From the NCBI GenBank assembly GCA_023129715.1, contig JAGMBO010000040.1:1-64000 (forward strand): a DNA stretch of 64,000 nucleotides. Reading direction: 5' to 3'. The notes beneath the pieces are model-generated. The model ran no database searches and was not told the DNA's origin. It worked only from the letters and a program-made list of their open reading frames with translations. Each line of letters opens with the position of its first letter. Position 1 is the stretch's first letter. Origin of the DNA: Candidatus Eiseniibacteriota bacterium. Its GTDB lineage: Bacteria > Eisenbacteria > RBG-16-71-46 > CAIMUX01 > WJJG01. The translations under genes and the position numbers were made by a program. Below are positions 1-64,000 of this stretch, in pieces.

Positions 1-89
1 GCTATCGCAGGGACACGACACTAGAAGGGTGCACAACAGGAGGTTTCCGAAAGTCCTCATTGGCGCCACCGCTCTCATGCGGCGGACGG

Positions 90-1199
90 TCACCGGCCGG
101 ACCCCCGCGGCCTGCGGCAGTAGGCAAGCAACTGCTCGCCGTCTTTCGCCGCACCGTAGACATAGAGGCCATCCAGTTCCGGGCCGGAGGCCCGCAGACC
201 GGCCTCGACCCATGCCCGGATGCGGGACTTCAGCACCGTGGAGTTGAGGACCCTCGGAACAGGCCTTCCCGCGGCCAAACTCGGGCCCGCTCCCGCCGCT
301 ATCGTTGGGTCCGCACCCGCGTCCGGAGTGGGCCGGTGAGCTGCGTCGGGTGCCGTTTCCCGCCCACCTTCCGAACTCGATGCCTTCGGACTGTGATGCT
401 CCAGCCTCTGCGCCAGCCGCCGCAGCCGTGCCCGCACCGGCGCGGGGATCCATTGCCGCGGGTCAACACCGACCGCACGCTCGACGGCCACCGCGAGCCG
501 CCGCCCGGCGCGACCCTCTCGCCGGCGCCGCAATAGCGCGGGCCCGGGGATCTGCCCCTCCAACTCCACCTCAAGGAAGTGGGGCGCGAGGAAATCGCGC
601 AGTTCCTCCGGCGCGTACTCGCGCACGTGGTGGCGGTTGGGCGGGATGGTCCATCCGGGCGACACGAGACCGCGGTTCGGCGTGGAGAGCACGAGGCAAC
701 CGCCGGGGGCCAGAACCCGGCTGACCTCGCGCAGGAAGGACTCGGGATCACGCAGGTGTTCCAAGACCTCGAGGGCGACGATCACCTCGACGGCACCGGC
801 ACGCAACGGCAGGCGACCCAGATCCCCTGCGGCGTACCGGACGCGCGCAGCGCCGGTGGTTGCCCCCTCGGAGGCGATCGCTGCAGCCGTTCGCGGAGCG
901 TCACGTTCGACATCGACGCCGGTCACCGAGGCCGCGCCCGCCGCGGCGAGCAGCAGAGAGCCATACCCGTACCCGCAACCACCGTCCAGGACCTTTCGCC
1001 CAACGGCCAACGGCAGTGCCCGGAGATAGCGCGATAGGTGCTCCATGGGACCCTCGGCCCGCGGGTCGAGCGGCGTGCGCTCGGGGTTGCGGTCGCCGTT
1101 TTCCCGATAGCGCTCCTGCTCGGCGCGGCCCCCCGGCGGGCGCACCACCGTTCGTGCGTACCGATTCCAGGTCCAACGGACGGATTCGCGTTCACTCAT
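90..1199 (-). CDS. SAM-dependent class I methyltransferase
   Basis: Predicted soluble methyltransferase of about 369 residues. The Rossmann motif I reads VLDGGCGYGYG, followed by GVDV for the acidic end of beta 2, and later VALEVLEHLRDPESFLREVSRVLAPGG, the classic Methyltransf_11 post-I/motif II-III block. The region after the core is Arg-rich and then low complexity (Ala/Gly/Pro), with a short structured tail (LYVYGAAKDGEQLLAYCRR). The track opens the frame at 1391, but the N-terminal 60 codons have no family character. I prefer the ATG at 1199 (MSERESVRW), with ATG 1214 as an alternative; neither has a strong Shine-Dalgarno. It is the only minus-strand gene at this end, so no operon context is visible. 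Substrate unknown; similar proteins act on lipids, quinones or glycans. Confidence 0.8.
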   Translation of the reverse strand: MSERESVRWTWNRYARTVVRPPGGRAEQERYRENGDRNPERTPLDPRAEGPMEHLSRYLRALPLAVGRKVLDGGCGYGYGSLLLAAAGAASVTGVDVERDAPRTAAAIASEGATTGAARVRYAAGDLGRLPLRAGAVEVIVALEVLEHLRDPESFLREVSRVLAPGGCLVLSTPNRGLVSPGWTIPPNRHHVREYAPEELRDFLAPHFLEVELEGQIPGPALLRRRREGRAGRRLAVAVERAVGVDPRQWIPAPVRARLRRLAQRLEHHSPKASSSEGGRETAPDAAHRPTPDAGADPTIAAGAGPSLAAGRPVPRVLNSTVLKSRIRAWVEAGLRASGPELDGLYVYGAAKDGEQLLAYCRRPRGSGR

Positions 1200-1376
1200 G
1201 ATAGCGGTGAGCATAACCCAGGCTGGCAGCCCAAGACAGTGTAACCACCCGTCGGTCCCGAATGCGGCGATCCCCCACCCCTCTGATGGGCAGACACCCT
1301 GCTTCCCCATTCCCGAGAAGTGCATCAGAGTCCCGCTGGCCCTGCACTGACGGCGCAGATGGGGTAGTTGGGATGG

Positions 1377-1402
1377 ACAGGTGGGAATCACAGGTGGGAA
1401 TC
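1377..1402. repeat. 13-bp direct repeat beside a promoter
   Basis: Two perfect adjacent copies of ACAGGTGGGAATC end four bases before the predicted -35 box of the next gene. Position and perfection suggest a paired activator site, but that is inference. Confidence 0.5.
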
Positions 1403-1405
1403 AGG

Positions 1406-1434
1406 TTGCCTCCGATGTCGGCAGACGCTATCAT
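1406..1434 (+). promoter_or_regulatory. Predicted sigma-70 type promoter
   Basis: TTGCCT (1406-1411) and TATCAT (1429-1434) are separated by 17 bp, about 97 bp upstream of the ATG at 1531. The -10 matches TATAAT at 5 of 6 positions, the -35 matches TTGACA at 4 of 6. Confidence 0.5.
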
Positions 1435-1530
1435 ACTGTTGTGGCCTGGAGGCATTCAGACCACCTAGCGACTCATGTCCCTGGCCTCCGAAGAACCGTT
1501 CTCCAGCGATTGGACACAGGAGGTTCTCCC

Positions 1531-3969
1531 ATGAGCATCCGTTGCAGCTACTTCTCGTGCACTCTTCTGAGTTTGGTTCTTCTCTTCGTCATGACGTCGT
1601 TCGCTGCGGCCTTCCAGGTCATTCCCGTGCCGCAGAATCCGTCTCACCCCGCAATCCCCCATCTCGCCTACAATGACCGACCCATCCTTTTCAAGGCAAT
1701 CGCCAGGGATGCGGGCTGCGCCAGCGTTTACTTCCGTTGGGACTTCGACGGGAACGGGGTGTGGGATACGTGCCTGGGACGAACTCCGGCCATCCCCACT
1801 GGCAGCTGGTATCTGGATGATGCCTATCGAATCGACGGTGCGTGCGTCCTCCCCTACGTCGATCCTGCGGTGAGCGAGGAAAAGCTGTATATCGCCACTC
1901 TTCAGGTCGCAACTGCCGTTTCCCCCGATGGTATACCCGCCGACCCGGTCTTCGCCTCGTACTGCGTGCTTCTGGACGCTACGGTGCCAGGCCCGGAAGC
2001 GGCAGAGCAGGCGGCTGATGACGATCTGGCTGTCATGCGCATGGTCGCGATTGACGATGCTCTCTGGTACTTGCATGAGCAGATGACGCGCATCGGATCG
2101 GGCACGGCCACGATCACCGGCTACTTGGGCCCGGATTCACACCGGAGCCAAGTGACCGCGCTCTTCCTGCTGGCCATGCTCGCTCATGGCCACTACGGGG
2201 CGTATCCGGTCGGAACCTACGATCCGATGGGTCTCCCCGTCCCACCCGAATTCCTGGAGGAGAACGATTGGCGCTATGCACACGATCCCTATGCCGAAGA
2301 TGTCATTCGCGCAACCAACTACCTGCTGATGCAGATGGGCAGCTATGCGATTCCCGCGGCAGACGAGGGAGATGACGGGTATCCCGCGCTCGCCGGGACG
2401 AATGACTTGACCGGATACTACGTGAGTTCTCACCTCGGCGACGAGTTCGGCCGGGGCGGGCTAATGCTGGCTGCGCTTGCGGCCAATGGCCTGGAGGGTA
2501 CCGCGGTGCAGGTGGCATCGCCATTGGTGTCGGGCCAGCTCATGGAGTTCGTCGTCCAACAGTTCGTCGACTTCGCCGTGGCCGCGCAGAACGATGCAAC
2601 CGTGGATCCGACCCTCGTGGGGGGTTGGGGTTGGCAGCCCTGCCTCGATTGCGCGTCGAACTCCGTGGCCTCGCACATCACGAGCTTCTGGGTTCTCGGG
2701 CTGGAAACGGCCGAGCGGAAGATGGGGCCCAGCGGCGTATATGTGAATCAGCGACTCAAGACCCGTTTGCCGAACGCGGTCTACTACAACCAGCATTCCG
2801 ACGGCGGACCGCGCTACTACACGGGCGCCACCAACTCTATCTTCGAGACCGTCGGAGGGGCGATCCTCGCCTGCCGTTGGATGCAGTGGGACAGCTGGGA
2901 CACCGCCGACCCGACGCCGACGGGATATCCACATCTGGCCATCACCCGCGGCGAGGCGCGCGGGATCTACGATGACTATATCAACTACACGAATAGCCAT
3001 TGGAATATGGCGGGTGGCACGGGGAACATCTACGATCCCACCCGCGCACTCTGGAAGGACGGCCAGCCGGTCGACATCACACCCTGCTACGATGCGGACA
3101 TCTGGACTCTGTCGGGCAGCCTCCTATGCAAAGGGGCGCGGTATCGTGGAGTGACGGATCCGTTGGAGTTGATCGGTGGACACGACTGGCGACACGACTT
3201 CGCCGTCAGCCTCGTCGAGGGGCAGCATCCCCACTCAGATGCATGCCCACCGTACCTCTGGTTCGACTTCTTTCACGAACCGGGGGCTTCCCTGGTCGGG
3301 GCCTACCTGGGAGATCGGGGTGCAACGGCACATGCCGTGCTCATGGCCGCAACGGAGAACATGGCCCCCGTCGCCGTACTCGGCGCCTCGCCCTGTCATG
3401 GGGGTGAATGCTCGAGCGATTGCTGTGTCGACACACAGACCGATGTCGCTTTCGCCGCGGGAGCCTATGATTCCGACGGCCTGATTGTCGAGGCCAGCCT
3501 CGACTTCGGCGACGGGAGTCCACCGGTCGAGATAGCGCCTCCCGAAGACGTGGTCTACTACCGCTACACGTCTGCAGGCATCTTTCCAGCGGTATTGACC
3601 GCTACTGATGATGAAGGCGCTACTCGTGCCGATACGCTGGTGATGGAGGTGGAGGAACCCAGTGAGGTGCTCCCGGAATCGCTCCCGAGGCGCTATCGCC
3701 TTTATGCATCTCGGCCGAATCCGTTCAGCCCGCGTACGGTAATCGCGTACGAGCTCCCCGAAGCCGTACCGGTGACAATTGAGATCCTCGATATCACCGG
3801 ACGGGCCGTCCGGACGTTGGTCGATGGGGCGCGTGAGCCCGCCGGCCACCGGCAGATCCTCTGGGACGGGCGTGATCACCGCGGCCAGGCGCTCCCCTCC
3901 GGCGTCTATTTCTGCCGCATCCATGCAGGACCCTATCGTGAGACGCGAAGGCTGATTCGGAGCCGGTAG
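1531..3969 (+). CDS. Secreted alpha/alpha-toroid-like protein with PKD and FlgD-like C-terminal domain
   Basis: Exported protein of 812 residues. The ATG at 1531 follows ACAGGAGGTTCTCCC, a clear Shine-Dalgarno, and opens a signal peptide (MSIRCSYFSCTLLSLVLLFV...FAAA); the upstream 50 codons in the track are not needed. The middle (about residues 170-600) holds repeated helical motifs such as GGWGWQPC, FWVLGLETAER and GGPRYYTGATNSIFETVGGAIL that recall prenyltransferase/squalene-cyclase-like toroids, but I cannot assign a substrate. About 615-715 is a PKD domain (FDGDGSP-like stretch LDFGDGSPPVEI, DDEGATRADT). The last 90 residues are the FlgD-Ig-like module (NPFSPRTVIAYELP, GRAVRTLVDG, LWDGRDHRG, SGVYFCRI). 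Several Cys near the PKD domain suggest disulphides and an extracytoplasmic site. Confidence 0.8.
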   Translation: MSIRCSYFSCTLLSLVLLFVMTSFAAAFQVIPVPQNPSHPAIPHLAYNDRPILFKAIARDAGCASVYFRWDFDGNGVWDTCLGRTPAIPTGSWYLDDAYRIDGACVLPYVDPAVSEEKLYIATLQVATAVSPDGIPADPVFASYCVLLDATVPGPEAAEQAADDDLAVMRMVAIDDALWYLHEQMTRIGSGTATITGYLGPDSHRSQVTALFLLAMLAHGHYGAYPVGTYDPMGLPVPPEFLEENDWRYAHDPYAEDVIRATNYLLMQMGSYAIPAADEGDDGYPALAGTNDLTGYYVSSHLGDEFGRGGLMLAALAANGLEGTAVQVASPLVSGQLMEFVVQQFVDFAVAAQNDATVDPTLVGGWGWQPCLDCASNSVASHITSFWVLGLETAERKMGPSGVYVNQRLKTRLPNAVYYNQHSDGGPRYYTGATNSIFETVGGAILACRWMQWDSWDTADPTPTGYPHLAITRGEARGIYDDYINYTNSHWNMAGGTGNIYDPTRALWKDGQPVDITPCYDADIWTLSGSLLCKGARYRGVTDPLELIGGHDWRHDFAVSLVEGQHPHSDACPPYLWFDFFHEPGASLVGAYLGDRGATAHAVLMAATENMAPVAVLGASPCHGGECSSDCCVDTQTDVAFAAGAYDSDGLIVEASLDFGDGSPPVEIAPPEDVVYYRYTSAGIFPAVLTATDDEGATRADTLVMEVEEPSEVLPESLPRRYRLYASRPNPFSPRTVIAYELPEAVPVTIEILDITGRAVRTLVDGAREPAGHRQILWDGRDHRGQALPSGVYFCRIHAGPYRETRRLIRSR

Positions 3970-4187
3970 GCAGAAGGAGCATCGTGGTTTCGATCCTTGT
4001 GCCTGTCGGTCCCGGGAATTCCATCGCTGTGGCTCCCAACAACTCCATCGACCTGCGTTTCCTGGAGTTGCTCCGGTCAGAGAATCGGCTGATCGACTAC
4101 CCTGCGCCGTTCCTTGCCAAACCCGTGCCCGAGTTCGCATTCTCCTCGTCTCGCCCCTTCCCATCGCACACAGCCGCGGAGGTTCTT

Positions 4188-4224
4188 CCATGAATATTGA
4201 GGTTTCCGCTCCGAATATTCATGG
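4188..4224. repeat. Inverted repeat spanning an ATPase start codon
   Basis: CCATGAATATT (4188-4198) and AATATTCATGG (4214-4224) are a perfect 11-bp inverted repeat with a 15-base spacer. The left arm contains the ATG of the decayed ATPase gene, so it could be an operator or an mRNA hairpin hiding the start codon. Confidence 0.6.
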
Positions 4225-5012
4225 ATACCATGGAGCCATGATTCAGCGACTCACCTACACGCAGAGGATCTCCACTGCTCTCAAGCGGGCCCTGATCGTC
4301 GCGTTGCTCGGGGCACGGCAGTGCGGCAAGACGACCCTGGCGGGATTGATCTCCTAAGAACATCCGGCCACGTCTTTCGATCTCGAATCCCCTCAGGATA
4401 TCGCCCGGCTCCAGAACCCGGAGTCGGCCCTTTCGGCCATCCGAGGCCTTGTAATCATCGACGAGATCCAACGCAAGCCCGAGCTGTTCGAAGTCCTCCG
4501 TGTGCTCGTAGACCGCGAGGGCGCCCCGGGGCGCTTCCTCATTCTAGGCAGCGCGTCGCCACAGCTCATCGAGGGAGTCTCCGAATCGCTCGCCGGGCGC
4601 GTGGAGTTCGTCGATCTCGGAGGACTCAATCTCGATGAGGTCGGCGCGCAATCACTGGTCCGCCTGTGGATCCGCGGCGGCTTCCCGCGTTCATTCCTGG
4701 CAGCAACCGATGAGGACAGTCAGGCCTGGCGCGAGGGTTTCATCCGCACCTTCCTCGAAAGGGATGTCCCTCAATTGGGAATCTCGATCCCGGCGCCCGC
4801 CATGCGCCGCTTCTGGACGATGTTGGCGCACTACCACGGACAGACATGGAACGCGTCCGAGCTGGCGCGATCTATGGGCCTCGATGGCAAGACGGCCAGA
4901 GGCTACCTGGATGTTCTGACAGGGACCTTGGTCGGAGCCGAGCATGCAGCATGCCCGGGGCGACCCGCTCGGATCGCCCGGGCTCATGCTGGAGGAAGCC
5001 TCGGATCACTGA
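4190..5012 (+). pseudogene. Decayed AAA_14/DUF4143-type ATPase
   Basis: Remnant of the common AAA ATPase plus DUF4143 family. GGAGG seven bases before ATG 4190 marks the start. Walker A is GARQCGKTT and Walker B is [14 protein letters not shown]. Between them the frame is cut by a TAA at 4355-4357. The reading then continues in the same frame through [30 protein letters not shown] and the DUF4143 winged helix ([27 protein letters not shown]). After about 4940 family similarity stops; a shifted frame ending at TGA 5010 ([16 protein letters not shown]) resembles the later GHPKLGASWE block, so roughly 30 codons and one frame register seem to be lost, and the C-terminal part is absent. The track ORF 4502-6151 is only the middle of this remnant followed by antisense of the next gene. 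Confidence 0.75.
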
Positions 5013-5014
5013 GT

Positions 5015-7429
5015 CTAGTCCGCCAGCACCATCGTGTGTCGGCTCTCGCCATCGGCCGCGCGGATCAGGCACTGATAGACACCCGCGGCGACCCTCCAAC
5101 CACCGTCATCGCGACCATCCCAGCGGATGACCTGCGGGCCCACTTCGCGACGGCCGCTGGCGAGCATCCGCACCTGGCGGCCGGCCACATCCACGATGCG
5201 TACATCCAGCTCTCCGGCTGCCGGCATCTCGAAACGGATCGAGGTCCAGTCCCGGAAGGGATTGGGCATGCTCGCACCGAACGGCACGTGCACTGTCGGA
5301 AACGCCTCGACACTCTGGCTGCCCGGGCAAGGATCCCAGGTGCCCGAGTCGTTGGGGACCGCCTGCCGATGGTAGACGCCCTCCGAGGTCGCGGCATAGA
5401 GCTCGCGGTCGGAACTGGACGGCCAGGGAGGCGCGATGTCGAGCCTCCGGACCTCCACATCGGGCGGCAGCCCTTCGCCCTGCTCGATCCAGTGTTGCCC
5501 GCTATCTTCGGTGACGTAAACCTGCCCGGCACCGTTGGCGTCCGCGGCCACCGCCCAGAGCCAGCAGGGCATCTCGGGGTGGATCACCAGATCCTGCACA
5601 CCCACACAGGCGATCCCAGTGCTTGCCGCCACCCAAGTGTGGCCGCCGTCTCCGCTGCGGTAGACACCCGTGGATGTCCCGGCATAGATCCCGGTGTCGC
5701 TGGAGTAGTTCACGACCAGACACCGAATGGCGGCACCGATGTTGCTGCGATGCTCCAAGGTGACGCCCCCGTCCCTGCTGGCCAGGAACTCACCCTCTTC
5801 GCCGCCGAAGTAGAGAAGGTCGGGCGTGCTAGAATCGACGGCCAGGCAAGTGAGATCGTAGGGCAGCTCCGTGGCGCTCTCGTCCCAGGTCACGCCTCCA
5901 TCCTCGCTGCGCAGTACGAAGGAGAGCCAGCCCTGAATCCAATCGTAGTACACGCCCGTGCCATAGACGCGATCGGGAAGCGACGGAGCGGAGGCGAGAT
6001 CACACAGCCGCGCCTCGCCCGGGAACACGTAGCGGCTCGACCAGGTGTAGCCCCAATCGTCACTGCGCAGAATCCGAGACTCGTAGAAGTCGGCATCGAC
6101 CAGTTCCCGCCAGCCATCGCTGTCAGCGGTCGGCAAGTAGGCGAGGCCTAGCAGAAAGACGCCCGCCGCGGGGTTGACGATATCCCCTCTTCCGGAGAGG
6201 GGGTTGCTACGCAGGGTCGTCGACCATGTGAAGCCACCGTCGGGGGAGATCTCGGGGGTGCCCATGGAACTCAGGGCGCAGAGGAAGCCCTCGGGCGTGG
6301 CACAGATCACCCGATTCAGCGAGCGCGCGGGCTGCCAGCTACTCATCTGGCGCCAGTGCTGCCCCCCGTCGCTCGTCTGGAAGAAGCCGGCATCGTATTC
6401 GCCCGCATAGATGCAGTCGGGCACGAGCGGATCGAGGGTCAGCCGCGTGTACCACATGTCGGTCACCCAGATGCCGTTGTTCTGCGGCGCCCAGGCGTAC
6501 CCCCCATCCTCGGAATACCAGACACCACTCACGCGCCGCGAGATCCAGATGCGATCGGGCTCGGTCGGGTGGAGGGCGATCGACTGGATGTCTTGCGCCA
6601 GGTTCGGCAGGGTCGCGATCGTGCTCCAGGTCTCGCCGCCGTCGGTGCTCATTAAGAAGTAGGGAGAGCCGCCGGCATAGAGGACGTCGGGATCGGTCTC
6701 GGACATCGCGAGCGAATAGATGGGCGTGCCATTGAATACCTGCCGCCAGGTGTCGCCGCCATCGCTGCTCTTGTAAATACCGCGATGCGTCGGGTAGAGG
6801 GCAACGCAGGAGAAGAAGACAATCTTGGGCTCGCAGGGATGGATGACAATCTCGGTGATGTTGCCGGCCTCGGGGCTAGTCAGGGGCAGCACGTTCGTCC
6901 AGGTATCGCCCCGGTCGATGCTGCGATAGAGCTTGCCCCCGCTGCAGCACCGGCCTGCCCCCGCATAGACGACATCGGGGTCGGATGGAGCAATCGTGAT
7001 CGTTCCGATCGCCGGGCGGTCGATCCCGTTCTGGCAAGGTTGCCAGCTCCCACCCCCGTCGAGGGAACGGTAGAGCCCGGTGTCGCCGCCGGTGCGAATT
7101 GCATCCCGCCCGACGAAGACGACCTCCGGATCGAACAGGTGCGTCTCGACGGCGTAGAGATTGGATTCGCGGAAGATCTCCTCCCAGGACTCGCCGTAGT
7201 CCATGCTCTTGTAGATGAAGCTCGATGGCCACGGTGCATCGTGATTGTGGACACAGGCATAGAACGTGGGAATCGTCGGAGCGCCGTAGCTGAGCGCGAT
7301 CTCGAACCCCCGGCCGCCGGCCGGCTGCTTGGCCGTGGGGGCCCATGGGTCCGCCGACGCGCCGGGTGCGTACAATGCGGCCGCCAGGAAACAGACGACT
7401 ACCAGGAATGCTGTCGGCATGCCCTTCAT
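5015..7429 (-). CDS. Secreted BNR/sortilin-type propeller protein with FlgD-like C-terminus
   Basis: Exported 804-residue protein. AGGAGG sits five bases before ATG 7429 and the N-terminus is a signal peptide ([26 protein letters not shown]). Residues about 70-700 carry some 13 Asp-box/BNR motifs of the S.DGG.TW type ([38 protein letters not shown]), the hallmark of VPS10/sialidase-like beta-propellers. No sialidase Arg triad is obvious, so it is more likely a binding or scaffold propeller than a glycosidase. The final 90 residues are the FlgD-Ig-like module ([45 protein letters not shown]). The gene is convergent with the decayed ATPase and its stop lies three bases past that remnant. Confidence 0.8.
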
Positions 7430-7592
7430 GGGATCCTCCTGTTGGTTGATCTCCGATCGTCGTGCGACGGGCGTCTGGTCAATGGTGCGTCAGCCACGCT
7501 CAGGGGAGTGGAGTCCGAGTGTCCGGGGCTGCTCGCGCAGGCGCCGCTCTCTTCGCTGACCGGCGGTCATGGACATGACGTCGCCCCTGTGG

Positions 7593-7640
7593 CCGCCTGT
7601 CTCTCTGCAGGGGTTTGGTTGCGGCGCGGCGCAGGATATT
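7593..7640. repeat. Dispersed non-coding repeat, copy matching 26863-26911
   Basis: About 48 bp with the core CTCTGCAGG..TTTGGTTGCGGCGCGGCG, matching 26863-26911 in the same orientation at about 85 percent identity. Both copies are intergenic. Confidence 0.6.
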
Positions 7641-7827
7641 GAATGGGGCGCCGGCTCATTGTTCCTCGCCCACCGGCGGCAGGACTCCGCCCGCAGGCAC
7701 GCCGTTTGGCGTTTGCGGAACCGACCGCGAGCGGGGAGCCCTGGCGAGGGGTCGTGACGGCAAGAGGGCCTGCGAACTGCCTAAGTCAAAGAATGATAGG
7801 GGTTTCGGCGTTCCAGCAAAGACAGCC

Positions 7828-7857
7828 TTGACGCCATCGCGCATTAGGACACATAAT
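7828..7857 (+). promoter_or_regulatory. Predicted sigma-70 type promoter
   Basis: TTGACG (7828-7833) and CATAAT (7852-7857), spacing 18 bp, each matching consensus at 5 of 6 positions. It lies about 30 bp upstream of the ATG at 7889. Confidence 0.6.
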
Positions 7858-7888
7858 AGTACAGATTATGAGTGAAAGGGGGCTTCGG

Positions 7889-8698
7889 ATGAGAGCGACC
7901 GCACGCTCCGTCCTGCCAGCCGTCGGGGTTCTGTTCGTGATTGTGGGTCTTCTGCCCATTGTCGATGCTGCGGCCCAGACCCCGCAGACCTTCACGACCG
8001 ACCTCGGCTTGGCTGACTGCCGCTTGCGACTCTGGATCGTGAACTCCGCGACCGATGACCTGCTCGACTGCGAAGCGGCCCTTGGCGTCGTTCCTCCATT
8101 CCTCGAGAATGTGAACCTTGTGTACGTACCCGCTTCCGTGCCTGCCGGGATGATGCGGTGGGTCGAAGTCCGTTTCGACACGCCCGCGAGCTATGACGGA
8201 TTCGATTCCGGGGATCTCGAGGTTGAGCTGCAATTCGTCCTCGGCGATAGCCTCATCCAGCTCACCGAGAGTCATCCAATAAAGCTTCGACATCATCTCG
8301 TGGGCGGGGATTGCGTCACCACGGTCCAATACGAGACCGGCCATCCGCGCGTGTTCCCCTATGCCAGTGCCGTTCCTGACGACGAGTCCTCCCCGGGGGT
8401 CCAGGGGAACGCGCCTCGACATGCCTTCATGGGGCAGAGCTTCCCGAATCCCGCCGTGCGGTCCGATCTGCGGATTCCATTCGGGCTGCCTCAGAAAACG
8501 ATCGTCTCGCTTCGTGTGTATGATCTCTCCGGACGTCTTGTCCGGACGCTGCACGATCAGGAGTTCCCGGCCGGGTACCATATCCTCACTTGGGATGGGT
8601 GCGACAATGACGGTGGCCGTGTTTCTTCTGGTGTCTACTTCTACGAACTCGCCCTTCCCAAGCAGACGATGCGCCGCTCGCTGATCCTGCTGAGGTAA
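7889..8698 (+). CDS. Small secreted protein with FlgD-like C-terminal domain
   Basis: Exported protein of 269 residues and unknown role. I choose ATG 7889 (MRATARSVLPAVGV...) because GAAAGGGGG stands six bases before it, whereas ATG 7868 has no Shine-Dalgarno. The N-terminus is a signal peptide ending near VDAAAQ. Residues about 30-150 form a beta-rich domain with paired Cys (LADCRLRLW, DLLDCEAAL) that I do not recognise. The last 90 residues are the FlgD-Ig-like module (FPNPAVRSDLRIPFGLP, GRLVRTLHDQ, LTWDGCDNDGG, SGVYFYEL). A hairpin follows at 8734-8759. The 339-codon antisense ORF 7844-8863 is a shadow. Confidence 0.75.
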   Translation: MRATARSVLPAVGVLFVIVGLLPIVDAAAQTPQTFTTDLGLADCRLRLWIVNSATDDLLDCEAALGVVPPFLENVNLVYVPASVPAGMMRWVEVRFDTPASYDGFDSGDLEVELQFVLGDSLIQLTESHPIKLRHHLVGGDCVTTVQYETGHPRVFPYASAVPDDESSPGVQGNAPRHAFMGQSFPNPAVRSDLRIPFGLPQKTIVSLRVYDLSGRLVRTLHDQEFPAGYHILTWDGCDNDGGRVSSGVYFYELALPKQTMRRSLILLR

Positions 8699-8733
8699 CA
8701 CCGATGACGCGTAACTCCACAGAGCGGGTGGTA

Positions 8734-8759
8734 ACTCCCCTGGCGGTCGCCAAGGGAGT
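8734..8759. terminator. Hairpin between two secreted-protein genes
   Basis: ACTCCCCTGGC and GCCAAGGGAGT form an 11-bp stem with one mismatch and a four-base loop. No T-tract follows, so a bidirectional terminator or a leader structure of the next gene are both possible. Confidence 0.4.
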
Positions 8760-8798
8760 CCGGGTAGTGATGTAGTGACGGTGACAAGGGGATTCGCC

Positions 8799-10904
8799 AT
8801 GAAGTGTAGCGCGCTAGCCCCTCGGACGGCGCTCCGGAGCTGGAGTATTGGCCATGCCAGCACGTGGCTTGCCGGGGCAGCGATCGTCCTGTCACTCCTG
8901 GTGACGGTGTCATCAGCATCTGGTGACAGTGGCTTTCACAGCCCTGGGTTCAGCCATGCCCCGGGTGTCGTCAAGCACGGGCCGGAAGCCACGCGAGATC
9001 GCGATACCTATGTACACCTGTACCACGACGATGGAACGTACGAGAATGCCTACGCCTGGTCTGACTTCACCGTCGCCCCACCGGATACGGGAGCCTTCGC
9101 AGAGTACTTCGATACCCCGGGCATTCTCGAGACCGTGATCTTCGGCCTCTCCCAGGCGGGAGGGCAGACGAATCAGACGATGGACATCGTCATCTGGACT
9201 GACGAGGGGGGGAATCCTGGGGAGGTCCTCTACTGTTTCCCCGGCTACAACCCCGGGCCGGTTGCAGTGTGGCCGGAGGTCTCCTTCCACGAAGTGTCTC
9301 TTGGCTTCGTCGAGATCATGGGCCCGCATTTCATCGGTTTCTGGCCCAACTGGCCGGGAGAGGACTTCGGCTGGTACATCGCGGCTGACGAGAACGGACC
9401 CGGGGGGGGAGCACCCCGGACGAACATCCTGGCAGGCCAGGACTTCCCTGCGGGATGGCAGCATCCCAATGTCATCCCACCGGCGATTGCCTGCCAAGCT
9501 CTGGCGATCCAGGAAGTGCTGTTTCCCTTCCCTGCCGAGGTGGCACATGACACCTATGAGTACTCTCCGGCTCTCTGTGGGGAGTTCGAGGAGTATGTCG
9601 ACACCCGTCTGGCCTGGGACGACTATCAGGCCTGGAATGGAGTCGAAGGCTGCCTGCCAGAGTTCGATACCAGTGGTCCTGACGTCGTCTACTTCGTGGC
9701 GCTTCCCGACAGCGGGGTCTTCTCGGCAACGCTCTACGATGACACCGGGGTGGGAGTCATCTACCTCGTCGAGAACCCCACGAAACCCGCGCAGAGCTGT
9801 CTTGACGGCGTTCCCTCGGCCACCGAACTCGTCTACGCGAACTACTCGGGGCAGACGCAGGAACTCTATCTGATTGTCGATTCTCCCTATGCCGCCGGCC
9901 TTACCGGATACCTCTGGGGCTATCTCGATGGCTATGTTTCCTTGGTTGACTGGAACTGGCTAGTCTCCGTTGTGTCTGAGGTACCGACGACGACAACCTC
10001 GACGACCACGACCACCACCACCACGACCACATCGACGACCGAGACGACCACGTCGACGACGACCACGACGACGACGACCACGACGACGACATCCACGACG
10101 ACATCTACCACGACCACGACGACTGTTTCAACGACCACCGAGACGACCACCGAGACAACCACCACAACGAGCATTACATCGAGCGAGACCAGTACAACGA
10201 CCGAAGCAACGACGACATCGACTGGATCCACGACGACAACGACGACTGTCTCGACCACCTCGACGACGATTCAGCCCACAACCACTGCTGCGACTACGAC
10301 GTCGACCTCTACGGCAACGACCTCGAGCACCACCTGCACGACAACCACAGTCACAACGACGACCTCGACGAGCGAGACGGTTACAACGACCACGACGACT
10401 ACGACCACGACGAGCACGACCACATGCGCTCGATGGACCAATGGCACGCAGACCCTGAATGCTACCGGGCTGGGCTATGGTCTGCGCGTGGGGGTTCACT
10501 GGCAGAGCTCATCGGGCAAGCTGGCCGACCTGGCAGGCGACGATCTGCGAGAGGTCGTCGACTACACGCGCAACGATTGGGGAGCAACACCGTCTCGGGT
10601 GATCATCGAGGTGCCCGGGATCGGCAGTGCAGGTCAGGCGGTGGATACGCATCGGATCGGTCCCGCAGGCGTACCACTGGAACCGGTCCGCGAGCGTCTG
10701 CCGGCTTACATGATCGCGTCCCAGCGATACGAATGGGATTGCCATGATGGCAACGGATGGCACAACCTGATGAACAACACGATCGAGCGCAAACTGTGGC
10801 GGCCTGCGGCCGGAGTGCGCTTCACGACGACCAAGAGCGGGCCCGGGGGGCCGTTCGTCTCGACGGAGGTCTACGCCGGACCGCCGACGACGACAAGCTT
10901 ATAG
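8799..10904 (+). CDS. Secreted protein with Thr-rich mucin-like linker
   Basis: Exported protein of 701 residues. ATG 8799 is seven bases after AAGGGG; GTG 8775 is an in-frame alternative. A signal sequence (about residues 20-48, AGAAIVLSLLVTVSSASG) precedes a globular domain of about 350 residues rich in aromatic residues and Gly (QTMDIVIWTDEGGNPGEVLYCFPGY, GPHFIGFWPNWPGEDFGWYIA), which looks like a beta-sandwich but which I cannot name. Residues about 395-540 are almost only Thr and Ser, a likely extended and possibly O-glycosylated linker. A separate C-terminal domain of about 160 residues follows (CARWTNGTQTLNATGLGYGLRVG...). There is no FlgD-like module, so export or anchoring may differ from its neighbours. 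The STN-like gene starts 28 bases downstream, suggesting a functional pair. Confidence 0.75.
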   Translation: MKCSALAPRTALRSWSIGHASTWLAGAAIVLSLLVTVSSASGDSGFHSPGFSHAPGVVKHGPEATRDRDTYVHLYHDDGTYENAYAWSDFTVAPPDTGAFAEYFDTPGILETVIFGLSQAGGQTNQTMDIVIWTDEGGNPGEVLYCFPGYNPGPVAVWPEVSFHEVSLGFVEIMGPHFIGFWPNWPGEDFGWYIAADENGPGGGAPRTNILAGQDFPAGWQHPNVIPPAIACQALAIQEVLFPFPAEVAHDTYEYSPALCGEFEEYVDTRLAWDDYQAWNGVEGCLPEFDTSGPDVVYFVALPDSGVFSATLYDDTGVGVIYLVENPTKPAQSCLDGVPSATELVYANYSGQTQELYLIVDSPYAAGLTGYLWGYLDGYVSLVDWNWLVSVVSEVPTTTTSTTTTTTTTTTSTTETTTSTTTTTTTTTTTTSTTTSTTTTTTVSTTTETTTETTTTTSITSSETSTTTEATTTSTGSTTTTTTVSTTSTTIQPTTTAATTTSTSTATTSSTTCTTTTVTTTTSTSETVTTTTTTTTTTSTTTCARWTNGTQTLNATGLGYGLRVGVHWQSSSGKLADLAGDDLREVVDYTRNDWGATPSRVIIEVPGIGSAGQAVDTHRIGPAGVPLEPVRERLPAYMIASQRYEWDCHDGNGWHNLMNNTIERKLWRPAAGVRFTTTKSGPGGPFVSTEVYAGPPTTTSL
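9986..10424 (+). repeat. ACN/TCN trinucleotide tract coding poly-Thr/Ser
   Basis: About 440 bp of ACG, ACC, ACA and TCG codons in imperfect tandem. It is all in frame and encodes the Thr-rich linker of the 8799 gene. Mixed codons show it is old rather than a fresh slippage product. Confidence 0.85.
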
Positions 10905-10932
10905 GCCGCGGCAGGCGGGGAGGTTCGGCACG

Positions 10933-11589
10933 ATGAGATGTGTTCCTGGTGGCACGCTGCGCTTCTTGTTCCTCGCGGGCGTCATGGGCACGCTGGGTGC
11001 CCCCGTCATCGTGACAGGTGAGGAGTCCCCGGCGGTTGATGGCGCGATCCTCGAGCGCCCCCTGGCGGAAGTCATCGCCCGCGACGCAAGCCTCGGCAAG
11101 GCAGTCAACCGACTACAGGACTACCACATCCTGGTCTGCTATGAGCAACTCAACTCCATTGACGAGCACACGGGCGCAATCGAGAAGCCCCGGGTGAACC
11201 TGGATGTCAAGGGGGTGACCGTGCGGGCGGTCCTCGATGAGATCGTCGCGGATGTCGGGGGCTACCGCTGGGAGTTCGATGCCGAGCACGGACTGGTCAA
11301 TCTATTGCCCGAGAATGCGTACGCCGAGCAGGTGCACCTGTCGGTGCACGCGGCCCAGGTCGGTCTGATGGACTTGCTGTGGGAGAGCGATCTCCATCTT
11401 GAAAGGTTCGGGATCTATCTGGTGCACGACGGTGTCTGGGCACCCAACATGCCGGTCTCGATCGATGTGGAGGACGAGTCCCTGCGAAACACCATGAATG
11501 CTCTCGTGGCCCAGGCACCAGGATGGGTCTGGCAATTGGTCGGCGTGGAGGGTCGGCGCACGCTGACGCTTTCTTACGCCGGCAAGTGA
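10933..11589 (+). CDS. Small exported protein with two STN-like repeats
   Basis: Protein of 218 residues with an N-terminal signal sequence (MRCVPGGTLRFLFLAGVMGTLGAPVIVTG). Two segments have the secretin/TonB N-terminal (STN, DUF4974-like) pattern: PRVNLDVKGVTVRAVLDEIVADVGGYRWEFD followed by NLLP, and MPVSIDVEDESLRNTMNALVAQAPGWVWQL followed by a short strand. STN domains work in periplasmic protein-protein contacts of secretins and TonB receptors; here the domain stands alone, so a docking or chaperone role for the preceding Thr-rich protein is an inference. It starts 28 bases after that gene and is closed by a strong hairpin at 11635-11664. Confidence 0.65.
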   Translation: MRCVPGGTLRFLFLAGVMGTLGAPVIVTGEESPAVDGAILERPLAEVIARDASLGKAVNRLQDYHILVCYEQLNSIDEHTGAIEKPRVNLDVKGVTVRAVLDEIVADVGGYRWEFDAEHGLVNLLPENAYAEQVHLSVHAAQVGLMDLLWESDLHLERFGIYLVHDGVWAPNMPVSIDVEDESLRNTMNALVAQAPGWVWQLVGVEGRRTLTLSYAGK

Positions 11590-11900
11590 TGCCCAGTGCC
11601 GGCTCGGCGGATCCTATCGGAGCATCGGAGCAATGGCGCTGCTCGTGCGTCCATGAGCAGCGCCCGTTCATTTCTAGCACACGATGCCGCTGGTCCGCCG
11701 ATGGCACTCTCCGCTAGACGACCCGCATTTCGCCGACGCCCACGTCATCATCGGCAATAGAATGCGCTTGCCGGCAGTCAGATGGGATGGGAGGATGATC
11801 CGCGCGCGGGGGTATGCGTCGGCGCTTTGGCGCGCCGGTGACCATGCCGCGCCCGGCAGAAGAGGGGGGCGAGCGGCAGTCATCGAGCGGAGGACCTACA
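11590..11900. other. Intergenic region ahead of the glycoconjugate operon
   Basis: 311 bp. It contains the terminator hairpin at 11635-11664 and, at 11889-11893, a GGAGG that sits seven bases before the TTG I take as the next start. I see no convincing -35/-10 pair and no small gene. Confidence 0.5.
11635..11664 (+). terminator. Rho-independent type hairpin
   Basis: GGCGCTGCTC and GAGCAGCGCC form a perfect 10-bp stem with a 10-base loop, followed by a weak T-rich stretch (TTCATTTCT). It lies 46 bases after the stop of the STN-like gene. Confidence 0.65.
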
Positions 11901-12794
11901 TTGTCAGTCGATGAGAGAACTTCCGAAACTGTTCGAAGCACACTGTCCCGATTCCGTTTTCGGGGAGTGTTCCCTCACCGCGCTTGGCACCATGGATGGC
12001 CGCTTCTCCTCGGACTGCTCGCATCTGTGAGCTGTCCCCCCGCGGCGCGGGCTGACGTGATTACGATTTCGGCAACGCCGAGCTACGTCGCGGATACCCT
12101 CTCGATCCATGTCCGCAACGATGGCGATGAGCCGGCAGTGAATGTTCAGGTCTCGATTGATCTCCAGGGTATCGTCCGGCAGAGCCCCATGGTGGAGGCG
12201 CTGCATCCGGGTGAGGCTTACCGTTTCCCGTTCGCCATCGATGAACGGGAAGGTGTCGGTACCTACGCGGTTGCGATGCTGATCGAGTACTCCGATGCCA
12301 ATCTCCATCCCTTCTCGTCGCCGCTTGTCTACCTCCTGCGGATTGGACCGGCGCGCCGCTCAGAGGTGTTCGGATCGATTGATCCGACCAGCATCAGCGA
12401 CGAGGCGGCGCTGTCTCTCCATCTCCACAATCAGGGCGAGACGGCCCGCGAGGTTGCGGTGCGATTCCATGGTCCCCGGGAGCTCCCCGCACTTGAGAAG
12501 GAGCAGGTGGTTGTCCTCGACCCGCTCGGCGAGGAAGACATCACATTCCATCTGCGCAACTTCGCGGCCACTCCACGAAGCCGCTACACGATCTTCGCGA
12601 TTCTGACCTACGAGGCAGACGGCCTTCTCTTCGCCTCCTTTGCCCGGGGCGAGGTCGAAGTCGTATTGCCCAGTCGCTTCCTCTCGCCACGGCTCTGGAC
12701 CGGCCTGGGGTTGCTCCTGGTGATCGTCGCGACGATCACCGTTTGGCGGCGCACGCGGAGGAGTTCCGCCCAGGAGTTGGATGCTCACCGATGA
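11901..12794 (+). CDS. Membrane-anchored CARDB/NEW3-like protein
   Basis: Protein of about 297 residues. The track starts at ATG 11814, but GGAGG is placed seven bases before an in-frame TTG at 11901 (then SVDERTSETV), which I favour. A signal or anchor helix (WPLLLGLLASVSC...AARA) leads into two beta-sandwich repeats of the CARDB/NEW3 kind (DTLSIHVRNDGDEPAVNVQVSI; AALSLHLHNQGETAREVAVRF). A C-terminal helix (LWTGLGLLLVIVATITVW) with basic residues after it would leave the bulk outside the membrane. Its stop overlaps the glycosyltransferase start (ATGA), so it is the first gene of the glycoconjugate operon. No catalytic motif seen; binding or scaffolding is likely. Confidence 0.7.
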   Translation: MSVDERTSETVRSTLSRFRFRGVFPHRAWHHGWPLLLGLLASVSCPPAARADVITISATPSYVADTLSIHVRNDGDEPAVNVQVSIDLQGIVRQSPMVEALHPGEAYRFPFAIDEREGVGTYAVAMLIEYSDANLHPFSSPLVYLLRIGPARRSEVFGSIDPTSISDEAALSLHLHNQGETAREVAVRFHGPRELPALEKEQVVVLDPLGEEDITFHLRNFAATPRSRYTIFAILTYEADGLLFASFARGEVEVVLPSRFLSPRLWTGLGLLLVIVATITVWRRTRRSSAQELDAHR

Positions 12795-13834
12795 GAAGAG
12801 ACCAGATCCGTGGGACTCCGCGCGCATCGCAAGGGGAACGGCCCGCAGGCGTGGCCGCTCCCGCGGTGGCGGTTTCGATCGTCATTCCCCTGTTCAACGA
12901 GGAGGCCAGTATCGCAGAGCTCCTCCGGCGGCTGACAGCGACCATGCAGGCTGCTGGACAGTCCTACGAGGTGATCTGCGTCGACGATGGCAGCACGGAC
13001 GCTACGCCACGCACACTACGGGCATTGCGCGAGGCGGACGCGCGAATCAAGATCATCCGACTAAGGGCCAATTTCGGCCAGACTGCGGCCCTGGCGGCCG
13101 GTTTCGCGGCGGCCCGCGGCGATGCCGTGGTGGCGATGGACGGCGATCTGCAGCATTCGCCGGAGGAGATTCCCCGTTTCCTCGATAAGCTGGCCGAGGG
13201 GTACGACATCGTCAGTGGCTGGCGGACGCAGCGTGTGGACTCAGCTCTCTGCCGACGTCTCCCCTCCCGCGTGGCCAACTGGATGATGGCCAAGTTGTCG
13301 GGCATTCCCATTCATGACTTTGGGACGACCTTCAAGGCATATCGGAGACATGTCATCCGCGGCGTTCGATTGTACGGGGACTTCCATCGCTTCATCCCGG
13401 CGCTGACCAAAGACATGAAACTCCGCGTCACCGAAATCCCGGTTGCGAACTGCTTGCGGCCGGGGGGATCGTCGAACTATGGACTGGGACGAACGCTGAC
13501 CGTGTTCTTCGACCTGATGCGGATCAAGATCCTCACCCAGTACATGAGCCGACCCCTGCATCTGTTCGGGTCCATCGGGCTGCTGATGGGCGCCTTCTCG
13601 GCCTGTACACTCCTCTATCTCGTATATGTCAAGTTCACGCGCCACGTGCATATCATGGAGGAGCGGGGTCCCCTCTTCTTGTTGATGATTCTGACGATGA
13701 TCGTGGGCATCCAGCTTGTTTGTGTCGGCATCCTCGGCGAGATGATCTTCAAGATGTATGCGGATACGAGCGATCGGCCGATCTACTCCATTGAGGAAAC
13801 CGTTGGATTCGAGGATGAAGAAGCTGATCGTTAA
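12791..13834 (+). CDS. Family 2 glycosyltransferase, GtrB/DPM1-like with two TM helices
   Basis: Membrane-associated glycosyltransferase of 347 residues that probably moves a sugar from a nucleotide donor to a polyprenyl phosphate. ATG 12791 overlaps the preceding TGA. The GT-A core shows SIVIPLFNEEASI, CVDDGSTDAT, the acceptor-side MDGDLQHSPEEIP and the GWRTQR loop. Two C-terminal helices follow (HLFGSIGLLMGAFSACTLLYLVY and LFLLMILTMIVGIQLVCVGILGEM), the architecture of GtrB, ArnC and bacterial DPM synthases. Its last 20 bases overlap the YdjC-like gene, so translation is coupled. It is a reasonable first committed enzyme for the operon's lipid-linked glycan. The sugar cannot be read from sequence. 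Confidence 0.88.
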   Translation: MRRDQIRGTPRASQGERPAGVAAPAVAVSIVIPLFNEEASIAELLRRLTATMQAAGQSYEVICVDDGSTDATPRTLRALREADARIKIIRLRANFGQTAALAAGFAAARGDAVVAMDGDLQHSPEEIPRFLDKLAEGYDIVSGWRTQRVDSALCRRLPSRVANWMMAKLSGIPIHDFGTTFKAYRRHVIRGVRLYGDFHRFIPALTKDMKLRVTEIPVANCLRPGGSSNYGLGRTLTVFFDLMRIKILTQYMSRPLHLFGSIGLLMGAFSACTLLYLVYVKFTRHVHIMEERGPLFLLMILTMIVGIQLVCVGILGEMIFKMYADTSDRPIYSIEETVGFEDEEADR

Positions 13835-14726
13835 TGCGGATGACTTCGGCTGGTCGGATTCTGTCAATCGCGGCATCATTGCGGGCCACCAGAACGGAAT
13901 CGTCTCCAGTACGTCCGTGATGGTCAACATGCCTGGTTTCGAGGGTGCGGTTGACCTTGCCCGGGCGAATCCAGCTCTGGGCGTGGGTCTGCATCTCAAT
14001 CTGGTGCGGGGAAGAGCAGCGGCGGCGCCGGAACGCATACCGTCGCTCGTGGATCGCGAGGGCTTCTTCCGTCGCTCGGCGACCGCTCTGCTGCGAGATC
14101 TGTGGGGGCGGCGGGTCTCTCCGCTCGAGATCGCCCGGGAGTGGCGGGCGCAGGCGGAACGCTTGCTGAAAGCAGGCATCCGCCCAACTCATCTGGATAG
14201 CGAGAAGCACCTGCATGCCCTGCCCGGTCTGGCACCGATTCTGGTCGAACTCGGCCGGGCGATCGGTGTCCCGGCGTTCCGGCGGGTGAGCTTCGAGCGG
14301 CTGACTCCGCGGGTGCTCCTGTGGAGAAGCAGCTATAAGATGATCGGCCTCGCCACGGGAACAGCGCTGGGGCTCGCGCTGGTGGGAAGAGCCGGGATCC
14401 GTCCGCTGCGCGCGCCCGACCGGACCGTGGGGCTAACGGCGGCTGGGCACCTGACAGTCGGGGAGTTGCTGCGCATCCTGCGCCGCGTAGCTTCGGGGAT
14501 CAGCGAGCTGGTGGTGCATCCGGGACTCGTGGATCAGGAGTGTCGCGAGATCAGCGCGCACTGCGGGGGAGCCTTCATCGATGCCCATCGCGAGGGGGAG
14601 CTGCAGACGCTCACTGATCCGCTGGTGAGTGCGGCCTGCCGGGAAAGGGGAATCCAACTCGTTGACTTCGGCGCGCTGACAGAGGAGGCCGATCGGGCAA
14701 GTGTCCCTCCGGCGCCAGGAAGGTGA
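13815..14726 (+). CDS. YdjC/ChbG-family carbohydrate deacetylase
   Basis: Predicted metal-dependent deacetylase of 303 residues. ATG 13815 (MKKLIVNADDFGWSD), preceded by GAGG, is preferred over the track start because NADDFG is the normal N-terminus of the family and holds the metal-binding Asp pair. GVGLHLNLVRG and THLDSEKHLHALPGL supply the His and Asp/Glu residues expected around the metal. WWWVHPG-type terminal block appears as LVVHPGLVDQEC. Relatives include ChbG and the hopanoid enzyme HpnK. Next to a polyprenyl-type glycosyltransferase, removal of an N-acetyl group from a lipid-linked amino sugar is the likely job. It overlaps the upstream gene by 20 bases. Confidence 0.85.
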   Translation: MKKLIVNADDFGWSDSVNRGIIAGHQNGIVSSTSVMVNMPGFEGAVDLARANPALGVGLHLNLVRGRAAAAPERIPSLVDREGFFRRSATALLRDLWGRRVSPLEIAREWRAQAERLLKAGIRPTHLDSEKHLHALPGLAPILVELGRAIGVPAFRRVSFERLTPRVLLWRSSYKMIGLATGTALGLALVGRAGIRPLRAPDRTVGLTAAGHLTVGELLRILRRVASGISELVVHPGLVDQECREISAHCGGAFIDAHREGELQTLTDPLVSAACRERGIQLVDFGALTEEADRASVPPAPGR

Positions 14727-14729
14727 TTG

Positions 14730-15812
14730 ATGGCTGAGGGGTGGGATCGGCTGACAGTCGGGCCGGCGGCGGCGGATGATCTGTCGGCGGGTGGCGAGCT
14801 GGAGACGTTCGTGCACTCCCATCCACAGGCTTCCATCTACCACGAGCCCGCCTGGCTGCGGCACATCGCCGGGAGCTATGGAGTGAGACCGCTGCACCTG
14901 TTGGCACGCCGCCGGAAGGAGCTGGTCGGATTCCTGCCGCTCTTCGTGATGCGGACGATCCTCGGTGAGCGGGTGGCGGTCTCCTCTCCGTTCTCCAACT
15001 ATGGCGGCCTCCTCGCCACCAGCCCGGAAGCCGCGGCGCAACTGCGCGACGCGGCCGCCGCCCAGGCCAGCCGGCGTCACTGTCGCTACGTGGAGATCAA
15101 AGAGCGCAGACCAAACGATTGGCCGGATGCCTGGGTCCAGGCTGTAGACTTCTGCTCGCCGGTCATCGACTTGCGTTGCGGAGACGCGAGCCAATTGTGG
15201 AAGCATGGTCTTCGACCCAAGACCCGCAATCAGGTGCGCAAGAGTATTCGCAGTGGCCTGACCATGAGGGAAGCTCCGGAGGAACAGCGCGGAGATTTCC
15301 TGAAGGTTCATGATCGGGCGATGCGGGACCTGGGTACCCCAGCCCACGGGAGGCGGTGGTTCCGCAGTCTCTTCACGCTGCTCGCAGCGCGGGCGCGGGT
15401 CTACGTCGTCTATCATGAGGGTGACCCCGTGGCGGCAGCTCTCCTGCTGCGCGAATCTCGCGGGGCGGTCCTGCAGAACTGCCTGGCCCTCCTGTCATCG
15501 CTGGAGATGTGTCCGAACAACCTGATCTACTGGCGACTCATCGAACAGGGGATCGAGCAGGGTTGGGAGTATCTCGATCTCGGCCGCAGCCGCATCGGAA
15601 GTGGGACGTACCGATACAAGATGCAGTGGGGTGCCGAGGCGGTGATTTCACCATACATGTACCATTTCCCGCGGCAGCGGGCGCGGCCGAACCTGCCCAG
15701 CCTCCATCCCGACAATCCCGCCTTCGGGGCGCTGATCAGGATCTGGCAGCGCCTGCCCGTGGGGATGGCGCGCTGGATAGGGCCGGCGATTCGACGCCAC
15801 ATCACGACGTAG
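14730..15812 (+). CDS. FemAB/GNAT-like acyl or aminoacyl transferase
   Basis: 360-residue protein of the FemAB-like (BioF2-type, GNAT_6) family often found beside exopolysaccharide genes. ATG 14730 follows AGGAAGG and comes three bases after the upstream stop. Visible blocks are SIYHEPAWLRHIAGSYGV, GFLPLFVMRTILGERVAVSSPFSNYGG, LRPKTRNQVRKSIRSGLTM and the C-terminal LDLGRSRIGSGTYRYKMQWGAEA. These match the family pattern of an N-terminal acceptor half and a GNAT half ending in a YKxxWG motif. It may add an acyl or aminoacyl group to the operon's sugar, but the donor is unknown. No signal peptide, so cytoplasmic. Confidence 0.78.
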   Translation: MAEGWDRLTVGPAAADDLSAGGELETFVHSHPQASIYHEPAWLRHIAGSYGVRPLHLLARRRKELVGFLPLFVMRTILGERVAVSSPFSNYGGLLATSPEAAAQLRDAAAAQASRRHCRYVEIKERRPNDWPDAWVQAVDFCSPVIDLRCGDASQLWKHGLRPKTRNQVRKSIRSGLTMREAPEEQRGDFLKVHDRAMRDLGTPAHGRRWFRSLFTLLAARARVYVVYHEGDPVAAALLLRESRGAVLQNCLALLSSLEMCPNNLIYWRLIEQGIEQGWEYLDLGRSRIGSGTYRYKMQWGAEAVISPYMYHFPRQRARPNLPSLHPDNPAFGALIRIWQRLPVGMARWIGPAIRRHITT

Positions 15813-15908
15813 CCGAACAGTACAATCAAGTGCGATTGGAGGAATGGCCTCGAATCGAATCGGCAGCAAGGGAGTGACATTGACAATCTCGTTGCGGAGG
15901 AAGGCTCG

Positions 15909-17087
15909 GTGATCGTGGAGCAGCGGAAGCAGAAGCGCAGGCCCGGCTGGCATGCCTGGTTTCCATTGCTCGGACTGTTGCTCTTCGGGGGTCTCCTGTT
16001 GACCGCCGATCGGCAGCGGATCCTGGAGATCCTGGGCCAGGCTGCGCCCATGCCACTTGTCGCCGGGGTACTCCTCTATGTCCTGGTCTACGTGCTCAAG
16101 ACAGTTCGCTGGCTGGTCTGCCTGTCGCTGCAGGGGATTCCCGCACCCTATGGGGGGAGTCTGGCCGCCTACACGGCGGGAGCGGCGGTCGGCAGTGTCA
16201 CTCCGGGGCGTATCGGGGAGCTCATCCGCTGGAGTTTCCTGCGAGCGCGGGGTGCGGGGGCGGCGCGCGCCGCGGCGGGCGTGCTGCTCGACCGGATCCT
16301 CGATGTTGCGATCACGCTTCTGGCTGCCGCAGTCCTCGTGGCCGGAGCGTTCGGTCTTGGCCTCGGCGCGGGAAACGAGAGCGAGTGGGTGCCGGCGGGC
16401 TGGTCCCTAGGTGGACTCCCCGGGGCCCTCCTGGCGATCCTGGCCGCTCTCGGGGTCGTCGGCGCGGCCTTCCTGCTTCTCTGGCTGGGGCAGCGCCGCC
16501 TCGCCCGCCGACCGGGCGATTGCGGTGGCGAGCCGGTCGAGCGGGTCGGCTCTGGGCAGGCGCGGCGAGCGTCGGGCGGGCTTGGCCGGATGGGGCGCCT
16601 GCTCCCCGCCTGGGTACGCGAACGACTGCCGGCGGAGGCTTGGGCGGAGTTCACGGACGGTCTCCTGGTTCTCCGAGGGCGCTGGTTGTGGTTCACCATT
16701 GCCTTGAGTCTGCTCATCTGGGGGCTCAATCTAGCGGTCAGCTACTCGATCTTCCGGGCGGTGGGGCCGCAGCCGCCCGTGGCGCAATTCGCACTCGCCT
16801 ATGGCCTGGCAGGAGTGGCCTCCTACCTGCCGATCTCGATCTCCGGCCTCGGCTCGCGCGAGCTGATCTTCATTGGATTGATGGCCCCGCTGGGGGTGCC
16901 GCGGGAGGTGATCCTGAGCTACGGCATCCTCGAGGTGGCCTTCGTCACCCTCCTGACGGGGTTGCTCGCGGCGGCATTCGCGCTTCTCGCAGGGGGAGTG
17001 AACCGGACGGCGCAACTCGTTGGGGATCTCCTGCGCAGCAGGTGGTCCCGTTCGCGGCCCATCCGGGATGGAAGGGAGCGCGATTAG
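15909..17087 (+). CDS. Lysylphosphatidylglycerol-synthase-TM (UPF0104/AglD) family membrane protein
   Basis: Integral membrane protein of 392 residues with about eight helices. GTG 15909 is preceded by GAGGAAGG. Family features are YVLKTVRWLVCL, the AYTAGAAVGSVTPGRIGELIRW block with its conserved PGR.GE, LLDRILDVAITLLAAAVL and the late GLAGVASYLPISISGLGSRE. This is the integral half of MprF without its transferase half. Stand-alone copies are thought to move lipid-linked substrates or to assist glycosyl transfer. Here, inside a glycan operon, a flippase-like role is an inference. A hydrophilic loop with low-complexity sequence (about residues 195-230) separates the two halves. A 96-base gap before it holds nothing evident. 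Confidence 0.82.
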   Translation: MIVEQRKQKRRPGWHAWFPLLGLLLFGGLLLTADRQRILEILGQAAPMPLVAGVLLYVLVYVLKTVRWLVCLSLQGIPAPYGGSLAAYTAGAAVGSVTPGRIGELIRWSFLRARGAGAARAAAGVLLDRILDVAITLLAAAVLVAGAFGLGLGAGNESEWVPAGWSLGGLPGALLAILAALGVVGAAFLLLWLGQRRLARRPGDCGGEPVERVGSGQARRASGGLGRMGRLLPAWVRERLPAEAWAEFTDGLLVLRGRWLWFTIALSLLIWGLNLAVSYSIFRAVGPQPPVAQFALAYGLAGVASYLPISISGLGSRELIFIGLMAPLGVPREVILSYGILEVAFVTLLTGLLAAAFALLAGGVNRTAQLVGDLLRSRWSRSRPIRDGRERD

Positions 17088-17157
17088 CGCGCCTCCAAGA
17101 CTGGCGGTCCACGGCAGCGCATGGCTCACTGAGTGGCTCACGGAGTGGCAAAGATCG

Positions 17158-17841
17158 ATGTCTCGGTTCCGATCACCAGGCGTGCGGGAACGCTGCTTCC
17201 GGGAGCACTTCGACCGCAACGCTCTGGCACGGGATGATCTCCGAACGGCGGACTACTCCAACGCCGCCAGCTACGGCCTCCGTCAAGCGGTCGTCTCCCG
17301 GTGGCTGTCGGGTTTGGTCGGCCTGCGAATTGCCGACATCGGATGCGGCAATGGTCTGCTCACGACTGACCTGGCGAAGACCAACCGTGTCTTCGGCGTC
17401 GATCTGGCCCTGGGCATGGTTCGCCTGGCCGGCGGTCGCGGTTTGCTGGGCGCTCAGGCTCGTGCCGCGCAACTCCCGCTCCGCGGAGAGAGCTGTGACG
17501 TAACCCTGGTCGTGGAACTTGCGCAATATCTTCCGCACCTGGAGGACCTCATCACCGAGATCGTGCGTATCACCCACCCGGGTGGCCGGATCATCTTCTC
17601 CTGCCTGCACCGCTCGCTGGCACGCCGCATGTGGTCGACGCTGAAGCCCGCCGGGCCGCTCAATCCCTATCTTCACTCCCCGAGGTCGGTGCAGCGGATC
17701 CTGGCGGCGGGCGGGGTTCGGGTCATCGAATCGTGCGTTTGGTTCCAGCCGTTGCGCGTGCGGAGTACGTCGCGGCTTGGTCGCTGCCTGGGCCAGCTTG
17801 CCGGAAGCGCGTTTGCCGTCATGGGGATTCGAGAGTCATGA
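17158..17841 (+). CDS. SAM-dependent methyltransferase (Methyltransf_11 type)
   Basis: 227-residue cytoplasmic methyltransferase. Motif I is IADIGCGNGLLTTDLA with GVDLALGMVRLA after it. LVVELAQYLPHLEDLITEIVRITHPGGRIIFSCLH is the motif II-III region. The track's longer frame starts inside the upstream gene; ATG 17158 (MSRFRSPGVRERCFREHFDR) gives the usual N-terminus with FREHFD..A..Y, although GGAG is 12 bases away. Its TGA overlaps the ATG of the aminotransferase gene (ATGA). In this operon it probably methylates the sugar or its lipid. Confidence 0.8.
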   Translation: MSRFRSPGVRERCFREHFDRNALARDDLRTADYSNAASYGLRQAVVSRWLSGLVGLRIADIGCGNGLLTTDLAKTNRVFGVDLALGMVRLAGGRGLLGAQARAAQLPLRGESCDVTLVVELAQYLPHLEDLITEIVRITHPGGRIIFSCLHRSLARRMWSTLKPAGPLNPYLHSPRSVQRILAAGGVRVIESCVWFQPLRVRSTSRLGRCLGQLAGSAFAVMGIRES

Positions 17842-19094
17842 GGCGCCCCTTTCCGTGGGGCCGGGTGGTGCCGGTGGCCCGAGCTCCGCTGCGCAGCGCC
17901 GACGTTGTCGGCGCGTTTTTCGAGGCGCTGAGCTCCCGACGCGTCCATCTCGCCGAGCGCCTGCGCCAGGCGCTGGGCGAGGCGATGGAATGGGACGGAA
18001 CGCTCGTCCTCGGCACCTCGGCGCGCGCCCTGATCAGCCGATGTCTCGCCGGCCTGGCCCGCCAGACGGGGACGCGACGGGTGATCGTGCCGGCCTTTGG
18101 CTGTCGGGCGGTGAGGCAGGCCGTCGCCGAAGCGGACTGCGAGCCGGTTGCCTGTGATCTCGATGCGGCTACGGGTGGCATCGATCCCTCGGCGTTGGCC
18201 AGGGCGCTGCGGGAACCAGCCGCGGCGGTTGTTCTGGTTCCGCTCTTCGGCGTCGCGGGCACCCTGACGGCCTGCAGCGAGATTGCGCAGCGAGCCGGGG
18301 TGCCGACGGTGGTGGACGGGGCCCAAGCCTTCTGCCCTCAATTGCCCCCCCTGGTACCCCACGCGCGAGCCCATGTCTTCAGCTTCGCTCCCGGGAAGCA
18401 CGTACCCCTCTTCAGTGGTGGCATGGCCCTCTACCCCGGCGGGGCGGACGAGCCGTTTGCGGACCAGGCAGACGGGCGAACGGATCCTGGTCCGCCTGCG
18501 GAAATGGACGCCACATCCGTCTCCTCTGCCGCAGGTGCTCTCGCTGCGGCCATGCAAGCGCTGCTCTATGCACTCCTTTGGCGCCCCCGTGCGCACCGGG
18601 CGCTCGTGGCAATGGTCGCGCGTCGGGCACGTGACGAGGGTCCGGGCACCCGACATCTGTGGGCGTTCTCCGCGGCACTCGGGCTCCGCCTGTTGCCTCT
18701 CTTGAAGGCCGATCGCGACCGACGGCACGAGAACGAGCGGCTCTACCGGCGGCTGCTGGCCGGCTGGACGGAGGGGACCACCCGCCCTGGGAGCTCCCGC
18801 GGAGCGGCCCACCGAAGCGTGCAACTCGCCTGCGGAGAGTCACCCGCGCTGCCCCTGTTGCGGTTCCCGATTCTCCTGCCGGAGGGGACGGCTCGCGAGC
18901 GGCTTATCGTGCGACTCTGGCAGCAGGGATTCTGGGTTTCGGAGACCAACTATGGGCTGGATGGAGATCAGGAGGCCTTCCCCGGTGCTTGGGACTACCG
19001 CCGCCGCCTGTTGACTCTCCCTGTACACGCTGGTATGGGAAGCGAGGACATCCACCGGCTGGTCGATCTCCTGTGCAGCGAGGTCATGCGGTGA
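17838..19094 (+). CDS. DegT/DnrJ/EryC1-type PLP aminotransferase
   Basis: 418-residue fold-type I PLP enzyme of the sugar aminotransferase family. ATG 17838 overlaps the upstream stop. The PLP lysine is Lys187 in VFSFAPGKHVPLFSGG, preceded by VVDGAQAFCP, the Asp that holds the pyridine nitrogen. VIVPAFGCRAVRQAVAEADCEPVACDLD matches the family's nucleotide-sugar side. It would install an amino group on a keto-sugar, which fits with a YdjC deacetylase and a FemAB-like acylase in the same operon. The C-terminal 130 residues are more divergent and Arg-rich than usual. The next gene begins two bases after its stop. Confidence 0.82.
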   Translation: MRRPFPWGRVVPVARAPLRSADVVGAFFEALSSRRVHLAERLRQALGEAMEWDGTLVLGTSARALISRCLAGLARQTGTRRVIVPAFGCRAVRQAVAEADCEPVACDLDAATGGIDPSALARALREPAAAVVLVPLFGVAGTLTACSEIAQRAGVPTVVDGAQAFCPQLPPLVPHARAHVFSFAPGKHVPLFSGGMALYPGGADEPFADQADGRTDPGPPAEMDATSVSSAAGALAAAMQALLYALLWRPRAHRALVAMVARRARDEGPGTRHLWAFSAALGLRLLPLLKADRDRRHENERLYRRLLAGWTEGTTRPGSSRGAAHRSVQLACGESPALPLLRFPILLPEGTARERLIVRLWQQGFWVSETNYGLDGDQEAFPGAWDYRRRLLTLPVHAGMGSEDIHRLVDLLCSEVMR

Positions 19095-19095
19095 A

Positions 19096-21645
19096 ATGAT
19101 GTTGGGATCTGGCAGATTCTCGGGTCGGTCTGCGACTCAGGTTCCCGCCTGGATCGGATGGGGCCTGCTCGGAGTGGCAGTCCTCTTCGGCTACCTGCTC
19201 ACCGCCCCGATCCTCGAGCCGGGCCACAACCGTGCCGGCGATGATGCGATCCACTTGGCCTACGCATACGAGCTGAAACATTCTCTCGAGGCGCAGCAGA
19301 GTGTTTTCGGCTGGAGCTACGTCTACGGAGTCGGTGCGCCCCTATTCGTTCTGCGCCCGCCACTCTTCTACAGTCTAGTGGTCTTCCTGCACATGATCTC
19401 GGGGGAGCACATCCCTCTGGCCCTCAGCAGCAAGCTGATCTACCTGTTCTGCATGGTCGCCTTCCCCGGAGCGGTATTCTACTTCATGCGCGCACTGCGC
19501 TTTCGTCCCCTGGAGGCAGGTGCGGCAGCACTCTTCAGTCTACTTCCGATCAGCACGTTCGGCCACACACTGGATGCCTATTTCACACTTGGACTTGCCA
19601 AACAAGTTGTCCCAATCCTGCTCTTCCCGATCGCCGTGGCTTGGGGACATCGTGCGCTGGCCGGTGAGCGGTCTCCCCTGCTCGCGGCGATCCTAGGCGC
19701 GATCATCCTGCTCGGACATCCCTACGTTGCCTTCTGTCTCGTTCTCGTCCTGGGACTCGACTGGCTGATTCTGCTACTGGGCAAGGGAGGACGATTCGGA
19801 CTGCGGAGCCTCGGCCGCCTGGCGGTTCTGCTGGTGTGCATCGTCATGCTGAGCGCGTTCTATCTCGTGCCGATGGAGCTGTCGCCGGAGATCATGCGAA
19901 CCGGGGGGTACAGCGCCACCTGGCGGAGTGGATTCGAGGTGATCTGTGAGACGGCCGCGCGAACAGGAGAGCTCCTGATCAACGGAGGCCTGCTCGACAC
20001 CACCGCGGCCGGCCGCTTCGGCGGGGGGGATTGGGGTTGGCATGACAACGCGGGGGTGGCGCGGATTCCGATCCTCTCGTGGCTCGCCCTGGCGGGGTTG
20101 CTGCTCGCGTTGTTTCGGCTCAAACACGCGGGCGCGGCCCTGGCGGCGTGCGGGTTTCTGGCTTCCTTTCTCCTCTTCATCGGCCCGGATGATGTACCCC
20201 TCCTTACATGGATTCCACTGCAGGGACAGTTCCAGTACATCCATGCCGTGTTCCTGCTCGAGTTCTTCGCCATCGTGCTGGCGGGTGTTGCCCTGGGCAC
20301 AATCCTGCGGCAGGTCTATGTCCTCGCGCGGTCTCGGTTTCCTGGAACCACGGGCAACCGTCGCCCTTCCACGGGCAATCTGCTAGCAGCCATCCTGGTG
20401 ATCGTGCTTGCCCTGGCGGCGGTCTTCAGTCCCGGTCGGGAACGGTGGGCCTATTCGTCGCAGGTGGTGGATACGCGGCCTGCCGATACGCGCGGCTCGC
20501 AGTTTCTTCCTTCGGGTCGGGTCCTGGCCCACAGCGACCGCGATTTCGCCGCCTGCCTGGATGCGCTCCGCCGATCTCCGCCCCTGACGCGACTCTATGG
20601 CGCACCGGCGGGAGAGGCGGATCCAACCGAAGTCTACTATCTCAACCTCGCCCCTGCGCTGCTCAATCAAACGAACGTGATCAGCGGGTTCTTCGCCGTC
20701 GAGGTAGGCGGAGCGAACCATATGCTCAATGAACACTTCCGCAAAGAGGCCGCGGGGAATTCCAATCTGCTCTCGCTCTACAACGTGCGACATCTTCTCG
20801 CCCATCGCTCGAATCGGGAGCAGTTCCTGCCACTCGGCACCCGGATCATGCCGCTGGTCGAAGACGGCTCATGGGTGCTCTATCGGCTGCTCGGATCCTT
20901 CCACAGCTTCGACTATGCTCGGACGAAGCCCATCCTGGTTCTGGCAAGTCGCGTGCATTGGGAAGAGATGTGCCACGAATGGTTGATGAGTTACAGCAGT
21001 CTACCCTCGGCGGCGGCACTTCCTCCCCTGGTACTGAGTGATGAGCAGCGGGTGTCGCGGCTGGAGCTGGATCCGGAACGCTTCGCTGCGGTGTTCCTGG
21101 TCGACTACGAGCTCGCCGGTGAGCGTGATGCACGGCAAGCGCGGCGCCTTCTCGAAGCGTTCCAGGGGGCCGGCGGCGTCGTCGTGACCATGGAGCCGTT
21201 CGTTGACCTGCCCGCCGTGGTGGCGGGTGATCAGCCTTGGCTCATCGATCCCCTGGTTCTGCAAGGCGTCGGGCATGAGGTCACTATCCGGGAGACCCGC
21301 AATGTGCGCCACGACCACCGGGCGCACTACACCGCCACCGCCGAGCATCTCTACCTCTTCAAGACCGCCTACTATCATGGGTGGCGCCCCTTCGTCGATG
21401 GAGAGGAGGTGCCGCTGCTCAACGTCAGTCCTGGCTTCGTCGGCTTCTTCGGCCCGGCCGGCGAGCACGAGATCCGAATCGCCTATCGCGGCGCCAATGG
21501 CGCGGGCTGGGGTCGGGGGATCAGTGGCGTCACCCTGCTTCTGATGGCGGCTTGGTGGGGGCGTGGTCTGGTAGGGCGCCTAGTGAGGCGGCGGGCGCCC
21601 CGCGGCGGCAGTCGGCCTGCTGGCGATTCGGGGAGGCACCCATGA
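19096..21645 (+). CDS. Large PTPS-related/YfhO-like polytopic membrane protein
   Basis: 849-residue membrane protein with about 11 helices in the first 450 residues and a large extracytoplasmic C-terminal domain. The N-terminus has the 6-pyruvoyl-tetrahydropterin-synthase-related membrane pattern: GDDAIHLAYAYELKHSLE, then YGVGAPLFVLRPPLFYSLVVFLH. GT-C glycosyltransferases and YfhO share this arrangement of an early acidic pair and a late soluble domain. The soluble part ends in a beta domain (YTATAEHLYLFKTAYYHGWRPFVDGEEVPLLNVSPGFVGFF), typical of YfhO-like proteins that add a sugar to a surface polymer. A last helix (GISGVTLLLMAAWWG) precedes a basic tail. Two tandem ATG codons open the gene. 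It is the likely membrane transferase of the operon. Confidence 0.78.
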   Translation: MMLGSGRFSGRSATQVPAWIGWGLLGVAVLFGYLLTAPILEPGHNRAGDDAIHLAYAYELKHSLEAQQSVFGWSYVYGVGAPLFVLRPPLFYSLVVFLHMISGEHIPLALSSKLIYLFCMVAFPGAVFYFMRALRFRPLEAGAAALFSLLPISTFGHTLDAYFTLGLAKQVVPILLFPIAVAWGHRALAGERSPLLAAILGAIILLGHPYVAFCLVLVLGLDWLILLLGKGGRFGLRSLGRLAVLLVCIVMLSAFYLVPMELSPEIMRTGGYSATWRSGFEVICETAARTGELLINGGLLDTTAAGRFGGGDWGWHDNAGVARIPILSWLALAGLLLALFRLKHAGAALAACGFLASFLLFIGPDDVPLLTWIPLQGQFQYIHAVFLLEFFAIVLAGVALGTILRQVYVLARSRFPGTTGNRRPSTGNLLAAILVIVLALAAVFSPGRERWAYSSQVVDTRPADTRGSQFLPSGRVLAHSDRDFAACLDALRRSPPLTRLYGAPAGEADPTEVYYLNLAPALLNQTNVISGFFAVEVGGANHMLNEHFRKEAAGNSNLLSLYNVRHLLAHRSNREQFLPLGTRIMPLVEDGSWVLYRLLGSFHSFDYARTKPILVLASRVHWEEMCHEWLMSYSSLPSAAALPPLVLSDEQRVSRLELDPERFAAVFLVDYELAGERDARQARRLLEAFQGAGGVVVTMEPFVDLPAVVAGDQPWLIDPLVLQGVGHEVTIRETRNVRHDHRAHYTATAEHLYLFKTAYYHGWRPFVDGEEVPLLNVSPGFVGFFGPAGEHEIRIAYRGANGAGWGRGISGVTLLLMAAWWGRGLVGRLVRRRAPRGGSRPAGDSGRHP

Positions 21646-22082
21646 TTCGGCCTGCGGATCCACCAGGAGAAAAGGCGGGACCAGCCGGGAAGATCAAGGC
21701 TCTGCGGGTCGGAATCCTTGCTGCCGCCCTACTGCTCTGGATTGGTGTGCTCGTGTTCCGCGAGGCAGTGCTGCGGATTCCGGTCCTGATTGGTCCCAGG
21801 GGCGGCGTGGCGACGGAGAGTCTGCGTCTGGAACTGGAGTGGAATCCCCTGTGGGGCATCGATTCGGTTCTCTACGAGGTCGAAGTCGATTCGCTGAATG
21901 GGGCATTCGAGCACCTGGTCCTGCAGGAGACATGCCTCTCCGAACCGGAGCTGCGCCGCGATGGCGTGCTTCAAAGTGGTCGCACCTACTACTGGCGGGT
22001 GCGGGGGGGGTGGGACGGCAAGCCGGCGCGCTGGTCCCCAACGGCGACCTTCAGAACTGGCCCCCTGCCGAAAACTCCGTAG
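21642..22082 (+). CDS. Single-span protein with fibronectin-III-like domain
   Basis: 146-residue protein. ATG 21642 overlaps the upstream TGA and follows GGGGAGG; the track's 233-codon frame begins in the previous gene and is not needed. One helix (VGILAAALLLWIGVLVFREAVL) is followed by an Fn3-like domain (ESLRLELEWNPLWGIDSVLYEVEVD, SGRTYYWRVRGGWDGKPARWSPTATFRTG). Domains of this kind bind proteins or glycans outside the membrane. It is the last gene of the operon that starts at 11901. Function unknown. Confidence 0.7.
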   Translation: MIRPADPPGEKAGPAGKIKALRVGILAAALLLWIGVLVFREAVLRIPVLIGPRGGVATESLRLELEWNPLWGIDSVLYEVEVDSLNGAFEHLVLQETCLSEPELRRDGVLQSGRTYYWRVRGGWDGKPARWSPTATFRTGPLPKTP

Positions 22083-22422
22083 CGCTTCAATTCCATTGAT
22101 CGTGATCCGTAATTCGCCCCGTAACCTCCCCCACAGCGCAGCAAGCTCACACCTCTCCCCGTCCTCGGCGGCGTTCAGCACGACTATCGACTGGTAGCAT
22201 AGTCCCGGAATGGTTCGCTGCTCCGCATGGCCGCAGATCGGCCCACATGTCCCCGGTCGTTGGAGCACTGTCCCACGCCCGAACTTGACTGCGAGACGGC
22301 CTCGACACGCCCTTTTCCCCGCTCCGACGCGACCGCAAATCCAGTCAATCAATCGCCGGACCGACCACGCTGTTTCGGAATGGACTTCTCGCGGACCACG
22401 GCCGGGGGAAAAGGGTAAATGG
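22083..22422. other. Convergent intergenic region with a dispersed repeat
   Basis: 340 bp between the end of the glycan operon and the end of the minus-strand FGE-like gene. It holds a 42-bp stretch (22153-22194) that recurs at 26829-26870. I see no gene and no clear terminator. Confidence 0.55.
22153..22194. repeat. Dispersed non-coding repeat, copy matching 26829-26870
   Basis: 42 bp with the core CTCGGCGGCGTTCAGCACGA, matching 26829-26870 at about 86 percent in the same orientation. Confidence 0.6.
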
Positions 22423-23484
22423 TCAAGGGCTCGCAGTCCTGGCAGCTCGGAAACCGAAGTCGAAGTCGCTGTACTGCGGGGAGATGTAGTGGATCCGATA
22501 GGCACAGCGCAACTCGCTGGCGCCGGTGGTCCAGGCGCCGCCGCGAACCACACGGGAAGTCCCACTAGTCAGCCCAGTTGGATCGGTTACCGAAGCCGTC
22601 CCAAGATCGCACAGCCACCAGTCGTTGCACCACTCCCACACGTTCCCCGCCATGTCCGAGAGGGCCAACGCTTCCGGCGCGTCCGGATAGCTCCCCACAG
22701 GGGAGGTCCAAAGGACGCAGTATTCGTCAGGGCCGAAGTTCACCCGGCTGCAATCCGGTGCCTCATCCCCCCACGGGTAGATCCGCTCGTCATCCCACTG
22801 CGCCGCGTACTCCCACTCCGCATCCGTCGGCAGCCGGTAGCCTTGCGCCCCATACGGATCTCCCCCGTTGCACGACCAGTCACCGCTGTGTTCGTAAGCC
22901 CGCGGCAAACTCGCCTGAAGGCTCAGCCAGTCGCAGTAGCGCACCGACCCGTACCAGGTGACCTCTTTCACCGGGTGGTCCGCAGGGTCGTAGCCGCCCG
23001 GGTAGGCGCTCTGCGCTGCACTCGATGGCGATTCCCGCAGGTAGAAGCTCCCAGCCCCATCGAACTGGATCTCGCTGTAGTCATTGTCCAGATCCAGAAG
23101 CTTCTCGGTGCTCCCGTCGAGGTTGTCCTGCACCGAAGTGGTCGTGGCAGTCACATAGCCCTGGTCATATGCCCACTGCACCGCCTCCAGGTACTCCTGG
23201 TTCGTCACCTCGTGCTTGCAAAGGTAAAAGTCCCGCGTCAGGGTCACCTCGTGCTCGTCCTCCCCGCAGTAGGCCACCCCGTCACCCATGATGAAGACGC
23301 CCGCAGGGACCGTGACCATCGGGATCGGGTTCGGATCGTCATAGAAGGTCAGGCTGTCAATCTCTCCCAAGCTGTGTTCCTCGACAGTCGCGCCCTTGTG
23401 CATCCGCATCTTCCACTCACCCTGACTCGCCGCTGCGCCAAAAGCCAGCGCCAGAACCATCACCACCATGATGCGTCGTCTCAT
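22423..23484 (-). CDS. Exported FGE-sulfatase (SUMF1-type) domain protein, catalytic Cys absent
   Basis: 353-residue exported protein. AGGAGGAGG lies before ATG 23484 and a signal peptide follows (MRRRIMVVMVLALAFGAAASQ). About residues 55-350 form a formylglycine-generating-enzyme fold: VPAGVFIMGDG, HEVTLTRDFYLCKHEVTNQEYL, PVKEVTWYGSVRYCDWLS, YRLPTDAEWEYAAQ, NVWEWCNDWW, RVVRGGAWTTG and DFGFRAAR. In true FGE the block after RGG carries the two copper-binding Cys; here it reads GGAWTTGASELRCAYR, with neither in register. It is therefore probably a non-catalytic or lectin-like SUMF-fold protein. An extra N-terminal segment (LGEIDSLTFYDDP) resembles the IDS.TF motif of FCB surface proteins. The next minus gene upstream ends 67 bases away, so co-transcription is possible. 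Confidence 0.85.
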   Translation of the reverse strand: MRRRIMVVMVLALAFGAAASQGEWKMRMHKGATVEEHSLGEIDSLTFYDDPNPIPMVTVPAGVFIMGDGVAYCGEDEHEVTLTRDFYLCKHEVTNQEYLEAVQWAYDQGYVTATTTSVQDNLDGSTEKLLDLDNDYSEIQFDGAGSFYLRESPSSAAQSAYPGGYDPADHPVKEVTWYGSVRYCDWLSLQASLPRAYEHSGDWSCNGGDPYGAQGYRLPTDAEWEYAAQWDDERIYPWGDEAPDCSRVNFGPDEYCVLWTSPVGSYPDAPEALALSDMAGNVWEWCNDWWLCDLGTASVTDPTGLTSGTSRVVRGGAWTTGASELRCAYRIHYISPQYSDFDFGFRAARTASP

Positions 23485-23551
23485 TACTCTATCCTCCTCC
23501 TGCTGCCAATGATCACACTTGCTTGCCTCGTCGCCATTCCTGTCCCGTCGG

Positions 23552-24118
23552 TCACGGCAGCAGGATCATCTGCCTGCTCTCTTGAACTCCGGGGGCAGTC
23601 AGGTTGTAGAAATAGACTCCGCTGGCAACCTTGCGGCCATCATCGTCTCGACCGTCCCACCGCACGGTATGCGGCCCGGCTGAGCGCTTCTCTTTCAACA
23701 GGGAACGGATCAGACGCCCGTTCACACTGTAGATCGCCAACTCCACGGGCCCCTCGCGGGGAAGCTCGAAGTCGATCCGTGTCTCCGGCGCGAAGGGGTT
23801 GGGTTGATTCTGGAATAGGTGAATGGCCTTGAAGGCCGCGACGATCTCACCGGGGTCCTCGACACCCGAGAAGCCCCACAGGAACTCGATCCTCTCGATC
23901 TCGTCGTTGGAGAAGCGGTCAGGCCCATGGGAGGCCATTACGAAGAGGGTATCGCCATCAAACTCAAGCCGGGTGACATCGGCAATCGCGTAGATCGAAC
24001 TCTGGCCCCCTACCTGCCGAATGGCGAGCATCGGCTCCTCGGCCAGTGCTGGTCGCACGAGGACAGGAAGAGAGATGACGACCATTACTCCCACTGCAAC
24101 TATGCTTGTGATGCGCAT
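23552..24118 (-). CDS. Small secreted protein with FlgD-like C-terminal domain
   Basis: 188-residue exported protein. ATG 24118 with AGAGGAGGACAAGTC before it is much better than the TTG at 24205 used by the track. The signal peptide is MRITSIVAVGVMVVISLPVLVRPALA. A short domain (about 30-100) contains SIYAIADVTRLEFDGDTLFV and DEIERIEFLWG, two copies of an I..V..L.F motif also seen in the FGE-like neighbour. The rest is the FlgD-Ig-like module (QPNPFAPETRIDFELP, GRLIRSLLKEK, VRWDGRDDDGR, SGVYFYNL). It lies between the beta-helix gene and the FGE-like gene on the same strand and may form one transcript with them. Role unknown. Confidence 0.75.
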   Translation of the reverse strand: MRITSIVAVGVMVVISLPVLVRPALAEEPMLAIRQVGGQSSIYAIADVTRLEFDGDTLFVMASHGPDRFSNDEIERIEFLWGFSGVEDPGEIVAAFKAIHLFQNQPNPFAPETRIDFELPREGPVELAIYSVNGRLIRSLLKEKRSAGPHTVRWDGRDDDGRKVASGVYFYNLTAPGVQESRQMILLP

Positions 24119-24194
24119 GACTTGTCCTCCTCTATTGCGTGGGTTCGCTCGTTGCCACCCCAGCGAACTCATGTGCCGGACCCAGATGCCGATC

Positions 24195-26513
24195 TCACCT
24201 GACAACCACCACCCTCCTCACCACCTTCTCCTCTCCAACGCTGAGTCGCAGGAAGTACGCCCCTGCTGGCACTCGATGCCCCAGCGCGTCCGTGCCGTTC
24301 CAGGTGAGGGTGCCAGTGGCTTGGCCGTCGCTCATGAGAGTCCGGACCACGCGCCCGGCGGGATCGTAGATGGTTAGCCGGGCAGACTGCTCTGCTCCCG
24401 TGGGCAGCACGTAGCGGATCCGGGCGATCCTCGAGACGGGATTCGGAGACAGACTCGCCCAGAGCACCTGAGGATCCGGTTCCGCCTCAGCGGCCTGCGG
24501 ATCTGTGCACCCGACCGGCCAGGCACCGATCAGGCCACAACCCACCTGATTACAGGGCGAGTAGTTCCACAGGTGGTAGTCGCCGTTATCGGCGTCGCAG
24601 AAGCACGGGTCGGCGGAGAAGTTGCCGTTGATGCCAAACTGGCCTGCAATAGGGCCGACCCAGTCGCCGCCAGCATTTCCGTAGAGATCGCAACACGTGA
24701 GTGTGATCGCGCTGCCCGCCACAGCCACCCCCTGGGTGCTAAAGGCGATGATCGTATTCGCCAGCGCCGGCAGGATGCTGAGCGAATGGATGACGCCACC
24801 GCTCGGGGCTGAATGGCCCACAAACGTGCAGCTGGTGAGCGCGGGAGAAGAGTTGCTGCCGCATGATACTCCACCGCCAACGTTGGCCGAGTTGCTGTCA
24901 AATGTACATTCGCTGACGGTAGGCGCGGCGTTGGCACCGCAACATATTCCGCCGCCGGCAGTCTGAGCAGCATTGCCAGCGAGCATGCAGTCGAGGATCG
25001 TGGGGGAGGTGCCGGTTGAACAGAGGATTGCTCCTCCAAAGCCCTTGTTGCCGCCGATGATCGTCACTCCATCAAGCACCGATCCGGGGCCCTCACCCGT
25101 CTTGAAGACGAAACCGCGTCCCAGTCCTTGGCAATCAATGATCGCTCCCTGCCGGACCCTGCCGTGTGTCCGGATGATGATCGCCTTCCCGCGAAAGGAG
25201 ATGTCTCGATTCCCCTCGCCCGTGTATGTCCCCGCGGCGAGTTCGATGACATCCACGCTCCTCGTCTTGCCCCCAACCCCGTCGACTGCCGCCTGGATGG
25301 TGGGATAATCGCCGGTGCCATCGGGCGTGACGATCGTCCGGACACAGTAGACCGGCCATGCTCCAATCAGGCCGCACCCGGGGTTGTAGTCAGGGGCACA
25401 AGGAGAGTCATCCCACAGAGTGTAAGGGGATTCAGAGTGTACCCCGCCGCAGAAAAGGGGATCCGCGCCGATGTTCCCAGCGCTGCCAGACTGATCAGCG
25501 ATGTTCCCCACCCAGTCGCCTCCGGCATTGTCAAAGAGGTCGCAGCAAGTGAGGGTGACGTTGCCGACGGATCCGCTGTATACGCCCTCTCCCGCTGTGC
25601 TAAAGGCGACGATACTGTTCTCCAGTGTCACGGAGGCGGAGGCGCCGAAGACATACAGTCCGCCCCCCTCCGGAGCCGCGTTGCCAGAGAAAGTGCAGGA
25701 TGTAACTGACGGCGATGCGCCCCACACACCCATACCGCCGCCCGCGCTGACGGCCGAATTGCCGAGGAAGGTGCAGCCGGAAAGCGTCTGGGACGCGGAA
25801 ATGAACGCGAAGGAGTGAAACCCTCCGGAAATGTCAGCCTCGTTGTTCTCGAAGATACAGTTCGTGACAATCGGGTAACAGCCATCCCAAGCGGCCATTC
25901 CTCCAGCGGCACCCTGCGCTGAATTCCCGGCGAAAACGCAGTTGGTGACTGTTGGCGAGGAGGACACCCCGCAGTCCAACCCGCCTGCTCCGCCGGCGGT
26001 GTTCCCGGAGAAGATGCAGTCGCTGATCGCCGAATAGCAGTACTCGCAGCTTATCGCCCCTCCCCAGTCGGCATGGTTCCCGGTGAAGATGCAGTTCGTG
26101 AGGGTCGGGGAGGCGCTGGTGATGTATATCGCGCCGCCATAGACATCAGTGGGCTGATAGCCATTCGTGATAGTAAGACCCTCCACTACCGCACCGGATG
26201 TCTCACCGGAGTGGAAATGGAACCCTCGGTGCGGGTTGCCCGGACTGCCCTCGCAGTCGATGATACACAGCTCGGGCTCCCCGCTCTGCGATCTCACCGT
26301 GATTGTTTCGCCCACGTAATCGAGGTCGTAGTTCCCGTCTCCAGTGAATGTCCCGTCTGCGAGTTCGACGATGTCGCCGGCATCGGCTGAATCAATCGCG
26401 GCCTGAATCGTCGGAGCATCACCGCTGCCATCGGGCAGGACGTACCATGTCCGAGCAGCGGCGAGTGAAGGAACGAGGACGGCAAGCAGAAGACTAGCGT
26501 ACAGACGCCACAT
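24195..26513 (-). CDS. Secreted right-handed parallel beta-helix protein with FlgD-like C-terminus
   Basis: 772-residue exported protein. ATG 26513 follows a G-rich Shine-Dalgarno; GTG 26516 is the track start. After the signal peptide (MWRLYASLLLAVLVPSLAAA) there are two copies of a large unit. Each begins with a YPTIQAA or APTIQAAIDSA block and VELA.GT(Y/F)TG.GN, and continues into beta-helix rungs of the type PTLTNCIFTGNHADWGGAI. Each unit ends with CGLIGAWPV. The last 85 residues are the FlgD-Ig-like module (SPNPVSRIARIRYVLP, GRVVRTLMSDG, LTWNGTDALG, PAGAYFLRL). Such proteins are usually surface adhesins or polysaccharide-active; no lyase catalytic set is evident. A paralogue with the same layout is at 42525-45152. 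Confidence 0.85.
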   Translation of the reverse strand: MWRLYASLLLAVLVPSLAAARTWYVLPDGSGDAPTIQAAIDSADAGDIVELADGTFTGDGNYDLDYVGETITVRSQSGEPELCIIDCEGSPGNPHRGFHFHSGETSGAVVEGLTITNGYQPTDVYGGAIYITSASPTLTNCIFTGNHADWGGAISCEYCYSAISDCIFSGNTAGGAGGLDCGVSSSPTVTNCVFAGNSAQGAAGGMAAWDGCYPIVTNCIFENNEADISGGFHSFAFISASQTLSGCTFLGNSAVSAGGGMGVWGASPSVTSCTFSGNAAPEGGGLYVFGASASVTLENSIVAFSTAGEGVYSGSVGNVTLTCCDLFDNAGGDWVGNIADQSGSAGNIGADPLFCGGVHSESPYTLWDDSPCAPDYNPGCGLIGAWPVYCVRTIVTPDGTGDYPTIQAAVDGVGGKTRSVDVIELAAGTYTGEGNRDISFRGKAIIIRTHGRVRQGAIIDCQGLGRGFVFKTGEGPGSVLDGVTIIGGNKGFGGAILCSTGTSPTILDCMLAGNAAQTAGGGICCGANAAPTVSECTFDSNSANVGGGVSCGSNSSPALTSCTFVGHSAPSGGVIHSLSILPALANTIIAFSTQGVAVAGSAITLTCCDLYGNAGGDWVGPIAGQFGINGNFSADPCFCDADNGDYHLWNYSPCNQVGCGLIGAWPVGCTDPQAAEAEPDPQVLWASLSPNPVSRIARIRYVLPTGAEQSARLTIYDPAGRVVRTLMSDGQATGTLTWNGTDALGHRVPAGAYFLRLSVGEEKVVRRVVVVR

Positions 26514-26573
26514 CACCCCCCCCCTTCTACCTCACGGCATCAGCGTCACGTTCAAGGGCCTTGCGGCGCTGCG

Positions 26574-26603
26574 ATTATATCCCACGGAGGTCGTCACTGC
26601 CAG
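26574..26603 (-). promoter_or_regulatory. Predicted promoter of the beta-helix gene
   Basis: On the minus strand TATAAT (26574-26579) stands 18 bp downstream of CTGGCA (26598-26603). The -10 is perfect, the -35 matches 4 of 6. It lies about 60 bp upstream of ATG 26513. Confidence 0.5.
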
Positions 26604-26806
26604 GATGGATCCGGCAGCTAGCGTAGGCGGACAAGACGGGCAACGTTTTCAATCACGGGGTCTTACAAGCACGTCGCCGTTCCATGAAACGACGACATCC
26701 ATGCGGCATTCGAGGGGCTGGCACCGCCAAGGCTTCAAATGGTGGGCGGCCATCGCAGGCGATTCACAGGATCCCGGACCCGCACCCTGAGCTGAAGCAG
26801 CCTCCA

Positions 26807-26844
26807 CCGAGAACCGGGAAGCTCCTGGCTCTCCCGGTTCTCGG
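26807..26844. terminator. Perfect 13-bp hairpin downstream of hipT
   Basis: CCGAGAACCGGGA and TCCCGGTTCTCGG pair perfectly around a 12-base loop, 124 bases past the hipT stop. No T-run follows on either strand. The right arm runs into the dispersed repeat, so it may belong to that element instead. Confidence 0.45.
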
Positions 26845-26911
26845 CGGCGTCCAGCACGACTACCGCCTGCCAGTCTCTGCAGGTATTTGGTTGCGGCGCG
26901 GCGTACGATAT
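26829..26911. repeat. Composite dispersed non-coding repeat
   Basis: The left 42 bp match 22153-22194 and the right 49 bp (26863-26911) match 7593-7640. This copy appears to join two segments that occur separately elsewhere in the window. Confidence 0.6.
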
Positions 26912-26967
26912 CGAGCGGGAAGGCCGCCGAGCCGCCCCGCACTCGAATCGGGTCCAATGCCATCTGG

Positions 26968-27909
26968 TCAACGAAGGCCCGCCAACCGCTCGCGCCGCTC
27001 CCGCAGAAGCTCGCGATACGAGTCCTTGAGAACCTCGGGCAGGAAGCTCGCGGTGATCAGGCAGTCCCACTCCGGCTGGGCCGCGGCCACCTTCTCAAGC
27101 ATCTCATCAATCGCCCCCGGGGACAGCCCCAGCCGTTCGCTTCCGAAGTACTCCAGAAGATCCTGCCGGCGCAGGTTGCGCTGCCTGCCATGCAGGGGCA
27201 GGGCCAGCTCATCCCTTGCACGCTGCAGGACGATGGTCGAGTTGACCAAGTCGTAGGCGGGAGAGAACTGAACGCGCGGCCCGCGGGTGATCAGCGAGAA
27301 GTTCTTCAGGTGCATATCCTCGCCGCCGGTCAGGAAGCAGAAGAGCGTGCGGCGCAGCAGCTCCAGCTTCTCCACCACCGGAAAGGTAGCGAAACGCTCG
27401 ACCAGGGCGGCGACCTGCTCCATGCTGGCGTCGTACTTGGTCTGGCGCGTGCGGCCGGCAAGCTGGGCGAAATCCTCGACGGCGAGTTTGCGGCCGCGTG
27501 ACAGCCGATCAAAGCGTCGAATGAAGTAGGTCCAGGAACCGTCGCGCGAGCGGACGAGGCCGTGCACCGGAACCTCGATGCCCACCTGCGCGGCCAGCCG
27601 CATGGTCAGGTCTTCGTTCTCCGGGAGGCATGGGAACCGCGGATTCGGTGGTTTGAGGATGTACTCGCCTCCGCGATCGACGATTGCGAAGCGTCCCTCC
27701 TTGACCAGCAGCTTCGCGCTGAGCTTGGGCTGGACTCCCTGGATCGACATCTTCGTCGCCCGCTGGGCGGCCTCTCGCAGTTGCTCCTCGGCGTCATAGG
27801 GGAGATCCTCCAGGTCTGAGAGCGCCCGTGACAGTCGGCGTAGGCCACGAAGGGAGTAGGTCGATTCGCCGGCCTGTAGCGACTCATAGGTGATCGGGCA
27901 CCGCCTCAT
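26968..27909 (-). CDS. hipT: HipT-type toxin kinase (minimal HipA C-terminal domain)
   Basis: 313-residue serine kinase of the HipA family that lacks the N-terminal subdomain found in full HipA (about 440 residues); that part is encoded by the preceding gene. Visible motifs are the Gly-rich loop MSIQGVQPKLSAKL (Ser55), the ATP lysine in EYILKPPN, the catalytic block GGEDMHLKNFSLI (Asp198, Asn203) and the metal-binding AYDLVNS (Asp220). The known E. coli HipT phosphorylates tryptophanyl-tRNA synthetase; whether this one does is inference. ATG 27909 overlaps the upstream TGA, so it is translationally coupled to hipS. In E. coli HipT the loop has two phosphorylatable serines (SIS); here it is SIQ. 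Confidence 0.88.
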   Translation of the reverse strand: MRRCPITYESLQAGESTYSLRGLRRLSRALSDLEDLPYDAEEQLREAAQRATKMSIQGVQPKLSAKLLVKEGRFAIVDRGGEYILKPPNPRFPCLPENEDLTMRLAAQVGIEVPVHGLVRSRDGSWTYFIRRFDRLSRGRKLAVEDFAQLAGRTRQTKYDASMEQVAALVERFATFPVVEKLELLRRTLFCFLTGGEDMHLKNFSLITRGPRVQFSPAYDLVNSTIVLQRARDELALPLHGRQRNLRRQDLLEYFGSERLGLSPGAIDEMLEKVAAAQPEWDCLITASFLPEVLKDSYRELLRERRERLAGLR

Positions 27910-28229
27910 GCCGCAGCCTCATCCGCCGGCTCCACGGTGACCGCGCCGACGAGATCCCGTCCCACCGCCAGAAGCTGGCTCATGGGATCGTCGCGATCGA
28001 TCTTCGCCAGGCGCAGCAACGCCTCGAGCCGATCGCCCTCCGGCAGGAGGCCGTCGAAGAATGGTGGGAAGCGGTCGAATTCATAGGGCGCGGATTTGGA
28101 GGGTAACGCCAGCGAGATCGGCGGGCCCTCGTAGTCCCTGTCATAGGCGAGGCGATAGTGCCGATTGCGCTCGATCTCCGTAAGAACTCCCGCAGGCCGA
28201 CCGTGGACCAGGACCCTGGCGCTACGCAT
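27906..28229 (-). CDS. hipS: HipS-like antitoxin (HipA N-terminal subdomain)
   Basis: 107-residue protein equal to the HipA N-terminal subdomain 1. I choose ATG 28229 (MRSARVLVHGRPAGVLTEIERN), which overlaps the hipB stop (ATGCGTAG); the track's earlier start lies inside hipB. The family block FDRFPPFFDGLLPEGDRLEALL matches the conserved LLPEG motif, and LLAVGRDLVGAVTVEP is the usual C-terminal strand. In the E. coli HipBST system this small protein, not HipB, neutralises the kinase. Position between hipB and hipT with overlaps on both sides supports the same role here. Confidence 0.87.
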   Translation of the reverse strand: MRSARVLVHGRPAGVLTEIERNRHYRLAYDRDYEGPPISLALPSKSAPYEFDRFPPFFDGLLPEGDRLEALLRLAKIDRDDPMSQLLAVGRDLVGAVTVEPADEAAA

Positions 28230-28470
28230 CCTTCGGCTCCCCTTCGGCCCGGCCGGTGAGCGGACTGCGCCAGAGCAGATCAATGTTGAGGGTCGTGAGG
28301 ACCCGCATCAGGGTCTCCAGTCGGACAGTGGCCTTGCCCTTCTCGATATCGTAGACGACGCTCTTGCCGACCCCGGCGAGGCGCGCAAGACCCTGTTGGG
28401 TGAGACCGGCGGCCTTGCGGTGGCTCCGTACAGCGTTGCCCAGCCGTATGGTCCAGTCTTGCGTGGTCAT
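28222..28470 (-). CDS. hipB: HipB-like XRE-family DNA-binding protein
   Basis: 82-residue helix-turn-helix protein, first gene of the hipB-hipS-hipT module. ATG 28470 (MTTQDWTIRLGNAVRSHRKA) follows a GGGGG stretch; GTG 28494 is an in-frame alternative used by the track. The XRE core is LGNAVRSHRKAAGLTQQGLARLAGVGKSVVYDIEKGKATVRLETLMRVL split here only for reference, with the recognition helix around GKSVVYDIE. It should bind the palindromes at 28504-28667 and repress the module, with HipS and HipT adjusting affinity. The end overlaps hipS by eight bases. Confidence 0.88.
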   Translation of the reverse strand: MTTQDWTIRLGNAVRSHRKAAGLTQQGLARLAGVGKSVVYDIEKGKATVRLETLMRVLTTLNIDLLWRSPLTGRAEGEPKDA

Positions 28471-28520
28471 GAACCCCCGCTGATCCCTCGTCACGCAGCT
28501 AGTATTGCTGCCATGGCGGC

Positions 28521-28549
28521 AATCTGCCCTGCTTTGGGCCAGGAGTCAA
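28521..28549 (-). promoter_or_regulatory. hipBST promoter, proximal copy
   Basis: Minus-strand TTGACT (28544-28549) and CAGATT (28521-28526) with 17-bp spacing; the -10 runs into the proximal palindrome, so repressor binding would block polymerase. The start would lie about 45 bases before hipB ATG 28470. Confidence 0.55.
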
Positions 28550-28592
28550 GTGGTAGAACCAGGAAAGCAACAGGAATCCCTGCCATGGCAGC

Positions 28593-28621
28593 AATATGAT
28601 ATGCTTTGGACTGCGAGTCAA
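28593..28621 (-). promoter_or_regulatory. hipBST promoter, distal copy
   Basis: Minus-strand TTGACT (28616-28621) and CATATT (28593-28598) with 17-bp spacing, the same arrangement as the proximal copy shifted by 72 bp. Its -10 is closer to consensus (4 of 6) than the proximal one. Confidence 0.55.
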
Positions 28622-28686
28622 GTGATAGAATCAGAAATGCGGCCGCAATTGCTGCTATGGCAGCAATATTACCCTCTCAGGGCGAC

Positions 28687-31600
28687 TTATCGAATAAGCA
28701 CGATCCTCGATGACCCCCTAAACTCCTTTGTCTCAAGCCGATACAGGTAGATCCCCGTGCTGACCGGCAGACCGTGATCATCCCTCAGATCCCAGGTCGT
28801 CGCGTGCCGCCCCCGTCCCCTCGACTCATGATCGAGTAGGGTTCGGACGAGACGACCGGTCGTATCGAATATCTGAATCGACACATCGGCAGCAGCAGGC
28901 AGATCATACCGGATGGCGGCACCAGATGCCCGCCAGGTTGCCAGACACGAGTGCAGCCTGATCGTCTCCACGACCTCGGTAGGATTGCCGATGCCCGCAG
29001 CCTCCTCGTCGACCACAACTGTCTGATCCGCCGCGACGTCCATCACCCGGCTGATGAATCCACTCGGCCAGTACACGTACAGAGTGTCGACGACGCTCCA
29101 GGTGCCCAGTCCGAAGTGAGCCACCAGGGAGTTCTGTGAGTAGAGGCCCGACCCGCCCGAGATTTCTCGGACCTGGCCCCCACCACCGGAGACCATCCGA
29201 ACGCGCGCGCCGATGCCGCTCGCGTTCGAGAACGAGCCGAGCAATCGCACCTTCAGCCAATGGTTCCAGTTCCCAGCGTTGTTCTTGTAGAGTGCATTCG
29301 GAGTATTCCAGTTCGCCAGGTAGAGATCTTGATCTCCATCAGAATCGTAGTCGGCCCAGGCCATGCCGTAGCATCCGACCGTACTTCCCAAAGGCGCATC
29401 GGTAACATCGGTGAATGTACCAGATCCATCGTTGCGGAACAATCGATCGGCACCTATTCTACTGCCAACATACAGGTCCAGGTCACCGTCGTTGTCATAG
29501 TCGGCCCAGCCCACGCCGCGCGCCCGTCCAACATCACCAAGGCACCCCGTGGCATTGGTTACGTTCGTGAACACACCAGACCCATCGTTGCGACAGAGCA
29601 CGCATGGTCTGTCCGCATTCCCCATATACAAGTCGAAATCCCCGTCGTTGTCATAATCACCCCACGCAACACCATATGTCCGGGCACTATTTCCAAGTGG
29701 ACCGCTGGTTACATCAGTGAAGTCGCCGTCACCATCATTGCGAAGAAGCCGGTTGTTGTTTGATCGGGCCAAATAGAGGTCGAGATCTCCATCCAAGTCA
29801 TAGTCGCACCAGGCGACTCCCCTAGCATCGCCCTGGTCACCCAGAGGGTAGCTAGTAACATCCGCAAACGAACCGTCACCCAAGTTGCGTAGCAACACGT
29901 TCGACTCGTTTCCTCGCACCAAGTACAAATCTACGTTGCCGTCGTTGTCATAGTCGCCGCAGGCGATTCCTTGTGCGTATCCGGTGTCGCCCACAGGACC
30001 GCCCGTGACATCCTCGAAACCGCCAAGGCCATCATTCCTGAAGAGTTTGTTGGCCTGGCCGTCATTGGCGAGATAGAGGTCGAGGTCGCCATCGTTGTCG
30101 TAGTCGGCCCAGGCAACCCCTCTGCCCTCGTTGGAGTCGTCAAGGGGGGGGGAGGTGGCGTTCGTGAAGGATCCATCGCCTTCGTTGCGGAAGAGGATAT
30201 TCGCCTCACCTAGTTGCGAGAGGTAGAAGTCTTGATCTCCATCGTTATCATAGTCGCCCCAGGCAATGCCCCTTCCGGGGCCGTCATCCCCAACAGGACC
30301 GCTGGTTGCATCCTCGAAATCCGTGATATCCAGCTTGAGGTAGAAATGCATCTCGGGGGACCCATACTGAACATGCGCGACGCCGGTATCCGGAACCGCG
30401 ATCCAGCCCGCTAGCTCCTCGACGATGAAGTGGTACGTCGAATCAACGCTCAGTCCCTCGCAGGCGAAAACCCCCGCACTGTCCGTGAGGCACTCGCTAA
30501 TGAGTATGCCTTCCGGAGCCCTGACAAAGACGGTCAGGGCCGCCGCAGGATATGACTCCTGAGTTGTGATGTCGACCATGAACACGCTGCCGGAGACCTC
30601 AACGGTGGGACGCGATACGAACACCCAGAAACTGTCGACGACAGTATTGTCGAAGGCGTCGACTGCAGAGCAGGCCACCTGGGTGGCGCCGATCTGGAAG
30701 TAGCTGCCGCTGAGGGGATCGAAGCTCACGACCGGCGCGGGATCGCAGACATCGATGGCCGTGGCGAGTTCTGTAAAGAGAACCACCACACTATCTTCCA
30801 GGGTGCTGGCCTCGACTATGTGGGTGCTGAGAGAGAGCTCCGGCGGGATCGTGTCGATGACCGTGATCGTCACCGGGTCCGTATCCACTAGGCCACGTTC
30901 ATCCTCGACCGTTAGGGTAAAGACCTGTGGGCCGAAACCGGCCGGAACCTCTACGACGGACTCACTGCCCACAGGCGCCATCGTGGCATCCGCCCAGGAG
31001 TAGGTTAGAAAGTCCTCTTCCGGATCCGAAGACGCATTGCCGTTCAGCGTCGCAATCGCCCCGTCGAAGCTGGTCCCTTGAATCGCCTGATTTTCGCCGG
31101 CATCTGCGATTGGGGCCTGGTTGACCGGAACCTCAGCAACACTGACGATTGCCTCCTCGCCTCCACTAGGCACCTCGACGCCGGTCAGGACGACCCACCA
31201 GGTTCCCTCCTCGGGCTCTTCGATTTGATAGTACTCGTAGGTCGGGCCCTTGATGTGAACAACGTCGGGATCGACGGTATCGCGATTGATCTCTTGCCCG
31301 GTCGGGGACTCCAGCGTCAGCATGACGTCGCTTCCCGAGAAGTTGACGCCGAAACTCACGCCCGAGATTCCCACGATCGGGAGCGAGTTCCGGATCTCCT
31401 CACCGGGATTGACCAGGATCGGACTGAACGGCTTGTAGGACCGGGATCCCGAGCAGATGTCGCGGGACATACCCGCTGCTCCAGCCTCGGCGCTGGAGCC
31501 AAAGATCCATCCCCCTTCGCCCCCGGCTCCGCCGGTTCCCTCCGGACCAACGCCCGTGTAGTCGTTGTTGGTCTCATATACCTGGCTGTCCCGATCCGGC

Positions 31601-34600
31601 ATGATGCCGCAGGAGCACCCGCCGATGCCACCGCCGCCGCCGCCACCGCCACCGCCATGACCGCCCCAGCCTCCGTCACCGCCATCGCCGGCGTCCTCGA
31701 GAGGACTATTCAAGGGGGGATCGATCGTGACAGCACTCGGCCCTCCCCCTTCGCCGTGGGGTCCATTGGCTCCCCCGTCGCCGCCCGAGCCTCCTGCCCC
31801 TCCGGCGCCGCCGCCGGTCGTGTGGAGCTCATTGCCCTTGATGACCGGCACGGAGTTGTTGAGATAGATCGCAAAGCTGCCGCCGCCGGGCTGACCCCCA
31901 TCGCCGGCAAGTCCCCCACCGGCACCACCGCCGCCGCCGCCGCCACCACCACCGTAGTAGAAGAAGGGCAGAGGAAACGGGGGCACGCAGCCTACGAAGG
32001 GAACGCTGAGATAACACCGCATGGTCAGGCAGGGGCCACCGCCCCCGCCGCCACCACCGCCCTGCCCCGGTGTTCCCGATCCGCCGGCGGTCCCACTCAC
32101 TCCGATCCAATCGCCCGACTCGAAACTGCCCCAGCCCCTGCCGCCCTCGCCCGCGATCCCGCCGGACCCCGGCCCTCCGGATGAGCCCTCGCCGCCGTCG
32201 TTTCCGTGGATGGCGACATAGAAGGGGCTGGATGCGTCAAAGGCGACATGCGCTGTGCCCCGCGCCCCACCGGAGATCCCATCCACACTCCGATCGCCGC
32301 GGTATCCATCCACACGACCGACGTCGTCCAGGAACTCCTGCATCGCACCCCAATCGAACCCGTCCAGCATCCAGGTGAGGCCGCCGCCACCACCCCTCCC
32401 ACCATTGTGTCCACCAGCTCCGGCACCTCCACCGCCGCCCTTGCCTCTCTTGTGACCATCCTTTCCCTCAGCCCCGGCAACCCCGACCGCTCCGGCCGCT
32501 CCAGGAGCCCCGTCGCCCCCGCAACCTGCGTGGATGACATTGTTCGAGATGATCAGGTCGGTCCAACTGTCGGTAACCTTGACCCCGATCGAGTTCTCGC
32601 CGGCCTGGCCACGACCGGAACCATCCGCGCCGTCGCCGGAGTAGATCGTCAGCCCCTCGATCCAGGTGGGGTCATTCACCGACAGCGCTGTAATCGCCGT
32701 CGCCGAATTCCCCCGCGCGTCGATCGTGGTCGGCTCATTGGCCGTGTAGTCGGCCTGTGGCCGGATCCAGATCGTCTCGCCGCCGGTCTGCGCCGGCTTG
32801 TCGAATCCGCCGTAGACGCTCATGCCCTCCAGAATGGTGATGCCGGCGCTCGGGTAGTCTCCCTCGTGGAGGTAGATGTCGGCGGGTACGGGTGGCGAGT
32901 ACGTCATCGCCTTCTGGACGGCGTAGTCGATCGTCGCCAAGGGATCGTTCCAGCCGCCACTGTTGCCATCGTTGCCCCAGCTAGGATCATCCGATACAAA
33001 GACGGCGCGCTCCGTATCTTCCAAGACGGTGATGATGACGCCCTCATAGTCGTCATATCCCCATACATCGTGGACCTGCAAGCGCACCAAGAGACTCTGA
33101 ACCGTTGAGGGAGCTACGAAGCGATAGGCAACCGAGTCGTCGGGACTGAGCTCCTCGACATATGGGGTGGCGTTGGGCCAAGCCCCCTCAGGAATCGACC
33201 AGGAGTAGGTGATCTGATTGCCGCCCTGAGAGTCGACGCTACCCGATCCGTCCACCGTGACGACCTGACCAAAGCTCACGAACTGGTCTTCAGAGGCCTG
33301 AGCCAAATCCGCCTCCGACACTGGAATCCGTTGATTCGGCGCAACCTGCATGAGCTGCGAAATCTGTCCGCTGGGCCAGAAGACTCGCAGCGTATCCACG
33401 ATCGTGTGGGCTCCGAGGCCGAACTCGACGGTAAGCGAGTTATGGACGTTCACACCTCCGTCGCTGCACACCTGCCGCCACGCTGTCAGAGAGCCTGCCT
33501 TGATTTGCAGCCGGGCCCCGATCCCACAACGATTCGACACATCACCTGCCAGATCGACGTGAAGCCAGTTGTTCAAGTGTCCGATCTCATTGCGGAAGAG
33601 ATGATCGTCGTCCTGGGGCGGTGGAACCGGGCCGGAGTAGATCGGTTGAACGACGAAGAGATCCAGATCGCCATCCTCGTCGTAATCCCCCCAGGCCCCG
33701 TTCATGGCAAAACAGTCGCTCAACGGAGAGGCCGTTACGTCGACGAAGCCCCCCGGCCCCTCATTGCGGAAGAGCCTCATGCCATCGAAGAAGGAGCCCA
33801 TGAGGCATAGGTCGAGATCGCCGTCATTGTCGTAGTCCCCCCATAGGGGATTGTCATGGCAGCTGGGAGAACCCTGGCAGCTACCGAGATCTCCGTGGGT
33901 TTCGTCATCAAAGTTTCCGCTGCCGCCGTCGTTGCGAAAAAGATAGCCCTTCGACAGGAAGAGATCCATGAAGCCGTCGTTGTCATAGTCACCCCAGGCT
34001 GCGGCACCGCCCGGCCCGTCTCCAGGATACCACCACCAATGATCGATGAATCCCCCTTGCCCATCGTTCTCGAAGAGTCCCTGACATGCGGAGAAGAAAT
34101 CCATGTCGCCATCGTTGTCGTAGTCCGCCCACGCCGCGTCGACGCACCAGCCCCGCTGGAGGCATAAGGGCGTGACGTCGGTGAATGATCCATTGTCGTT
34201 GCGCAATAGGCGGTTCAAGTCCCCTCCCGCATAATGCTCGTTCAACAGAAACAGGTCGAGATCCCCGTCGTTGTCATAGTCGATCCAGTCCCCCGCGAAT
34301 CCGGGATTCGCATCACCCAGGGGCCCGTCTGTTTCCCGATCGAATACCCCCGCACCTAGATTTCGGAATAGTGCATTGGATTGGGAATTTCCGGGGTCCG
34401 GCTGCGTGTAATTCACCAGATAGAGGTCGAGATCGCCGTCGTTCTCGAAGTCGCCCCAGGTTGCTTCGCTGCCGTTACCTAGATCCGAGAGCTCGTGGCC
34501 TTGCATCCAAACGAAGGCGGTGCCGCTGTAGGCATTGCGGTACAGGACATTCGCCATATCAAAGCTCGTGATGTACAGGTCGAGATCGCCGTCACCGTCG

Positions 34601-34788
34601 TAGTCGATCCAGGACACTCCCTGAGAGTCGCCGGCATCCGCGGGAAGCATCCCGGTCATATCGGTCCATTCCGGATCGCGGCCGCGTTCTCCTGAGGTTT
34701 CGTTGCCGGCGGCGAGACATGGCAGACCGGCGGTAAGGTGCAGACCGAAAAACAGGGCACAGGCGAGCACACGGGCACACGGGCACAC
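28687..34788 (-). CDS. Giant secreted FG-GAP/ASPIC-UnbV multidomain protein with FlgD-like C-terminus
   Basis: 2033-codon exported protein. Order of domains: signal peptide (LACALFFGLHLTAGLPCLAA); FG-GAP/VCBS repeats of the WIDYDNDGDLDLFL type with Ca-binding loops (about 55-415); an ASPIC/UnbV domain (NWLHVDLAGDVSNRCGIGARLQ); an Ig-like domain; a DUF1565-like beta-helix start (NDPLATIDYAVQKAMTYSP); a Gly-rich region of about 400 residues; a proprotein-convertase-like P domain (NSLPIVGISGVSFGVNF); PKD and HYR-like domains; a second FG-GAP plus ASPIC set; and the FlgD-Ig-like module (GRLVRTLLDHE, TTWDLRDDHG). The in-frame start is GTG 34788, without Shine-Dalgarno. The good Shine-Dalgarno/ATG at 34802 is out of frame because of an 8-bp repeat. 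Likely a surface adhesin or matrix protein. Confidence 0.85.
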   Translation of the reverse strand: MCPCARVLACALFFGLHLTAGLPCLAAGNETSGERGRDPEWTDMTGMLPADAGDSQGVSWIDYDGDGDLDLYITSFDMANVLYRNAYSGTAFVWMQGHELSDLGNGSEATWGDFENDGDLDLYLVNYTQPDPGNSQSNALFRNLGAGVFDRETDGPLGDANPGFAGDWIDYDNDGDLDLFLLNEHYAGGDLNRLLRNDNGSFTDVTPLCLQRGWCVDAAWADYDNDGDMDFFSACQGLFENDGQGGFIDHWWWYPGDGPGGAAAWGDYDNDGFMDLFLSKGYLFRNDGGSGNFDDETHGDLGSCQGSPSCHDNPLWGDYDNDGDLDLCLMGSFFDGMRLFRNEGPGGFVDVTASPLSDCFAMNGAWGDYDEDGDLDLFVVQPIYSGPVPPPQDDDHLFRNEIGHLNNWLHVDLAGDVSNRCGIGARLQIKAGSLTAWRQVCSDGGVNVHNSLTVEFGLGAHTIVDTLRVFWPSGQISQLMQVAPNQRIPVSEADLAQASEDQFVSFGQVVTVDGSGSVDSQGGNQITYSWSIPEGAWPNATPYVEELSPDDSVAYRFVAPSTVQSLLVRLQVHDVWGYDDYEGVIITVLEDTERAVFVSDDPSWGNDGNSGGWNDPLATIDYAVQKAMTYSPPVPADIYLHEGDYPSAGITILEGMSVYGGFDKPAQTGGETIWIRPQADYTANEPTTIDARGNSATAITALSVNDPTWIEGLTIYSGDGADGSGRGQAGENSIGVKVTDSWTDLIISNNVIHAGCGGDGAPGAAGAVGVAGAEGKDGHKRGKGGGGGAGAGGHNGGRGGGGGLTWMLDGFDWGAMQEFLDDVGRVDGYRGDRSVDGISGGARGTAHVAFDASSPFYVAIHGNDGGEGSSGGPGSGGIAGEGGRGWGSFESGDWIGVSGTAGGSGTPGQGGGGGGGGGPCLTMRCYLSVPFVGCVPPFPLPFFYYGGGGGGGGGGAGGGLAGDGGQPGGGSFAIYLNNSVPVIKGNELHTTGGGAGGAGGSGGDGGANGPHGEGGGPSAVTIDPPLNSPLEDAGDGGDGGWGGHGGGGGGGGGGIGGCSCGIMPDRDSQVYETNNDYTGVGPEGTGGAGGEGGWIFGSSAEAGAAGMSRDICSGSRSYKPFSPILVNPGEEIRNSLPIVGISGVSFGVNFSGSDVMLTLESPTGQEINRDTVDPDVVHIKGPTYEYYQIEEPEEGTWWVVLTGVEVPSGGEEAIVSVAEVPVNQAPIADAGENQAIQGTSFDGAIATLNGNASSDPEEDFLTYSWADATMAPVGSESVVEVPAGFGPQVFTLTVEDERGLVDTDPVTITVIDTIPPELSLSTHIVEASTLEDSVVVLFTELATAIDVCDPAPVVSFDPLSGSYFQIGATQVACSAVDAFDNTVVDSFWVFVSRPTVEVSGSVFMVDITTQESYPAAALTVFVRAPEGILISECLTDSAGVFACEGLSVDSTYHFIVEELAGWIAVPDTGVAHVQYGSPEMHFYLKLDITDFEDATSGPVGDDGPGRGIAWGDYDNDGDQDFYLSQLGEANILFRNEGDGSFTNATSPPLDDSNEGRGVAWADYDNDGDLDLYLANDGQANKLFRNDGLGGFEDVTGGPVGDTGYAQGIACGDYDNDGNVDLYLVRGNESNVLLRNLGDGSFADVTSYPLGDQGDARGVAWCDYDLDGDLDLYLARSNNNRLLRNDGDGDFTDVTSGPLGNSARTYGVAWGDYDNDGDFDLYMGNADRPCVLCRNDGSGVFTNVTNATGCLGDVGRARGVGWADYDNDGDLDLYVGSRIGADRLFRNDGSGTFTDVTDAPLGSTVGCYGMAWADYDSDGDQDLYLANWNTPNALYKNNAGNWNHWLKVRLLGSFSNASGIGARVRMVSGGGGQVREISGGSGLYSQNSLVAHFGLGTWSVVDTLYVYWPSGFISRVMDVAADQTVVVDEEAAGIGNPTEVVETIRLHSCLATWRASGAAIRYDLPAAADVSIQIFDTTGRLVRTLLDHESRGRGRHATTWDLRDDHGLPVSTGIYLYRLETKEFRGSSRIVLIR
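34765..34788 (-). repeat. Three tandem 8-bp units at the start of the giant gene
   Basis: On the minus strand GTGTGCCC, GTGTGCCC, GTGTGCTC follow each other without a gap. Loss of one unit would place the ATG at 34802, which has AGGGGGGTGTC before it, in frame with the 2033-codon ORF. Confidence 0.85.
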
Positions 34789-34890
34789 ATCGGAAGTCTC
34801 ATGACACCCCCCTACGGTTCGGTTCCATTCCCGGGGATCAAGGGGACGAGTCGCGATGGAGCTAATCAGGCCATCGCGATTTCAATGAGC

Positions 34891-34919
34891 ATTATAGGGG
34901 ACCCGGCACGGACGATCAA
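34891..34919 (-). promoter_or_regulatory. Predicted promoter of the giant FG-GAP gene
   Basis: Minus-strand TTGATC (34914-34919), 17-bp spacer, TATAAT (34891-34896). A perfect -10 about 90 bp upstream of the start region. Confidence 0.6.
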
Positions 34920-35051
34920 TCGCGATTCGACTTAGACCAAGTCATGGCATTGGCGCCGCGGACTAAGAGCCTTTGGCTGGGGGGCGGCGAGGCGGGCGGG
35001 GTCTTACAGCACCTCGACGACAAGCTCCAGCGATACCCGCAGGGCGGGGAT

Positions 35052-37739
35052 CTAGTTCAGTCCCTCGAAGTTCCTGATCAGCACGACATCCCGCCTCGTC
35101 TCGCGACGCAGGACAGCGAGCGAATCACCACTGGGAGACCAGGCGAAATCAGCGATGCGCCCTTCGGCGAACCGGGTGACCGGCTCGGGGGAACCCCCGG
35201 CGAGCGGAATCTGCCAGATGTTGTCGACACCTCCCTCCAAGCGCACGATCTGCAGCGCGTCTCCGCCGCGTGCCCAGTGGACCACATCGCTGCTGATCCC
35301 CAGGGTGTCTATGGGTGTGCCGTTCTCCATCGAGACGGTGACAATGCAACTCGCTCCCTGGTCGGTGAGGGCGTAGCAGGCGAAGATCCCACTGTCGGGG
35401 TGGACATCCGCCAGCCAAGCGTTGAACTCGATCAACCGTATGCCGGCGCCTCCCGTCGCGGACGCTCGCCAGATGCTGTAGTTCTTCTTCTTCACGACGT
35501 GGTAGAGGATCGACTCTCCGTCGGGGGCATAGAGCGGGAAGACTTCCTCCGCATCCCCCGAGTAGTTGGTCAGCCGGCGGGGATCGCCGCCATCCGCATC
35601 CGCGATCCAGATGCGACTCCTGCCCGAGCGGTTAGAGAGGAAGGCGATCGATCGACCGTCGGGCGAGACGGTGGCGCCGATGTTCATCTCACCGTCGGTC
35701 GTCAGCGGACGCGCGTTCCGGCCGTCGGGATCGGAGACGTACAGATGCAGTGCTTCACCCTCGAGCGCCTCGTAGATCAGGCGCCCGTCATGCAGCCAGG
35801 AGACCGAGGCGATCCAGTGCGCCATCCGCGACGCAATCCCGAACTGATGAGCTGAATCGGGCTCTGCCTTTGGCGCCACCCACATCGAGAGCTCGGTTTC
35901 CTGCTGGACTGCGGCCAGAAGCGTTCCGGTCCGGTCGGTGCTGACACTCCCATAGCTGGTTAGGCCGCTGGTCAGCGGGCGCACCGCTCCGTCGGTCGCG
36001 GAGACATGCCAGAGGCGGGCGGGTTCGTGGAAACGGAAGTTTCGGAACCCCGCCAGAACGATTCCACGGTCCCCGGGAAGCCAGGCCATGCTCAGGACCG
36101 CCACCCAGGTGTCCACCGAAAGGGACCGCAGGCGATTGCCGTCCAGGGTGACTGCCGCCAAGCCCGAGTCAAGAATGCCCGCGGACGCGGTGTCGGTGAT
36201 GGCGATCTCGGTGCCGTCTGGCGACCAGGCCATGCTCCCATAGTGACCGAGGCTGCGGCGGAGCAGGGTGCGCTCCTCGAAGCCATCAACGCTGGCAACG
36301 ACAATCTCGGCCTGATCGTCCACTGACCGGGCGAAGGCAACCTGCGCCCCGTCGGGTGAGACTGCGAGAACATCCCTGACTCCATCGATGAGCTTGCGAG
36401 GCTGTCCTCCGAGCATGGGGACCTGGCAGATAGTCACGACCTCCATACCGGATTCCCGGTGCAGATAGAAGATGTAGTCTCCATTGGCGGGGATCTGCGG
36501 ACTGCTCAAATGGGCATCAGAAGGAGAGACGACCTCGGCCACGCTCCCCGTCGAGAGCTGTTTCAGGTGCAGGCTGCTCATCCCCTTCTCCGACTGAACG
36601 TAGGCGATGTACTTGCCATCGGGTGAGATCGCCGCGTCCCCGGCGTTTCCGGAATTGGTGGCGGGGACGATCTCGATCGCGCTGGCAGCCAACGGGTCTC
36701 CTTCGGGGATGGAAGGGCGCTTGAGAACGCCGCTGAAGGTCACGACGAGGGCGGTGACCGCGAGCCCGGCAGCCGCCAAGGCAAGCCAGAGCACTCTGCG
36801 CGCCCGCGGCTCTGCATCTGCAACTGTTGCCGGCGACAGCGACAGCTCCCCGGAATCGATTTCCTCCTTCAGGTCCTGCAGCTCATTGCGCAACTCGAGC
36901 GCGCTCTGGTATCGCCGTTCGGGTTCCTTGGCAAGGCAGCGCTTGATGATCCGGCCCAGGTGGCGGGGCAGCGTTCGCTTCACCTGCGTCACCGAGGGAG
37001 GCGTGTCTTTCAGGATCGAGGAGATCGTCGAGATCTGCGTATCGCCCTTGAAGGGCCGCTCGCCGGTCAGCATTTCGTAAAACAGAATCCCCAGCGAGAA
37101 AACGTCCGAGTGCTGATCGAGTGGCTTGCCCTGGGCTTGCTCAGGGGACATGTAGGCGGCGGTGCCCAGGATCTTGCCCTCACCGGTGATATCCGACTCC
37201 AGGGGAACCGTGGCGCCCCCGGAGCCGAGACCCGGGGTACCGGCAGTCTCGTCCGCCGGCGCTCGCCGGACGGCCGATTTCGCCAACCCGAAGTCGAGCA
37301 CCCGCAGGCGTCCCCCGTCATCGACCATCACGTTGGTGGGTTTTAGATCCCGATGGGTGATGTTCGCAGCGTGAGCGCGGCTGACCGCATCGGCGAGCGG
37401 AACCGCCAGCGCGAAGAAGCGGTCCAGAGCAAGACCCCGGGGTGGAATCAGCTCGGAGAGCACCTGCCCCCGGATGAGCTCCATGGTGAGGAAAACAACG
37501 CCATCGGCTTCTTCGACCGAGTGGATCGTGACGATGTTCGGATGGTTGAGGGCGGCGACGGTCCTGGCCTCGCGTTCGAAACGCTGACGCCGCTCGGGAT
37601 CGTCCGTCCATTCAGCGGGGAGAACCTTGAGAGCGATCTCCCGATCGAGCTTGGTGTCGCGGGCGCGGTAGACCTCGCCCATGCCGCCGGAGCCGATCCG
37701 TTCCAAGATCTCGTAGTGGGCGAGCGTCCGTCCGACCAT
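35052..37739 (-). CDS. PknB-type Ser/Thr kinase with TolB/WD40-like sensor propeller
   Basis: 895-residue receptor-type kinase. Kinase domain (about 9-275): IGSGGMGEVYRARD, ATP lysine Lys38 in ALKVL, HRDLKPTNVMV with Asp131, DFGLAK, and GTAAYMSPEQAQG. A single membrane helix (about 315-338, VLWLALAAAGLAVTALVVTFSGVL) separates it from a C-terminal beta-propeller of TolB/PD40 repeats (AAISPDGKYIAYV, AWSPDGTEIAITD, TVSPDGRSIAFLSNRSGRSRIWI). The propeller should sense an external ligand. The ATG shares one base with the TAA of the threonine synthase gene, so the kinase is translated as part of that operon, an unusual partnership. The gene ends 263 bases before the start of the giant FG-GAP gene. 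Confidence 0.92.
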   Translation of the reverse strand: MVGRTLAHYEILERIGSGGMGEVYRARDTKLDREIALKVLPAEWTDDPERRQRFEREARTVAALNHPNIVTIHSVEEADGVVFLTMELIRGQVLSELIPPRGLALDRFFALAVPLADAVSRAHAANITHRDLKPTNVMVDDGGRLRVLDFGLAKSAVRRAPADETAGTPGLGSGGATVPLESDITGEGKILGTAAYMSPEQAQGKPLDQHSDVFSLGILFYEMLTGERPFKGDTQISTISSILKDTPPSVTQVKRTLPRHLGRIIKRCLAKEPERRYQSALELRNELQDLKEEIDSGELSLSPATVADAEPRARRVLWLALAAAGLAVTALVVTFSGVLKRPSIPEGDPLAASAIEIVPATNSGNAGDAAISPDGKYIAYVQSEKGMSSLHLKQLSTGSVAEVVSPSDAHLSSPQIPANGDYIFYLHRESGMEVVTICQVPMLGGQPRKLIDGVRDVLAVSPDGAQVAFARSVDDQAEIVVASVDGFEERTLLRRSLGHYGSMAWSPDGTEIAITDTASAGILDSGLAAVTLDGNRLRSLSVDTWVAVLSMAWLPGDRGIVLAGFRNFRFHEPARLWHVSATDGAVRPLTSGLTSYGSVSTDRTGTLLAAVQQETELSMWVAPKAEPDSAHQFGIASRMAHWIASVSWLHDGRLIYEALEGEALHLYVSDPDGRNARPLTTDGEMNIGATVSPDGRSIAFLSNRSGRSRIWIADADGGDPRRLTNYSGDAEEVFPLYAPDGESILYHVVKKKNYSIWRASATGGAGIRLIEFNAWLADVHPDSGIFACYALTDQGASCIVTVSMENGTPIDTLGISSDVVHWARGGDALQIVRLEGGVDNIWQIPLAGGSPEPVTRFAEGRIADFAWSPSGDSLAVLRRETRRDVVLIRNFEGLN

Positions 37740-39133
37740 TACTTGACCGCCTTCGTACCGGACACGGGAGCAAGCAGCGCATCCAGTGTCACGGGAACCA
37801 CCGGAGGCAATGCCACACCCCGTGCCGCTGCCTCGGGATCTTTGAGCCCCGACCCCGTCACCAGCAGTACGATCGAGCTGGCCGGATCGAGCAGCCCCTG
37901 ATGAACCGCGGCTAGTGCCCCGGCCAGCGCCGCGGCGCCGGCCGGTTCAGCGAAGACACCGCTCTCGCGAGCGAGCAGGCCGACCGCATCCAGGATCTCC
38001 TCGTCGCTGACGGTCACCCCGGCGCCCCGTGTCCGTTGCAGCGCCGCCAAGGCCCAGCGACCGTTGGCCGGCGCGGCGACCCGAATCGAGTCGGCGATCG
38101 TCTCGGCCCGCTCGAGGGGACGGACGGTCCCGCGATCCTCATGCGGTACACGATCGCCTGTCCCGGCTCCTGCATGGGAAGCCGTCTCGGCGGCCGCTCG
38201 GGTTGCTCCCTCGACGCGCGCTCGGGTCGCCCCTTCGGTCCGCCCCGCCTTCTCGGATTCCCGATAGGCGGCCACCACCGCCGCACTGCCCGCGGCTTGC
38301 ACGGCGATCAGGCGTGGCTGGCGCGCGATCAAGCCAAAGCGCTCGAGGTCGGCGAAGCCCTTCTCGACGCCGGCCAAAATGACCCCATCCCCCACGGGAA
38401 CCACCACCGCATCCGGCACCTCCCCACCGAGCTGCTCCCAGATCTCGAAGGCAACGGTCTTCTTGCCTTCGATCGTGTAGGGATTGTAGGCCGTCGAGCG
38501 ATTGTACCAGCCAAGGTCATCGCCGGCCTGCAGACAGAGGCCGAAGGCGTCGTCGTAAGTGCCATCGATCCGGACGACCTGGGCGCCATACTGGAGCATC
38601 TGGACCAATTTAACTGTCGGCGCCGCGGCCGGCACCAGAATGACCGCTTCCAGCCCGCTCGCCGCGCACATCCCGGCCAGCGCCGTCGCGGCATTGCCCG
38701 TCGAGGCGGTCGCAATCGTCCGGTGTTCTTTCTCGCGCGCCTTGGCAACGACTAAGCTGGACGCCCGATCCTTGAGCGAACCTGTCGGCAACCGGGTGTC
38801 GTCCTTCAGATACAGGCGCGGCATGCGGATCTGCGCGCGCAGACGTGCCGGACCCAGCAGGGGCGTCGGTCCAACCGGCAGGTCGGGCAGCAGGGAGACA
38901 TCCGCGAGCGGCAGCAGCCCGGCATACCGGCGCTGGTCGGGAGGCCGCGGTTCGGAATGACTTCCAGACTTCAGACCGGGAAAATCCCCCGGATCGTCGA
39001 ACTCGACCCGCAGGACCCCGCAGAGACATTTTCCCGGCGTCCAGGCGGCGAAGCACTCGGGACAAGTGTAGTCGACCTGCGCGGGATCGTAGACCCGAGC
39101 GCAGTCGGTACAGATCAGCCGGTAGCCCTCCAT
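37739..39133 (-). CDS. thrC: Threonine synthase with N-terminal zinc-ribbon-like segment
   Basis: 464-residue PLP enzyme converting O-phosphohomoserine to threonine. The PLP lysine is Lys121 in PTGSLKDRAS; TASTGNAATALAGMCAASGL and the late VTGSGLKDPE are the standard phosphate and PLP loops. The N-terminus has Cys pairs (CTDC at 8-11, CPEC at 24-27, CLC at 36-38), the rubredoxin-like ribbon of the cysteate/threonine synthase subfamily. About residues 295-345 is an Ala/Gly/Arg-rich insert with repeats (EGATRARVEGATRAAAE) absent from ordinary ThrC. It overlaps the upstream aminohydrolase gene (TGATG) and the downstream kinase (TAATG) by one base each. Cysteate synthase or another relative cannot be excluded. 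Confidence 0.85.
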   Translation of the reverse strand: MEGYRLICTDCARVYDPAQVDYTCPECFAAWTPGKCLCGVLRVEFDDPGDFPGLKSGSHSEPRPPDQRRYAGLLPLADVSLLPDLPVGPTPLLGPARLRAQIRMPRLYLKDDTRLPTGSLKDRASSLVVAKAREKEHRTIATASTGNAATALAGMCAASGLEAVILVPAAAPTVKLVQMLQYGAQVVRIDGTYDDAFGLCLQAGDDLGWYNRSTAYNPYTIEGKKTVAFEIWEQLGGEVPDAVVVPVGDGVILAGVEKGFADLERFGLIARQPRLIAVQAAGSAAVVAAYRESEKAGRTEGATRARVEGATRAAAETASHAGAGTGDRVPHEDRGTVRPLERAETIADSIRVAAPANGRWALAALQRTRGAGVTVSDEEILDAVGLLARESGVFAEPAGAAALAGALAAVHQGLLDPASSIVLLVTGSGLKDPEAAARGVALPPVVPVTLDALLAPVSGTKAVK

Positions 39134-40653
39134 CAGAAGCGCTCCCAGAGCGCCCGGGCCTGCTCGCGAGCGCGCGCGCTCAATTCGGCAGTATCGATCG
39201 TCAGCAGCTCTCGGTCACGCATCAACACGCGACCTGCCACGACGGTCGAGGCCACGTGGCGCGCATCGAAGCCGAAGACGAGATGGGCAAAGAGATTCTC
39301 TGCCTCCAGTGGTGTCGGCGGATCATAGTCGAGCACGACGAGATCGGCCGCCGCACCCTGCGCCAGCACCCCGAGCGAATGTCCAAAGAGGCGTGAGGCG
39401 AGCCGCGCATTGTGCGTCCAGAGCATTGCCGGAACCTCGGCCCATCCGGCGCGCGGATCCCCCCGAGCATGCCGCTGCAGCAGGAATGCCGCGCGAGCAG
39501 CGGCGAACATGTCGCTGTGCATCCCATCGGTGCCCAGTCCGACACACACGTTGTGCTCGAGAAGCTCGGGGATCGGCGCATAGCCGACCGCGTTGTTCAT
39601 GTTCGACTCAGGGTTGTGAACAACGAACGTTCCGGTGGCCGCGAGCAACTCGATCTCACGGCGGTCGACATGCACGCAGTGCACCGCCAAGGCATTCTCG
39701 GTCAGCGCCCCATGGCGCCAGAGCCGCTCGACCGGACGCTCACGGAAATGCTCGAGACTGTGCTCGACATCGGCGCGATCCTCGGCAACGTGCAGATGAA
39801 GGCGGATGTCTTCCTCACGCGCGACGGCGACACACTGCTCGAGCGTCTCTTCGGAGACCGTGAAGAGCGCGTGAACGCCGACGTGGGCGGCGATGCGGTC
39901 AGCGGGCTCTGCCGCCAGCGCCCGGGCGAAACGGCGATTCTCGACAATCCCCGCCCGCGCCAGCTCGCGTCCATTGCGGTCACTGACCTCGTAGCAGAGC
40001 GCGGCCCGCAGACCGGCCTCGTCGACTGCGGTGCGGATCAGATCGAGACTGCCCTCGCAGGCATGCGGGGAGGCGTGGTGATCGATGACCGTCGTCGTGC
40101 CGCAGCGGATGCATTCGGCCAGGCCCAGGAGGGCGCTCGTGCGAATGTCCTCCGGACCCAGCGCGCTGTCGATCCGCCACCAGAGCCGCTCGAGAATCTG
40201 GACGAAGCTCTCGGCCGGCTCCCCGCCCAAGGAGACGCCCCGCGCCAGAGCGGAATAGAAGTGCATGTGGGCATTGATCTGCCCCGGCATGATTAGCCCG
40301 CCGCGGGTATCGAGGAGTCCTGGCGGTCCGGCGGCATCCTCACTCGCGCGGGTGCTCGCGCGGCTGAGTGTGGCATACGGCCCGACCCGCGCGATGTGGC
40401 CGCCGCGTACGAGCACACCCCCCTCCGGCAGGATCCCCTCCGGGGTCACGACATAGCCGGGTCCCACCAGCAGGGTGGCGGTCTCGTCCTGGCCCGACGG
40501 ACCAGGATCCTGTGGTGACTCAGCCCCCAAAGACACCTCCCTGCTCAGGGCCCAATCGATTCCCTGTGCTGCTCTCCACCCGTGCAGCCCCAGCGCCCGA
40601 TGTCGTGAGACCCTACGCCACCAGCCGGCGGTGGTCCAGTCGCCGCCGCGCAT
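39133..40653 (-). CDS. SsnA-like/chlorohydrolase-family aminohydrolase
   Basis: Amidohydrolase-superfamily protein, about 506 residues from ATG 40653. The track frame runs to 41574 but its first 300 codons are antisense noise; GTG 40536 is another possible start giving the usual family length. Metal and substrate motifs are LIMPGQINAHMHFYSALARG (HxH), DHHASP, HLHVAEDRADVEHS, VHCVHVD, VVHNPESNMNNAVGYAP and GLGTDGMHSDM, the pattern of SsnA, guanine deaminase and S-adenosylhomocysteine deaminases. It likely deaminates a purine-like or guanidino substrate. It is first in an operon with thrC and the kinase, sharing a TGATG overlap. Confidence 0.82.
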   Translation of the reverse strand: MRGGDWTTAGWWRRVSRHRALGLHGWRAAQGIDWALSREVSLGAESPQDPGPSGQDETATLLVGPGYVVTPEGILPEGGVLVRGGHIARVGPYATLSRASTRASEDAAGPPGLLDTRGGLIMPGQINAHMHFYSALARGVSLGGEPAESFVQILERLWWRIDSALGPEDIRTSALLGLAECIRCGTTTVIDHHASPHACEGSLDLIRTAVDEAGLRAALCYEVSDRNGRELARAGIVENRRFARALAAEPADRIAAHVGVHALFTVSEETLEQCVAVAREEDIRLHLHVAEDRADVEHSLEHFRERPVERLWRHGALTENALAVHCVHVDRREIELLAATGTFVVHNPESNMNNAVGYAPIPELLEHNVCVGLGTDGMHSDMFAAARAAFLLQRHARGDPRAGWAEVPAMLWTHNARLASRLFGHSLGVLAQGAAADLVVLDYDPPTPLEAENLFAHLVFGFDARHVASTVVAGRVLMRDRELLTIDTAELSARAREQARALWERF

Positions 40654-40730
40654 GGCATCCAACTGTCTCCGGCTCTGCCGGATAGCAAGATGAACCAAAT
40701 GGGCCCGGTGGGGTATCAGGGACTTCGTTG

Positions 40731-40766
40731 GGCGCGTTGGGCGCGTTGGGCGCGTTGGGCGCGTTG
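40731..40766 (+). repeat. 9-bp tandem repeat
   Basis: Four perfect tandem copies of GGCGCGTTG, preceded by a partial copy. It lies upstream of both the aminohydrolase (minus) and the small membrane protein gene (plus), outside both coding regions as I call them. Confidence 0.85.
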
Positions 40767-40904
40767 ACTCGCAGATTCGCGAGGAGGGCCCAGGATGCCC
40801 GAGGCGCCCGGGCAGGACACGTCGTTCGCCGTCGGGCCAGGCGGGTGTCGCCCCCGGGCAGGCATCACAGGTGGTGCGGGATGATCGCATCCGATAGGAA
40901 GCAG

Positions 40905-41021
40905 ATGGCACGCAGCGAAAGGAAGGGATTCGTGAAGGATCTCCTGATCGTCGGACTGGTTGTCGGCGGTTGGTTCTTGCTCCAAGCCTACATCTTGCCC
41001 AAGCTGGGCATCTCCACCTGA
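40905..41021 (+). CDS. Small single-span membrane protein
   Basis: 38-residue peptide beginning at ATG 40905 (MARSERKGFVKDLLIVGLV) with AGGA six to nine bases before it; ATG 40881 is an in-frame alternative. A basic N-terminus, one hydrophobic helix (DLLIVGLVVGGWFLLQAYILP) and a short polar tail (KLGIST) fit a type I-like or N-in small membrane protein. The track reports a 97-codon frame whose first 50 codons are the 9-bp repeat and Arg-rich noise. A hairpin follows at 41031-41048. Role unknown. Confidence 0.6.
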   Translation: MARSERKGFVKDLLIVGLVVGGWFLLQAYILPKLGIST

Positions 41022-41030
41022 CTGAAAGGG

Positions 41031-41048
41031 GCTTGCCAGGTGGCAAGC
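41031..41048. terminator. Short perfect hairpin
   Basis: GCTTGCCA and TGGCAAGC pair perfectly around two bases, ten bases after the small membrane protein stop. No T-run follows; it also overlaps the possible start of the 41040 peptide. Confidence 0.35.
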
Positions 41049-41123
41049 GAGAACCCCGCCGCCCAAAAGCAGCAGCCCGCGGAAGAAGAGTCGTCTGCTG
41101 AAAAGCAGGGCACCGCTCGCTAG
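41040..41123 (+). CDS. Possible 27-residue hydrophilic peptide
   Basis: GTG 41040 opens a short frame rich in Glu, Gln, Lys and Ala (ASENPAAQKQQPAEEESSAE) ending at TAG 41121. GAAAGGGG precedes it. The composition is coherent and unlike the neighbouring noise, but the length is too small for more than a tentative call. Confidence 0.25.
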   Translation: MASENPAAQKQQPAEEESSAEKQGTAR

Positions 41124-41259
41124 ACTCCTCGCGTGTAGCGCCGGTCCCCGGGCAACGCCCTCGCCCTGTCGGCACCAGCGTGACGGCGGTATCGAGAAGG
41201 TCTTGGGATCGGCCGGACGGATCTCTCAATCGATGAGACAACGGCAAGGGGGGTGGCGA

Positions 41260-42360
41260 GTGACTCCGGGCCTGCTCTTCTCTCCCATTCAGATTGGATC
41301 GATGGCCCTGCGCAATCGCCTGGTCCGCTCGGCCACCGCCGAGAAGCTCTGTCTTCCCGATGGCCGCCCCGAGGAGCGCACCTTCGATATCTACCGGCGA
41401 CTTGCCCACGGCGGAATCGGCCTGATCATCAGCGGGCATGCCTATGTCGATCCTAGGGGCAAGTGTCATGCGCAGATGATGGGCGCCTACGACGATGCGC
41501 TCACCCCCGCGCTGGCGCGCCTCGCCGAATGCGCTCACAAGGACGGGGCAAGGATCGCCCTGCAGATCAATCATGGCGGGCGGGCCTGCGATCCAGCAGT
41601 CGTCGACGAGCCGGTGGCGCCCTCACCGGTCGCGGCGGAGAACCGTCCCGTCCCGCGAGAACTGACTCCCACGGAGATCTCCGAGCTGACGGCAGCCTTC
41701 GGCCGGGCAGCCGGCCGGGCCCGCGCGGCCGGGTTCGATGCCGTTCAGATTCACGCCGCGCATGGCTATCTGATCGGGCAGTTCCTCTCTCCCCTCGTCA
41801 ATCACCGCACGGATCACTACGGCGGTTCCCTGGAGAACCGTGCCCGCTTCCTGCACGAGGTCGCCCGGTCCGTACGCCGCGCGGTCGGAGTGGGTTTCCC
41901 CGTACTGGTCAAGCTGGGCGTGAGCGATCACACCGAGGGTGGCCTGACGGTCGCGGAGGGCGCCGAGGTGGCGGGCTGGCTCGCCGACTGGGGCATCGAT
42001 GCGATCGAGACGAGCGCCGGGCTACAGGGCGCGGTGCAAACACGCATCACCCGCCCGCAACGCGAAGCCTATTTGCTCGAATCGGCGCGCGCGGTGCGGC
42101 ACTATTCACCGCTTCCGATCATCCTGGTCGGCGGCTTGCGCTCGCGGCCGGTGATGGAGCAACTGCTCGCCGAGGAGGGCATCGATCTCGTCTCGCTCTC
42201 CCGCCCCCTGATCCGCGAACCCGACCTGCCGCGCAAGCTGGAGAATGACCCGGAAGGCCGCGCGGAGTGCGTCTCCTGCAATCGTTGCTGGCCACGAACG
42301 CCGGGTGAGGGGATCGCCTGCAAGCGCAAACAAGGCGAGATGGGCACCCCAACTGCCTGA
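41260..42360 (+). CDS. Old Yellow Enzyme family NADH:flavin oxidoreductase
   Basis: 366-residue FMN enzyme of the OYE-like class. GTG 41260 with AAGGGGGG before it gives the normal N-terminus (TPGLLFSPIQIGSMALRNRLVRSAT). Family blocks are ALQINHGGRA, IHAAHGYLIGQFLSPLVNHRTDHYGGSLENRARF (His pair and Tyr that protonate the enone), VKLGVSD and ILVGGLRSRPVMEQLL. The end carries CVSCNRCWP, similar to the Cys cluster that begins the iron-sulphur region of larger 2,4-dienoyl-CoA reductases, but the rest of that region is absent. It probably reduces an activated double bond. No operon partner is evident. Confidence 0.88.
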   Translation: MTPGLLFSPIQIGSMALRNRLVRSATAEKLCLPDGRPEERTFDIYRRLAHGGIGLIISGHAYVDPRGKCHAQMMGAYDDALTPALARLAECAHKDGARIALQINHGGRACDPAVVDEPVAPSPVAAENRPVPRELTPTEISELTAAFGRAAGRARAAGFDAVQIHAAHGYLIGQFLSPLVNHRTDHYGGSLENRARFLHEVARSVRRAVGVGFPVLVKLGVSDHTEGGLTVAEGAEVAGWLADWGIDAIETSAGLQGAVQTRITRPQREAYLLESARAVRHYSPLPIILVGGLRSRPVMEQLLAEEGIDLVSLSRPLIREPDLPRKLENDPEGRAECVSCNRCWPRTPGEGIACKRKQGEMGTPTA

Positions 42361-42524
42361 TTCGCGGTGCAAGCATGTTGCATATCAAACCAACCCCTCC
42401 CGGCTCATGGTTCTGCCCCCCCTACACGGCCTTGATTTGATAGCATTACAGGTGGTTCCCCCTGGTGCCTGATGGTGTTCTGCGCTCAGGATGATGGATG
42501 TGCAACCGTGCCTGGGAGGCTGCC

Positions 42525-45152
42525 ATGAGATCTGTACCCTGCCGCCCGACTCGACGCCTCTCTCCCAGCCTCATCGATCACGTTGGTCTTCTGGTCCGCC
42601 TGGCCCCCGCGGCCCTTCTGGTCCCGGCGCGCCGTCCGGCCCCTACAGCCCTGCTGGTCTCAGGAACCCTCCTGCTCCTCGTGTCGGTGGCTGCAACGCC
42701 GGTGAGCGCCGCGATCTACTTCGTCAGCCCGGACGGCACGGGCGACTTCCCGACAATCAACGCGGCAACGACTCACCCCGCGGTAGTCAACGGCGATGTG
42801 ATCGCGCTCACCGACGGGACCTTCAGTGGTACGGGGAATTACAACATCGAGCTGCTCGGCAAGGCGATCACGATTCATTCCGAGAGCGGCGATCCCGAAA
42901 CCTGCATCATCGACTGCGGAGGCGTGACCGGGCAGCGCGGGTTCATTCTTGTGTCCAGCGAGAACCCCGACACGGTGATTGAAAACATCACCATCACCAA
43001 CGGAAACGTTGACACCGGATCCGCTTGGGGTGGTGCGATCTACTGCAACCCCGCCTCACCCACCATTCATAACTGCATCTTCACCAACAATACGGCACAG
43101 CGAGGAGGTGCGGTCGCCTTCATCTCCGGCTTCGCAGAAGTCAGTGACTGTATCTTCGAGGGCAACTTCGCGGATGACGGCGGCGCACTGTATATCGCCG
43201 ATGTCTCCACTCCGATGCTCACGGGCTGTACCTTCTCCGGGAATACCGCCGAGGGCGACGGCGGAGCCATCCATCTCTACTCGGCCACGGCTTTTGTGGA
43301 GAACACGACCTTTGTGGGCAACGGTGCGGAAAACGGCGGCGCTGTGTGGTGCGAGGGCTCAGGCGCTGTTTTCTACGGCTTTGACAGTCAGTTCCTCGAG
43401 AACGAGGCGGACTTCTGGGGAGGAGCGCTGTTCGTCACTCTCAACGCGCAGGCGGTCCTCTATACCTGCACGCTGGCCGGCAATTCCAGCAGGTTCACCG
43501 GAATCTGCGCGCGGCTGGTCTCCTCGACCCTCGAACTGCACGACTGCACGCTTGGCGACAACAGCAAGGAGCTATCGACCGGGTCCGCCATCAGCTTGAC
43601 AAACACGTCGTCGACTGTGGCAGAGAATACGATCATCGCAATGAACAAGGGCCAAGCGGTCGAGTGTGACGGGACCTCGAGCGCCACCTTCACCTGTTGC
43701 GATGTCTATGGCAATGCGGACGGCGACTGGATTGGCTGCATCGCCGGGCAGGAAGGCGTCGACGGAAACATCTCGGAGGATCCAGAGTTCTGCGGCGAGT
43801 TCCACCCGGAATCTCCCTACACCCTGCAGGACACCTCCCCCTGTGCCGCGGAGAACAACCCCGGATGCGGCCAGATCGGCGCCTGGCCGATCGGGTGCAC
43901 GATCATCCATGTCGAGGCGGACGGCTCGGGCGATGAGGCGACCATCCAGGCGGCGGCCGATGTCGCCGAAGATGGCGACACCGTGGAGCTGGGCAGCGGA
44001 GTCTATCAGGGCCAGGGCAACCGGCGCGTCTCGACGCTCGGGAAGGCGATCGTCATTCGCACACAGGGCCGCGGACGCCAGGGAGCGATCATCGACTGCC
44101 AGGGAACGCGGCGGGGATTCATCATCGCGAACGGCGAGGGCCCCAATACTGTCCTGCTGGGTCTGACGATCATCAACGGGTCGGGGGTCAATGGCGGGGC
44201 GGTCTTCTGTTCAACCGGAACCTCTCCGCTGATCATCGACTGCACCTTCTCCGACAACGCCGCCGACTACGGCGGCGGCGTCTGCTGCGCGTACGACGCC
44301 GCGCCGACGATCAGGGGCTGTCTCTTCGAGAGCAACCTCGCCACCGAAGGCGGTGGCCTCTACTGCGGCGGTCTCGCCGATCCGCTGGTGGAAGAGTGTA
44401 CCTTCGACGCCGACACCGCCGCCTCGGGTGGAGCCGTCTTCTGTGACGTCGGCTCTTCTCCCCGTCTCACGAATTGTACGCTGGTCAGGAACCGCTCATC
44501 GACCGGAGCCGGCGTGGCCATCAGCTTGATCGCCTTGCCAATCATCGAGAATACGATCATCGCTTTCAGCATCTCTGGCGCAGCGGTCAGTGGCTCCGGC
44601 GCTACGTTCTCTTGCAGCGACCTGTATGGCAATGCCGGCGGCGACTGGACCGGATTGATCGCGGATCAGTACGGGGTTGACGGCAACTTCTCCCTCGGCC
44701 CGCAGTTCTGCAATCTCCCCCAGGGCGATTTCCACCTCTGGAACTCCTCCCCCTGCAACCAGGTCGTTTGCGGCCTGATCGGCGCCTGGCCGATCGGGTG
44801 CACTAATCCGCAGGGGATCGATCCGGGAGGACCGGCAGACCCGGGCCCGGAGTCTCCGCTGGTGACCGCATTCTACCTGCACCCCTCCGGCGCGAACCCC
44901 TCCCGCGGTGCCACCCGGCTGGCCTTCGCCCTCCCCGGTGCGGGTACAGCGCTCCCCGTGCGCGTCCGTGTCTTCGACCCTGTCGGTCGCCTGGTGCGCT
45001 GCCTGCTCGACGATCGTCTCCCGCCCGGCCACTACGAGGCCTCCTGGGACGGCACGCGAATCGACGGGACACCAGCGGGCAGCGGTGTATACTTCGTTCG
45101 CCTGGAGACTGGGGATCGCAGACTGCTCACTCGCGTGCTCGTGATGCGCTGA
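42525..45152 (+). CDS. Secreted parallel beta-helix protein with FlgD-like C-terminus
   Basis: 875-residue exported protein, paralogue of the 24195-26513 gene. ATG 42525 follows GGGAGG at the right distance; the track start at 42498 adds nine codons. A long N-terminal leader with a hydrophobic core (TALLVSGTLLLLVSVAATPVSA) is the signal. Two beta-helix units follow, each opening with YFVSPDGTGDFPTINAA or EATIQAAADVAEDGDTVELGSG and running through rungs such as PTIHNCIFTNNTAQRGGAV. Each unit ends in QIGAWPIGC or LIGAWPIGC. The last 90 residues are the FlgD-Ig-like module (GANPSRGATRLAFALP, GRLVRCLLDD, ASWDGTRIDG, GVYFVRL). A kinase gene starts 23 bases downstream, suggesting one transcript. 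Confidence 0.85.
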   Translation: MRSVPCRPTRRLSPSLIDHVGLLVRLAPAALLVPARRPAPTALLVSGTLLLLVSVAATPVSAAIYFVSPDGTGDFPTINAATTHPAVVNGDVIALTDGTFSGTGNYNIELLGKAITIHSESGDPETCIIDCGGVTGQRGFILVSSENPDTVIENITITNGNVDTGSAWGGAIYCNPASPTIHNCIFTNNTAQRGGAVAFISGFAEVSDCIFEGNFADDGGALYIADVSTPMLTGCTFSGNTAEGDGGAIHLYSATAFVENTTFVGNGAENGGAVWCEGSGAVFYGFDSQFLENEADFWGGALFVTLNAQAVLYTCTLAGNSSRFTGICARLVSSTLELHDCTLGDNSKELSTGSAISLTNTSSTVAENTIIAMNKGQAVECDGTSSATFTCCDVYGNADGDWIGCIAGQEGVDGNISEDPEFCGEFHPESPYTLQDTSPCAAENNPGCGQIGAWPIGCTIIHVEADGSGDEATIQAAADVAEDGDTVELGSGVYQGQGNRRVSTLGKAIVIRTQGRGRQGAIIDCQGTRRGFIIANGEGPNTVLLGLTIINGSGVNGGAVFCSTGTSPLIIDCTFSDNAADYGGGVCCAYDAAPTIRGCLFESNLATEGGGLYCGGLADPLVEECTFDADTAASGGAVFCDVGSSPRLTNCTLVRNRSSTGAGVAISLIALPIIENTIIAFSISGAAVSGSGATFSCSDLYGNAGGDWTGLIADQYGVDGNFSLGPQFCNLPQGDFHLWNSSPCNQVVCGLIGAWPIGCTNPQGIDPGGPADPGPESPLVTAFYLHPSGANPSRGATRLAFALPGAGTALPVRVRVFDPVGRLVRCLLDDRLPPGHYEASWDGTRIDGTPAGSGVYFVRLETGDRRLLTRVLVMR

Positions 45153-45175
45153 CCCCACGGGGAGGGACTGGCCCG

Positions 45176-47554
45176 ATGACGGATGAGCGCACGCTGATCT
45201 CTCCCGAACCGAATGAATCTCCTCAGACGATCGCGGGCTACCGGATCATCCGCCAGCTCGGCGCCGGGGGCATGGGCGTCGTCTACGAGGCGGAGCAGCG
45301 CAGCCCCCAACGCCTGGTCGCCCTGAAAGTCATCCGCGGCGGCGCCTACATCGATGAGCACCAGGTCAAGCTCTTCCAGCGCGAGGCCCAGACCCTCGCG
45401 CGGCTCAAGCACGCGAGCATCGCCGCGATCTACGAGGCCGGGCGCACCTCCGATGGCCGCCACTTCTTCGCCATGGAACTCGCCCGGGGCGAGCATCTCG
45501 ACGAGTACCTGCGCGCGCATCCGCTGAACCCATCCCACATCCGCAGCGGGATCCGAGCGCGCCTGGCGCTCTTCCGGGAGATCTGCGAGGCGATCCATTA
45601 CGCCCACCAGCGCGGCGTCACCCACCGGGATCTCAAGCCGAGCAACATCAAGGTGATCCCCGCCGCCGACTCCGGACAACGGATCTCCGGACCGACGCCG
45701 AAGCCGCAGATCAAGATCCTCGACTTCGGTCTCGCCCGGATCACCGACACCGACATCAGTGCGACAACAGTGGTGACCGAGCGCGGCCAGATCGCCGGCA
45801 CCTTAGCCTACATGAGCCCCGAACAGGCCCGCGGGGACCCCGATGAGATCGACGTCCGCAGCGATGTCTACTCCCTAGGCGTCATGCTCTATGAGATGCT
45901 GACCAGCCGGCTGCCCTACGATGTCTCCCACGTGCCGGTCCCGGAAGCGGTGAAGCGGATCTGTGAGGCAACGCCCGAGCGGCCCAGCGGTCTGCTCCGT
46001 GAGTTGCGCGGCGATCTCGAGACTATCGTTCTGAAGGCGATCGAGAAGGAACCGGGCCGCCGCTACCAGAGCGTCCTGGGCCTCTCCGAGGACATCGAGC
46101 GCTTTCTCGCCGACCAACCGATCATGGCCCGTCCCCCGAGCGCGGTCTACCAGCTCCGCAAGCTCGTCCGGCGCCACAAGGGGGTCTTCGCCTTCGCTAC
46201 CAGCCTGCTGGTTCTGTTGACCGCCTTCGCCGTCACCATGTCGGTCATGTTCGCGACACAGCGTCGCGCCAAGGAGCGGGCGAGGCTAGAAGCGCAGAAG
46301 GCGGAGCAGGTCAGTACGTTTCTCGAGAAGATGCTCGAGTCGGTCGAGCCCGCGCAGGCGCTCGGGCGGGAGATCACCGTGCGCGAGGTGCTCGACGAAT
46401 CGGCCGAGCGAATCGAAACGGGGTTGGCCGGCCAGCCCGAGGTGCAGGCCTCGGTGCGCACGACGATCGGCAGCACCTACATGGCCCTCGGTCTCTACGA
46501 TATTGCCCAGCCGCAGCTCGAGGCCGCGCTCGCAACACAGCGCCGGGTTCTCGGAGGGCCGCATCACGATATCGCCCGGACGCTCGATGCGCTGGGCACC
46601 CTGCAATACTACCAGGGCAATTATGACGAGGCGGCTTCCCTCTTCGAGCAGGAGCTCGAGATCCGTCGCCAGGCCGCCGGCGAGAACGACCCTGGCTTCG
46701 TCCTGGCGCTCAACAACGTCGCCGCCGTCCTCTGGGCGCAGGGGAAGTATGACGAGGCCGAGCCGCGTTTCCGCGAGATCCTGCAGACCTCACGGGAGCT
46801 CTATGGCGAACGTGAGGAACAGGTCGCCGTCGCGCTCAACAATCTAGCCTCGCTGCTCAAGTACCAAGGCAAGTACGATGAGGCCGGCCCCCTCTTCCGC
46901 GAGGCGCTCGCGATCTGGCGGGGAATCCACGGCAATGAACATCCCAATGTCGCCGCCGCGACCGCCAACCTCGGCGACTTGCTCACGACCCAGGAGCGGC
47001 TCGCCGAGGCCGAGCCACTGTTGCGCGAAGTGCTGGCCATGGATCGCAAGATGCTCGGCGATGAGCACCCCGACGTGGCCACCGATCTGCACAATCTGGC
47101 CATGCTGCTCTCGCGCCAAGACAAGTGCGCCGAGGCGGAGCGCCTCTACCGGGAAGCTCTTGCGATCCGCCGTCAGGCCCTGGGTGAAGATCATCCCGAT
47201 GTCGCCTATCCCCTGCTCGGACTCGCCCTCTTGATGGTCAAGGGCGAACAGACGAAGGACGCCGAGCCGCTGCTCGTCGAGTGCCTGCGCATCCGGCGCG
47301 CGCAGCTTCCCGCAGGCGATTGGCGCACGGCCTTGACCGAGAGCACCCTGGGCCGCTGTCTGACCCTGCAGGGGCGTTACGCGGAAGCGGAGAGCTATCT
47401 GATCGAGAGCGTGCCGATCGTCCAGGCGGCTCCCACGGCAACCCGCCAACACAGGCAGCAGACGCTCGAGGACGTCATCGATCTATACAAACGTTGGGGA
47501 AAACCGGAGCGGGCGCAACCGTACCGGGAGCAACTTGCGGAACTCGACCGGTAG
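45176..47554 (+). CDS. PknB-type Ser/Thr kinase with TPR sensor domain
   Basis: 792-residue membrane kinase. Kinase domain (about 20-310): LGAGGMGVVYEAEQ, ALKVI, HRDLKPSNIKV, DFGLARI and GTLAYMSPEQARG. A single helix (about 342-365, FATSLLVLLTAFAVTMSVMF) is followed by about nine TPR_12 repeats (YDIAQPQLEAALATQRRVLGGPH, YDEAEPRFREILQTSRELYG and so on). TPRs bind peptides or partner proteins. It begins 23 bases after the beta-helix gene, so it could monitor export or assembly of that protein. It differs from the other kinase in the window, which has a propeller sensor. Confidence 0.92.
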   Translation: MTDERTLISPEPNESPQTIAGYRIIRQLGAGGMGVVYEAEQRSPQRLVALKVIRGGAYIDEHQVKLFQREAQTLARLKHASIAAIYEAGRTSDGRHFFAMELARGEHLDEYLRAHPLNPSHIRSGIRARLALFREICEAIHYAHQRGVTHRDLKPSNIKVIPAADSGQRISGPTPKPQIKILDFGLARITDTDISATTVVTERGQIAGTLAYMSPEQARGDPDEIDVRSDVYSLGVMLYEMLTSRLPYDVSHVPVPEAVKRICEATPERPSGLLRELRGDLETIVLKAIEKEPGRRYQSVLGLSEDIERFLADQPIMARPPSAVYQLRKLVRRHKGVFAFATSLLVLLTAFAVTMSVMFATQRRAKERARLEAQKAEQVSTFLEKMLESVEPAQALGREITVREVLDESAERIETGLAGQPEVQASVRTTIGSTYMALGLYDIAQPQLEAALATQRRVLGGPHHDIARTLDALGTLQYYQGNYDEAASLFEQELEIRRQAAGENDPGFVLALNNVAAVLWAQGKYDEAEPRFREILQTSRELYGEREEQVAVALNNLASLLKYQGKYDEAGPLFREALAIWRGIHGNEHPNVAAATANLGDLLTTQERLAEAEPLLREVLAMDRKMLGDEHPDVATDLHNLAMLLSRQDKCAEAERLYREALAIRRQALGEDHPDVAYPLLGLALLMVKGEQTKDAEPLLVECLRIRRAQLPAGDWRTALTESTLGRCLTLQGRYAEAESYLIESVPIVQAAPTATRQHRQQTLEDVIDLYKRWGKPERAQPYREQLAELDR

Positions 47555-47726
47555 GCATGCCAGCCAAGAAGGACGAGCGCGACCGGATCACCGCCTGCGG
47601 TCCAGCCTTCTCAGGCATGGCTATCTCCCTCCTTTGGATGCTAGAATATTGGAGAAGTATCCATTGACTCAGAACTTGGTTCTGCCCCGATGACTTTGAC
47701 ACACGACAACCAGGGGGGGGTGTGTA

Positions 47727-49958
47727 ATGTCGTACCGCAGGAGCATCAGAGGGCGCATCAAGCGGAACATTCGTTCCAGTGGGTCTGATCGGATCATGAT
47801 CGCCCTGGCTTTGGGCGCAATCGGTGTCCTCTGTCTTCCAACCGCGGGCTGGTCGGACTGCGTCGACTACGGCGCCGGACCCCACATCGTGGGGGGTGCC
47901 GGCAGCGGGGACTACGCCTGGCGCGTCGCGGTCGCCGGGGACTATGCCTACATCGCCGACTACCAAGCGGGCCTGCGGATCATCGATGTCTCCGATCCGA
48001 CCGCAGCCTTCGGTGTGGGCGCCAAGGACACGCCCGGCTAGGCCCACGATGTCGCCGTGGTGGGGGACTACGCCTACCTGGCCGATTATGCGTCGGGGCT
48101 ACAGATCCTCGATGTCTCCGATCCCAGCGCGCCGATGATCGCCGGCAACCTGGTAACCGCCGCCGGCGCCTACGGCGTCGCCGTGGCCGGAAGCTATGCC
48201 TATGTGGCCTGCTCCGAGGCTGGCCTGCAGGTGATCGACATTTCCGTTCCGACGGCCCCGACCCTCGCCGGAAGTGTCTCCGACGCATTCTCCTATTCCA
48301 CCAAGATCGCGCTGCAGGGCAACTATGCCTATGTCGCCGAGGGCTGGTGGGGCCTGACGGTGATCGATATCTCGAACCCTGCCGATCCCCAGATCATCGG
48401 CGGTGTCGATACGCCCGACTATGCTGGCGGCGTGGCGGTGGCCGGCGGCATTGTCTGTGTGGCCGACTACGATGGCGGCCTGCAGGTGATCGACGTCTCC
48501 GACCCTGCGAACCCGACTGTCGTGGGCGCCGAGAGCACCCCCGACGCGGCCTCCGATGTATGGGTCGCGGGGAGCTACGCCTACGTGGCGGCGGGTGATG
48601 CGGGCCTGCAGATCATCGACATCTCGACGCCGGCCTCACCGCAGACGGTGGGCAGTGCCATGACGATGGCCCACGCCGAGGGCGTGACAGTTGTCGGCGA
48701 GCACGCCTATCTTGCCGTCGGTTACTCGGGTCTCGATATCCTCAAGGTGAGCTCTCCGGTCACGCCCGAGATCATCGGCAGCCGGGACACGCCGGGGATC
48801 GCGATGGGCGTCGCGGCAGCGGGTAGCTATGTCTGCGTCGCTGACTACCTCTCAGGCCTGCAGGTGCTCTCCCTCTCGAACCCCGCCGCGCCCCCGATCG
48901 TCGGCAGCGTCGATACCCCGGGGCAGGCGCACGGCATCATCGTATTGGTCAACTACGCCTACGTCGCCGACGGCAGCTCCGGCCTGCAGGTGATCGACAT
49001 CTCCAATCCCTTTGCCCCGGTGATCGTCGGGGCGGCCGACACGCCGGGCTACGCTTACGCCGTCACGGTGGCGGGCAACTATGCCTATATCGCCGACTCG
49101 GGCACGGGGCTGCAAGTGATCGATATCTCGGTTCCCACCGCCCCGAGCATCGCCGGCAGCGTCGATACGCCGGGGAGCGCGCGCGGCGTGGCGGTCGCGG
49201 GCGGCCACGCTTATGTCGGGGACGCCGCCTCGGGTGGCCTGCAGGTGATCGACGTCTCCGATCCGGCAGCCCCGGAGATCGTCGGGTCGGTCGACACACC
49301 GGGATCGGCCCTCCAGGTAGTCGCAGCGGGGAACTATGCCTATCTCGCCGATGGTTACGAGGGCTTGCAGGTGATCGACGTCTCCAACCCGGCGGCCCCG
49401 ACGATCGTCGCGACGGCCGATTGGCCGGGGTTTGTGGAGGGCGTGGTCCTGGGCGAGGGTTATGCCTACGTGGCGAACGACACATGGGGTCTGATGGTGG
49501 TCGATATTTCCGATCCCCTCGATCCACAGGTCGTCGGTGGGCTGGCGACCCCGGCTGAGGCCAACGGTGTGTCGGTCGACGAGGACTACGTCTACATCGC
49601 CGCTGGGGAGACCGGCGGCCTAGCAATCCTGCCGCTGCAGTGCGGTCCGCAGGGGATCGAGGACCTGGAACGTCCGATTCGGGCACGCATCTCGATGCGT
49701 GCGTTGCCGAACCCGAGCCGCGGGACGGCATCGGTCTGTTTTACGCTGGCCCGGGAGGCGCAGGTGGAGTTGGTGCTCTACGACCTGACTGGCCGGGAGG
49801 TCCGCACGCTGATTTGCAGCGCGCTCGCCGCCGGCAATCACACGCACCGCTGGGATGGCCGGGATGGCGGCGGGCGGCGGGTGCCGGCGGGGACCTATTT
49901 CGCCCGGCTCGACATCGGCCGGGAGTCGACGACGCAGAGCCTGATCGTCCTGCGCTGA
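47727..49958 (+). pseudogene. Secreted LVIVD-repeat protein interrupted by one amber codon
   Basis: 744-codon reading frame (ATG 47727, G-rich Shine-Dalgarno) cut by a single TAG at 48039-48041; reading resumes in the same frame without a gap. The N-terminal piece has a signal sequence (RIMIALALGAIGVLCLPTAGWS) and the first repeat. The rest is about 14 LVIVD/choice-of-propeller repeats of the type VAVAGDYAYIADYQAGLRIIDVSDP, ending in the FlgD-Ig-like module (ALPNPSRGTASVCFTLA, GREVRTLICS, HRWDGRDGGG, PAGTYFARL). Other repeats have Tyr, Gln or Ser at the stop position (DTPGYA, DTPGQA, DTPGSA), so one base change explains it. TAG is a normal stop elsewhere here (3969, 5015), so recoding is unlikely. 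Nonsense mutation, strain variation or base error are all possible. Confidence 0.75.
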
Positions 49959-50299
49959 TCCGAGGTCCGGCATGCTCGCCACATACGAAGCCGGCATAGC
50001 CGCCCCGCACGAAGCCGGGGCATAGCCGCCCTGCACGAAGCCAGGGCATAGCCGCCCCGCACAAAGCCAGCGTGACCGCTCCGCACGAAGGTGCATTCCA
50101 GTTGCAGCTCGATCTGCTGCCGCACGTTCTCCTCGGTCCTGTTCCCAGAGTTGCGGAACCCGAGCACCCGTTCTGCGGGTACATAGCGCAGCGGTCGTGG
50201 GTGCCGGGAAGCGGGCAGCAGGTTGATCGGATTGGGCGAGTTGAACGCCTGAGTTCATGCGTCCGCCCGGTCTCGGAACGATGCGGAGGAAACCGCGCG
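49959..50299. other. 341-bp intergenic region with 26-bp tandem repeats
   Basis: Between the LVIVD gene and the CPKC redox gene. It holds the 26-bp repeats at 49994-50090 and otherwise nothing I can support. Antisense frames across it (49620-50258, 49741-50517) simply translate the repeats. Confidence 0.55.
49994..50090. repeat. 26-bp tandem repeat, about 3.7 copies
   Basis: GCATAGCCGCCCCGCACGAA begins copies at 49994, 50020 and 50046 (period 26), with a degenerate fourth copy near 50072. A period not divisible by three and the lack of spacers argue against coding and against CRISPR. Confidence 0.75.
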
Positions 50300-50542
50300 A
50301 TGCGTAAGATCCAGGTCGTTGGCACCGGATGTCCCAAATGCAACCGCATGGCGGCGAACGTCAGCGAAGCCGTCGCTGCCCTCGATCTCGATGCCGATGT
50401 CGAGAAGATCACCGATCTCGACGGAATCGTCGCCTCCGGCGTTCTGTTGACCCCCGGCTTGATCGTCAATGGCCGCATGCTGATCTCGGGCCGCGTTCCC
50501 TCCGTGGAACAGATCAAGGAGTGGCTGGAGCAGATCGACTGA
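50300..50542 (+). CDS. Small thioredoxin-like redox protein (CPKC)
   Basis: 80-residue protein of the thioredoxin_3 (TM0996/MTH895-like) family. ATG 50300 lies ten bases after GGAGG. VVGTGCPKCNRMAANV carries the CxxC pair right after the first strand, and GVLLTPGLIVNGRMLISGRVPS holds the cis-Pro (TPG) and the NG turn typical of the family. Such small disulphide proteins act in thiol exchange or arsenite/organomercury-linked operons; here no partner is adjacent, so substrate is unknown. The track reports a longer frame whose first 76 codons lie in the repeat region. Confidence 0.85.
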   Translation: MRKIQVVGTGCPKCNRMAANVSEAVAALDLDADVEKITDLDGIVASGVLLTPGLIVNGRMLISGRVPSVEQIKEWLEQID

Positions 50543-50676
50543 GGACAACCACGAGATCGATGTGAGGCGTGAAGGCCAGGCCCACGCCACGGAGCGGCTG
50601 AGAACCGAAAGTCCGTGCGCCTGCGGTGCAGGACTGAGTAGCCGTGCCGCCCGGCGTGCCAGGCGAACCGGCCGGC

Positions 50677-51246
50677 TCAAGCCTCTCCATCCGCGGCCAT
50701 CACCGCCGACAGGACCTGCTCGTAGACCTCGAAATCCCGTCGACCATGCAGCACGAAGCGGACCAACCCCACATGCCGACAGTCGCCAAGAGCCGCGCGG
50801 GTGGTAGCCAGAGCGATCCGCGCTGCAGCCTCGATCGGATAGCGATAGGCGCCGGTGCTGATCGAGGGGAAGGCCACCGAGCGCAATTGGTGCTGATCGG
50901 CGACTTCCAGGCTGCGGCGGTACGCGCTGGCCAACGATTCGGGCTCGCCGCTAGTGCCGTCCCGGTAGACCGGCCCCACGGTGTGGATCACATGCTTGGC
51001 GGGTAACCGTCCACCGGTGGTGATCTTGGCATCCCCCGTCTCGCATCCCCCCAGTCGGTCACACTCTTCCAGGATCTCCGGCCCTCCAGCGCGATGGATC
51101 GCGCCATCGACACCGCCACCCCCCAGCAGGGTCTGATTGGCGGCATTGACGATCGCATCCACCTCCTGCTTGGTGATATCTCCCTCGACGAGTTCGATAA
51201 CCGCCGGGGTCTTCCCCCCCACAACCGGGATCTCGCAACGTCTCAT
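50677..51246 (-). CDS. Macro-domain ADP-ribose hydrolase/O-acetyl-ADP-ribose deacetylase
   Basis: 189-residue macro domain of the MacroD/YmdB class. ATG 51246 follows [47 protein letters not shown] contains the invariant [22 protein letters not shown] loop, and [13 protein letters not shown] is the second ADP-ribose loop. These enzymes remove the acetyl from O-acetyl-ADP-ribose or mono-ADP-ribose from proteins. It is soluble. It follows PreTA on the same strand, separated by a strong hairpin, so it is probably transcribed alone. Confidence 0.93.
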
Positions 51247-51346
51247 TGGCGCCCTCCTTCGACTCGAGTGCCGGCAGCAGGCATCCTGGCTGCCCACCCA
51301 CCCACAGGGATGCCAGCTGAGCAAGGAACGCTGTGCCGAACTGAAC

Positions 51347-51381
51347 CGGGGAGGCGCTGCCCGTCCGGTGGCGCCTCCCCG
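51347..51381 (-). terminator. Strong hairpin between PreTA and macro-domain genes
   Basis: CGGGGAGGCGC and GCGCCTCCCCG pair perfectly (11 bp) around 13 bases, 53 bases past the PreTA stop. On the plus side it is followed by a short direct repeat (CGCTTACTTGCTCG, CTTGCTTACTTGCTCG). No long T-run. Confidence 0.5.
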
Positions 51382-51433
51382 CTCGCTCGCTTACTTGCTC
51401 GCTTGCTTACTTGCTCGCCCACCTACCCGCCCG

Positions 51434-54223
51434 TCATTCGGTAACCGTCACCATGCGGATGCAGCCCGGCACGGGGCAGACGAGCGGACAGAGCCCACAT
51501 CCGACACACCGATCCGGATCGATCTCCGGTAGACGCTCCGCGCCGATGCGGATCGCCCGGTGCCCTCCGTCATAGCACGCCCGGAAGCACCGGCCATCGC
51601 GGATGCAGAGCGCCTCGTCGATCTGCGCGCGGACCTTCCTGCCCCGCGGAAGCGCCTCGTGGGAGACGACGCGGGGCAACGCGGCGCCGGTCAGGTCCCG
51701 CGGAGTGCGCAGCTCTCGCCGATCGAGATAGCCCGCCAGACCCTGCACGAGATCATCGATGATCGCGAAGCCGAAGTGCATGACCGCGGTGCAGAACTGG
51801 ACCGTGCTTGCCCCGGCGAGCATACAGGCAACCGCATCGCGCCAGGTCAGCCCCCCCCCGGTTCCGGTGATCGGAAGGTCCACGCGGGCAGCGATCGTGG
51901 CGACCGTGCGCAGGGTGATCGGGAGGATCACCGGGCCCGAGAGCCCCGAGTAGGTTGATTGCCCTTCGAGGTCGGGCTGCGGCACGTCGCGCTCGAGATC
52001 GATCCCCATCAGCGCGGGAATCGTATTGCTTGCACAGATGCCGTCGGCGCCGGCTTGGGCGGCAGCCTCGGCGATCGCCCCGATGTCGGCCACTTGGGGG
52101 GTCAGCTTGATGACTACCGGCACACGCCGCGCGGCTGCCTTGACCCACCCGGCGACCTCGCGCACGAGCGCGGCATCCTGGCCCAGCATGGCCCCGGGTT
52201 GACTGCCCGGGGTTCCCTGCGGACAAGAGAAGCTGCATTCGATCCAGTCGACACCGGCCGCTTCGAGGCGCGCCACCAACGACTCCCACTCCTCGCGCCG
52301 CGAGCCCGTGATGCTCGCCCCGATGACCTTGCCCGGAAACTCCTTCTTGAGCGTCGCAATGCGCTCGGCGATGCGGTCGATGTGGTGTTCGGAGATGAGA
52401 TCGATATTCCCCATCGCACGCGATGGACCCAGCGGCGCCCCCATGCCCGACATCATCGGATAGGCGAGCGGAACCGGCGTGCCCTCGACCGAGGTCGTCT
52501 TGAGCACCGCCCCGGCCCATCCGGCCCGGAAGGCATCGCGCAGCATATCGAGGTCATCGGTCGGCGGCCCGGCGGCCAGCAGGAAAGGACTCTCGAATTC
52601 GAGACCGCAGAAGCTCACGCGTAGATCGGCCCGGGGCGGATGATGAACCGGCAGGGGCCAGCGACGCTCACGATTTGCCGACAGGCTCCGCGCGGGTCCC
52701 TCGCCCGCCGCTGCTCCCGCCGAGGCGCCGGCCGCTCCCGGCTGTGTACGCGTCGCCGCGAAATGCACATCGATCGCCTCGGCCGCCGCCTTGGCCATGG
52801 CGATTGCGGAAACGGCGACCCCGGGACCGGCGGCGACATCACCGGCGACGAAGACCCCGGGATGAGAGGTCATGAACGTATCGGGATCGTGGCGGATGCA
52901 ACCCCGCTTGTCCGTCTCGAGCCCGGCGATCCCCGCGGGCTGAAGACCCGCCGCAACGAGGAGATCGTCACAGGGCCAGAGGAAGGGCTCTCCATCGGCG
53001 ACATAGCGGCGGGCGGCGCGACCACCCGTCTCCCAGCGAACTCGCTGCAGCCGCATACCGGCCAGCGTCTCTCCCGCAGCCGGCACGCCGACCGGCCCCT
53101 CTCCCACGACCGTCACACCGACCGGCCCCTCTCCCACGACCGTCACACCGGCCGACCCCTCTCCCACGACCGTCACACCGGCCGACCCCTCTCCCGCGAC
53201 CGTCACACCGGCCGGCCCCTCTCCCACGACCGTCACATTAGTGGACGCCTCCCCGGCAACCGGCTCATCAGAAGCGGTGATCTCGAGCGGCATCACCCGG
53301 TAGAGCAGCTCGACACCTTCACGAGCGGCGGCCGCAACCTCCGGGGCGTACGCCGGCATCACCTCTCGATCGCGCCGGTAGAGCAGGGTGACGTCGCACC
53401 CCATGCGCCGCGCTTCGCGGGCGGCGTCGATCGCCGTATCGCCCCCTCCGACAACCGCCACCCGGCGTCCAAGGGCCGGGGGCTCTCCCGCGCGACAGGC
53501 GCGCAGGAAGGCGGTCGCCATCCGCACCCGCGCGTGGGCATCCCCCGGGATCCTCAGGGGGACCGGCTCGGCCGCGCCGGCGGCGACCAGGACTGCCGCG
53601 TAGCCGCCGGTGAGCAACTCGGCAGGGGCGCCGACCTCCGCGCCCATGCGGAACTCGACGCCGAGGGCTTCGACCAAGGAGATGTCGTGATCGAGCACCT
53701 CGACCGGCAATCGCGTCTGCGGAATCGTCGTGCGCAGCAGTCCACCGGCCTCCGGTTCCCGATCGAAGAGGGTGACCGCGAATCCTCGCCGGGTCAGCTC
53801 CGCCGCCCCGGCGAGGCCGGCCGGTCCCGCGCCGATCACCGCGACGCGTTCACGCCAGGGCGCCACCGGCGCGACCGCGAGCCCGCCCTGCTCACGCTCC
53901 CAGCGGCAAACGAAGCGCTGCAATCCGGAAATGTCGATCGGCCGATCAAGCGCCTCGTGCAGGCAGCGCCCGACGCAGAGATCACAGACGGGGCAGAGCT
54001 CGGCACACACACCGGCCAGAATGTTGGCTTCCCGCAGATGGCGGGCGGCCCCCGCCAGATCGTCGAAGCGGATCTTGCGAATGAACGTTCGCGGATCGAT
54101 CGCCGAGGGGCATCCGGCCCGGCAGGGCGGGTCCTCGCAGAGCAGGCAACGAGACGCCTCCGCCAGGGCCGCCGCCGGCTCCCAGACCTCGGCCAGCCTT
54201 CGGGGATCAGCCGATTTCGACAT
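51434..54223 (-). CDS. Fused PreT-PreA type dihydropyrimidine dehydrogenase-like flavoprotein
   Basis: 929-residue protein joining both halves of bacterial PreT/PreA, as in animal DPYD. ATG 54223 with GAGAGGAA before it; the track's upstream 220 codons are antisense. Order: Fer4_20 region (CLLCEDPPCRAGCPSAID, CAELCPVCDLCVGRC); FAD site VAVIGAGPAGLAGAAEL; NAD(P) site VAVVGGGDTAIDAA; a repeat insert near residues 325-384; GDVAAGPG; then a dihydroorotate-dehydrogenase-like FMN barrel (VKLTPQ as VIKLTPQVADIG, ITGTGGGLTWRDAVACMLAGAS); and a C-terminal 2x[4Fe-4S] domain. In the first C-terminal cluster the second ligand is Asp876 (CIRDGRCFRAC); the second is intact (CVGCGLCPLVC). The loop with the catalytic Cys of pig/human DPD reads GAMLGQD, without Cys. 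It overlaps the GT-C gene by 17 bases. Confidence 0.87.
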   Translation of the reverse strand: MSKSADPRRLAEVWEPAAALAEASRCLLCEDPPCRAGCPSAIDPRTFIRKIRFDDLAGAARHLREANILAGVCAELCPVCDLCVGRCLHEALDRPIDISGLQRFVCRWEREQGGLAVAPVAPWRERVAVIGAGPAGLAGAAELTRRGFAVTLFDREPEAGGLLRTTIPQTRLPVEVLDHDISLVEALGVEFRMGAEVGAPAELLTGGYAAVLVAAGAAEPVPLRIPGDAHARVRMATAFLRACRAGEPPALGRRVAVVGGGDTAIDAAREARRMGCDVTLLYRRDREVMPAYAPEVAAAAREGVELLYRVMPLEITASDEPVAGEASTNVTVVGEGPAGVTVAGEGSAGVTVVGEGSAGVTVVGEGPVGVTVVGEGPVGVPAAGETLAGMRLQRVRWETGGRAARRYVADGEPFLWPCDDLLVAAGLQPAGIAGLETDKRGCIRHDPDTFMTSHPGVFVAGDVAAGPGVAVSAIAMAKAAAEAIDVHFAATRTQPGAAGASAGAAAGEGPARSLSANRERRWPLPVHHPPRADLRVSFCGLEFESPFLLAAGPPTDDLDMLRDAFRAGWAGAVLKTTSVEGTPVPLAYPMMSGMGAPLGPSRAMGNIDLISEHHIDRIAERIATLKKEFPGKVIGASITGSRREEWESLVARLEAAGVDWIECSFSCPQGTPGSQPGAMLGQDAALVREVAGWVKAAARRVPVVIKLTPQVADIGAIAEAAAQAGADGICASNTIPALMGIDLERDVPQPDLEGQSTYSGLSGPVILPITLRTVATIAARVDLPITGTGGGLTWRDAVACMLAGASTVQFCTAVMHFGFAIIDDLVQGLAGYLDRRELRTPRDLTGAALPRVVSHEALPRGRKVRAQIDEALCIRDGRCFRACYDGGHRAIRIGAERLPEIDPDRCVGCGLCPLVCPVPGCIRMVTVTE
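53071..53250 (-). repeat. 30-bp in-frame minisatellite inside PreTA
   Basis: Six consecutive 30-bp units (plus-strand CTCCCACGACCGTCACACCG plus ten more bases) encode ten-residue repeats GVTVVGEGPV/A. The inner four units are nearly identical, a sign of recent expansion; the outer ones have diverged. Confidence 0.9.
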
Positions 54224-55874
54224 AGGTTCCTCTCTGCACGACGGTCCGCGGGAGCTGGGGGGCGAAAGCACGTAGGTGCTCGGCGAGCGACCGCGCGGCA
54301 AGCCGATCGAGCGCGTAGAAGGCGATCGTATCGCCCCCGTTGACGATGTTCTTCTCGATCGTCCAGGACCCGACCCGCTCCCAGGACGCCGGTGTGCGGA
54401 GCCAATTGGGATGGAGAATGGCCACCCGGGCGCCATGCGCGCGCGCCAGGCGGTCGACGGTTTCCACGCCATAGGTGCCGGCGCGGATGTGCGCCAGCAC
54501 CTCGCGATTGGCGAGTCCGAAGAGGTCGAGACAGCGGATATCGGCCAGGAAATTCGCCGCCCCGATGTCGTTGATCGCCACCGGTGCTGCAGGATAGTAG
54601 CGTGCCAGGAAGTGGCCCATCTGGACTTGCTGCTCATAGATGTTCGCCGTCGCCCGCGGAGTCGCGAGTGCGGCGCGCACGCCGCGGTCACCGACGGCCA
54701 CAACGAAGAGGATGCCCAAGAGGATCGCCGCCGGTCGGCGCCAGCGAACGTGCGACTCCCCGCGCCGCCCGCCACCTGCGGCCGCCTGCAGTTCGAAGAG
54801 CGCGATCCCCAGCCCCACCAGGGCGAGGCCGACGAGGTAGGCCTCATAGCGATAAAACCAGCCAACGTCGGCAAAGGTGACATGCAGGAAGGTCGCGACG
54901 AGAAAGATCGTCAGCAGCGGTCGGGCGAGCGAACCCTCCCCGGCATCTCGTCGCGGGGCGCGGACGAGCCAGACCAGCGCCGCGATGACCGGCAGCAACA
55001 GATGGGGATTGACGAATAGCCGGCGCAGCGCGAGGTAGCCGCTGAGGCTTTTCAGCATCTGGCCGGGATCCCCGTGCGGAAGGTTGGCCTTGCTCAGGAT
55101 CGGATTCGGGATCAGCGCCCAACCCTGCTGCATCGAGAAGAGCCCATAGGCCACCAGGGGCGCGAGGGCAAGGAAACCAAGGAGCACCCCTTGGCCCCAG
55201 CGGCGCCGGGCGGCCAGCAGCATGATCACCGGAAGAATGACGAAGAGACTCTCGTAGCGCACCAGGGTGAGTAGGGGGGGCAAGATCCAGAACGCCGCCC
55301 GCGCCCGCGGACCGAGCGGCTGCCGGCCATCCAGCAGGCGCGCGGCCAGGTAGGCGAAGAGCAGGACGAGCAGCAGGTGCAAGACGTGTTCCTGTCCCGT
55401 CATGACCAGCGGCGCCAGCGGAACGCAGAGCACGAGGACGATCAGGACGATCGCGGCAAGCCCCCGGCGGCCAGGCCGGCCGGCATCCAGCATGCATCCG
55501 ACCACGACGATGACGAGTCCCGCTGCCAGTACATTGAGAATCAGCGGGATCGTCGGCTCGACGCCCGCTACGACGAACCCCCCTCCCAGGAGCAATGTCC
55601 ACAGGGGCGACGATGTTGAGGAGGTGAACTCGTAGCTGGTAACGCCCCAGACGCCATGCTGCGCCACGTTCTTGGCCATCGCCATGTGGATGTAGGGATC
55701 GTCCAGCGCGTAGGTCAGCCGGCCCTCGGTCAGGCCGAGACTCTGCAGCAGGAGAAGCGTGATCATCAGGATCAACACCGCGCCCGCCGCCCCGACCGCT
55801 ACCGGTATCCGGGCTGCGCCTGTCACCGGAAGCCGGCCCGCGGCCACCACCGGATGCTCTGCGCGCTGGGCCAT
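54207..55874 (-). CDS. GT-C-like polytopic membrane glycosyltransferase
   Basis: 555-residue membrane protein with about ten helices and a soluble C-terminal domain. ATG 55874 follows AAGGGGACACG; the track frame starts 89 codons earlier without support. The first outside loop carries YALDDPYIHMAMAKNVAQHGVWG, the acidic pair expected of polyprenyl-phosphate-sugar-dependent GT-C enzymes, and YEFTSSTSSPLWTLLLGG resembles the following re-entrant region. RYE at LTLVRYESLFVILP and FADVGWFYRYEAYLVGLALVG are also typical. The C-terminal domain (YYPAAPVAINDIGAANFLADIRCLDLFGLANREVLAH) matches this family's usual end. It probably glycosylates a surface polymer or protein. It precedes and overlaps the PreTA gene, an odd partnership. 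Confidence 0.8.
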   Translation of the reverse strand: MAQRAEHPVVAAGRLPVTGAARIPVAVGAAGAVLILMITLLLLQSLGLTEGRLTYALDDPYIHMAMAKNVAQHGVWGVTSYEFTSSTSSPLWTLLLGGGFVVAGVEPTIPLILNVLAAGLVIVVVGCMLDAGRPGRRGLAAIVLIVLVLCVPLAPLVMTGQEHVLHLLLVLLFAYLAARLLDGRQPLGPRARAAFWILPPLLTLVRYESLFVILPVIMLLAARRRWGQGVLLGFLALAPLVAYGLFSMQQGWALIPNPILSKANLPHGDPGQMLKSLSGYLALRRLFVNPHLLLPVIAALVWLVRAPRRDAGEGSLARPLLTIFLVATFLHVTFADVGWFYRYEAYLVGLALVGLGIALFELQAAAGGGRRGESHVRWRRPAAILLGILFVVAVGDRGVRAALATPRATANIYEQQVQMGHFLARYYPAAPVAINDIGAANFLADIRCLDLFGLANREVLAHIRAGTYGVETVDRLARAHGARVAILHPNWLRTPASWERVGSWTIEKNIVNGGDTIAFYALDRLAARSLAEHLRAFAPQLPRTVVQRGTYVEIG

Positions 55875-56080
55875 CGTGTCCCCTTGGATCCCTGCCGCGG
55901 GGCCGTCCGCGGCCCGTGGCGAGATGGGCGTGGATCGGCGCGACCGGATTGTGGTACGACAATACTCGAATTCGTCGGCCCCACCAAGGCCCGGCCCTGC
56001 CCGAGACCGGCACCCGCCCCGGCGTCCGGCCGGATCGAAGGCATCCACTCCCGCCCGCGCGGGAAGCGAGGAGGCAGCCC

Positions 56081-57079
56081 ATGGCGGAGAAGCGCCCCAG
56101 CTTGGCGACCCGGTATCTCGGTCTCGACCTGCCCAGCCCAATCATCGCGGGAAGCTGCGGCCTGACAAACTCGCTCGAGAACATCGTGCGCTGTGCCGAG
56201 GCGGGCGCGGGAGCGGTCGTGCTCAAGTCGATCTTCGAAGAGCAGATCACCGCCGAGGTCGCCGACCTCGTCGAGAAGAGCCAGGACTCCTTCCTGCATC
56301 CCGAGGCCGCCGAGTATGTGCGGGCCTACGGGCAGGCCGATGCCGTCGGCAAGTATCTCAACCTGATCCGGGAGGCCAAGCAGGCGGTCTCGATCCCGGT
56401 GATCGCCAGCGTTCACTGCGTCTCCCCCGGCTCCTGGACCGACTTCTCCCGCCAGGCCGAGGAGGCGGGCGCCGATGCGCTCGAGCTGAACGTCTTCATC
56501 ATGCCGGCCGACGTGCGTCGCGCCGGAACGCAGATCGAGCAGATCTACTTCGACATCATCCGGGAGGTCACCGCGCGCAGTTCGATTCCGGTGGCACTGA
56601 AGATCAGCACCTTCTTCTCGGGCCTCGCGCAGACGATCCTTAAGTTCAGCCGCAGCGGCATCGCCGGACTGGTGCTCTTCAATCACTTCCATCGCCCCGA
56701 CTTCGATATCGACGCCCTCAAGATCATCCCGGCCCCGCTCTTCAGCACGCCCGATGAGATCTACCTGCCGCTGCGGTGGGTGGCGCTCATGTCGGGCGAA
56801 GTCGAGTGTGATCTGGCCGCCTCGACCGGCATCCACGACGGCGCGGGCGCGATCAAGCAGCTCCTCGCGGGCGCTGCCGCGACCCAGGTGGCGACGGTCC
56901 TCTACCGCCAGGGGATCGATCACATCCGCGTGATGAACGACGAGATCAGCGCCTGGATGGACCAGCATGGATACACCGAGATCGACGCGTTTCGCGGCAA
57001 GCTGAGCCAAGAGCGGTCGGAAGACCCGGGCGCCTTCGAGCGCGTCCAGTTCATGAAGATGTCGGTGGGGGTCGAGTAG
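56081..57079 (+). CDS. Dihydroorotate-dehydrogenase-like FMN oxidoreductase
   Basis: 332-residue TIM-barrel flavoprotein. ATG 56081 is preceded by GCGAGGAGGCAGCCC; the track's 55 extra codons run through the divergent promoter region. LGLDLPSPIIAGSCGLTNSLENIVRCAEAGAGAVVLKSIFEEQI matches the PyrD-like N-terminal strand and FMN contacts, and LKISTFFSG supplies the phosphate-side lysine. ASTGIHDGAGAIKQLLAGAAATQVATVLYRQG is the glycine-rich FMN phosphate loop. It lacks the NCPN-type catalytic loop of true class 1 PyrD (reads ELNVFIMPAD), so it belongs to the unassigned dihydroorotate-dehydrogenase-like group. It is divergent from the GT-C/PreTA pair. Confidence 0.85.
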   Translation: MAEKRPSLATRYLGLDLPSPIIAGSCGLTNSLENIVRCAEAGAGAVVLKSIFEEQITAEVADLVEKSQDSFLHPEAAEYVRAYGQADAVGKYLNLIREAKQAVSIPVIASVHCVSPGSWTDFSRQAEEAGADALELNVFIMPADVRRAGTQIEQIYFDIIREVTARSSIPVALKISTFFSGLAQTILKFSRSGIAGLVLFNHFHRPDFDIDALKIIPAPLFSTPDEIYLPLRWVALMSGEVECDLAASTGIHDGAGAIKQLLAGAAATQVATVLYRQGIDHIRVMNDEISAWMDQHGYTEIDAFRGKLSQERSEDPGAFERVQFMKMSVGVE

Positions 57080-57096
57080 GCCCAGGCTCCCCCCGC

Positions 57097-58368
57097 TCAG
57101 TCGCGTGATTCGAAGAACTCGGCGTGAACCGCGCGCACCGCGGCGTGCTCCTGGGCTGTGTCGACGAGCACCCCGATCACCATGTTCGAATCGACGCTCT
57201 GATAGACTCCGATCCCGGCCCGGGCCAGGGCGCCGACGATGCGATGCATGACCCCCGGCACCCCATGGATGCCACCGCCGACCAGGGTCACCCTGGCGCA
57301 CCGCTCCCGGACCCGGAGGCTCCCGCCCAACCCCGCCAGGACCCGGCGGACCTCCTCCACGAAGCGCGCCTCGAGCGTGACGGCGACCCGATCGGGGGCG
57401 ATGCTCATCATATCGAGAGTGATGCCGGCAGCGGCGAAACGCGCGAAGAGCCCCTCCAACTCAGCCGGATGCTCGAGGAAGTCGACGCCCTCCACGGCGA
57501 CCTGCGCGATCCCTGCGCGGGAAGTCACGGCCACCGCACAACGCCCCCCCTCGCGCCTGGCGGGATGCTCACCGGCGGGAACCAGAACCGTCCCCGCCGC
57601 CGTCGGCGGGACCCGGGTGTCACGAATCTCAACGGGCACGCCCGCCTTGCGCGCGAGCTCGGCGGCCCGGGGATGCAGCACGTCGGCGCCCTTGTAGGCC
57701 AGCTCGGCCGCCTCCTCGAGCGTCGCCTGGGCGACGCGTCCCGCGCCCGGCACGATGCGGGGATCGGCAGTCAGCACACCGTCGACATCGGTGTAGATCT
57801 CGACGCGCTCGGCAGCCAGAGCGACACCCACAGCCACCGCCGTCGTGTCGCTGCCGCCGCGTCCGAGGGTCGTGATCTCCCCATCGGCGCTGATGCCCTG
57901 GAAACCGGCGACTACGGGAATGTGCCCCGCGGCGAGACACGCCTGAATGCGCGCCGGACGAATCTCGGTGATGCAGGCTTCCTGATGGCGCGCATCGGTG
58001 ATGATCCCCGCCTGGAATCCGCGCAGCGACGTCGCCGGCAGGCCGCGGCGGGTGAGCAGCCCGGCAAAGACAACCGCACTGATCTCCTCGCCGCAGGAGA
58101 CGAGGGCATCGCGCTCGCGTGGCGCCACGGGCAGCAAATCCTCGAGCAGGCCGAGCAGCGTGTCGGTGGCATAGGGCTCGCCGCGGCGCCCCATCGCCGA
58201 GACGACCACCACCGGGCGGACCTGCGCCGTGACCCGTTCGGCAACCCGTTCCGCCGCGGCGGCGCGCAGCTCGGGCGTGGCCAGCGATGTGCCGCCGAAT
58301 TTCATGACCACGATGCCGTGGACCGTCTTCCGCTCAGTCCCGGTCACAGCCCTAGCCCCCTCCCCCAC
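57097..58368 (-). CDS. lysC: Aspartate kinase
   Basis: 423-residue aspartokinase, the first step of the lysine/threonine/methionine pathway. VMKFGGTSLATPEL is the nucleotide/aspartate signature, LVSCGEEISAVVFAGLL and GRGGSDTTAVAVGVALAAERVEIYTDVDGVLTADPR the catalytic core. Two ACT domains follow (about 265-415; VAVEGVDFLEHPAELEGLFARFAAAGI and VTLVGGGIHGVPGVMHRIVGAL), normally the site of lysine/threonine feedback. GTG 58368 directly abuts the asd stop; GTG 58347, eight bases after GGAGGGGG, is an equally good start. Coupled to asd in one operon. Confidence 0.93.
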   Translation of the reverse strand: MGEGARAVTGTERKTVHGIVVMKFGGTSLATPELRAAAAERVAERVTAQVRPVVVVSAMGRRGEPYATDTLLGLLEDLLPVAPRERDALVSCGEEISAVVFAGLLTRRGLPATSLRGFQAGIITDARHQEACITEIRPARIQACLAAGHIPVVAGFQGISADGEITTLGRGGSDTTAVAVGVALAAERVEIYTDVDGVLTADPRIVPGAGRVAQATLEEAAELAYKGADVLHPRAAELARKAGVPVEIRDTRVPPTAAGTVLVPAGEHPARREGGRCAVAVTSRAGIAQVAVEGVDFLEHPAELEGLFARFAAAGITLDMMSIAPDRVAVTLEARFVEEVRRVLAGLGGSLRVRERCARVTLVGGGIHGVPGVMHRIVGALARAGIGVYQSVDSNMVIGVLVDTAQEHAAVRAVHAEFFESRD

Positions 58369-59493
58369 TCATCCGGCGCCGGCGTTGCCGCGGGATGACC
58401 CGGGCGTTCCTGCGATGCCGTCACCGGCGTTGCCGCGGGACGACCCGGGCGTTGCCGCGGAGCCGCCGGCGGCGTCCCGCCGCGTGCACATGCCTTGAAC
58501 AATCAAGGTCTCGGCAATCTGGATCGTGTTGAGCGCGGCGCCCTTCCAGAGCTGATCTCCCACGACCCAGAAGCGCACCACCCGCCGGTCGGCTTCACCG
58601 ACCCGGATGCGGCCGACATAGGTCGCCTCGCGGCGGGCAAGCTCTCGCGGCGTCGGCAACTCGTGCAGCTCGACACCCGGCGCCCCCTCCAGCGCCGCGG
58701 TCACGTCCTCGAGGGTCACGGGCCAGCGCAGCCGGACCAGCACCGACTCGGAATGGCAGCGTTCGACTGGAACGCGCACCGTGGTCGCGTAGACGGCCAG
58801 GTCGGCCCGGCCGAGGATCCGGCGGGTCTCGTCGACCATCTTGACCTCTTCGAGACACGCCCCATCCGCGCCCAGCTCGCCCACCTTGGGGATCAGATTG
58901 AGGAAGATCGGGCGGTCGTAGTGCTGCCAGGTCTCGGCCTCCCCCCGGGCAAAGGCGCGTGCCTGACCGAAGAGCTCATCGACCGCCGCCTGGCCGGCAC
59001 CGGAGACCGATTGATAGGTGGAGACAACGATCTCCTCGACGCCGAAGGCCCGCTCCAATGCGGCTACCGGCAAGATGAGCATGATCGTCGAGCAGTTCGG
59101 ATTGGCGACGATGCCCTTCACCGGGCGCGTGGCGAGTTCAGCGGCGTTGATCTCGGGAACGACCAGGGGGACATCCGGATCTTCGCGAAACGCCGAGGAG
59201 TTGTCGACGACCAACGCCCCCGCCGCGGCGAAGCGCGGCGCTTCCGCCCGCGCGACCTCCTTGCCCGCGGAGAAGAGGACCAGATCGAGACCGGCCGGAT
59301 CGGCGCCCGCCAACGCCTCGACGGTGATCTCCTCGCCGCCGAACTCGATCCGGCTGCCCGCCGATCGTTCGCTGGCCAAGAGCCGCAGGCGGCGAATCGG
59401 AAAACGGCGCCGCTCGAGCAGCGCCAGAAACTCGCGACCGACGAGCCCGGTCGCCCCGACGATCCCTACATCGAGGGCAGGTGTGGTTGCCAT
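58369..59493 (-). CDS. asd: Aspartate-semialdehyde dehydrogenase
   Basis: 374-residue NADPH enzyme making aspartate semialdehyde from aspartyl phosphate. ATG 59493 (MATTPALDVGIVGATGLVGREFL) follows GCGGGAGTC. GATGLVG is the nucleotide loop, DNSSAFRED the phosphate contact, and Cys134 in NPNCSTIM the catalytic nucleophile; VERCHSESV carries the catalytic His. The last 34 residues are a low-complexity tail of two related units (AATPGSSRGNAGDGIAGTPG...), coded by a roughly 45-bp repeat, not found in ordinary Asd. The stop abuts the lysC start, so the two are coupled. Confidence 0.93.
   Translation of the reverse strand: MATTPALDVGIVGATGLVGREFLALLERRRFPIRRLRLLASERSAGSRIEFGGEEITVEALAGADPAGLDLVLFSAGKEVARAEAPRFAAAGALVVDNSSAFREDPDVPLVVPEINAAELATRPVKGIVANPNCSTIMLILPVAALERAFGVEEIVVSTYQSVSGAGQAAVDELFGQARAFARGEAETWQHYDRPIFLNLIPKVGELGADGACLEEVKMVDETRRILGRADLAVYATTVRVPVERCHSESVLVRLRWPVTLEDVTAALEGAPGVELHELPTPRELARREATYVGRIRVGEADRRVVRFWVVGDQLWKGAALNTIQIAETLIVQGMCTRRDAAGGSAATPGSSRGNAGDGIAGTPGSSRGNAGAG
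58379..58459 (-). repeat. About 45-bp direct repeat at the end of asd
   Basis: CCGGCGTTGCCGCGGGA starts at about 58379 and again at about 58424, each followed by a near-identical GACCCGGGCGTT. It encodes the Gly/Ser/Ala tail of Asd (TPGSSRGNAG units). Confidence 0.7.
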
Positions 59494-59557
59494 GACTCCC
59501 GCATTGCGCCGCAGGCGTCTATTCGGCGCGGGGGGGGGGCACTGACAGCGGGCGCTG

Positions 59558-59579
59558 CCGGCGGCGGCACCGCCGCCGG
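59558..59579 (-). terminator. GC-rich hairpin after hflC
   Basis: CCGGCGGCGG and CCGCCGCCGG pair perfectly around CA, 55 bases past the hflC stop and just before asd. A G/C-rich run is next to it rather than a T-run. Confidence 0.5.
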
Positions 59580-59634
59580 GCCGCACCCTGCGCGGCGATC
59601 GTCACTCGCCGGCTGCCGCCGCACCCCCGCCGCT

Positions 59635-60570
59635 TCAGCGGCCCGTGGACCGCTTCAGCGGCCCGTAGAGCTCGCCGCCCGTGGAGAGGATCACGGTAGT
59701 CTCCTCATCCAGGACCGTCTCATAGGTCTCCATCGTCTTCAGGAAGCTGTAGAAGGCCCGCGATTCGGCCGACCGGTCGTAGGCCGCGGCGAAGATCGCG
59801 GTCGCCTCGGCATCCGCCCGGCCGCGGATCCCCTCCGCCTCGCGATAGGCCTCCGAAGTGATGCGCTTCAGCTCGCGGTCTTTCTCCCCCTTGATCCGTG
59901 CCGCCTCGCCCTCACCCTCCGAACGGAAGCGGTCGGCAATACGCAGCCGCTCGGCGATCATGCGCTCGTAGACCTTGCGGCGGACTTCCTCGACGTAGTT
60001 GATCCGCTTGAGCTGCACGTCCAGGATCTCGATTCCCAAGTCCTCGGTGCGCGTCTGCGACTTATCGAGCACCTCCTGGCGAATCCGCTCGCGCCCGAAT
60101 TCGATCGCCTCCAGCGCGTTCTCGTCTTCGGGATTCTCCTCGGTGACCAGCGGATCGCGATTCACGCTGCGGATCACCTCGACGAGATTGCGCTTGGCGA
60201 TCGCATTGCGCGTCTCCCCATCGATGATATCATCAAGCCGCGAGTACGCGCCGCGCTCGTCGCGCAGGCGTTGGAAAAACTTCAGCGGATCGCTGATTCG
60301 CCAGCGGGCATAGGTATCGACCCAGATGAAGCGCTTGTCCCTCGTCGGCAGCTCGTTGGCATCGCCATCCCATTCGAGGAAGCGCTTCTCGAACCGGTGC
60401 AGCGCCTGAATGAACGGGATCTTGACCTTCAGGCCCGGCTCCATGATCGGGTCGCCCACCGGCTCGCCGAATTGAGTGATGATCACCTGCTCCGGCTCCT
60501 CGACGACATAGAAGGCATCGAGGAGGAGGATCAGGACAATGGCGAGCGGAATGATCACTAGCAGTCGCAT
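59635..60570 (-). CDS. hflC: HflC, SPFH/prohibitin-family modulator of FtsH
   Basis: 311-residue membrane protein. An N-terminal anchor (MRLLVIIPLAIVLILLLDAFYVV) is followed by the SPFH domain (VEEPEQVIITQFGEPVGDPIMEPGLKVKIPFIQALHRFEKR) and a helical C-terminal half (ILDVQLKRINYVEEVRRKVYERMIAERLRIADRFRSEGEGEAARIKGEKDR), the standard HflC layout. AGGAGGTCGATC precedes the ATG. It lies 14 bases after hflK. With HflK it forms the cage around the FtsH protease in the cytoplasmic membrane. The 3' end has a short duplication (GGGCCGCTGAAGCGG twice); the stop codon falls in the second copy. Confidence 0.93.
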   Translation of the reverse strand: MRLLVIIPLAIVLILLLDAFYVVEEPEQVIITQFGEPVGDPIMEPGLKVKIPFIQALHRFEKRFLEWDGDANELPTRDKRFIWVDTYARWRISDPLKFFQRLRDERGAYSRLDDIIDGETRNAIAKRNLVEVIRSVNRDPLVTEENPEDENALEAIEFGRERIRQEVLDKSQTRTEDLGIEILDVQLKRINYVEEVRRKVYERMIAERLRIADRFRSEGEGEAARIKGEKDRELKRITSEAYREAEGIRGRADAEATAIFAAAYDRSAESRAFYSFLKTMETYETVLDEETTVILSTGGELYGPLKRSTGR

Positions 60571-60584
60571 GATCGACCTCCTCG

Positions 60585-61604
60585 TTAGCGGCCCGACGGG
60601 CCCGATTGCCCCGATTGCCGTGATTGGCCTGGTGCGAGATTGAGCAGGGGCAGGAAGCTGCGCAGGTCGTCGTCGACAACGACCTTCTGCGAAACCTGTG
60701 GCAGGACCTTGCCCATTGTCTCCAGATAGATCCGCTTGCGCGTGACCTCCGGCGCCCGACGGTAGGCATTGTAGAGCGCCACGAAACGCTCCGCATCGCC
60801 CTGCGCCCGGTTGACCCGGTCGAGGGCATAGCCTTCAGCCTGCTGGATCGTCTGCAGCGCCTCACCGCTCGCGCGCGGGATCACCTTGTTGTATTCCGAC
60901 TGGGCCTCGTTGATCAGCCGCTCGCGTTCCTGCTGCGCCTGGTTGACCTGGTTGAATGAGGGCTTCACCGGGTCGGGTGGATTGACATCCTGGAGCACCA
61001 CCTGCTCCACCTTGATGCCGATCTCGTATTGATCGCAGAGGTGCTGCAGGCGCTGCTCGACGAGATCGGCGATCTCCTGGCGCCCGACGGTGAGCACCTC
61101 ATTGACCGTGCGGTCGCCGATGATCCGCCGCATGACCGCCTCGCTCATCGCGCGGAAGGTCGCAGACACGTCGCGGACCCGGAAGAGGAACTTGTAGGGA
61201 TCGATGATCCGGAACTGCACGACCCACTCGACGACCGCCGCATTCAGATCACCGGTCAGCATGTTCGATTCGCCTTCGTAGGCCCGCGCGGCGTACTGGC
61301 TGCGCACGCCGGCAGCGAGCGTCCGGAAGCCGAACTCCTCCTTGAGCTGGCGTTGGATCGGCACCTTGCTCACCGTCTCAACCCCGAAGGGGATCTTCAG
61401 GTGCAGGCCCGGATCGGTGGTGCGGACGAATTCACCGAAGCGCAGCACGATCCCGACCTCCTCGGGACCGACCGTGTAGAAGCTGGTCAAGACAAAGATC
61501 AGCGCGACGACGGCCAGGACGATGATCCGGATCATCCCGCCGCCGACGCGCGGCAGCCGGATTTCGGGCATGCCGAGGCTGTCCCCAAATCCACCCTGTT
61601 GCAT
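60585..61604 (-). CDS. hflK: HflK, SPFH/prohibitin-family modulator of FtsH
   Basis: 339-residue partner of HflC. A short N-terminal segment and one helix (MIRIIVLAVVALIFVLTSFYTV) lead to the SPFH domain (VGPEEVGIVLRFGEFVRTTDPGLHLKIPFGVETVSKV) and a long coiled region (NQVNQAQQERERLINEAQSEYNKVIPRASGEALQTIQQAEGYA), followed by a polar tail with a small SGQSGPSGR repeat. GGAAGGAGATCACCCC precedes the ATG. First gene of the hflK-hflC pair. The cytoplasmic Gly-rich head common in E. coli HflK is almost absent here. Confidence 0.93.
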   Translation of the reverse strand: MQQGGFGDSLGMPEIRLPRVGGGMIRIIVLAVVALIFVLTSFYTVGPEEVGIVLRFGEFVRTTDPGLHLKIPFGVETVSKVPIQRQLKEEFGFRTLAAGVRSQYAARAYEGESNMLTGDLNAAVVEWVVQFRIIDPYKFLFRVRDVSATFRAMSEAVMRRIIGDRTVNEVLTVGRQEIADLVEQRLQHLCDQYEIGIKVEQVVLQDVNPPDPVKPSFNQVNQAQQERERLINEAQSEYNKVIPRASGEALQTIQQAEGYALDRVNRAQGDAERFVALYNAYRRAPEVTRKRIYLETMGKVLPQVSQKVVVDDDLRSFLPLLNLAPGQSRQSGQSGPSGR

Positions 61605-61662
61605 GGGGTGATCTCCTTCCCCTCGCCGATGGGCGAGTCGAACGTCCCTGTATACTCATGTA

Positions 61663-61691
61663 TCCATACCTCCCGGTCGCGCCGGAATCAA
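61663..61691 (-). promoter_or_regulatory. Possible hflKC promoter
   Basis: Minus-strand TTGATT (61686-61691), 17-bp spacer, TATGGA (61663-61668), about 60 bp before hflK. Matches are only partial. Confidence 0.3.
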
Positions 61692-61891
61692 GGTGGTCCG
61701 CCCTAAATCGGGTAAGCTGCATGGCCGATTGCGGTTCCGAATTGCCCCATTCCCCACGACGCGGCTTGCCGGTACAATCAGAGTCGACCGCAGCGCGGCG
61801 GCGATGTCGAGGGTTGCGCCCCGTTCGACAACGGATGCCAACGCCGGCGTGGCGGCGATCGGACTGGTTGCAAGCCACCGGGGAGGACATC

Positions 61892-64000
61892 ATGTCCGCA
61901 CGATTCGATCGACATCGCCCCGGCCTCCGGGCCATGGCCTTCACCGGTCTGATCCTGGTCTCCGGCCCGGCGGCCCAGGGCAGTGATCTCTCGGGCGCAC
62001 TCTCGGGGTATCTCCCCGCGGGGACCTACCGGATCGTCGACGACATCGAGGTTCCCGACGGCGAGACCTTGACCCTCGCCCCGGGGGTCGTCTTCCAGTT
62101 CGAGGACAGCTTCTGGGAGGAGTACGAGTTCGACGTCCACGGGACCCTGCACGCCGAGGGCACATCCGGGCAACCGATCGTCTTCCAGGCGGCCTCCGGC
62201 GCAGAGGAGTACAACTACCTGCGGATCGCGAGCAGCACTTCGCGCCTGCGCCACTGCATCATCGAAGACGCCGGCAAGGTCTCGATACTCGACCAGGGCG
62301 GGCTCTGGATCGATAACTGCTCTCCGGTGATTGAAGACTGTACCGTGCGCAACGGGAGCTGGCACGGGATCTATATCACCGGCTCGTCGGCATGCCCGAC
62401 GATTCGCACGACGGGAATCGCGAACAACTCCGGGGACGGCATCGACGGAGACGACGGCGCCGGCATGACAGTGATCAACTGCCGGCTCACCGGCAACGGG
62501 GGCGACGGCGTCTGCGTCGCCGGCGGGGCGAACACTATCATCGGCACGCTGATCGCGCGCAATGGAGAGAATGGCGTCGACAGTCATGGAACGGCCGACT
62601 ATGCCGCGCTCTTGATCAATTGCACGATCGCCGATCATCCGAGCGGTAATCTCTCGGATTGTTCACTGATGGATTTGTACAACTGTATCGCCGTCGGACA
62701 GACATCTTCCGTCGAGCGCTGCGAGCACAGCCTCTTCGTCTCCGACGCCGCCTACTATCACTTCGTCGACTATGCGGCCGGTGACCTCCGGTTGGCGCAC
62801 GACTCGCCCGCGCGCAACTACGGCACCCGCTTCGGCCCGCCGGCCGGCTGGCTGCCGGCGGAAGACCTCGCGGGTGAGAGTCGCATCCAGGGCATCGTCG
62901 ATGCGGGCGCCTACGAGTCGGCGGGATTGCCCGAGCTGGGCGAGGAGGGTCCCTACTTCTCCCGGGCGCTGATCGCACCCCGGATGACGCAGCCGGTCTT
63001 CCGCACGCCGGAAGAGAGCTTCCCGGCGCTGGTCGGCCTGCTCGGCGACTACACCGCCGGCGAAGCCTGGGCCCAATTGGTCGATCCACTGGGCAACGTC
63101 TGGCCCTTGACGGTGCTCGCACTCTCTGCGCACGACTTGACGCCGGGAAGCGATCTCGCGGTGCAGCTCTTTGCCCCCGGACTCGAGCGGATCCAGGAGC
63201 TGAGCCTGCAGATCCCGATCGGCACGCCGGCGGGTCTATGCGATATCCGCCTCGGAATCGGGGAGCGAGAGTTCTACAGTCTGCATGCCGTGAGAGTCCT
63301 CACCACCTACCGGCAGACCTGGCGCTTCATCCACATCACCGATCCCCACATCGGGTATGATGCGGAGGCCTTCTCCGCCGCTTTGCGCCTGCGCATCTTC
63401 ACGCGTGAGGCCAACTTCCTGCAGCCCGATCTGGTCGTCCTCACCGGAGATATCTGTGATAACCAGGACCCGGGCACTGAGGCCTTCGTCGATAGTCTGC
63501 TCGAGGCGGTCGCCTTGCTGCGAGTCCCGATCCTGATCCAACCGGGCAATCACGATCACTACAACAACGGCAGCAACGGCGGCTACGATCCCGGCTACCC
63601 GCTGCGCTACTTCGAGCGAATCAACCGCTATCGCAATTGCCACCTCGAGCTCGGCGGCGCGCACTTCTTCGCCTTCAACACAGGCGACGATCTGGGCCTG
63701 CTCGAGCTCTACCGCTGCCGCGGCCCTGAGTCGCCAGCTCTCGATTGGGCCGAGAGCATCTTGATCGGCCTCGCTCCCCTCGCCGACCGGCCGCGCTTCT
63801 TCCTAATGCATGGGCCCAACTACGACTACTTCACTTGGAACTCCGAGAACGTCGGCCGCGTGCGGGATCTGATGAACGCGCACGCGATCAGCCTTTGTCT
63901 CTGCGGGCACACGCACCGCTTCGAGACCTTTCTCAACAGCGGAGAGAACTACCTTGGACGCGACGATTTCAAACACGTGGATGATTGGGGCCGCGACGTC
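61892..64000 (+). CDS. Secreted beta-helix/calcineurin-like metallophosphoesterase fusion (partial)
   Basis: Open frame of 703 codons that runs past the window end and is absent from the ORF track. ATG 61892 follows GGGGAGG; MSARFDRHRPGLRAMAFTGL begins a signal peptide ending near AAQG. Residues about 30-330 are a right-handed beta-helix (GVVFQFEDSFWEEYEFDVHG, RHCIIEDAGKVSI, PVIEDCTVRNGSWHGIYITGS). A beta-sandwich follows, then a metallophosphoesterase domain from about 470: HITDPHIGYD (DxH), VVLTGDICDNQDPG (GDxxD), LIQPGNHDHYNN (GNHD), LMHGPNYDYF and CGHTHRFE (GHxH). All metal ligands of the family are present. It should hydrolyse a phosphoester outside the cytoplasm, with the helix binding a polymer. 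Its C-terminus is unseen. Confidence 0.88.
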   Translation, partial: MSARFDRHRPGLRAMAFTGLILVSGPAAQGSDLSGALSGYLPAGTYRIVDDIEVPDGETLTLAPGVVFQFEDSFWEEYEFDVHGTLHAEGTSGQPIVFQAASGAEEYNYLRIASSTSRLRHCIIEDAGKVSILDQGGLWIDNCSPVIEDCTVRNGSWHGIYITGSSACPTIRTTGIANNSGDGIDGDDGAGMTVINCRLTGNGGDGVCVAGGANTIIGTLIARNGENGVDSHGTADYAALLINCTIADHPSGNLSDCSLMDLYNCIAVGQTSSVERCEHSLFVSDAAYYHFVDYAAGDLRLAHDSPARNYGTRFGPPAGWLPAEDLAGESRIQGIVDAGAYESAGLPELGEEGPYFSRALIAPRMTQPVFRTPEESFPALVGLLGDYTAGEAWAQLVDPLGNVWPLTVLALSAHDLTPGSDLAVQLFAPGLERIQELSLQIPIGTPAGLCDIRLGIGEREFYSLHAVRVLTTYRQTWRFIHITDPHIGYDAEAFSAALRLRIFTREANFLQPDLVVLTGDICDNQDPGTEAFVDSLLEAVALLRVPILIQPGNHDHYNNGSNGGYDPGYPLRYFERINRYRNCHLELGGAHFFAFNTGDDLGLLELYRCRGPESPALDWAESILIGLAPLADRPRFFLMHGPNYDYFTWNSENVGRVRDLMNAHAISLCLCGHTHRFETFLNSGENYLGRDDFKHVDDWGRDV

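Follow-up and report, generated by a model that had tools for sequence, protein, structure and literature searches.

The window analysed here is a stretch of 64,000 nucleotides of a Candidatus Eiseniibacteriota genome (G000), and at its 3' edge it carries the 5' part of a gene encoding a secreted-type protein of 997 amino acids. The gene (61892..64885, plus strand) is a single open reading frame starting with ATG at 61892 on the contig that carries it (C122, 120102 bases), and is cut by the window edge at 64000 after residue 703, with 2109 bases inside. The initial annotation had taken this open frame to be a real gene continuing beyond the window, had proposed that the contig be extended to look for a FlgD-like module at the C-terminus, and had named a frame break as grounds for dismissal. 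On reading further in the same contig neither a stop nor a frameshift is found anywhere before the stop that ends at 64885, and the C-terminus is reached with a FlgD-like module that is weak in this protein and above the cut-off in three orthologues. A chance or artefactual origin of the frame is excluded by full-length orthologues, since these share the identical layout at about 55-57% identity. A 34-base DNA match elsewhere in the genome (contig C126) is surrounded by unrelated genes and has not been accepted as homology. A scan for promoters and terminators gave nothing that exceeded shuffled sequences.

The domain organisation of the protein includes a signal peptide, a right-handed beta-helix, an Ig-like domain, a calcineurin-like metallophosphoesterase, a second beta-sandwich and a C-terminal domain of the FlgD/type IX secretion (T9SS) type. 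The parts encoded within the window are listed in the table; the parts that follow, from the remainder of the insert through the second beta-sandwich to the FlgD-like end, are encoded beyond 64000.

Features of the beta-helix phosphoesterase gene that lie within the 64,000-nucleotide window
Feature	Position	Strand	Basis or remark
Shine-Dalgarno-like GGAGG	61882..61886	+	5 nt upstream of ATG, direct sequence reading
5' part of 997-aa ORF, residues 1-703	61892..64000	+	rest outside window, ends G000:C122:64885
Signal-peptide-like N-terminus, residues 1-30	61892..61981	+	basic start then hydrophobic; predicted helix 12-23
Right-handed beta-helix, residues about 31-351, choice-of-anchor-Q-like end	61982..62944	+	Pfam Beta_helix
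Ig-like (FnIII-like) domain, residues about 352-470	62945..63301	+	homology to N-terminal domain of core-only paralogues
Calcineurin-like metallophosphoesterase, residues 478-676, motif residues complete	63323..63919	+	Pfam, motif positions, invariant columns
Start of clade-specific insert right after GHTH, residues 677-703 of about 677-765	63920..64000	+	paralogue comparison

The signal-peptide-like start and the Pfam domains agree with the earlier proposal of one exported chain with an N-terminal beta-helix and an intact phosphoesterase. The structure model of the whole protein has a pLDDT of 60, is poor outside the Ig domains and the beginning of the beta-helix, and is given little weight here. 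A separate model of the core made up of the Ig-like and phosphoesterase domains is of moderate quality (mean pLDDT 75), and its Ig-like domain is mostly above 90.

The Metallophos family (PF00149) has been assigned to the phosphoesterase domain with an E-value of 8e-16 (59.4 bits against a cut-off of 21.5). All eight catalytic residues (D484, H486, D520, N553, H554, H640, H673 and H675) are present in the motifs D484-x-H486, G519-D520, G552-N553-H554-D555, H640 and G672-H673-x-H675, and the metal ligands are invariant across an alignment of 24 homologues, so that the phosphoesterase motifs are intact as had been claimed. This motif set (D-x-H, GD, GNH[D/E], H and GHxH) is that of the class III phosphodiesterases, subclass IIIA, and is held in common with Rv0805, Icc/CpdA and GpdQ. 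These, however, are small stand-alone enzymes, whereas the protein described here adds Ig domains, a beta-helix and an export domain. The spacing between its motifs (32-31-84-31) also departs from the 37/38-28/32-68/70-35/37 published for subclass IIIA, to which CpdA and Rv0805 belong (PMC4320098), and the CpdA model scores 17.8 bits, far below its cut-off of 225.

Comparison of the core profile with solved structures gave as best matches a GpdQ-type phosphohydrolase (2dxl/2zo9/3d03), purple acid phosphatase, Lmo2642, Icc and Rv0805. An externalised nucleotide phosphodiesterase of class III, with extracellular cyclic or free nucleotides as substrate, would be in keeping with the complete motif set and with the place of Rv0805 and Icc among these matches; the misfitting subclass IIIA spacing and the low CpdA score make such an enzyme distinctly improbable. 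The core model matches purple acid phosphatases including their N-terminal domain (Foldseek E 3.5e-12 for 3zk4 and 5.9e-11 for 1kbp). In the plant enzymes, too, an N-terminal Ig/FnIII-like domain precedes the phosphoesterase fold, and in the model comparison the Ig-like domain described here takes the position of that N-terminal domain. Purple acid phosphatases are marked by a tyrosine ligand in the motif GDxxY. Unlike the plant and animal purple acid phosphatases, the present protein has D-x-H as motif I, and Asp523 occupies the position of the tyrosine (G519-D520-I-C-D523). The profile and structure matches indicate the fold and the chemistry, not the substrate.

Relatives have been sought in 47 genomes of Eisenbacteria, in a wider set of 385 genomes and in 20 genomes of the phylum of one relative, G115. 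Within the Eisenbacteria, beta-helix orthologues are encoded in G010, which belongs to the family of the window genome (contig WJJG01000121.1, Candidatus Eisenbacteria isolate Bin_233), and in G006, whose copy ends at the contig end. The closest relative outside the phylum among the 385 genomes is that of G115, for which kinship is given only as "same domain"; in this protein of 633 residues the signal peptide runs directly into the Ig domain and there is no beta-helix. In the phylum of G115, a beta-helix is carried by the proteins of G402 (989 residues) and G400 (cut), and G396 holds a fragment. The beta-helix clade draws its arm-bearing members from three genomes of Eisenbacteria and two of the second phylum, and the protein of G115 is a sixth member without the arm.

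The core of Ig-like domain, phosphoesterase, second Ig-like domain and FlgD-like domain is common in Candidatus Eisenbacteria, usually without a beta-helix, and the form with the beta-helix is rarer. Core-only proteins at 20-25% identity are encoded in the window's own genome (contig C172, 596 residues), in G001, G012-G016 and G025 and in others. They resemble the protein described here in having a signal peptide, an Ig domain, the invariant ligands, a second beta-sandwich and a FlgD-like end, but have neither the beta-helix nor two further features of the clade. The first of these is an insert, about 60-90 residues long, that follows GHxH, shows 45-75% identity across the six members of the clade and is absent from the core-only paralogues; it comes directly after two of the metal ligands and may shape the specificity. 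The second is a D-x-DGDG loop (residue 780; DTDGDG), present in every one of the six clade members but missing from all nine core-only paralogues compared, which appears to resemble a calcium site.

In a search for further beta-helix fusions, twenty stretches were retrieved, most of them centred on additional long phosphoesterase frames in this phylum, and the three such frames that were scanned with Pfam contained no beta-helix. In G004 (L087:549-3578, contig C93) the core has a different N-terminal extension, which ends in a carboxypeptidase-regulatory-like domain, and the core therefore accepts different front parts. In a tree of the shared core (15 rows, rooted on the distant paralogues) the grouping of the clade is firm, and the history of the first gain of the beta-helix is less so. 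The protein of G115 is nested within the beta-helix clade beside that of G400 (support 95/96), and its position among members with the arm makes loss of the arm in G115 the simplest reading. The beta-helix was probably gained a single time in the clade, with at least one later loss. The arm is not required for the persistence of the core, because the core usually occurs without it and G115 retains the core alone.

It had been held beforehand that an architecture that is common and has an established role would undo the case; the core is indeed common but the beta-helix form is not, and a literature search found no paper on the combination of a beta-helix with a metallophosphoesterase. The beta-helix joined to an exported phosphoesterase is a conserved, undescribed variant whose enzyme part is ordinary.

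The right-handed beta-helix is recognised by the Pfam family Beta_helix (PF13229; E 4e-13, 49.7 bits against 25.9) and by TIGR03804 (22.4 bits against a cut-off of 19.45), and its modelled strands (residues 31-220) have pLDDT values mostly of 65-95. The NCBIfam models para_beta_helix and choice_anch_Q fall slightly under their cut-offs in this protein, and choice-of-anchor-Q (NF041518) is above its cut-off in the orthologue of G402. The choice-of-anchor-Q segment is one that precedes varied C-terminal anchoring signals. The Pfam NosD match is attributed to the shared fold, since the NosD copper-maturation model (TIGR04247) gives only 13.4 bits against 300.

When the protein described here is compared with the orthologues that carry the arm, identity amounts to 54-60% over the beta-helix, 55-67% over the phosphoesterase, 42-53% over the first Ig domain and 26-33% over the FlgD-like tail; the phosphoesterase shares 52% with that of G115. 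Invariant positions of the beta-helix are occupied by W, H, D, N and C. A constraint so close to that of the enzyme favours a specific role for the beta-helix, though the arm can be lost. It also tells against a purely structural role, in which the arm, as a spacer or an adhesive stalk, would keep the enzyme off the outer membrane and bind no ligand specifically, as a pure spacer would be expected to diverge faster than the catalytic domain and this arm hardly does. The likeness of the end of the beta-helix to the choice-of-anchor-Q segment and the dispensability of the arm in G115 would suit such a stalk, which on balance we regard as unlikely.

The same identities and invariant residues suggest a specific surface rather than filler, and could be taken in support of the original proposal that the beta-helix binds, or once cleaved, an extracellular or envelope polysaccharide whose phosphoester groups are stripped by the phosphoesterase. 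The full-length model, of low confidence, weakly resembles alginate epimerases and pectate lyase in Foldseek searches, but these matches (E above 1e-3) track the general fold. The description of the beta-helix as of carbohydrate-binding type went beyond the data, as its profile, compared with the PDB, matched no solved structure at an E-value of 0.01, the carbohydrate-active beta-helices included. The close relative in G115 moreover keeps the enzyme without the arm, and no carbohydrate genes are conserved in the adjoining regions; a polysaccharide-directed function is likewise regarded as unlikely on balance. A more specific scheme, in which the conserved beta-helix would recognise one phosphorylated surface polymer and present it to a dimetal site reshaped by the clade insert, with export of a type IX-like kind, is thought quite improbable.

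Neither in the window genome nor at the loci of the relatives is the gene accompanied by a conserved set of phosphate, glycan or lipid genes. It is divergent from hflK/hflC in the window and also in G010; none of the adjoining genes is a phosphate gene, and apart from this divergent pair in the two genomes none is conserved. The neighbours in G006 are diaminopimelate-pathway-like genes, those in G115 are a threonine-synthase-like gene and a phosphodiesterase-like gene, and those in G402 and G400 are different again. Phage and plasmid collections gave no match that would point to such an origin. In G010 a separate secreted, repeat-rich beta-helix-like protein (L005:8153-9487) is encoded directly 3' of the orthologue and is absent from that place in the window's genome.

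The C-terminal region (residues 952-984) matches FlgD_ig with 23.3 bits, below the Pfam cut-off of 27; the orthologues of G402, G400 and G115 exceed it with 31.3, 37.4 and 37.2 bits. Its profile matches the solved structures of FlgD, the C-terminus of gingipain R2 and PorU. The beta-sandwich is in this respect like that of the type IX clients gingipain R2 and PorU, but is of the FlgD_ig type, and the protein does not reach the cut-off of the curated T9SS sorting-domain models. The same genome encodes a homologue of the translocon protein SprA (SprA_N, E 3.2e-22, in a frame of 2296 residues), four PorV-like proteins, all below the NCBIfam family cut-off, and at least 150 FlgD_ig matches. From these features a type IX-like route is inferred as the likely means of export; a literature search found nothing on type IX secretion in Eisenbacteria.

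Taken on sequence evidence, we consider it somewhat more probable than an even chance that the protein is a dimetal phosphodiesterase of the Icc/GpdQ kind which is secreted or held at the surface, acts on phosphodiesters outside the cell and has the beta-helix as an accessory domain for positioning. The Sec pathway would deliver it to the periplasm, from where a type IX-like machine would recognise the C-terminal domain and carry the protein to the cell surface or outside. It could there hydrolyse glycerophosphodiesters, nucleotide diesters or diesters of teichoic or phospholipid type, most likely for phosphate scavenging, and the beta-helix would be the accessory arm that places the enzyme on a surface or polymer.

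The same exported core is encoded both with the beta-helix and without it in two phyla that are known mainly through metagenomes, and this natural comparison makes the contribution of the arm directly testable. The finding overturns nothing established; what it contributes is a conserved candidate for the recycling of extracellular phosphate by little-known bacteria.

Seven further FlgD_ig matches have been identified in the window, at 3742, 5051, 8504, 23594, 24240, 28729 and 49722 (contig C122), and the window is therefore rich in likely exported proteins. Two sets of repeats also lie within it. Six near-identical 30-base repeats at 53057-53237 encode a ten-residue repeat of the VTVVGEGPAG type within a minus-strand frame (51434-54883) whose remaining sequence resembles an NAD(P)-linked oxidoreductase fused to a dihydropyrimidine-dehydrogenase-like part. 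A short tandem repeat with a period of 45 bases at 58373-58475 lies at the 3' end of an aspartate-semialdehyde-dehydrogenase-like frame (58369-59586), where it encodes a repeated TPGSSRGNAG tail.
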